A DNA stretch of 64,000 nucleotides from Polytrichum commune (lineage: Eukaryota; Streptophyta; Polytrichopsida; Polytrichales; Polytrichaceae): NCBI GenBank assembly GCA_950295325.1, contig OX485808.1, forward strand, positions 29,904,527 to 29,968,526, written 5' to 3'. Position 1 is the stretch's first letter; every line of letters starts with the position of its first letter. Below are positions 1 through 64,000 of the stretch, one piece after another. A program made the translations under genes and the position numbers. The notes under the pieces were generated by a model that worked only from the letters and a program-made list of their open reading frames with translations, did no database searches and had not been told where the DNA came from.

Positions 1-413
1 AAGCATGCCTAACTTTGTTCTGTGATCATTGATTTTATCAAGCAACCACTTCATTGATATTAACTTTTTGCGTAGATGCTAATAGACTCCTCACTTGCCC
101 CATTCATGTTAGTATTGAGGGATTTATGGCTATTCTAATCTCGGCAATCTTGCGTGCTACTCCCAGGTCACTGTTGTCCCAGTGCGCTCTCCCTAGGCGG
201 CACCCCACTCAAATTGCCATATCTCCTAGCTCACACCTCCAATTGGGGAGGTCTTGAGCATTCTAGAATTTGGATGCCATAAGCTACTCAATGCTCATGG
301 CCCTACCCTTGTGACTCCTAGTCTTTGTTCTCAATGCCCGGGGCCCTCACTCACACTAGGACCACTCGGGCCCTCTCACTTATGGCACCACAAGTCATGG
401 GTGTCACTCCAGG
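1..413. other. Unassigned flank left of the chromovirus
   Basis: No gene is recognised. The sequence is moderately GC-rich with several GGGCCC-type palindromes between about 335 and 385. Short open frames occur on the plus strand (54-257, 254-436) but resemble no family. The sequence to the right of the retrotransposon (from 7548) is the other half of this pre-insertion locus. Confidence 0.4.
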
Positions 414-418
414 GTCCC

Positions 419-773
419 TGTAACGTACCTTGCTAATCTTTCATGAAAACAATCATTTATTACATAAGCTCACCTCCCAACCTAGAGACACACCACAAAA
501 CATAATGTGTGTTCTCTTTCCCCCGAGCCATATTTATACATAGTATCTATAAGATACTTTTAGAAGATTCAAGTCTTTCTATACATAGACTGAAGTCTCC
601 TTGTCTATATTCTTAAATCACTTTCTCTTTTTCTTTCCATAGATAAGAATCATCCAACTTCTCTTCCTTCTCGTCCTTCGATTTCTCATTCATCCACGCT
701 TTCTAGTCTTGACCGTTCATCCCTGCAATTCATTTCCATCCTCAACAATACGTTTCCCAATTAGTCCATTATA
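419..773 (-). repeat. 3' LTR of the chromovirus
   Basis: 355-bp direct repeat of 7188-7542, with two substitutions between them. In element orientation it begins TATAATGG and ends GTTACA, so the termini are TA..CA instead of the usual TG..CA. The boundaries are fixed by the GTCCC target duplication lying directly outside both LTRs. Confidence 0.95.
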
Positions 774-786
774 TTCTTCCCCTCTC
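774..786 (-). other. Polypurine tract
   Basis: In element orientation the 13 bases GAGAGGGGAAGAA sit directly before the 3' LTR, the standard position for plus-strand priming. Confidence 0.9.
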
Positions 787-2430
787 AAATTAAGTCATTG
801 TCCGCAATGACAAAATTTGGGTAAGTTTCCCTGAACTCATTTTCTAACTCCCACGATGCCTCATCTTCAGGATAATCTTTCCACTTAATAAGAAATCTCT
901 TGAATGACCTATTCATGAGGTGTTGCAAATCAACCTGTAAAATTCTTTCAGGTTCAGCCAACATCTCCCCCTCAGGAACTACTTGAGGTAAATCTGGAAG
1001 CACATGATTGGGATCAGATACGTATTTTCTTAACAGACTTACATGAAACACATTATGAATTTTCCAGTCCTTGGGTAAGTCTAACGCATACGCCACTTGA
1101 CCAACTCTCTTAAGAATTTGAAACGGACCACAAAATCTAGGAGATAATTTTCTAGACCTTCCAAGTTTTAATCCAGAGCGTTTAGGCGTGACTTTCAAAA
1201 ATACTTTCTCCCCAACTTCAAACTCTCTTACACTCCTTCTTTGATCAGCATAGAATTTAGATCTCTCTTGTGCACCTTGCATACATTGCTTAGCGCATTC
1301 CAATATACTATGCATTTCTTGAATCATTTGATTCAAACTTTCAATTTTAGAGTTAGGAGTTGCTAAAGTGATTGAAGTTCTACATTCTTGACCATATAAA
1401 GCATAAAATGGACTCATCCCTATGCTACTATGCTCTCGTTGATTATAAGCAAATTGTATCAAATACAACCACTTATCCCAAGATTGTTGTCTTTTACCAA
1501 CATACATTCGAAGCATGTCTTCGAGACTCCTATTGGTTCTCTCAGTCTGTCCATCTGTTTCTGGATGATATGCCGAACTCATACTAATCTTGGTGCCACA
1601 TAATTTGAACAAAGATTTCCAAAATTCACTCACGAATTTTCTATCTCTGTCACAAATTATCTCTCGCGGCAACCCATAATTCACAAATATCTCTTTGAGA
1701 AACAATTCAGCTACTCCCGAAGCTGTCACATTTGTAGTTGTAGGTATAAATCGAGCCACCTTAGTTAGTCTATCAACAACCACAAAAGTGCTATCAAAGC
1801 CCTTGTGAGTCCTAGGAAGATCCACAATGAAATCCATAGAAATAGACTCCCACTTTCTATTAGGCACTAATAGTGGTTGTAACAACCCTGGATGTTTTAC
1901 TTGCTCCACTTTGTTCGTTTGACAAAACAAACACCTCTCGACATGATCTTTCACATCTTTTTTCATTCCTGGCCAAAAATAATATTTCTTTACTGCCGTG
2001 TATGTTTTCTGAAACCCTGGATGACCTGAGATAGGAATATTGTGACAATCATAGATAATAGTTTTCCTATAATCTCCCACCTCAGGAACACAAATTCTAG
2101 ACTTATAATATAGAATATCCGCATCCAAAGTATAGGCAGAAAACTTATCACTTTCCGCTTGAGTTCTAGATTCTTTCAACAAACTCTCAAAAGGAATAGA
2201 GAAGAACACATCATCCCTATAACGTCCTTTGATTTTATCAAGTATAGTGTCTTTCACTAAAGACACTGCATTTGAAAAGGGTCTACGTGACAAAGAATCT
2301 GCTACCACATTTTCTTTTCCTTTCACGTATTGAATTTCAAAATTAAATTCTTGCATTAACTCCATCCACCGACTTTGTCTACGATTTAGATTAGATTGGG
2401 TAGTCAAATATCGTAATGGGGGCTGCAATC
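785..2430 (-). pseudogene. RNase H remnant, integrase and chromodomain
   Basis: The first residues ([17 protein letters not shown] to NVVADSLSRRP) are the very end of a Ty3 RNase H; the rest of that domain, roughly 110 residues, is absent. Then comes integrase: an HHCC zinc finger (SGH...CLFCQTNK) and a D,D-35-E core with Asp in SMDFIVDLP, Asp in IICDRDRKF and Glu in DGQTERTNRSLED. The tail carries a chromodomain (RFLIKWKDYPEDEASWELENE), known in this group to steer integration to marked chromatin. The integrase and chromodomain part is intact as an open frame. There is no ATG at its start; the frame begins where the deletion joined it to RT. Confidence 0.93.
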
Positions 2431-3397
2431 TTGGTAAAATCCCTTACATATTTCCGCATGTAAGTAGCCAACCCCAAAAAGCGTCTGACCTCAGTCTTAT
2501 CCTTGGGCACAGGCCACCTAACCACCGTCTCGATCTTTTTAGGATCAACTGAGACACCTTCGTCAGACAACACATATCCAAGGTATTCAATTTGGGTGCG
2601 GAAAAATTGACATTTGCTCCTCTTAGCATACAATTTATGTCTTCTCAAAACATCAAACACCTTCACAAGGTGTTCTTTATGTTCCTCCTCATTTTTGGAA
2701 AACACTAATATGTCATCCATGAAAACAAGGGTGAAGACCCCCAGAAATTCTCTGAATATGGTATTCATGAGATTTATAAATGTGGCAAGTGCATTGGTAA
2801 GTCCAAAAGGCATTACCAAATATTCGTAGTGACCAAAACGACTATGAAAAGCTGTTTTTTCAATGTCACTCTCTTTGATTCTTATTTGATTATATCCGGT
2901 TTTCAAATCGATTTTTGAAAACATCTTAGCCCCACTCAATTGATCCACCAATTCATCAAATATGGGCAATGGATATTTGTTTTTAATGGTAGACTTATTG
3001 AGACCTCTATAATCCACACATAGCCTCAAACTACCATCTTTTTTCTTTTGAAATAATACAGGAGCACCCCACGGAGATTTGCTAGGTCTAATGTAACCCT
3101 TCTTTAACAAATCTCTTAATTGAGTTTCCAACTCAATATTCTCTTTAAAAGAATGTCTATAAGGTGCCTTAGCTATCGGTGCCACACCGGGTACCAATTC
3201 AATAGCATGATCCACCTCTCTTTGAGGTGGCATTCCTGGCAACTCATCAGGAAAAATATCCTGATAATTTACAAGAAATTCCTCAACATTTATTGGTTCT
3301 TTGCAATTTGATTCCAACTCATCTGAAACCTTACGAATATCAATTGCAAAGACTTCTTGTTTTTTTCTCAAACACCTCTTCATTTGTGTAGCAGAAA
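2391..3397 (-). pseudogene. Reverse transcriptase of the chromovirus
   Basis: Encodes the Ty3-type RT domain: a priming region with [48 protein letters not shown], and the catalytic box FMDDILVFS, then the thumb/connection with [18 protein letters not shown] and [20 protein letters not shown]. The frame enters from the protease exactly at the AGAAA duplication (3393-3397). At its end, just after the AAPI of the connection, it runs off-frame and stops at 2391. The expected RNase H sequence is missing there, so the RT lost its C-terminal partner domain by deletion. Confidence 0.93.
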
Positions 3398-5582
3398 TGT
3401 GGTACAATTTTTTGGTCTCAGAATAGTCATTTTAGAATTTTGATAGGATGTGAATTCATATTGTCGCTCAAAATGTGAAATGAACGCTAAAGTAAGTCAT
3501 TAGTGACCAATTATCCGAAATGAGCTAAGGGTGAGACATTTAGTTCATATGAAACAGATCCCAAGAGGAAGAGTCTTTTGGGCAGGGCAATAGACATGTG
3601 ACCAAGTCGAAGAGCCTTATGAAATCTGGCCCCAAGAGACAAAAGAAGTTAACTTAGGGGATATAGAGGAGAAGAGGGGGAGGAGAACACAGTTCCTCTC
3701 GAGAAGAGAGCCTCTCTAGTCTTGGAATTTTTGGAGTGATTCCAGCTTGGGTGTGAAGCCCTTTTTGAATGTATATTTTACTTTACATAATATAATAAAC
3801 GTGAAGCGATTTCATCATTTGAAAGTGTGAGGAGTAAATGTGTTGTGTTGGTGTTTGATGTGAATTGATTATTTTGTACTTCCTTGGTTCGGGAAGAATT
3901 CAGATTGAATTTGTGATACCTTATTCCTGTGAAGGGAGTAAGTCCTTGTGTTGTTGGTCATAACTCTTGCGAAGTTGCTTGTGTGGATGTTTCTCTCAAG
4001 GGAATTGAGAGCATTTGATGGTGAGAATGTTGAATCTCTTCTGGGAAGGAAGAGATCTTTCCGGGTTCATCACAGGGAATTGAATCCCATGAATTGTCTT
4101 TGACTTGGCTGTGGCGAACTGGAACTATCTGGTGTGAAGTCAGAGCAAGTGCCCAAGTAACAACTTCTCACATAATTCATGATTCCAATAGTTGCGTACG
4201 TTGTGAATTAAAACCAGTGAAAGGAAGATTGTACCTTTAAGAATGCTCAGTCGAGTAGTTCAGGAAGGGGGGGGGGAATCCTAATCAGTTCATTATGCGT
4301 TTTAATCCTCGAGAAGGGATTGAGATCCTGGAAATAATGATCGGAGAGAACCAGTAGGTAGATACAGATGATTCAGTGAATTTGAGAAATAACGAGTTGA
4401 AGTTCAAGACTGCAAAAGAATCACCGGACGCTCCAGAACTGGTGAGACTTGCAGATTCTCGGGACTCAGTCGATTGTGTCCGAAAATCTCCCCAATTATG
4501 GAGTAAGGTTGATCAACACAGCAATCCAAGGATTAAAGAAAGGAGGAACTTTAAGCTATGGAGTCTGCGGGATTACGAAATTAATCTCGAAATATAAAGA
4601 AGGCGAAATCGATCGCCCTGCAAATTACCTTGGTGAAGCCGAAGCAACTGATCGTGAAGAGAGGCGGCGTAGGTGCAGCGAAAAGGTAGGCCCCTTTAAC
4701 CCATATGGTTTGGGAGAGACTAGTAAGGCAAAGATATAAGGAAAAGGTGCCACCTCCAAGTCCGAGAACAAGACGCTGACTTGGTTATTGGTTACTAGTT
4801 ACTAGCTACTTGTTACTGGTTACTGGTTACTCAGACTATGGCCCTACCTTTGAGACGTGACTTGATACTGGTGTTGGTGACTAGACTATGGCCGTGCCGT
4901 GCAGACTATGGTCCTACCAATTAGACGCTTTCGGTCCCGGTCCGGTTCAGTTCGCTTTGCTTAGACTCGTTCACTAGGTTCCCGTCACTCGTAATTAGAC
5001 TTTTGCACGTTATAACAATTAATTCTAAGTTGTTAAAACTCCATTTGATTTTGATAAGTCTAATATGACTCAACAGTAATTCAACTTTGAGATATTGAAG
5101 CAAATCAATTAATTCATTTGATCAAGAGGTAGGAGAGTCATGTGTGTATGTGATGATTCCTAACATGTGGTATGGCCTATAGTCCTTGGTTACTTATCTG
5201 AAGGGACTATGGTCACCTCAAGGAGTTCGTGCCTTGGGTTTCTGAGACTATGGCGTACCCAAATGTCTATGGCTGAGCTGTGACTTCCTGAATTGTAAAA
5301 CACATTATAAGAGTGATGTTACTGACGAGAGAGGGTTGTAAGGGAGTGACTGATCAATTGCATGTACGGCTGTGAGTGACCCCCAACCTTAATTAAATCA
5401 ATTCTAAAACTCACTCTAGAAGTCTTTTTCCCTGTGTTTGTTGTCCTAAATTCACCTTAATTCCCTTGTAATCTATCAATTGACTTAATAGTGATCCCTA
5501 GATGTAACCCCTGACACTCATTTGGTCTTCCCTGTGTGGTTTTCTTAATTGGAACCCAATCTAAAAACCTATCTACAAGAAA
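3393..5582. mobile_element. Nested 2180-bp solo-LTR-like insert in pol
   Basis: The insert is 3398-5577, begins TGTGG and ends CTACA, and is flanked by the 5-bp duplication AGAAA at 3393-3397 and 5578-5582. Taking it out restores an open protease-to-RT frame, which proves it is a later insertion. TG..CA ends plus a 5-bp duplication are the signature of an LTR retrotransposon. No internal pair of LTRs, PBS or coding region was found, so a long solo LTR left by LTR-LTR recombination is the simplest reading; a non-autonomous element without coding capacity is the alternative. The interior holds runs of short TTACT/TAGTTACT-type repeats (about 4790-4830) and repeated ACTATGGCC(C/G)TACC motifs (4830-4925). 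Orientation is not determined. Confidence 0.88.
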
Positions 5583-7089
5583 GTAAAGGTATTTTAGGTA
5601 GAGCTCTTGTACCTTTGATTGTGAAAGGTTTACTGTCGGAAAGTTTGCCATGAACCTCTCCATCTTTGCAAGCAATCCATGCGTCCACGTCATTGAGCCA
5701 CGACATTCCCAAAATGACATCGTATTGACTTCCTGTCCAAACTTCAAAACTTGCAATGGTTTGTATTCCTTGCAATATGACAAGAACGTCCAACAATCGA
5801 CAGTCAATCGGGTTTGGCTCACCATTGGGTAAGAAAACCTTACAAGGTTCGGTCTTAGTGACAGGAAATCCCAATTTTGATGCAAATTTAGACGACATCA
5901 AATTATGGGTTGATCCTGAATCAATCAACATAGAAGTTGATTGAGTGCCAATTGACCCTTGAACTTGGAGCACCGTAGGTTCAGTCGCTACCCGCTCCTC
6001 ACACACTGCAGCTGAAACACGAACTATTTCTTTGCCCTTAGACTCCATTGGCGGTTCCACCTCCATTGCCAACGTTGCAGACTGCTTTGGACGTTTTCCC
6101 GTTGGTCGCAAATATTCTTTAGCCAAATGTCCTGGCTCATGACAATTATAGCACAATCCCTTCTTTCGGTGTTTTGCTTGATCTTTGTAGGTGAGTTTAT
6201 TGTTCGGTCGAACGTTGTTTTGTCCCTCTGGACGTGAAAACTTTTGGGACTTCTTCCACTTCCCGAACTTCTTTTCTCTACTATGATCCTTACGGAAAAC
6301 ATCAAAAGAGAAATTCTTATCTTTCGCTAACTCAACATTTCTAGTCTCAAACGTTAAGGCCATGCTATATGCTTTTCCAAGCGTATAAGGCTTCAAAGCT
6401 TTGACATCAAACTTGATTGAGTTTTGAAGTCCCGTAACGAAAAATATTTGTTTGTCTTTGTCAGACAAATTCGGAAAATATTCGACTAATTCGTCGAACC
6501 TATCTTTGTACTCATGAATTGACAATGTCCCTTGTCTAAGGTCTTTCAAACGCTCTTTCATACTTTGGATATGATCGCGTGGTAAAAAATGTTCTAAGAA
6601 TAATTTCTTGAACTTAGACCATGTTTCCACCGGATCTTTGTTGGCTTCCTCTCTGTCAATTTTAACACGGGTCCACCAAAGGTGAGCTCATTCTCTCAAC
6701 AGAAAAGAAACTGCTCTCACTTTCTCCTTGTCTGAAAGTTCCCCCTCAAACAAATTTTCTACCGTTCCTAAAAACGATAGAACTGCCTCAGGTTTAATGT
6801 TGGCTCCCCCTGAAAATGTAGGTGGGTGCACGCTCTTACGGATGTCGTGCAAAAGTGTGTTTTTACCTCTCTCAAACGTGTAGGATGGGTGAGTAGAAGA
6901 AGAAGAAGAGGTAGAACGTGAAGGAGATCTAGCTTTTCTTTTATTCTTTTCACGATCATGTGTATGTTTCTCCATAGCCATAACGACAGCTTGGGAGATG
7001 ACATCGAGAACTTGTCTAGGCAAGGGCTCTGGGTCAAGAATCCCTCGGCTTTGAGATTGCTCAAGAGGAGCACTACCAAAAGACACCAT
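5583..7089 (-). pseudogene. gag-protease of the chromovirus (interrupted)
   Basis: The frame opens at the ATG at 7089 (MVSFGSAPLEQ) and runs to an in-frame TGA at about 6688-6690. It continues in the same frame through the capsid-like part (WSKFKKLFLEHFLP), a zinc knuckle CYNCHEPGHLAKEY at about 6110-6155, and an aspartic protease with the active-site triad DSG in LIDSGSTHNLM. The frame then runs straight into the nested insert at 5577, which adds a few foreign codons and a stop at 5569. The CX2CX4HX4C knuckle has Tyr in place of the last Cys. Removing the insert and one copy of its 5-bp duplication joins this frame to the RT frame without a shift, so the ancestor had one gag-pol frame. In-frame ATGs or alternative starts upstream of 7089 are possible but lie close to the PBS. 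Confidence 0.9.
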
Positions 7090-7171
7090 CGCGCTCAAGG
7101 AATTACAACACGGGAAAAAAAATGAAGAATCCCTAAGCACAGTGCTACACAATGCAATTCACGAACACGAC

Positions 7172-7183
7172 GCTCTGATACCA
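7172..7183 (-). other. Primer-binding site, tRNA-iMet type
   Basis: In element orientation the sequence reads TGGTATCAGAGC, the complement of the 3' end of plant initiator methionine tRNA. It lies four bases downstream of the 5' LTR, the standard place for minus-strand priming. Confidence 0.95.
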
Positions 7184-7187
7184 AAAA

Positions 7188-7542
7188 TGTAACGTACCTT
7201 GCTAATCTTTCATGAAAACAATTATTTATTACATAAGCTCACCTCCCAACCTAGAGACACACCACAAAACATAATGTGTGTTCTGTTTCCCCCGAGCCAT
7301 ATTTATACATAGTATCTATAAGATACTTTTAGAAGATTCAAGTCTTTCTATACATAGACTGAAGTCTCCTTGTCTATATTCTTAAATCACTTTCTCTTTT
7401 TCTTTCCATAGATAAGAATCATCCAACTTCTCTTCCTTCTCGTCCTTCGATTTCTCATTCATCCACGCTTTCTAGTCTTGACCGTTCATCCCTGCAATTC
7501 ATTTCCATCCTCAACAATACGTTTCCCAATTAGTCCATTATA
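7188..7542 (-). repeat. 5' LTR of the chromovirus
   Basis: Partner of 419-773 at a constant offset of 6769 bases. It should carry the element's promoter; no convincing TATA box was pinned down. In element orientation it ends GTTACA, four bases before the primer-binding site. Confidence 0.95.
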
Positions 7543-7547
7543 GTCCC

Positions 7548-8639
7548 CCTTGTGCCCATGGTGTTGCGGGCACTCCTCATGGAGAGGTGTGCGACAAAGT
7601 AAAAGCACAATAAAAAAAATTGCGGTGTTGACAAAGAAACCATACTTGGTTGTCATTATAGACATAGACAACAATGACACATGTGTACGAAAGAAAGACT
7701 TCATGTCGAAGTGGACATCGATACCAGAGAGAAACGAAGATGGAATATTTTTGCTTCGCTTCATGTACAAGCTAAACACCCCTTACAACCAACCCGAGCA
7801 GTGGGTGCAAGTAAAGTCATGGGAAATAGAGAACACAAATGGGCAATCAAAGTATATGGTCTTGGATTTAGGCCAAAAAGAAATACCATGTCAACTATTT
7901 AACATATTCATTTTCATTTGACATTCAACCTATATGGACCGGTTGGATACTAACCCTTAACCCTTAATGTCTTATGCAAGCATAAGATGGTCATGAATAC
8001 TTCATTATGACCCCTTTGACACCACTTCGGATGATTTCTAGATTGTTCCAACTACTCTTCTTACTCATGTTCATGTTTATTATGTTCCGCCACATGGATA
8101 ATTTTGATTCAACAAAGTTAGGTATTTTTTCAATTACTTCAAATATGGGAGTCTGCTCTCAACTACTTTACAGTCAACTACTTTACAGTGGAATCGCTCC
8201 ACAAATGCTTTCTTGACATTTGTCACCTCCAACAAGTTTTGGCATGATATCTTGAATGGTACAAGGTACATGGTATTGAATCCATGTTTACCATAACATG
8301 TTACATATACTTGGTATGTATGATATTTATTCAAACTAGAACCTTCTTTCAATTCATTCTACATGAACAATCCAATTGGAATCATGTATATGATGAATGG
8401 GATTAATTTCATACAGAGTCAACTTTGATTTTTTGCTGAAAATACCATCGAAATTTCTCAAACCCCATCTATGACATCGAGAGGCTCAAAATGGACCTCT
8501 TAGACATATACAAATTAACGGAAGTGGGCCTACCTCAATTACATGTCTTAATCAAACCTTTGTATTTGAGTGGTATTTGGTTAGGTGATAACTTTAGATT
8601 GGAAATTCAAAAGAAAGGTCACTTAGGTTAGCTGGTTCT
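7548..8639. other. Unassigned stretch with a dispersed repeat
   Basis: No recognisable gene; a 123-codon plus frame at 7550-7921 matches no family I know. From about 8300 to 8600 the sequence is a diverged copy of 33050-33310 (shared landmarks: CATCGAAATTTCTCAAACCC, TAATTTCATACA.AGTCAACTTTGATTT, GAAGTGGGC). Confidence 0.5.
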
Positions 8640-8960
8640 TATGAACAAACACCAAAATGGCATGTGTCTTGTTGAAACCATAACTACACACACTCAAAAA
8701 ATACATAACACCCCACCCAACACAAACCACAAATAAAACCCAACCCCCTCACCTCACCCATATACACCACAGACCACATAGGCAACTTCTACTACATAAC
8801 CCACATACACCTCAAATCCCCAAAAATCAAAGTTGCACAATACTACACATGGAATAATGCTACACTCATACTATTAGGTGTGGACATAGAATCAAACCCA
8901 CGCCCATTTACACATATCCTCAAAAACATCCCTCAAGAATACACTCAAAGACAAAAACAA
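8640..8960 (+). mobile_element. LINE fragment: start of ORF2 with 2A-like motif
   Basis: AC-rich plus-strand sequence. One frame reads KVAQYYTWNNATLILLGV followed by DIESNPRP (8883-8906) and then FTHILKNIPQ. The same arrangement, DI-stop-SNPGP then MPNILKKHPP, occurs at 57043 just upstream of a LINE endonuclease, so this is the N-terminal edge of ORF2 of the same LINE family. It is cut at about 8950 by the 3' end of an inverted LINE copy. Core residues D, N and P of the 2A consensus are kept, but the glycine is arginine, so skipping would be expected to fail in this copy. Confidence 0.7.
8883..8906 (+). other. 2A-like motif DIESNPRP
   Basis: Matches the ribosome-skipping 2A consensus D(V/I)ExNPGP at seven of eight positions; the Gly before the final Pro is Arg. 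It is preceded by the usual hydrophobic stretch (LILLGV). See the second copy at 57043-57066. Confidence 0.65.
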
Positions 8961-10800
8961 GAAAAGAAAAAATAACACATGTAGCTAGGTACCGGCATGA
9001 ATGTGAGCCCGTTGACCTAATAATGATCGCGGTTGTCCGTGATGCAACTTAACGTATTTTACCTCTTTGAAGAAGTGGGCTCTAGTGGTGTGTTAGTAGT
9101 ATCCAAATTCATCAAGGTGGGGGGGGGGGGGTGTTTGTTTATTGTCAAATTTTCTTTTGTTTAGGACAAGGTATGTGAGGTATTTGATGGCATTTTGGTG
9201 TATATTTTTCATGAGAGTTTTAATGTTCAATTTTGGGATTTTAAGGTTGGTAGGTTTATCAATTGAGTGTTCATGTATAGCCCCTCCTACTCTAGTTGTG
9301 ATAGTAATGGGGGTTGGTTTTCCAGCCATTGTTTTGTAGGTTGTGAATTAGTGGATCATATTTGGTATGTTTACGTGTGACAGCTTGGTTGGGGAATATG
9401 TCATGATAGTATGTGAATTCAATGAGTTGAACTGTGAGTGTCGGGGAGGGTGCGATTGGTGTTTGTGTTTGGTTCCGGGCTCCTATTATACAGAGGATGT
9501 CTAGCCTTAGTTTAACATGGCATTGGCAGGCTAATTATGAGCATACGCATTTGAGGAGCCACTTTGGGATTGTTTGTTATGGTGGTTTGTTGTTGAAAGT
9601 GTTTGCATTGGTCAATGTGAGGAACCTTGTGTTTTTGTTGGTTTGTAGCGTTTGGGTGATGAGGTGTACTACTTTGTTATGTCGTGCAATTCTTAGGCCT
9701 TTTAAGTATGGGTGTTCACATGTCGATAATAGGTGTGGCCATGTGTCTCTATCATTACTATGGCATTGTGTGAAGTTGGGGTTTTGATGTGTGAGGGGCC
9801 ATAATATATTCTTCTTGTAGTTACCCATGTACTAGGCATATCTGAATTTTGGAGTCTTAGTAATTTGAGCATCCGTCACACTCTCATTTTTCTAGAAGTG
9901 GTTAGAAAGTTTATAATTTATTTGAGTATTGGATAGCCATTTGTTCACGTGTGGGAATTTGTGTTTGGTTGTTATAGATTCTCAATTTCTATGTTCTTCT
10001 GTTGTGAATGTGTGAATGTTGTGGATGGCCCTGTCGTGTGTGGCCGTTGGGTAGCTTGCTAGCCAGTAGGGGTGGGGTGGGTGTGTGTATACGGGGTGTT
10101 GTGGTTGGTTTTTCCTTAAGTACTCTTTCATTGGCTAGTGTATTGGGAATTTCATTTATGGCATTGCATGAATGTGCGCGCACTTTGTGGATGTGGATTA
10201 TGTGTGGGGTCCAATATATTTGTTTTATGACTTCGACTATTAGTAATTTGTTTAGGTGGTGATGTTATGATGTTGGGTGCTGAATGTGGTTATTGATTAA
10301 AAATATGCTATTGAGGCTATATGTAAATATGTACGTGTTTAGTTGGGTATTTTGTGTGGCTTTGATGGCAATGAGTATTGCATTAAGCTCTGTGCGTAGG
10401 ATGTCTTGGTAGCTTGGAAGTCTTTATGATATTTTAATGTTGTTGTTGGGGTTGTATATTCATGATCCGGCCATAATTCCCACTATTTGGCCTTAGGAGT
10501 TTTTGGTGGGTGGGATGAATGATCCATCCGTGTATATGCATTGTTTTGGGCAAACTTTAAGGGGGGTTGGATGTGGTTGTATTTGGATGGTAGTGGGGTT
10601 GTGAGGGTGTTTATAGGGGTGGGGGTTTTTGGTTTTGGGGGCATTTTTCTATGTGTTAGAGAATTTGACAAAGTAGTGTGTGGGGGTAGGTTTGATGGGG
10701 TATGTGTCTATATGGGTGTTGTTTTCTGTAGGACGTTTGTAGTTCATGTGGGGTTTGTAAATTTGATGGGAGGTTTATTTGGTTGTGTATGCATGTTATT
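8950..10800 (-). mobile_element. LINE fragment, 3' part of ORF2 (RNase H to 3' UTR)
   Basis: GT-rich on the plus strand, so it is an inverted copy of the AC-rich LINE. On the minus strand, moving from high to low coordinates: an RNase H remnant (HSSHPPKTPKAK at about 10490-10550, then RAHS..NEI..TLANE at about 10130-10180); a zinc-binding segment with DTWPHLLSTCEHPYLKGLRI (about 9680-9790); the LINE C-terminus (IKTLMKNIHQNAIKYLT, about 9140-9200); and a 3' UTR whose GGGCTCACATTCA segment (about 8990-9010) matches the 3' UTR of the plus-strand copy at 16680-16700. Stops and frameshifts make it non-coding. The 5' end is truncated near 10800. Confidence 0.8.
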
Positions 10801-11090
10801 GTTAGCAATGGTTCTACTCATAAAAAGTAATGACATAAACAATACTTCATACCAAATTTGGGAAATTTGGAAATTTGGAATTATTTCTCTATTGGAAAAT
10901 TTGTTGGCATGAACCACCCAACCACAAGACAAGATTAAAGACCTTTACTCTTGCGCAAGAGCCCTTTACATACCTCCCCACCATGCCCAGTTGTCTTAAG
11001 TTTAATCAAAGTAAAAGCATGTTCATTATCAGCAAATATAATGAACTATGTGTTTTTACTTTAAACTCATTCTAGACTACCTTTATCTTA
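10800..11090. other. Short AT-rich spacer between LINE copies
   Basis: Nothing recognised. It separates the end of the inverted LINE fragment from the start of the plus-strand LINE fragment. Confidence 0.4.
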
Positions 11091-13120
11091 GTTCTAGTCA
11101 ACATGTACCAATAATGGCCCGTGTAACATATATAAAAAAAATCCAAGACAAAATCATATACAACAACTCTAACAACACACAAACACAAACACAACCGATA
11201 CTTCGGACCCACCTCGGCTAGCATACTAGCAACGATACCCAAATTTATACACACAAATGAAAACCTTACCGAAGTCCCAACCCCCAACTCAATATTGCCA
11301 TACCTCCAAGCAATTTTAATCAATAACAAACCCATAACACCCATACTCATTTTAAATATGTACATGCCAACACACCTCCAAGATACACACCTCATACAAA
11401 AAATCCAAAGTCATATCCAAACATTAGTAAATCAACACCCAAAACACCAAACTATCCTAGCATGTGATTTATCGGGACATACTACTAAAGGGCAGATCAT
11501 CCAATGGCATACTATCTCTCCAAACTTAAACAACAATCCTGCACAAGATCACCCATCGCCATAAGACTCTTCCTACTAGAAAGAGAATACAAAATACACA
11601 CCACCACTACAAACCGCGTATTCCCCATCAAAAAGACCCCACTAGAGCAAGCATGGAGATCCAACCCGACATACGCCAACCTCACATATAATGCAAAGAC
11701 AAAATCCCAACAATGCCTAGATAAACTATACACATACGGCATCACAATGCTACCACAAATCCAAAACAAAGAGACTATAGCCATACTAACCCCGGAGTAA
11801 TTCCAAACCACATACAAACACGCGCCCAAAATCATAAAAGATGCATTACAACAAGCCCATTCACTATTCCTTCCCTTGCCAACACTCACACCCCATCGGA
11901 ACCACCCACAAGCAACACAACGCACACCCACAACCATCGCACATGACCTAAACACCCCACCACAACCCATACTAGGGCAAACAATCCACGCCATAATTAA
12001 TGAAAAAACCACCACCAAAAAAGATAATTGGGGGGCGCAAGCCATCAAAAGAAACGTACCTATGCCAATGGCAAACCCCAAGAGGAGCCACACAACAATG
12101 GCGCATAGAGGAAGACCTCTTGCAGCTAGACACATACTACTAGACCACAATTTACTACTTATAACACAATACCATATGAAGGCTCTAAAACAAAAAAAAC
12201 CACCCAAACCTACACTACATACCTCAACCATACCCAAACAAAGGTCAACAAATTCATACACCCCCCACTAAAAATCACCAACCTCAAGTTATCCACACAA
12301 GAGTGCAACCCGGACAAGGATATCCTCACAAATAAACCAACCCTACAAATACAAGATGCAAAGTCCCACATATACGACCAATGCATAAACAACATGGCCA
12401 CCATCACAACAACAAAAACTCCATTAAATATGGAACCGATACTCCCATATTAACCTCCCGCACCTAACCAACTTCCTAAAACCCCAACCACAAGCCTTTA
12501 AAACTGATGAAATATATGGCTTATACAAAGATACATAACTATATTCCCCAAGAAAAAACCAAAAAATATACAACCCAACAACAACCACCATACGCTACAT
12601 CTGGAAATCACCAAACTACTAATAGATCCCTTCAAAAGCATGCGTTCATACTACTCCTCCCCACTTACTTGTCCCATCCAACTCACACAATACAATTCAC
12701 CCCACAGCCATGACATAATATTCGTCTCCTTGGGCCATGTATAATCCTCCAGATGGGAAGGAATAGGCCTAGCGTATCCCACAGACCACAACACAACCCT
12801 AGAAGCCATCCACTAGGCTAGAATGGCAACCAAAGAAGACGCCCACACAATCACCATCCTAATAATCAACCGCAATGACTAGACATCACAACAACTCCCA
12901 ATCACCACACACGTAGACATACATATAATAGCAACCATCCCACCCCACGCTATACATTATGACCCCACACCATAATGGACAAAATACTACAAACGCATAG
13001 AACCATCCTTGACATCAATAATATATGCATACATAACCAAGTAAATCTCACAACAAACTTACAAACCCCACACAAACTACAACAATTCCTAAAGACCACA
13101 ATGAACATACACGTAGACAC
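11090..13120 (+). mobile_element. LINE fragment: endonuclease and RT region, degenerate
   Basis: AC-rich plus-strand LINE sequence. 11295-11480 encodes the endonuclease segment YLQAILINNK, LILNMYMPTHLQDTHLIQKI and ILACDLSGH, colinear with YIQIIHIKNN, LIHMYMPSHEEDTRLIPEI and IICGDFNRD of the copy at 57.2-58.4 kb. The catalytic GDFN box is degraded to CDLSG. Frames then change repeatedly (11504-11800, 11876-12271, 12507-12713) through the region where RT belongs; no intact RT catalytic box was found. The fragment is interrupted at 13120 by a solo LTR and resumes at 14714. Confidence 0.75.
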
Positions 13121-14713
13121 TGTGAGCCCAAAAGCATGTGCCCACATGTGTCTTAAGTTTAGAATTGATTAAGGCTCGAGTTGGGATAGCTTATTATTTT
13201 ATTAAAACATAAAAAGAGTGAAGCTTGGTTCCCGTGGAAAGAATTGAGTTTAAAGTTAGATTGGTGTGGAAGTTATCGTTAATTCCCTGAGAATTGAACC
13301 GTGAGCTTAATTGTTAGGGGGAGAAATTAGGATTAAGGGCGGAGCGATGGTTAGAGGGTTGAATGATTGATGTAGTTTAAAAGGGTTAGCGGGTTAAATG
13401 AGTGATGTTGTTTTTACTGATCTTGGGTTAGTGTATGAAAATTGAACATGCTGGCTTGAACCGGCTTGGGCAAGGGTAGATCAGTTAATTGGCCATTATG
13501 GGCATGGCTACTGGTAGTTTAGGGGTGATGTCACTGTGACCTAGGGAAAGGCGGATCCAGGGAACTAAAGTTCGGTGGCTGGGCCTGTTGCGGCTCCCTT
13601 CTTCGAGTTCATTTCTTTCTTCTTCGACAATAAGGCGAGGGAGGCAGATCCCTTGCGGCTAGCGAGCTCGTAAGGGGGAGAAGGCATAATGTGAGAAAGA
13701 TGGGCTGAGTTTGTGAGCGGTTGAGGAAAGAGGGGTAATGGCTGCAATACCGCAACTTGAGCAAGCCTGGAGGGAGACTCAAGACGTTGTTGTGAGCTCC
13801 AGTTTGCAGGGAGGTCGAGCCTCAGTTTTTGATGTATTTAAGCGATCAATGCTAGGCGGGAGGCTGGGAATTTGAATTCAGGGAAATGCTGCTAACTGAA
13901 ATGGGTAGAGAGTGAAGGCAACGCTGGAAATACCCGACTTTTGCCGCAATCAGGCAGTTAGATTTCTTTTGACCTGCAGAATTCTCACTTAGTTGCAGAC
14001 TGCGCTCTTGGACGCAGCAGTCACGAATCATCTCCGAAGGCAAGCTAAATTGCGCACGTCACATATTGGATGGAAGGTAAAGGTCAGCGCTTGAAGGGGG
14101 ATAGGCTGGGGACTCAAGAGGGGATGGGACCAGGGCATTTCGGCCGCATACCAATAAGGAGGGTGCCGCAGAGCAATGAACAATTCAAGCGAGCAGCAAT
14201 CACCGAACTTCAGACTCAGTGGTGGTCGCTGGAGGGAACCCGTTGCCCATGACGGGCAATGACGGGTGAACATAGGCGGTGAACAACGCAAAATTTCGGG
14301 CAACCTGTTAGGTTATGGTTCTCCGAGGAGGGGTTTTCAAGGACTGGTGACTAGTGGGCATTGGGGAAAGTAGTTAGTTTTGCAAAGGAAGGGGTAGGGA
14401 ACAAGGAAGCGGGGAGAAAAGGGGTGATTTCTAGCCCCCAACCCTACCTTGCTCAATGCATTGGGATTTGGGGAATTAAATGTGGGTAAAAAAATGCAAT
14501 GATCTCAAGTATGGGAACATTAGAGTAGGGATGGAGAGCATTTATCAATGCTTGTATCTCAAGTCTTGAAATAAAATGTTACTTGTGATGTTGCAATGGG
14601 ACGAGTAATTATTGTTGTGCAACCACATTCACAACGCTAAATAGGTAATGTGAGCCACAAGCTCTCACCCGGACTACGACGCATAAGGGTGGGGGTTTAG
14701 GGCTGACAGACAC
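13116..14713 (+). mobile_element. Solo LTR (1588 bp), copy 1
   Basis: The element is 13121-14708, starts TGTGAGCCC and ends GGGCTGACA, with the 5-bp duplication GACAC at 13116-13120 and 14709-14713. It splits one LINE copy into two pieces. No internal LTR pair, PBS or coding region is seen, so it is interpreted as a solo LTR. It is clearly richer in GC than its surroundings (13500-14450). The strand given is arbitrary. A diverged inverted copy lies at 20875-22436. Confidence 0.88.
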
Positions 14714-16800
14714 ATACCCCATTAAACCAAACCCCTCACACACCCATGTTAAATTCTCCGAAGCATGGAAAGATGCCACCAAAACAAACACCCCCATCCC
14801 AATAAACACCCCTACTAGCCAAATACAACCACATCCATCCCCTTAAATACCACCCACAACATTGAATTTACACATATGACACATTTATCCCACCCACCAT
14901 AAACTTTGAAGGCCAAATAGAGGGCAATACAACCATATCAAGAATCTATAACCCCAACAACAACACACAAATAGCAGAGTGATTCCCAAGCTACCAAAAC
15001 ATCTTGCAAGCATGACTTAACACAATACTCATTGCTATCAAAACCTTACAAACCACCCAACTAAACATACGCATATTTACAAACAACCTAAATATCATAT
15101 TCTTAATCAACAATCACATACATCACCCGACATCCCAACATCATCACCCCAAAAAACTAATAATACCAGCAATTGTACACAAAATATACTAGACCCCACA
15201 CACAATTCACATCCATAACGTACGCGACACTCGGGCATTACTGGAAATGAAATAGTTGACACACTAGCCAACAAAGGAATACTTAAAGAAAAACCGACCA
15301 CCACCCCACACATACACACGGCTCCCTACTAGCTAGCAAGTTGCCCAACAACTACACATGATGGAGCCATCGCAACCTTCGCACATTCGTAGCAAAAGAA
15401 CACGGAAATTGTGAAACTGAAACAACCAAAACCAAATTCCCATACATGGACAAATGGTTATCCAACACTCAAATAAACCAAAAACTCTCCAACCACTTTT
15501 GGAAAAATGAAAACGTAACAGATGCCCAAATCACCCAAAAGTTCAAATTCAGATACGCACAATACGTGGGTAGCCACATGATGAATATATGTTGGCCCCT
15601 TACACATCAAAACCCCAATTGCACATTGTGTTAGCACAATGACAAAGACACATGGCTCCCTGCTAGCTAGCAAGTTGCCCAACAACTACACATGATGAAG
15701 CCATCGCAACCTTCGCACATTCGTAGCAAAAGAACACGGAAACTGTGAAACTGAAACAACCAAAACCAAATTCCCATACATGGACAAATGGTTATCCAAC
15801 ACTCAAATAAACCAAAAACTCTCCAACCACTTTTGGAAAAATGGAAACGTAACAGATGCCCAAATCACCCAGAAGTTCAAATTCGGATACGCACAATACG
15901 TGGGTAGCCACATGATGAATATCTGCTGGCCCCTTACACATCAAAACCCCAATTGCACATTGTGTTAGCACAATGACAAAGACACATGGCCCCACCTTCT
16001 ATCAACATGCGAACACCCATACTTAAAAGGCCTAAGAATCACACGACACAATAAAGGAGTACACCTCATTACACTACAAGCTAACAAAAACACCCGGTTC
16101 TTCACATTGATCAATGCAGGCAACCTTAACAACAAACCACCCAAACAAACAATCCTAGACTAGTTATTTAAGTGTACATGTTCCCAAATAATATGCCTAT
16201 GCCAAGCCAAATTACGACCAAACATTCTATGCATAATCGGCGTACCAAACCACACACAAATACCAATATCACCCTCCCCCACACTCACAATCCAACTCAT
16301 TGAATTCACATATTGTCACGATAGATACCCCGATCATGCCCTCACACACAAACACATTAAATACGACCCTCTAATCAAAACCTTACAAAACAATGGATGG
16401 AAAACCAACTTCCTCATTACCATCACAATTGGAGTTAGAGGCACCATACACAAACACTCCATTAACAAACTTAACAATCTAAAACTCCCAAAACCAACCA
16501 TTAAAACCCTCATGAAGAATATACACCAAAATGCCATCAAATACCTCACAAGCCTCGTCCTAAACACAAGAAAACTTGAAAACAAACAAATTGCCCCCCC
16601 ACCCCAAACACGCACACAATGAAATGGGAAAACATATACAAACACATGAGTCCACTCACGGACAACCGTGATCAGCACTAGGTTAATGGGCTCACATTCA
16701 CGCCAACACCTAGTTACGGGCGTTACTTTTTCTTTTTCTTTTTTGTGTTGTTGGATTTGGAATATGTGCATAGTATGTAGAGATCTTTATATGCTTTGTA
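14714..16800 (+). mobile_element. LINE fragment continued: RNase H, zinc segment, 3' end
   Basis: Continuation of the LINE broken at 13120. An RNase H domain is readable across frames (INFEGQIEGN, NPNNNTQIAE near 14890-14980; HSGITGNEIVDTLANKGI near 15230-15290, which contains the conserved GNE.AD.LA-type motif). It is followed by MDKWLSNTQINQKL, a zinc segment with NPNCTLC and DTWPHLLSTCEHPYL, the C-terminus ending near 16620, and the 3' UTR (about 16650-16750). A 334-bp tandem duplication lies inside (15320-15987). Several stops make it non-functional. RNase H downstream of RT in an endonuclease-bearing LINE is known for the I/Ingi-type groups. Confidence 0.8.
15320..15987 (+). repeat. 334-bp tandem duplication within the LINE
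   Basis: 15320-15653 is repeated at 15654-15987 with few differences (for example ACTAGC/GCTAGC at the start, GATGGAGCC/GATGAAGCC). Both copies begin GGCTCCCT and contain the MDKWLSNTQINQKL frame (15446 and 15780). The high identity says the duplication is younger than the LINE insertion. Confidence 0.92.
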
Positions 16801-18100
16801 ATGTACACAATTAAGAGGGCCTATGTGATCCCTTAAAATGAAAAATCAATTTTACTTTGATCTTTGATAAGTTTTGGAACTCAACCCTGCTTTTGGAACT
16901 TTAAATGGTAATGTTTGTGATAACGCAATTGTTAACTAGATGAGATATTTCCCATTTAATCCAACAACCAAACTTGCATGTGGATTGCAAAGTGCCCATA
17001 CTAGGGCCACTTTTCCTTGGGACCACTACACCAATTAAGAAATCTAGTGTCAAATGCTATTTAGAGTTACTCAACGCTCTAAGTTGTTACAAAGAGTGGA
17101 TGGTTTTCGCAAGTAAAGTCGTTTATGGTTAGCATTGTCCAAACAACTTAGTTGAGCTTTGCTACATAGATTATCCCAATTAGTGCGTGTTACTATTTGA
17201 AATTACGCAGTGCAATAACAACTTACTCATGAATTCGATATTCACTAACGAAAGTTCAATAGTGTTGTTCAGATAGAATATTGCAATCTCATTAAATTAT
17301 TATCACATTGCGTGACTCCGCATAGGAACCCACACTAATTGGGATAACCAGTGTGGTAGGAAAGGAATTGTATCGGAAACATTTAATAGCCTTGCATGAC
17401 TCTGAATAGTATGGGACATTTAAAAACCCATAAACAGTGCAGGGACTCCAACAAGGCCAAGCTATATATTGTATTGTCCCGGGTTTGCACTAATTGTACT
17501 ATATTGTCAAAATATCGGGCACATTACTTTGTGATTCATTGTATTTGAGTTTCTTCCTTGTTTTAGAATGTAGTACTACGTAGTCTCGAGTTTTTCTTCC
17601 AACTGGACCATAAGGTGGATATTAACTTCCATCAATCAGAAGCCATTATAGACCATTACTTTAGGGGGTTAGTCTTTTTGACACTAATAACCTTAATATG
17701 ACGTAGCCCATTGTCACATCCATGAGGGGTTGGGAATGTCTTTTGCAATGTGCCAGGATGGACAAAAGAATATAGAGGAGAGTTCAGACCATTGGTGGTC
17801 TAGTATAATGGTGAATGCATGGTATCAATAATCAACATCAATAACGGTGTCAAAGAACCCACCCATGGGTATCAATATTGCAGTAGCAATCAAGTATCGA
17901 TATTTGGTGGGCTTGTCAAGGCGAGAAAATATTTGATACCCGATTTATTATTTGGATAAACGCCATTCTAAAACATATCAATGTTAAGGCTACTTAACCT
18001 AGATATGGAACTTCTTGCATGGTATTTAGACCCAAATGATATCGAAAAGCAATTGAATTTCTCAATATGTGCCAAGAAAAAAACCAAATGATATTGAAAA
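16800..18100. repeat. Intergenic DNA with a dispersed ~450-bp repeat
   Basis: No gene. About 17010-17460 is a diverged copy of 33310-33770 (shared: TGTTACAAAGAGTGGA, CGCAAGTAAAGTCGTT, TTGAGCTTTGCTACATAGAT, AGCCTTGCATGACTCTGAA). Inside it, TTATCCCAATTAGTG (17172) and CACTAATTGGGATAA (17332) form inverted arms about 170 bp apart; the same arms recur at 31510-31700, so this part is MITE-like. Confidence 0.6.
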
Positions 18101-18149
18101 CACATATATCATCATATACTCATATACTATTGTTATTTAAAAAATGAAA

Positions 18150-18345
18150 TCCTAATCATAGGTACATGAGTGATATTAAAAAACATAAATTCCTTATTAT
18201 AGATACATGAATATTATTAAAAACATAAATTCCTCTTATAATGACATGAATGGTATCAAAAAAACTTTTAATTAGATACATGAATGGATGAAAAATAAAT
18301 AAAATACTTATTATAAATACATGAATGGTATAAAAAAGACAATAC
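18150..18345. repeat. AT-rich ~55-bp tandem repeat
   Basis: Four to five imperfect copies of a unit containing ATACATGAATGGTAT followed by an A-rich stretch and AAATTCCTTATTATA. Degenerate; no coding sense. Confidence 0.7.
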
Positions 18346-18739
18346 CAACGCAACATTAGAGTTGACCATAACATCTGTCAACATGTGAGCCTTGTTACCA
18401 TTCTAACCTTCATGAAAGTATGCTCCCTCTATTTCATCCACATCAAATTCATGCTAGAATTGAATCAAGATTTCATATCATGCCCTTTCATTTCAAAATC
18501 AAAGTGTGATTATTCTAACATAAAGAAACATGCAATCTTTTCACTTAATAATGTTATCACTTTTTTGTAAAGTCTAACTCCCTTTCCGTGGTAATAAGGA
18601 TTCCCGTGAAATTTTGGTGGTATTTGGAATTTGTTGATTGCAACAACACTTGCATGACTAACATACCTTAAGACTAAAGAAACTCCAAAATCAAGCAATC
18701 TTATTACTTGAGAGTAAACTCTTAAACTTAATGAGTTTG

Positions 18740-19690
18740 CATTAGAGTTTGATTCCATACCTACTATGGAGAGTGCAACAAAAATTTGTCCCCTTCCAAA
18801 TTTGTTCATAACTTATTCCATTTGGGTGCTACAATATTCACTTCGGGCCTTTGAACCCAATTTAGGGGTCAATTTGGTTTTCAGTGTATATCCCTAAGTT
18901 GTACATAATTATATGTGTTTGCACCTTCCACCATGATGAGTGTCAAGTACGGTTGTAAATTTGATTGTTACGTACCCTACACCACATCCTTGATATACAA
19001 TTTCGGTTCAAAGAAACCTACCGTGGAAGGTGTGGCAAAAAATTGTCCCCTTCCAAGTTCCTTCTTAATGTATTCCATGCGAGTCCCACAAATTCCGCTC
19101 TAACCCTCTGAATCCACTTTAGGGGTCGATGCTCCCTTTGCCTAAAACCTGTTATTTCTAGACGACAACATTCAAATCAATGTCGGGCATCGGTACCTTG
19201 CCCGCATGTAGTTTGTTATAATGTGAAGCAAACGTCGCTAATTTGATGCAAATACCCAAACTAAGAAAACGCATAGCTTTCTTATGACGTTTTTATGTCA
19301 TAATTCTCTAAAAGCAATTTGGTTTTAAATATATAACCCTAATGTGTACACAATTCTATGTGTTTTTCACCCTCTACCATGATAAGTTACACGAAACTTA
19401 GGTGTCATGATGGGTGTCACGTTTGGCTACAAATTCAACTGTTGTACATCCTTCACTACATTTCTTAGTATTTGATTTTGGTTCAAAGACACATGCCATG
19501 GAGAGTATGGCAAAAAAAACTTGCCCCTTCCAAGTTTGTTGTTGATTTATTCTATTTGGGTCCCACAAGATTAAGTTGGGGTCTCTAAACTCAATCTAGG
19601 GGTCAATTTGATTCTCAATATATATCCCCGGGCATACTATAATTTATGTGTGCTTTTACCCATGATAAATGTCACAAACCTTCATCCCTT
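18740..19690. repeat. Three diverged copies of a tandem repeat
   Basis: Three stretches share the landmarks TGGAGAGT..GGCAAAAAATTG, CCCCTTCCAA.TT, TATTCCATTTGGGTCCCACAA and TAGGGGTCAATTTG: they start near 18762, 19020 and 19497. Divergence is high. Related text includes ACCATGATGAGTGTCA. Not recognised as a known element. Confidence 0.6.
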
Positions 19691-20874
19691 GATAGACCTA
19701 GTTGGGTGCACCTACCCATCTACATACCAAAGATTCGTGATAGCCATGTACGTTGAAGATGCAACTTTTGGGAAACATCGGTATTATCCTCTTTAAGATC
19801 ATTTAATGTTCCATTAGCTTCAATGACTTGATTTACGTATTCTCGTATTAAGGGATCAATCACCCTTAAACTTAAGAGGGGGTAGGTTTTTACATGGTTG
19901 TCACGGATTCTATAGCCCTATCTATGTATCATATACCACCTCTTATTGGAACTTGGTTCATTAGCATTGGTATTCTTGCCAACAATGACGAAAATAAAGT
20001 ATGTATTTAGCTACTTGCAAATTTGTGATGCATGCACTATAGCCAAAGAGAACCCCTCCCCTCTTTGAAAAATGTTGGTGTAATATCATCAATAATAACT
20101 ACAACATTAGTTTCTTATGAGGAAGCAAGCACGAATGAAGAGGCTCTTTCATCTATAGGCTATCACATTCCATTGGAGGACTTTATGATTTCAATAATGA
20201 CTGAAAAACAAGGATAGTGGTGGGGAGGAGGATGGCGGGGGTGTAGGACGAGCATACATGGATTTTCAAGGTTTTGAATACGAAGGAAAAGGAAGCCTAA
20301 TATGTGCACAAAACCGCTTGCTTTTCAAGCAAGTAATTGTTGCAATGGTTAACATGCTTGGGGAGTCATTTTCTCTACTCACTATGGACAACTATCAACA
20401 TGTTTGTTAAAGTTCACCTAGAAGTGGCAATTCCTCATAGTGGATCACATGGTTAAACGAATTGACGACCATTTGAAGGATATTTTTATTGTCCGCTTCT
20501 ACATTGATATGTGCACTTCGTTGCATCAGAAAATGACGTGATGTTTTTTACAAAAAGAAGGTCCAATTAAAAGATTTAAGATAAATATTACAATAACCTT
20601 AGCTCTACCATAGCCCCTAACATATGTAATAGCATTGGATGCTCAAAAGATGGTGTTAGCTTATGATAGGGTCATTTTTTATAAGTAACACAAGACATGT
20701 ATATGGAAAACCCGTACTACACTATAAATGAAAATTTGTGATCCTTAATGCACCAAGTTGCAACTTGAGCATAGAAGTCTCATTATTTTTTTAATACCGG
20801 TAGAGTAATGGTCCAAGATGACCCTAAACTACCGGATGATAGTGGAGAGATACCGAAACCAAATGGAGTGGTCG
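19690..20874. other. Unassigned AT-rich stretch
   Basis: No open frame longer than about 60 codons resembles a known protein and no clear repeat was found here. Confidence 0.4.
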
Positions 20875-22441
20875 TGTGAGCCCTCAATCTCCACCCTTAA
20901 GCGTCGTAGTCCGGGTGGAGACTCAGACCCCACATGTCCTAATTAGCTTCCCCCTTCCTCATCATTTAACCTTGTACACCAAGTGAATGAGGCTCACACA
21001 TACCACACTTTATAATGAAATAGTGCCTTACATTAGCATTCACAAATGCTTGGAATCGTTAGCCGCCCAATTCTCCTACACCTAATTAGCTAATTACTCT
21101 CTAATTGCACACCCTAACCCACCAATCACATGAGCATCCTTGGTCGTTTGGACACCCCTTGTGAGGTCCAGCAACCTCCAGCTACTACTTCTCCTAATAC
21201 TAAACTATATGCTTCACTGAATTGTCTATTGTCCTAACCCTTGGCACCGAACAGAGGATTTCCAGCAACTTCTAATTCTACCCACTCTACTTGGACCGGT
21301 CGTCTGGGCATTGTGTCTTATTTCTTGCATCCGCAAGCTCCCGAATTCGACAGGGTATACTAACGGTGAGGAGTAGATTCCTCCTTCAACCTTACTCAAC
21401 CACCCAACTGCATTGCTGAGAGACATTCACAAGCAGAACCTCGTGCATCAGATCCAGCAGCCTTCCTTCCATCCTCTCCCGCACGATTCCGTAGACCCAA
21501 TCCACCCAATCCACCCTTTCCCAAACTGCACTCTGCCTTGCTCTCCTTGTAGCATGAGCTGAGCCTCATCTGCTGCAATCCCCTCTCATCAGGTGCCTCC
21601 TACTGTGCCGCCGCTCGTCACCTTTTCTTGTGTGAACCTCTCAACTCTCTGCCTGGATTTCCTCACAACTTCGGCCAACTCCACTGATTCGATTTTCCAG
21701 GACATCCCTTGCATTGTGAAGTCTCGGTGCAAGGGTGACCCATTCCAGCTTCAGCTGGAAGCGCCCAAATGTAGACTGGTGGCAGCCACATTCTCCGCCC
21801 TGATTCTTCACTCAGTGATATTTGTCGTTCTTTGAGGTTGGGAGCCAAAACTCCGAATTGTGCCAGCTCCCGAACCAACCCAGCTCCTCTCCTTGATCAG
21901 AAGTATCTTGATGCCCAACATCCTTCAGGCTGTAGTTGTCGTCCAAGCCACCTCCCCTGAGGGAAGGCCTGCCTTTCCAGTGAGGTCGCCATCTCTCCAC
22001 CGAATGCTGCCCCGCTCCGCAACCTCCACTGTCGCAACAACCTCCTAGAGAGAATTCCAGGGGCTACCCCTCCCCTTGCCTTGTGCGGCTTGCCCAATCC
22101 GATTCAGTAGGACCACCCCCCCCCCCTTTAACCAGCTACTATCAACACTTAAAACAAACAATAACCATTTGGCCAAAGCCACTAACCTAGGACAAATACT
22201 AACCTAAGTCCTAACCCAACTAACTCAAAGCCTCACCCACTCAAGGTTAATCATTAAATTAACACTTCCAGAATCAAGCCCCCATTAATCTTCACTTCGG
22301 TCTTTAACTCAACTCTACTCCAAGCATAGAAGCCTCACTCTTTTTAATTTTTTTGAACATTCAATGTAAATCTAAAGCCTCAGTTTTTAATGCATTTAAT
22401 GTCAAGAACACATGTGAGCACCATATTGGGCTCACAGGTTG
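20870..22441 (-). mobile_element. Solo LTR (1562 bp), copy 2, inverted
   Basis: 20875-22436 is the inverted, diverged counterpart of 13121-14708. Here CACCCTTAAGCGTCGTAGTC near 20900 pairs with the reverse complement of GACTACGACGCATAAGGGTG in copy 1, and GGGCTCACA at the right end pairs with the TGTGAGCCC start of copy 1. The putative target duplication is GGTCG (20870-20874) and GGTTG (22437-22441), one C-to-T difference at a CpG, which fits an older insertion. GC-rich in the middle like copy 1. No coding sequence. Confidence 0.8.
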
Positions 22442-23249
22442 GCGGTTCAATTCCCGGCCATGAAATTGTGTCTCGACATGACAGGAAAACTAACCAAGTG
22501 GTCAAGCACCTCTTATATTCCAAAAAAAGAAAAAAAATACCAACAGAATATGGGTATTCACCACATTAATTTTTTTTTAAAGAATTCACTACAGTGCAAA
22601 TTCAAAATAACATGCGTTGTCAATTGAAATTGGCACGGGGCAACCCAAATTGCACTGACGAGCGTAGATGAGGTAATAAGTTGTAGGAGGACCATAGAAT
22701 GATGTGCCCTAGAAATGGTGAAGTTAGAAAGAAGTAGTGTATGTAGGTGAGGTGCGCCCGTTTCCATGATGATTTTGCAGACCAACAATCCTGCCATTAT
22801 CTCAGCAGCAGCAAGTTTGTAAATGGAGGTGTGCACGTGGCAGATAAATCCCAGGTTTTATGTACTTGTTCACCTTCACTTTTGTACCCTCGAGGCTATT
22901 GACTACTTTTTACTGAGGTAGATGAGCCCTTGTGTGAAGGCTCTTCTTAATTATATCATAGACCTATATTTAAGTGCGTATGTATCTGGCAAGGGGTTGT
23001 GATCGAGAACGCAACTTTATATATATATATATATATATATATGATACCTGTTACGATGAGATTGGACTATGTGCTTGAAATATAGACGTCGAGAACATAA
23101 TCGGGAGGGTCAATATGTGGTTACTTGAAGATAGATATTATCAGCTACGAGGTCTAGACAATCAACTTGTGTAAGTGAAATACATATGCAAATCTACCAC
23201 TATGGTGGATTTATAGATTTTCCAATGACACATGGCAATAGCTTCATGA

Positions 23250-23281
<32 letters not shown>

Positions 23282-47800: not shown

Positions 47801-48191
47801 GAGGGATTGTGACGTCTTGGAGGAGTTTTGTTCTGGACTATGCATTGTTAAGGCGTTGGAGGTATAAGTTTTAAAAGGGTGCAAATCTTTGAGAGAAATA
47901 ACGGAAGGGTTGGAGAGGTTGAATTATTTGAAAGAATTAGGCATGAGGGATTACGGGGGCTTGGAGGAGTTCCCTTCTAGAGTATCCACTCTCAAGGCTT
48001 TCGAGGAATTAGATTTGGATGGATGCAAATCTTTGTGGAAAATACTTGAAGGGTTGGGGGGGTTGACTGGTTTGAAGAAATTGATCATTTGGGAATGTGA
48101 GGCTCCAAAGGAGTTCCCTACAAGAATATGCATTGTGAAGGCTTTGGACAAACTATCAATCCGTGAGTGCATATGTTTGAAGAAAATATAG
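46584..48191 (+). pseudogene. Downstream LRR continuation, progressively decayed
   Basis: After the TAA at 46581 the same frame stays open for about 397 codons of high-quality LRRs (46584-47774). It then meets a 13-G run and TGA (47775-47777; other units have 7 Gs), another TAA near 47866, an open stretch 47869-48188 with diverged LRRs (LEEFPSRVSTLKAFEEL, LKKLIIWECEAPKEF), and TAG at 48189. Recognisable DNA-level remnants of the unit continue to about 48500. Either this is the former C-terminus of the receptor at 42102, or it is reached by read-through or splicing not visible here. Confidence 0.8.
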
Positions 48192-48519
48192 GAAGGATTG
48201 GGGGTTGATTTGTTTGAAGAAATTGTACATGGGTGATTGCCAGGCCTTGGAAGAGTTCCTTTCTAGAATATGCACTCTAAGGCTTTAAAGGACTCATCAT
48301 TCAATGAACGCAACTCTTTGAGGAAAGTAACAGAAGTGTTGGGGGGTCTGACTTGTTTGAAGAAATTAAGATAGTGAGGCGTTGGAGGAGTTTCGTATTG
48401 AGCTATGGACTCAAGGAGTTTGGAGGCGTTGTCATTGTACTGTAGGATATCTTTGAAGTATGTACGAGATGGATTTGAAGGTTTTTGGTGTTTGAAGGAA
48501 TTGTCCATGGCTTGATATA

Positions 48520-51055
48520 AACTAACTTTATTTGTTCAATGATTTGTTTGTAAGATATGTTGCACAATTTGTGACTTTTCAACTTGGCATACAATTTTGA
48601 CCAATGGATCTTATTGGGCATTGTGCCATTCCTGTTGTATGTTGTGTATCATGCAGTTTGTTATTTCAAGTTCAAATTGGGAGTTTTGATGTCAAAGTTA
48701 AAGTTGGTCAAAGCAAGGATTTTATTTTCCTTTAGATAGTGCCAATTGAGGATGCAGGGCAGGATGTTGGAAAACATGCCTCCATGAACTGTGAGGAGGA
48801 TGAATGGGGTTGTTCAAGACACGACAATGGTTGATGTGAATTTTATTTGGTTTTGCATGTGGACATTCCTATATGAGAGGTTATGTTTTGCATCCTATTG
48901 TGGGCTTGAACTATTTTGCAAATAAGTTTTTGTTTTTGTTTTTGTTTTTGGGTTTTTTTGTGATGTTGAAATCCCCGTTTAAATTAAGGTTGAACCACAT
49001 TTTAAAGGTTGCTTCAATGGGGCGGAGGTGCGCCTCTTTATTGACGTGGGCTTTGGTTGACTCTATAGAAAATTGCTCGCCATCGTTGCTTAATATTTTA
49101 GTTTTGAAATTTAGGATCCCTTGGACTTTCATCTGATTTGTTTTCATTTTTAGTTGATTTATCATCGTCAAGAGACGCTTGTTTATTGAACCTTCTATCG
49201 TCGAGAAAATCTATACTAAATCAAGATACAAATCCGACTATATCTATTAAAGTCAACGCAGTTACCTCTACACGGATCCTCTTGGGATGGCTTTGGACCT
49301 ACAAGGAATACTCATCGACCTCAAAATTCTTAAGACAATTAAGTCTTTATCCTTGATTATCTAATTTTTCTTAGCCCCCTTAAATAACTCGTACATAAAA
49401 ATTTAAAATTTGTTATTTATGTCCTCTTCACCTTAAGCTAATTTCTATCACTAAAACCTCATAATTAAAAGTACCACTCTCTTAATAACCCAAATAAGGA
49501 TAGTATAAAGATTGTTTGTTGAAAGAATCAAATCAACCCATCACAATTCCTTTCATTCATACCTTCAATATTGAGAATAATATGTGGAAGTAGATAAGAA
49601 ATCTCTTAATTTTAAAATCAATTCAATCTCGATCTAGTGAATGAGTAAGTAATGATGTTTGTGGTTGTGTTTTTTGAAATATAGCTTCACATATTTCAGC
49701 TTAATCATGTATACAATAATAAACTTTATGCGGTTGTTAATTTCTTACTTGTGAATTAGGAAGCGCGGTGCATTGACAACCACGATCCACCATTAAAGGT
49801 GAAGAATAGTTTAGAGTTGGCGTATTTGCATTGTGCAATTAAGCTAGCTCCCCCTATGGAAAGTGATATCGTAACACCATAGCTGGTTCGTGCAAATCAA
49901 AAATTGAAAAAAAAATCAAGAATTATGAACCCAATCAAATGAATGAGTGAAAATTTATATGAAAAACTAATTAATGGAAATTTTGGACTCTTCTAAGCTC
50001 CAACCACGTCAACGCAACATGAGAGGTTGCATGCTAACACGTTAATGACTCGGCGCCCGGCTCACTCAAAGCGGCAAACTCTCTTTCTATATCCATCTCC
50101 CTCTCCTCCTTGCTAATAGGGAGAAAATCAAAATCAACCTGTTCATTCTTTTGGTGCCAATTCCAACACTCTTCTCACACATGCCAAAATGCAAATACAT
50201 ACAAAAGACCTAACTCATACATTTTGCAAAGACAAACAAAAGCCACACTAAGGTGGATACTTAGGTTTAAGGCCAAGAAGCTGCCACGAATGAATGAAAA
50301 AAACACCAACCTACTGTGAGTACTGCTGGACCTTACCCAAAAAACAAATTAATTTTTTTTAAATCACAAGACTCACGAGGTTTCATAAATTGTATTTTTA
50401 GTTGACGAACCTTATTCAGAAAATAAATAAATGTTCGTTTCGAGGTGCACGAGCCAGCTTTGGTGCTACGGTAGTGACCATGATGAGCTGCTGGAGAATA
50501 GCACCGCCGCAAGAGGAGGCCGAGATGATGCCGATCATGTTTCACTGAGCTCCAAACATTCTCAGAATTCCATTGCACGCGTGTCTCCAAAAGAATCAGA
50601 GAACGGGTCACAAGCGGAGGAAACCTCAATTCATCCTAAACAAATCCTTTGAGCATCATCTTTTGAGCATTCAAATTTTGAGATGCTTTGGATGTAGTCA
50701 ATGTGACTGTAGATGAACGTGAGTCTCCTAGCAAATCTGACATCTAGAAACGAGAGCACAAATCAGTACACTAAATATGATGTTTAGGGTGACTTATTGT
50801 TTGGAATTACGCAATCCTATATCTATTTACCATACATCTCATGTTTTATCAACAAATGTTGAATTGATAAGTTGGACATTATGAAACATTGACAACGTTA
50901 CTTGGTAGAAAATTATTTCAACGGTAAAAAAATATAGCACCGTGTAAATCCAAATGGTTAATCACACTAAATACCAGATTTGTTGTATCGAAGTTCTCGC
51001 TGTAGTAACACAAGACACACTAATAAATTTACAACCATATTGTGTGTATATGTAT
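48520..51055. other. Unassigned AT-rich stretch downstream of the NLR
   Basis: No recognised gene. A small frame at 50431-50652 plus (MFVSRCTSQLWCYGSDHDEL start) has balanced composition but no known domain. 50765-50990 contains MITE-like text: ACACTAAATATGATGTTTAG at the left and CACTAAATACCAG near 50965, related to 26822-27232. Confidence 0.4.
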
Positions 51056-51364
51056 ATATATATAGGGGATTGATATTTCCACACCTTTTTTGGCTAGATT
51101 CACACCTTTTTGCCGGTTCGGTTGCCGTGTCACTGAGGCGCTATATATGAGATTCTTCATGGTGCATCCGGACCGTTGATCCACCAAGGCCCATCCAAGG
51201 GCCTCAATGATCCTAGGTGGAGGTGGGGTGGGGGGCGGGGGTGGTGCTTGCCACCAAGGCGGGCTGGGGCCGTGGGCCTCATGTCTTTTTTGGGGAGGCC
51301 GGATTTAGGGTGGTGTCGGGCCTAGTGGCTAGGCGGGCCCAGTGGCTAGGCCTACTTATTATAT
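51056..51364. other. G-rich stretch with dispersed transposon-like text
   Basis: Contains ATCCGGACCGTTGATCC (about 51166) and a G-rich run with several GGGG blocks (about 51210-51245) that could form a G-quadruplex. Not coding. Confidence 0.4.
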
Positions 51365-51574
51365 AACTAGTTGGTTACCCTTACTCTACTTATTAAATAA
51401 CTAGTTGGTTACCCTTACTCTACTTACTAAATGACTAGTTGGTTACCCTTACTCTACTTACTAAATAACTAGTTGGTCACCCTTACTCTACTTACTAAAT
51501 AACTAGTTGGTCACCCTTACTCTACTTACTAAATAACTAGTTGGTCACCCTTACTCTACTTACTAAATAACTAG
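51365..51574. repeat. 34-bp tandem repeat, six copies
   Basis: Unit AACTAGTTGGTTACCCTTAC followed by TCTACTTACTAAAT. Copies start at 51365, 51399, 51433, 51467, 51501 and 51535, plus a partial at 51569. The first copies have GGTTACCC and the last three GGTCACCC, so the array grew in steps. Confidence 0.95.
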
Positions 51575-51606
51575 TTATATACATATATATACATGTATAT
51601 ACATAT

Positions 51607-51646
<40 letters not shown>

Positions 51647-51662
51647 ATATATACATACATAT
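51575..51662. repeat. TATA/TATACA microsatellite with dyad symmetry
   Basis: Alternating TATATACATA and TA runs; the flanks (TACATACATA on the left, TATGTATGTA on the right) are mutual reverse complements around a pure TA core. Confidence 0.9.
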
Positions 51663-53085
51663 TATTTCATTTTCATGAGGTGTAATTTAGGAAGACCAAA
51701 TTTTGGTTTTAGAGAAAGCGGCCTTGTTTTGACGGCATGTTAGCAAACACGTTCATTCGATGTGGTGAGTATATATGAGATAATTTTGGTTGAAGACCTT
51801 CAGAGACCGCTAGGAGAACCAATCATGTTAGCTAATTTTGGATGTGGACAGTGTATCATGGTCAATGAGATTTAGTGCATAGGCACTGTTGTGGCGACAA
51901 CAACATGTTTGCTAGTTTCTTGATGTATTGGAAAGGTTTTTTCAATCAACCCAATTTTGGCAGTCCCAACTTAAGAAACCAAACTTCAAGCTTTGGTCCA
52001 ACCTTGAGTCAAAAAATAAGGTCCATGAAGGGGTGTTTTGGATCCTGAGATTTGTCCTTGACTTAGTTATCAACAAGAGAAATTTGTTTGGCAAATTGGA
52101 CTCAGCTAGATTTATCCGTAAAGTCCTTCGACTCAAAGAGGCACTAAACAGTGGGTTTAATCCTTCTTTGGATAAACTTTGTATTAAGAGCTCATTGGCT
52201 CGTTCTATATCAAAAACTATTTTCAAAGTTGGGTGAAACTTTTGGGACCTCAAATTCCTACTGCTTAAATTTTCATACATGAAGAGTGGCGTCGGGCTAT
52301 TAAACACCGGCCTTTTAGCTTGTCCAACTAGAATAGGTGGACCAAGCTAGATTCACATAGGCTAATCCAATTTTTAGGATAGCAAGTTCCATGCAGATAT
52401 CCTATTTAGATTCTATAATGCTTGCCAAGTTTTTGAGGTGAACAAACTTTCAAAAAAATTCACCCAACTTCAAGGAACATAATATCCCACAAATTTCACA
52501 CAAATTCTCATAAACTCAAGGTTTGGAACTAAACCTGTGGTTTTATATGCTTTACTTTGCACCTCGTCATTTTCAAGTGTCTGAAAGGGAAAAGAAAAAG
52601 CTAGAGCATAGGGCAGCAAGGCACATAAGCTAGGCAGCTACACGATGCAAGTTGACCCTGCCCTCCAGACTCACCACATTAGCATGTATATATGTAAGTG
52701 CTTATATGTATGTGCTTATGATCATGGAGTGAAGCACCAACAACAATGGGGCACTTGCACACGAAGGTTTAGCTCCGAAAGACGGATGGAGACCGGAGGT
52801 AAGAGAGAGCTGCCGGAGGTAGGGAGGGGGGCCAAGAGTTGAAGCGGCGGCAGCGCTGCTGCTCCTCGTAACCTCCCTCCCCTCCACCCACCCTCTCTGA
52901 TTCCGAAAGGTCAAACAAAAAAGGTATAAAGCTCCTGCATCACCCTCAAAGGCATCACCCTCGAAGACATCATCTTCAAAGACTCCCAAACGCTCCCCTC
53001 GTAGCCGCAAATCTCCGACGCCCTTGATGCGGTTGAAGAGGCGACGCTGCTGCCGAATCACCAAAGACCCATTGCCCATCACTGC
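51663..53085. other. Unassigned; possible short frames
   Basis: Two frames are of moderate length, 51928-52236 plus (102 codons, lysine-rich) and 52702-53082 minus (126 codons, arginine/serine-rich). Neither matches a known family. 52920-52980 has short repeats of CATCACCCTC(A/G)AAG-type text. Confidence 0.35.
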
Positions 53086-53089
53086 TGTT

Positions 53090-53320
53090 GCTTCAAGACT
53101 GATGTTGTTGTTGCTTCAAGACTGCTTTGCTACTGCTGCTTCAAGACTGATGTTGTTGCCTCAAAATTGTTGCTGACTGCTGCCGAAAAAGTTCAGTGCC
53201 GCATCAATACTGCTGCTGATTCAAGACGGCGGATGCTGCTGCTACAAGCGCTGCTGATACAAGTCTTGTGAAACAAGCTCCCTGCCGAAAGAGTTCACTA
53301 CGGACAAGTCTCTCCTGCCT
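53090..53320. repeat. GCTTCAAGACTG / CTGCTG imperfect repeats
   Basis: TTGCTTCAAGACTG, CTGCTTCAAGACTG and related strings recur within 53085-53235, mixed with CTGCTG triplets. Confidence 0.7.
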
Positions 53321-53641
53321 TCCGCTCACACTTCTCCTCTTCCTAGCCGCAAACAACACACATAGTCTCTCTGAAACTACATAGATCTAGAACTACAGAT
53401 CATGCTCAGATAGACACATTCATGCTCATTCATAGTTGTTCATATAGTCTCATTCATTCTTATTCACAGTTGCTCACAGTTAGTCTCAATCTCATAGACC
53501 TGCAAACTCTCCTGAAACAAGTCTCCGAAACAAGTATCCGAAACCCCCTGAGCCGGCTCATAGGAGTCTTTCATAGTGATCAAAACCCACCGAAACCCAA
53601 TAGATTACCGGATCTACTGAGAGCACCAGAACTCTAGTAAC

Positions 53642-53710
53642 GCACCAAACAAAGTCTCCGAAACACACCAAACAGAGTCTCCGAAACATACCAAACAGAG
53701 TCTCCAAAGT
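53642..53710. repeat. Three copies of a ~23-bp repeat
   Basis: ACCAAACAGAGTCTCCGAAAC-like text occurs three times in succession; single copies of GTCTCCGAAAC also occur near 53521. Confidence 0.85.
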
Positions 53711-53749
53711 TCTGTCTGTTGCTGCCCTTTAAATCGTGAACAGTGTTGG

Positions 53750-54190
53750 AGGTAACCGGCTGAGATCCTAAGTGTTTGCAAATCAAACCGGTTACATCAC
53801 TGATTTTTTAAGCGCTGGGACAGATCTTGAGGAAATCGGCTGAGATCGTAAGTGTTTGCAAGTCAAACCGGTTACAACGCTGAGGCAGGTTTTGGAGCGC
53901 TGAGACAACTCTTGGAGATCTTGAGGAAATCGGCTGAGATCGCAAGTGTTTGCAAGTCAAACCGGTTACAACGCTAAGGCAGGTTTTGGAGCGCTGAGAC
54001 AACTCTTGGAGGTAATCGGCCGAGATCCTAAGTGTTTACAAGTCAAACCGGTTACAGTGCTGAGACAACCTTTGGAGGAAATAGGCTGAGATCATAAGTG
54101 TTTGCAAATCAAACCGGTTACAGCATTGAGATAGTTTTGAGGTAATCGGCTGTGATCCTAAGTGTTTTGAAGACGAACTGGTTACAGTGT
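53750..54190. repeat. Six spaced copies of a module with AACCGGTT
   Basis: A ~40-bp core (CGGCTGAGATC, TAAGTGTTTGCA, then AAACCGGTTACA) recurs at about 53756, 53837, 53931, 54017, 54083 and 54147, with spacers of 25 to 55 bp containing GCTGAGACA. The palindrome AACCGGTT is intact in the first five; the sixth has GAACTGGTT. It lies upstream of the LINE ORF1 region. Confidence 0.85.
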
Positions 54191-54841
54191 TGAGACAGTT
54201 TTTTGAGCGCTGAGACTCCTCGGTACACTGGGAGTAAGACGTCGAACACTTAGGAGAAACCGTAGTTGATTCACTGCTGAAGGACAAGACCAACCAGTGT
54301 TGGGAGAAGGTGTTGGGGAGCTGCAATCAACGAAGGAGCTGCTAGAGAAGTAATCGAATCTGAAGCTGCGAGCTGATGGAGCTGCGACATAATTCAGAAT
54401 TGTTAAAGGCTCACTACACCACGGAAATCCACCTCATCATCAACTAGGTAAGCTTTGAAACACGTAACTAGGTCTTATTCATTTAAAACTTGCACTTAGG
54501 CACACACAAACATAGCATTAGGCACATAGAATTGCTAGATATTTGTTAGGGTAGAAAAAAAGAATGAAGGGTGCATGTGCAAACAACCTTGTTCTCATTC
54601 TTTGGCTATTGCTAGCCACGCCATATTGGAGAAACTCCCACAGTGTCAACTCTCACAACCCATGGGAATGCCTTGTACAAACTTGTTTCAAAAATGCATA
54701 TAAAAATGTAACATCAAAACAATTAGTAAGGTATGACGCGAATAATGTTCACCTTTTTTTTAACAACAAAAGTAACATTATCTAATACATAGTAACAACA
54801 ACCATAGCAAAAAACATAACGTAGGATCTTATCTCTCTAGA
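54191..54841 (+). other. Leader-like stretch before LINE ORF1
   Basis: No strong signal. A small frame at 54564-54785 (MKGACANNLVLILWLLLATPYW start) begins with a hydrophobic stretch like a signal peptide and has two cysteines, but the AT-rich context and the following LINE make a real secreted peptide doubtful. Confidence 0.3.
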
Positions 54842-56643
54842 ATGTATGCAAACTACTCCTTCTCTACTACCAACCATCACACATGCCCATCAATTAAGTG
54901 GTGGGAAGATGTTGGTTATGAGGCCCAAAGGAGTAACTTTTTATTAAACACTACAAAAACCCCTGAAAACATCTCCTTAAAAATCTATTCTAAAAACCTT
55001 CTCTATGATGCTTTACACAGGTTCAAATACATGGCTGAAGCTAGTTCCACAAGGAATATGGATGTATGTGTGGTTGAAGAAAATGAAATCATAAACACCT
55101 CACAAAAAAGAACCACATCAGCCCTAGTAACAATCACTCAGAAAAAAACTAAAAGTAAGAAAAGTCTAGGACCGAACGGTTTGTCTTTGTGGCTAGGGTT
55201 CCAAGCCCTAAATCTCATCAACAAACAAAAAGAATTACCCCTAGAAAGTGTGGAAACAACGAGAGAGTTAATGAAAAATGGAATAGATTTTGATGAAGCA
55301 AAGGGAATGCAAAATGCACAACCCTCATTTCCATATGTCCCTCAGTTCGAGTGGCCCTCCAAAAGGGAGGATGGAATTAAAGGACAACACTTCAATCTCA
55401 CCCAACTACCATTTGATGTGGAGGTGGATGAGAATGGATTTTCTTTTGACTACCAAGTATCAATCCATTTTGAACTCAAAGAAATAAAATGGGAGAAAGA
55501 TATAATGATATAATCATGAACAAAGTCAAGGAAAGATTAGCCACAATGAACATAAAAACCGGGGACTTGATTGGTGAACCCATAGCTATCATGTGCTACC
55601 ACAAATCCACCACATGGAGTGGAACAATCAAAATCCATCTTGAGAATCCAGTAGTTGATGCAAGAAGTCTACTCCAAGGAACTAAGGCCTTCATACTAAC
55701 TCTAGATGAAGAAAAATCTTGGAGAAGAAAAATGTACAAATCTTACGATATGCTAGCATTGAATAATCTTCTCTCAGTAAAAATCTCTAGTGATACATTG
55801 ATTGGCAAAGAATGGTTCAACATCTTCGAAGAGGTAGTAAATGAAGGCTTTAACCGCAAATATGACTATGAGGTAATTAATATCTAAAAAATAAAATAAA
55901 ATGAATTTTGCATGGATAGTAGCAACATCTCCGGAACAAGCAAAGAAGATTAGTACCTATAAGATATCACTCCACAACGAAATCATGGATACCAAATTCA
56001 CATCAAGAGACAAACTCACGGAAGATGATAAAGCAAGAAAAAATGCACTCATCCTCATAATAAGAAACCTAATCAAAGTCAAGAGTCAGATGAAATCAAA
56101 TATGAAATTAAAAAACACAAGGGAGAAAAAAATATAATCAACATCTTTTTTTAAATTAAAAATGATAAGCATGTGGGGAGTTGCAATGTTCAGTGCCTAA
56201 AAGCGGCAGTATATAAGAAATTCGTAAAGGAAAATGCAAAATTCCTTGGTAAATATGTAGAATTCACCCCACACCCCAAAAGTTTAGATAGTATCAACGC
56301 ACCATCACAAATATAACTTACCAGACTCGGCTTCTTAGATGTAAATACAGCTCTAGCAAATACGGTGGAGGCCTTGGAAAACGCACCCTCCAACGGGCTA
56401 ACAAAGCAAGAAGTAAAAATAATGTTGGAAGGAGAAAACGCAAAATTACACGAAGAAATGGCGGAGAGAGAAGAAAATGCATATCGGAGAGGGACTACAT
56501 ACACCGACAAGTCCATGAAATCTATTGCAGCCCAGCTCAAAATCTTCAAGAAACAACTACTCACAGTAGTAGACTACATCGAAAGCGTAGCAAAAGACTC
56601 GGAAGGTGCACCCCATGACAACAACATGGACATGTCAAACTAA
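54842..56643 (+). pseudogene. LINE ORF1 remnant (frameshifted)
   Basis: A series of plus-strand frames continue one another through shifts: 54842-55513 (223 aa), 55489-55887 (132 aa; MGERYNDIIMNKVKERL, TKAFILTLDEEKSWRRKMYKS), 55901-56137, and 56365-56643 (lysine/glutamate-rich, likely coiled coil: LTKQEVKIMLEGENAKLHEE). Position just upstream of an endonuclease-bearing ORF2, same strand and same base bias make it the first ORF of the LINE. No zinc knuckle or RRM was recognised, so the nucleic-acid-binding fold is not established. The overlap at 55489-55513 is a simple one-base shift. Confidence 0.6.
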
Positions 56644-57042
56644 TAGGCATACACAACGACCCGGACATTAAAGATGAAAATATAATAGTATATTTCAATA
56701 CTCTAAGAAAACACACAAAAAACAATAAGGTATTTATAAGTACCACCAAAAAAATAGAATTTTTTTACTCCAAAACACAAAAAACTAATATCATTAAAAA
56801 AAATACAAAACTAATCCTAAAATAATCAAAACAAAAAAAGACATAAACACAAAAGATATATATCAAACTAAAGACCCTAAAAACGAAACTTTCAAACACA
56901 AAAAACCAAAAAAATACACAAAATCCATACCATACGGGGGACCAAAAAACACAAATCTAAGACAACATACACAACTAACCTAACCCAACAAAAAAACAAA
57001 AACCTACATAACATTATACATATAAAACTACTAAAATGCGGA
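56644..57042 (+). other. A-rich spacer between LINE ORF1 and ORF2
   Basis: Very A-rich plus strand with no frame. In the frame of the downstream 2A-like motif the sequence reads LHNIIHIKLLKCG immediately before it. Confidence 0.5.
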
Positions 57043-57066
57043 GATATATAATCAAACCCGGGGCCT
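57043..57066 (+). other. 2A-like motif DI-stop-SNPGP
   Basis: GAT ATA TAA TCA AAC CCG GGG CCT reads D-I-stop-S-N-P-G-P. Everything matches the 2A consensus D(V/I)ExNPGP except that the Glu codon is TAA. It is followed directly by MPNILKKHPP, homologous to FTHILKNIPQ after the motif at 8883-8906. Confidence 0.75.
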
Positions 57067-59505
57067 ATGCCCAATATATTGAAAAAACATCCACCGGCAC
57101 ATAGGCGGAGAGCCAAAACATACTTCATACCATGTACTATAAAACTCCACCCAGAATACCAACACATTACACAAAGTTTCTCCCCACTACTAAAAATAAA
57201 CCACCCTAACCACAACAATGCCTCTAGAACATCTCCCAACCTCTCAATATATATTACCCAAAAAAAAACAATTTCCAACACCAAATATATTATTTGCCTT
57301 AATCACAACACTAAGCCCAGACATAAACGCATGTGAACACCTCATTCAAAACTTAAACCCAGATTGGCCCTCAATACTCCTAAACAAACTAAACTCTCTA
57401 AGAAACCCCCCCGAAAGACATATTCACACTATACACCCACATACCAAACTCATACAAGATAACCAAAACTTAATAAACCCTCCACTCACCATACATAAAA
57501 ATATCTATAAGTTTATACATCAAAACGCTAATCCACCAAACCCCCAAACACTTAAAGATAAATATCCATATTTACCTCCAAACTTTCTTAAAGAAACACT
57601 AAAGATATTTGAACCCCTTACCGAATATACACACCCCCCACTTACACCACCACCACCCCCACCCCGGCCACCACAAACAGGACAAAACACCAACCACCAC
57701 ACACAAATCATCACATGGAATGCCTCATCATTAAGCACAACATTACCTAGCATACAAAACCTCATTCACCACTCGCACGAAATACCTGCCATAATCATCA
57801 TACAAGAAATTAAATGGACATCAACCAAATCTACTAAATACATTCAAAATCTATTCTCACAATATAAATTAATTTTTAATAACACTCACGCGTTAACCAG
57901 ATGCATCCAGCAAAGAATGCCGTATACCCCTCCTAGAGGCGGGTTTCTCACACTCATACACAAAAAGTATGCATTCCAAGGAAACATTACCAAAATACCC
58001 TCCCCGGCCAGCATATCACCATACATACAAATCATCCACATAAAGAACAACCCACTTCAACCATGGCCATTAATACACATGTACATGCCATCACATGAAG
58101 AAGACACTAGACTAATCCCCGAAATAATGCATACCATCAATATACAAATAACTGCATACCCGAATCACACACATATAATATGTGGAGACTTTAATAGAGA
58201 CATTGCACTAATAGGTAGGCAGAATGAACAAGGTACCACCCCCCCTCAAGAAGAAGATATTAGATGGAGAACATACACCAATAATTTACTACTTTCCTAT
58301 ATCCCTACTAATACAACGTACTCTAGGCAAAGAGGAGGCCGGGGATTCGTGGCACTCAAGTAAAATCATCTGTGCGGATGAAAAAAACACATGAATCATC
58401 TAAATGGCTATTTTTGGGCAATTTTATTCCGGAAATAGAGTCAAAGGCCCCGAATTAGTCTAGTGACGTCACATTCGAATGAATCGGCCCTCAACCCCAT
58501 AGGGGGGCTTTTTTTATTGGAGCCACTTCATCCACGATATCTTGGATGGATGATTTTACTTGAGTGCCACGAATCCCCAGCCCAAAGAGGACTCAACTAT
58601 ACAAACATACAACATGCAACAACATACACATCAATCACACTCCAAGATCAAAACCTTAACTCCGACCATCTACCGGTCATCCTAAAAGTACCACCAAACA
58701 CCCTAATAGCTAGAATAACACAACCCCCACTACCCCTAAAAAACAGAATTATGAACCCCATCCCACAAGAAAACCTCGACAAATTCAACACCAAGTTTTT
58801 TGAAGAAAATGCAATCCAACTAAATGAAATACTCACATTACTATCTAACAATCAACTAACAAAAGAACAATGGCACATGGCATCTACACAAATGGACAAC
58901 ATCACGAGAAAAATCTCAAAAACTATAGAAGAAACATGTAATACCACACCTATACCCACATTAACTAACAGGACCAATCAACAAGGAGGGTACCTTCCCA
59001 GAAAAATCCAAAAAATATGGAAAAAACATATATCCAGCTATCACCTAATAAGAAAAACAATATACATTGTAAAAAATACAATAAATTGGCGCACACACCC
59101 TATAATTAACACGTTAGAGAGGCACAATCACATACGCATACCCTCCCCACCTGAAAATAACCTACAACTAAACGAATGGATAAAAGAAATAGCAACATTA
59201 GCCAAAGTAGCAAACTTACAAGCTGAAAAAATCACAACCAAATATACTAAAGACTGTATTAAGAAAGCCATATCCAAATACAGAAAACTATATGAAACAA
59301 GCCCCAAAAAAATAAATAAAAGAGTATTCAAAAACTTAGAGAGTCCGACACTAGATTGTATCACAGACCGAAATAATAATATACTCACTAACCCAGAAGA
59401 CATAGCAAATGAAATACATATACAACAATCTATCAGCAACAGACCCACAGTTCCCACATGTTACTACTTACCAGACCACCCCCCATAATGTACGTGTGCA
59501 GTAAG
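57067..59505 (+). pseudogene. LINE ORF2: endonuclease and post-endonuclease region
   Basis: Starts after the 2A-like motif (57067 frame), shifts by one base in about 57200-57300 into the 57218 frame, and runs through a proline-rich linker into an APE-type endonuclease. Motifs: TWNASSL (about 57716), IIQEIKWTSTKST, MYMPSHEEDTRLIPEI, ICGDFNRDI (about 58180) and, beyond the MITE, LNSDHLPVI (about 58658). All catalytic boxes are present. Removing the 246-bp MITE and one 9-bp duplication joins SRQRG to LNYTN in frame. After the endonuclease comes a helical region (ENLDKFNTKFFEENAI, DCIKKAISKYRKLYE) that precedes RT in LINEs. The copy is cut at 59505 by the CACTA element, so RT, RNase H and the 3' end should lie beyond the window. 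Confidence 0.85.
58328..58591. mobile_element. 246-bp Mutator-like MITE in the LINE endonuclease
   Basis: The element is 58337-58582. Terminal inverted repeats of 34 bp match with one mismatch: GGCCGGGGATTCGTGGCACT.. at the left and the complement of GGCTGGGGATTCGTGGCACT.. at the right. The 9-bp target duplication CAAAGAGGA is perfect (58328-58336 and 58583-58591). Nine-base duplications with long inverted ends are typical of Mutator-like elements. No coding capacity; it needs a transposase supplied from elsewhere. Confidence 0.93.
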
Positions 59506-59939
59506 CACTACAACAAAACACGTCTTTTACAATTGGGTTTTTTAACTCCTACGAGTGAGAAATTCCAGACTTTACTAACGTGGAAAACGACCAGTCGCTT
59601 CGGACAAGCAGTAAAGTGTGGTCATAGTCATGTCGGACAAGACGTTCCCAATGGACACGTTCCCAATGGCAGTGAAGTTTGGGGTGCTCCGCGTGCTTTA
59701 CTTCATAAAGTCATGTCCTACTTCACTATGCCTCGTCAATATAAGCAAGATAATACACGTCACCATATAACTAATCCTAGTGATATCATAACTAAGTCAT
59801 GTAGGTGTGTACTAACTTTTGCACTTCACTACACAAAGTCATATATGTGAAATGAATAAAAGTCTCCAAATCACTCCCTCTAGTAATCTCGGACAATAAC
59901 GAAGGAGATTCATAACTTTACGTAGTAAGTGCGTGTGAC

Positions 59940-60559
59940 TTATGGGTGCAAGCATGGTAAAGTGGACCAAAAAATGGCTCTGGTATACTAAAACCATAAT
60001 TTTTTTGGTCAAAGGCCTAAAAGTAGTAGCAAAGAGTTATTTAAATTGGAATTTTTTTTATGATGACCTCTATTGTTGTGTTAAATACTCAAATGTAGAA
60101 TATCAAGTTGAGATCTTCAATACTTAGCATCAAAAGTGATGCTAAAAAACAAATGGTTGAGTCTGGTTTTGGATGTATATTTCATGACCTTAACTATTTT
60201 GAAGTTAGATTTTTTTATATTTCTTGAATTCATTATCTACTTGAGGGCATCACCACAAAACTTTGTAAAAAACCATCAATTTAATGTAATTTTATCATAT
60301 TTTAAACAAATTTTAGACAGTCACTTATTCAATATCACCTACTTGTACGCCACTTGCACCGTCTTCTAAAATAGGTAGACTTTTCTTGGAATTCTTTTTG
60401 TCATCATAAATTGCTTGGCTTTGTAGATCAAGATGTTTTTAAAATGTCTATGGTTTATTTCTTCACAAAATTCAAAGTTAGTACATAAAATTGAATCACT
60501 TTCACTTAACACTAGGCAGGGATCAGGAGTTGTCCACTTTACCGTGCTTGCACCCTTAT
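59940..60559. mobile_element. 612-bp non-autonomous element with 24-bp inverted ends
   Basis: 59944-60555. The left end GGGTGCAAGCATGGTAAAGT is mirrored at the right (ACTTTACCGTGCTTGCACCC); the 24-bp arms have one mismatch. The flanking duplication is TTAT or TTA (59940-59943, 60556-60559); the homologous text GACTGCTTATAGTAAAC near 62280-62297 supports the empty-site reading. The interior is AT-rich without coding sequence. A TTA duplication would suggest PIF/Harbinger, but the superfamily is not certain. Confidence 0.85.
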
Positions 60560-60626
60560 TATAGTAAACAAATCCGGCAATGACATATACTTCTCACTTT
60601 ATGTCGTAATATTTACTTTACTATGT

Positions 60627-60790
60627 AACACCATATTCGAAATTTTGGGAAAATTCCATGATTTTGGGAAAATACAGTTTAGGTTGAGTCGACCTAAAAT
60701 GTATCCACTAGGTACATTTTAGGTCGACTCCACCTAAACTGTCATCAAATTGGGAGACTGGAAATCTCCCAAAATTTCGAATATGGTGTT
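60627..60790. mobile_element. 164-bp foldback (hairpin) MITE
   Basis: The whole element folds on itself. AACACCATATTCGAAATTTT at the left pairs with AAAATTTCGAATATGGTGTT at the right, and a second pair (CAGTTTAGGT..GAGTCGACCT against AGGTCGACTC..ACCTAAACTG) sits in the middle around a short ACTAGG loop. The flanking duplication is ATGT or TATGT. The empty-site text CTATGTGGAGTAAA occurs intact near 62348-62362. Transcription would yield a long hairpin RNA. Confidence 0.9.
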
Positions 60791-61391
60791 ATGTGGAGTA
60801 AATTAGTCATATAGGGGTGTACTAATATTCGCACTTCACTACACAAAGTCATCTTACGGGTAATGAATTGAATTCTCCATGTCACTGCCCTTAGTAATCA
60901 CGGACAGTAACGCATGACATCCATAACTCGGCATAGTAAGTGCATATGACTGGTTTTAGTAAACATCTCCGGCAATCGCATATATTTCTCACTGTTTGGC
61001 GGGTGGACCTACTTTACTATGTGTAGTAACTTTTGCATCAACCATTAGTATTTGGCTTACTTTGTGGAGTCATATGGTTGTCATATGTCATTATTGTGTA
61101 TAACTGGTAGTAAACTTTATATGGCTTTGCAAAGTGACATATTCTGGATGCATATGACTGTACTTACTACAACTAGTAATATGAGGTCAACTCATCACAG
61201 TTAGATGTTAATGGCATGCTCAGTATAGCAATATAGCAAGTCAGAATATAGCAAGTTCTACTACCAAATTCATAAGAATACAAATAGTATGTCATTCATG
61301 TTCCACATTTCACTACTAGCAATGATAAATACTACACTCCGAGGTTCTATAAGTCTGAATATCAGCATTGCTCTACAAGTCCACACTACAT

Positions 61392-63460
61392 TCATGCAGG
61401 TGCATACAACCTAACACAATCATTTGGCCAAAGAACATAGTGGCCTTTTGCGTTGCCAATCGTAGTGATTGGAGGGTTGTCTTTATTGAGGGGAATACAT
61501 AGGGGATAGTCATCCTTATATGTCTCCGTAAATGTGAGAGATATGTAGCCACCGCCAATCACCTTATTGTGCAACATCCCACCTGCTAGGTTCTTTATAA
61601 TACATTTTCCAATGAATGTCGTCTTCAAGTCTTCCTCTTCATGACCACAAATATGAACCACATCCCCCGCATTTTGCACAAGTGCAACAACCACATGTTA
61701 GTGTTTGAATTACATTAGGGTAAGGTTATGAGTTCAACAACAAAATATCGTTGCATGTTTCCTAGCAAGTGCGTACCAATTCGAGGCCGGTTTTGGTCTT
61801 CTTTGAAGCCTTGGTGGCAAGGGGAGGTTTATCAGCCCGGCGTTTGTCCACCACTTGTTTATTCTTTAATGGGCTACTTCTCAGTTTCTATACAACGTCG
61901 CATTTTTTTAAGATTAGAAGAGCCTCCAATGTCAACTTCTCGCCTTCAGTCAGTCGTGCACGCTTGTGTTTAGGGGCACCATCTTTTTTGGCATCCCCAC
62001 CATGCGCACTGATGCCTTGGCTGTTCGATGGCGTCTGAACTAGTCGAATTGCACCGCTGGAAACCTCATTTACCTGTGAATGTCAACTTCCATTGCGCAC
62101 ATTAGACATCGCTACACCAATTATGATTTAGTTCAGCACATACATAAGGCCATATAACTAAGCCTGGTGATATTATGTCATTGCCACCAGTCATGTCACT
62201 GTGAGTTACATTCGGGTCATTACTGCCAATAGTAATGTCGGACAATAACGAATGAAATCCACACCTAGTAAGCGCGTTGACTGCTTATAGTAAACAAATC
62301 CAGTAATGGCATATACATCTCACTTTATGGCGTAATCTCTACTTAACTATGTGGAGTAAAATTTATATGAAAGTAATTTCACAAGAATCCGCCCAAATTA
62401 TATAGCTGTTCAAGCTCCTCATGCCCCGAAGAGGCTTTCTGGGACCCGGAGGGGATTTCCAGGCTCGCCACGATTGGCAAATCACCTGCACCACCAGACT
62501 CTACTACCTTGCTTGTGGGCTCCTTTGAAGCTGACCGTGCAAACGGAGATACACTTCTACGAGAGTTGGATTTTCCCGCATCAACACTGCAAGGGTGTCC
62601 TCCACGTGACGGTGTGCCTACCTCTTTTTCCACTGGGATCCCAAGTTTGGCCATCACTGTAAGAAGCGAGCTCTGAATGTTGTTGAACTTTTCATCCAAC
62701 TGCCGAACCTCTGCCCTTACCTCCTCAAGACCTACACTCCTCGTGCGACTTACATGAGGAGATAATCCTAAACCCCATTGTGCATCAATTACCCCTCCCC
62801 CCCCTTTGACAACGTGGAAGACGCTGGACGGCCACCTTTTGACCTTGACGTGTTTTTGGGCCTTTCAAGCTCCACCTCAATCTCTTCTTGGCGGGGGTCC
62901 CTCTTCAAACATGACGCCTACACAAAGAAAGTGAGTTAGCAAAAATCATAACAACAACTGCACATCATTTGCTACTTTGACCAATATTATATAGATAAAT
63001 GTTAAAAACTAATTTGCTATTGCCAAAGTGCTTACCAACCTAGCCCGCACCTCACCCTCGGATCGGCCGAATGTTGACATTTTTTTCACACATTTCCGTG
63101 TTTCCCTCATAACATTTGCCTGCTCGATCTTCTTCGGATCACGAGTGTGCTCCACCATGTTCAACCAATGATCAAGCCGGATAGATTCTGGTTTATACAA
63201 ACCTTTCAAAATGCGCATTTTCATTTGAGTTTTTTTGCTCTTCAACTGTTGGCCAAGGTTGCTTTTAAATATCTCGTACCTTAACACACGCGGTTCCCCT
63301 TTGTATCCTCGATATTCCCAGTTCTCCCTCATTCGCGTATAGATGTTGTCCAATGTTGTCCCATCCTGGTAATTTATGTTGTCGACGCTCCAGTCCAAGT
63401 CGCTGGAGTAGCCACACAGAGCATTAAGCCATTGTGGCATGTACACACCACTGGGAAATC
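61392..63460 (-). CDS. CACTA-associated Transposase_24/DUF8039-like protein, partial
   Basis: Minus-strand gene in at least four pieces. 63460-63036 follows a clean acceptor (TTGTTTTGCAG|GATTTC) and ends at a donor (AGGTTG|GTAAGC); it encodes GFPSGVYMPQWLNALCG and the Transposase_24-like LDHWLNMVEH, ANVMRETRKCVKKMSTFGRS. 62917-62379 starts after TTTGTGTAG (ASCLKRDPRQEEIEVELERP) and contains VRQLDEKFNNIQSSLLTVMA, a coiled-coil-like segment. About 62067-61890 is a charged exon (KKDGAPKHKRARLTEGEKLT). 61694-61392 encodes a DUF8039-like end (VVHICGHEEEDL, HYVLWPNDCVRLYAPA). A G-run near 62797-62806 breaks the frame of the second piece and is either a mutation or a homopolymer error. The 5' part lies beyond 63460. 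The protein is expected to bind transposon ends; this is inference from the family. Confidence 0.65.
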
Positions 63461-63485
63461 CTGCAAAACAATCCACACCAACCAC

Positions 63486-64000
63486 AATCCACGTTGACCA
63501 CCCACATTAGCGATAACCTAAATTGATTTCAACTATGTAGAGTAATGTGGATCTATGCATAATAACTGTGCATAGTCATGTACAACTCTGCATGTCCAAA
63601 GCACCGCAATATGACCTATAGTAAGCAAGACACATTCTTCAATATTCAACATATACAAGTCGAGGATGGCAATTTCACAATCTGATAGTACACCTCCAAC
63701 TGCACTTAGGAATCCCTGATCAGGTTAATGCTAGGGCAATTGAGGTTCCATAGCAGTGTTCCATAGCAAATTGAGGTTCCATAGAAAATTCCAGAACCTA
63801 TTATAATACTCATATTGCACCACCAAAGTTTTCAGCTGGACTAAGGACTAATAACCTTATTAATAACCTGACTGGCACAATTTTAGGAAAACTAAGAGCA
63901 TATCTAGTAAGGGGAGTTTTTGAGTAGGAAGTGGTGTAGGTCTTATGAGAGACAGGGTTGAAATATCAAGGAGATTGTCAAGAAAACAAAAACCAGGCTC
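63486..64000. other. Interior of the CACTA element, unassigned
   Basis: Upstream (5') side of the minus-strand CACTA gene; any further exons could not be recognised before the window ends. Confidence 0.4.

Follow-up and report, generated by a model that had tools for sequence, protein, structure and literature searches.

The moss Polytrichum commune carries a large, Dualen/RandI-like family of LINEs in which a StopGo/2A ribosome-skipping signal is very probably encoded near the N-terminus of ORF2. We take this to be a real 2A sequence, abundant and under selection in LINEs of the plant lineage, and dead in the copy that lies in the window, i.e., the whole 64,000-nucleotide stretch of DNA analyzed here. 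In that copy, the frame at 56989-57201 reads NIIHIKLLKCGDI, a stop and then SNPGPMPNILKKHPPAHRRR, within which positions 57028-57096 encode LLKCGDI-stop-SNPGP followed by MPNILKKHPP, just as the first-pass annotation of this DNA had read it. By frame reading, the hydrophobic run IKLLKC (57022-57039, forward strand, as are all features of this copy) precedes the 2A core GDI-stop-SNPGP (57040-57066), which was also delimited by the alignment of copies. The Cys and Gly codons begin at 57037 and 57040, respectively, the TAA that had been seen to replace the Glu codon at p14 occupies 57049-57051, NPGP occupies 57055-57066, and the subsequent Met lies at 57067.

The remainder of the window copy is that of a degraded element. 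A decayed ORF1 with broken frames (54555-56640) is recovered by tblastn with the ORF1 of L039, another locus of this genome, at 64-79% identity in pieces, and is followed by a decayed, 3'-cut ORF2 (56619-59503; tblastn pieces of L039 ORF2, 54-67% identity). Beyond the 2A core, this ORF2 comprises a post-2A domain that starts with MPNILKKHPP (57067-57709, ends approximate) and the APE endonuclease domain that had been placed downstream of the motif (57710-58225; Pfam Exo_endo_phos, PF03372, 25.0 bits against a cut-off of 24.5). It is then interrupted by a MITE-like insert with 34-nucleotide inverted ends (58337-58582; found by repeat search, arms 97% complementary), in the region of which the tblastn match to L039 ORF2 stops at 58354 and continues from 58598. 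The copy ends at about 59503, ahead of the RT core. It is a dead member of the family, with a stop inside the core and an ORF2 both interrupted and cut short. The RNase H and zinc segment once ascribed to this copy are absent from it; such domains are found instead at 9394-16328 of the window, in what remains of related LINEs. These remnants lie on both strands, match at 31-43% identity in pieces and hold endonuclease, PCIF1-like, RNase H and C-terminal parts. An Rfam search of the window gives no match at the gathering score.

The stop in the core and the truncated, interrupted ORF2 could be read as signs that the match arose by chance in a pseudogene undergoing decay. For the family, this reading is refuted by simulation and by genome-wide counts, and we accord it a negligible probability; it holds only for the present function of the window copy. 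In a six-frame scan of the window, NPGP occurs once, at the LINE motif, and 60 simulated windows (first-order Markov) contain on average 0.63 NPGP and 0.0 D(V/I)xxNPGP. A codon-blind search of the assembly (407.8 Mb in 64 contigs, C1-C7 making up 99.6%) for any spelling of GD(V/I)ExNPGP recovers 135 + 121 = 256 sites in the 408 Mb genome, against 0 + 0 for the reversed pattern used as a control. The junction itself, when searched as DNA, has at least 40 matches (200 candidates at first look) distributed over all seven large contigs. Among the 30 loci analyzed, the junction is present in 29 and GDIExNPGP is encoded in 22; the other eight are the window copy with its p14 stop, EDIESNLGP, two with NPGL, GDIKSNPRP, GDIELNP-stop-P, EDIETNPGP and one without the junction. 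The closest sister of the window copy lies on the same contig at a distance of 0.62 Mb; its p14 codon is GAA and, like most other copies, it retains the core. The first-pass annotation had stipulated that a family consensus lacking Glu or Gly, or an NPGP that varies among copies, would mark the match as chance; the consensus has both residues, NPGP is conserved, and the p14 codon in the 29 aligned copies is GAA in 27, TAA in the window copy and AAA in one.

Over these 29 copies, the 11-codon core shows a dN/dS of 0.06 at a pS of 0.69, as against 0.61 for the eight codons before it, 0.20 for the 13 after it and 0.27 for the next 36. Hence, the core is selected as protein. Pro at p17 and Gly at p18 are each spelled with all four of their codons, and the one core position that varies freely (S/T/L/P) is p15, which corresponds to the x of the published motif.

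The first 30 of the 256 sites in genome order, all on C1, were sampled for their context, and all belong to one LINE group. The post-2A domain, which is duplicated in tandem-2A relatives, follows every one of them, and an endonuclease lies within the 1.5 kb examined at 28 (the exceptions being L048 and L067). Positions p6-p9 are LIVMF in 66% of cases, compared with 28% further upstream; the residue before the p11 Gly is Cys in 21, Ser in six, Gly in two and His in one; and p15 is Thr, Pro, Ser, Leu or one of several others. One upstream hexapeptide contains a stop. Such hexapeptides as ELLKCG, LILLSG and LLLLCG resemble the LLLLSG class of published StopGo sequences, for which a passage of PMC12846837 states that Leu-rich upstream motifs ending in (A/S/C)G accompany D at p12 and S at p15. 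The family thus displays both the StopGo core (D/G/C/N)(V/I)ExNPGP, which the window copy lacks owing to its stop at p14, and the upstream context of about six residues, which matches the LLLLSG class.

A hydrophobic run ahead of the core would also suit a peptide conserved for some other job, such as that of a signal or binding peptide at the N-terminal end of ORF2, with no skipping or with both functions combined. There is a precedent for the combination in the N-terminal 2A-like sequences of sea-urchin NLRs, described in a portion of PMC4981915 as both signal sequence and 2A. We nevertheless regard this explanation as very improbable: it is the StopGo core residues that are constrained, x being free, and the substitutes at p14 are mainly Gln and His, which PMC12846837 reports as partly active or active. 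When p14 is left free in the genome-wide search, 230 + 195 = 425 sites are recovered, again with none in the control, and the 100 of these that were listed have E in 59, Q in 20, H in 14, K in five and R and Y in one each. Gln or His thus accounts for 34 of the 41 non-Glu residues, whereas plain decay of GAA would be expected to lead to Lys, Gly, Asp and stops, with His requiring two changes. According to PMC12846837, a natural His at p14 has over 95% activity, and E14Q mutants are cited there as having 56% or 26%.

These variants are concentrated in tandem arrays. Taking as clustered any site less than 2 kb from another on the same strand, the 94 sites of C1 fall into 26 clustered sites in 12 groups (p14 H 12, Q 11, E 1, R 1, Y 1) and 68 lone ones (E 53, Q 9, K 4, H 2). 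The two distributions differ at a Fisher p of 2e-11, to be read with the proviso that the sites are not independent events because the copies are related. Distances between neighbors on C1 are divisible by three in 13 of 14 cases (p = 6e-6 under an expectation of 1/3, assuming independent pairs, though the copies are related). We examined four arrays chosen for their tandem look, three of the 12 on C1 and one on C2: L076 has two 2As with E and E at p14, L077 has three with Q-H-Q, L079 has two with Q and H, and L078 (660-1661) has four 2A-like sites in one open frame, namely Q, E with Arg instead of Gly at p11, Y and H. None of the four has a stop between its first and last 2A, the frame being maintained across 62-267 codons, and the repeated unit consists of the 2A and the domain following it. 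Among the relatives, P0137, P0143, P0145 and P0147 have two 2A-like sites each, the first of them degenerate in P0145.

Codon-level selection on the core and its flanks, together with the 13 of 14 neighboring sites that are in frame, suggests that the 2A of the family lies inside a translated frame. We propose that the ribosome would translate a Lys/Asn/Pro-rich ORF2 leader, of about 80-95 residues where an upstream ATG is recognizable, and reach LLxCGDIExNPG, where the Gly-Pro bond would not be formed and the leader would be released by the putative skipping. Translation would then resume at Pro-Met to give the post-2A domain, APE, RT, PCIF1-like domain, RNase H and CCHC/RLE-like region. In one sublineage, the unit of 2A plus post-2A domain occurs two to four times over within a single open frame, often with His or Gln for Glu, so that one ORF would give several short proteins in addition to the polymerase. 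The sequence, number and position of the sites, their selection at the codon level and the in-frame arrays are what the data show; the skipping, the start codon and the roles of the leader and the repeated units are what we infer. A more far-reaching version of this proposal, to which we give even odds, is that ORF2 of these plant-lineage LINEs is a StopGo polyprotein with arrays of up to four units of 2A plus small domain, in which the p14 residue (Glu, His or Gln) could set the skip frequency at each bond, such that one mRNA might yield repeated small proteins, fusions and polymerase in graded amounts.

The leader bears on where ORF2 begins. A recognizable ATG lies 85-94 codons before the 2A in some subfamilies; in some copies the open frame ahead of the 2A contains no ATG, and in others the open stretch there is very short. 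Many copies are decayed, and no copy intact over its full length was seen among those examined. The copies devoid of an upstream in-frame ATG could mean that ORF2 starts at the ATG right after NPGP and that the motif belongs to an untranslated leader, its likeness to 2A being incidental. In keeping with such a start, Met follows NPGP in 28 of the 30 sampled sites, and seven of the 32 relatives found with the N-terminal region (see below) are gene calls beginning exactly at this Met. Yet the amino acids of the core are conserved while its codons vary freely, the arrays hold their frame, Met is absent in lineages that keep the 2A (L050, L072, L076 and Haematococcus), and the leader is itself constrained as protein, four between-subfamily comparisons giving a dN/dS of 0.30-0.44 and two within-subfamily ones 0.20 and 0.03. 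We therefore consider a start after NPGP very improbable and favor translation through the 2A.

The more complete elements point to a classification other than the L1Tc/Ingi-like domain order suggested by the first-pass annotation. An ORF1 of 688 amino acids (stop to stop) lies upstream of the ORF2 frame in L039, and one of at least 589 amino acids is seen in L040; ORF1 matches no Pfam family at E 0.01. Read in pieces, the ORF2 of L039 contains APE (PF03372, 22.9 bits, under the cut-off of 24.5), RT (1.1e-29) and a PCIF1-like domain (PF12237, 35.6 bits, cut-off 31.1). The relatives P0002 and P0006, at 82% and 58% identity to the L039 ORF, respectively, contain RNase H by Pfam (PF00075), and the corresponding segment in the moss genome was recognized by eye only. 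A C-terminal CCHC cluster with RPDIL...E is present in L045 of the moss genome, and the CCHC, PDIL and E are invariant over five aligned proteins; this region has no Pfam or PDB match, and a PDB search with P0006 for the C-terminal domain returns RNase H only, at E up to 1. Among solved structures, the RT matches R2 best (4.6e-33), with chains named LINE-1 ORF2 at 9.6e-20. According to an excerpt of PMC4640811, Dualen is the group in which APE and RLE occur together, and RNase H is listed for Dualen/RandI. Given the separate ORF1, the RT nearest to R2 and the C-terminal CCHC plus RPDIL...E, all as expected for Dualen/RandI, the element looks Dualen/RandI-like with a putative RLE. Membership in L1Tc/Ingi is rejected by the separate ORF1 of L039 and L040 and by the RT.

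As a separate observation, the PCIF1-like domain sits between RT and RNase H in L039 (5915-9517, residues 915-1005 of the ORF), P0002, P0006, P0037, P0039 and P0111. PCIF1 is an m6Am methyltransferase, and in the LINE domain the place of the NPPF motif reads HPNN in the moss copy and P0002, and NPEY, SPPF or HPPF in some relatives. The best matches of our PMC literature searches included no PCIF1-like domain in a LINE.

Searches with the moss proteins extend the 2A to other genomes. The N-terminal region retrieves 32 proteins, of which 24, from ENA/JGI, cover the 2A site: 18 have a canonical core, four have His, one Gln and one NPDP. The eight remaining are the seven that start at the Met and one without the landmark. 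The RT side retrieves 193 proteins; among the 120 listed, the named relatives include proteins of Haematococcus, Parachlorella, Pleodorina and, at a much lower level of similarity, the beetle Coccinella. A further search with an ORF of the chlorophyte Haematococcus gives 26 proteins, all from Haematococcus lacustris, 22 of which have (A/C/G)GD(V/I)ExNPGP. A Josephin (deubiquitinase) domain is listed for 23 of these 26 LINE ORFs (P0096, P0151-P0175), and P0156 and P0165 combine 2A, Josephin, APE, RT and RNase H. The 2A may not be general in the wider RT group, as it is lacking in 15 of the 18 RT-side proteins that have at least 300 residues ahead of the GD(F/L/W/I)N motif of the endonuclease; six of these 15 are shorter in this region than P0034, in which 380 residues lie between 2A and motif, and so may start after the 2A. 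In a tree of 26 RT domains (19 labeled rows and every fifth unlabeled one, of 50 with a readable RT core), the 2A label requires six changes against a shuffled mean of 6.5, 232 of the 500 shuffles needing no more than six, and of the 23 inner branches 13 are open; with label changes no fewer than shuffled, the tree is compatible with one origin of the 2A as well as with several. The plant-lineage host assumed for the LINE at the outset is supported by matches to the LEAFY SAM domain, LEAFY being to our knowledge confined to streptophytes: four genome loci (L041-L044) exceed the cut-off, against none in 14 control genomes, and the best matches the solved GINLFY protein (4ude) at 1e-33.

A 2A upstream of an APE endonuclease in a LINE is of a known kind. 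In L1Tc, a 2A lies near the N-terminus of an ORF with APE, RT and RNase H, and there is no separate ORF1. The moss element shares the 2A near the ORF N-terminus, upstream of APE, but differs in its host from the green (plant) lineage, separate ORF1, R2-nearest RT, PCIF1-like domain, RLE-like C-terminus and 2A arrays. Odon et al. reportedly described 2As in 2013 in animal APE-type LINEs of the Rex1, Crack, L2, L2A, CR1 and Ingi clades, and are said to have linked them to one-ORF elements. These too have the 2A upstream of the APE endonuclease, unlike the present group, which is Dualen/RandI-like, belongs to the green lineage and has ORF1 and 2A coexisting. The trypanosome case goes back to Heras et al. 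2006 on L1Tc/Ingi non-LTR retrotransposons (cited in portions of PMC11512398 and PMC5972666). Viral StopGo sequences with Leu-rich motifs 2 and 6, as presented in a section of PMC12846837, likewise have (A/S/C)GDIExNPGP after a Leu-rich run, with His or Gln at p14 occurring or tolerated, and several 2As per ORF are known in picornaviruses from an excerpt of PMC11512398; the moss 2A differs in being carried by a plant-lineage retrotransposon. Green-algal Dualen/RandI elements resemble it in lineage and in uniting APE, RNase H and an RLE-like signature in one element, but the passages on them in PMC4640811 and PMC3747384 mention neither a 2A nor a PCIF1-like domain. The best matches of open-licence PMC searches did not include any 2A from a LINE of plants or green algae, which is weak evidence of absence. 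As far as these searches show, a LINE 2A has no earlier description from this host lineage or element group, alongside an ORF1, or in tandem arrays with His/Gln at p14.

StopGo functions in plants when engineered in, and a 2026 survey finds no evidence of its natural use in plant viruses and describes its cellular use as rare (both from passages of PMC12846837). If the polyprotein reading is true, the family would be the first case of StopGo used naturally in plants, and its p14 variants would form a natural series acting on plant ribosomes. The hundreds of sites suggest, for elements of the plant lineage, a way of splitting proteins that has been described mostly in animal viruses and in the transposons of trypanosomes and animals, and they make the age and spread of eukaryotic StopGo testable outside animals, trypanosomes and their viruses. 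The family is also a source of 2As evolved in the plant lineage, and its His/Gln arrays can test the structural model of the mechanism.

Finally, a GC-rich stretch, approximately GCTCGGCCTACCGGCCTCGCC, marks the start of the ORF2 leader in L039 (at 3574) and is repeated in L040 (at 2166, 2796 and 3768). It also occurs in L024, L026, L027, L029-L034 and L036-L038, being out of frame or without an ATG in L024, L029 and L037, and is not matched exactly anywhere in the window. Across subfamilies, its first 10 codons are free of synonymous change, with pS elsewhere at 0.48-0.82, and it has the look of an element acting at the RNA or DNA level.
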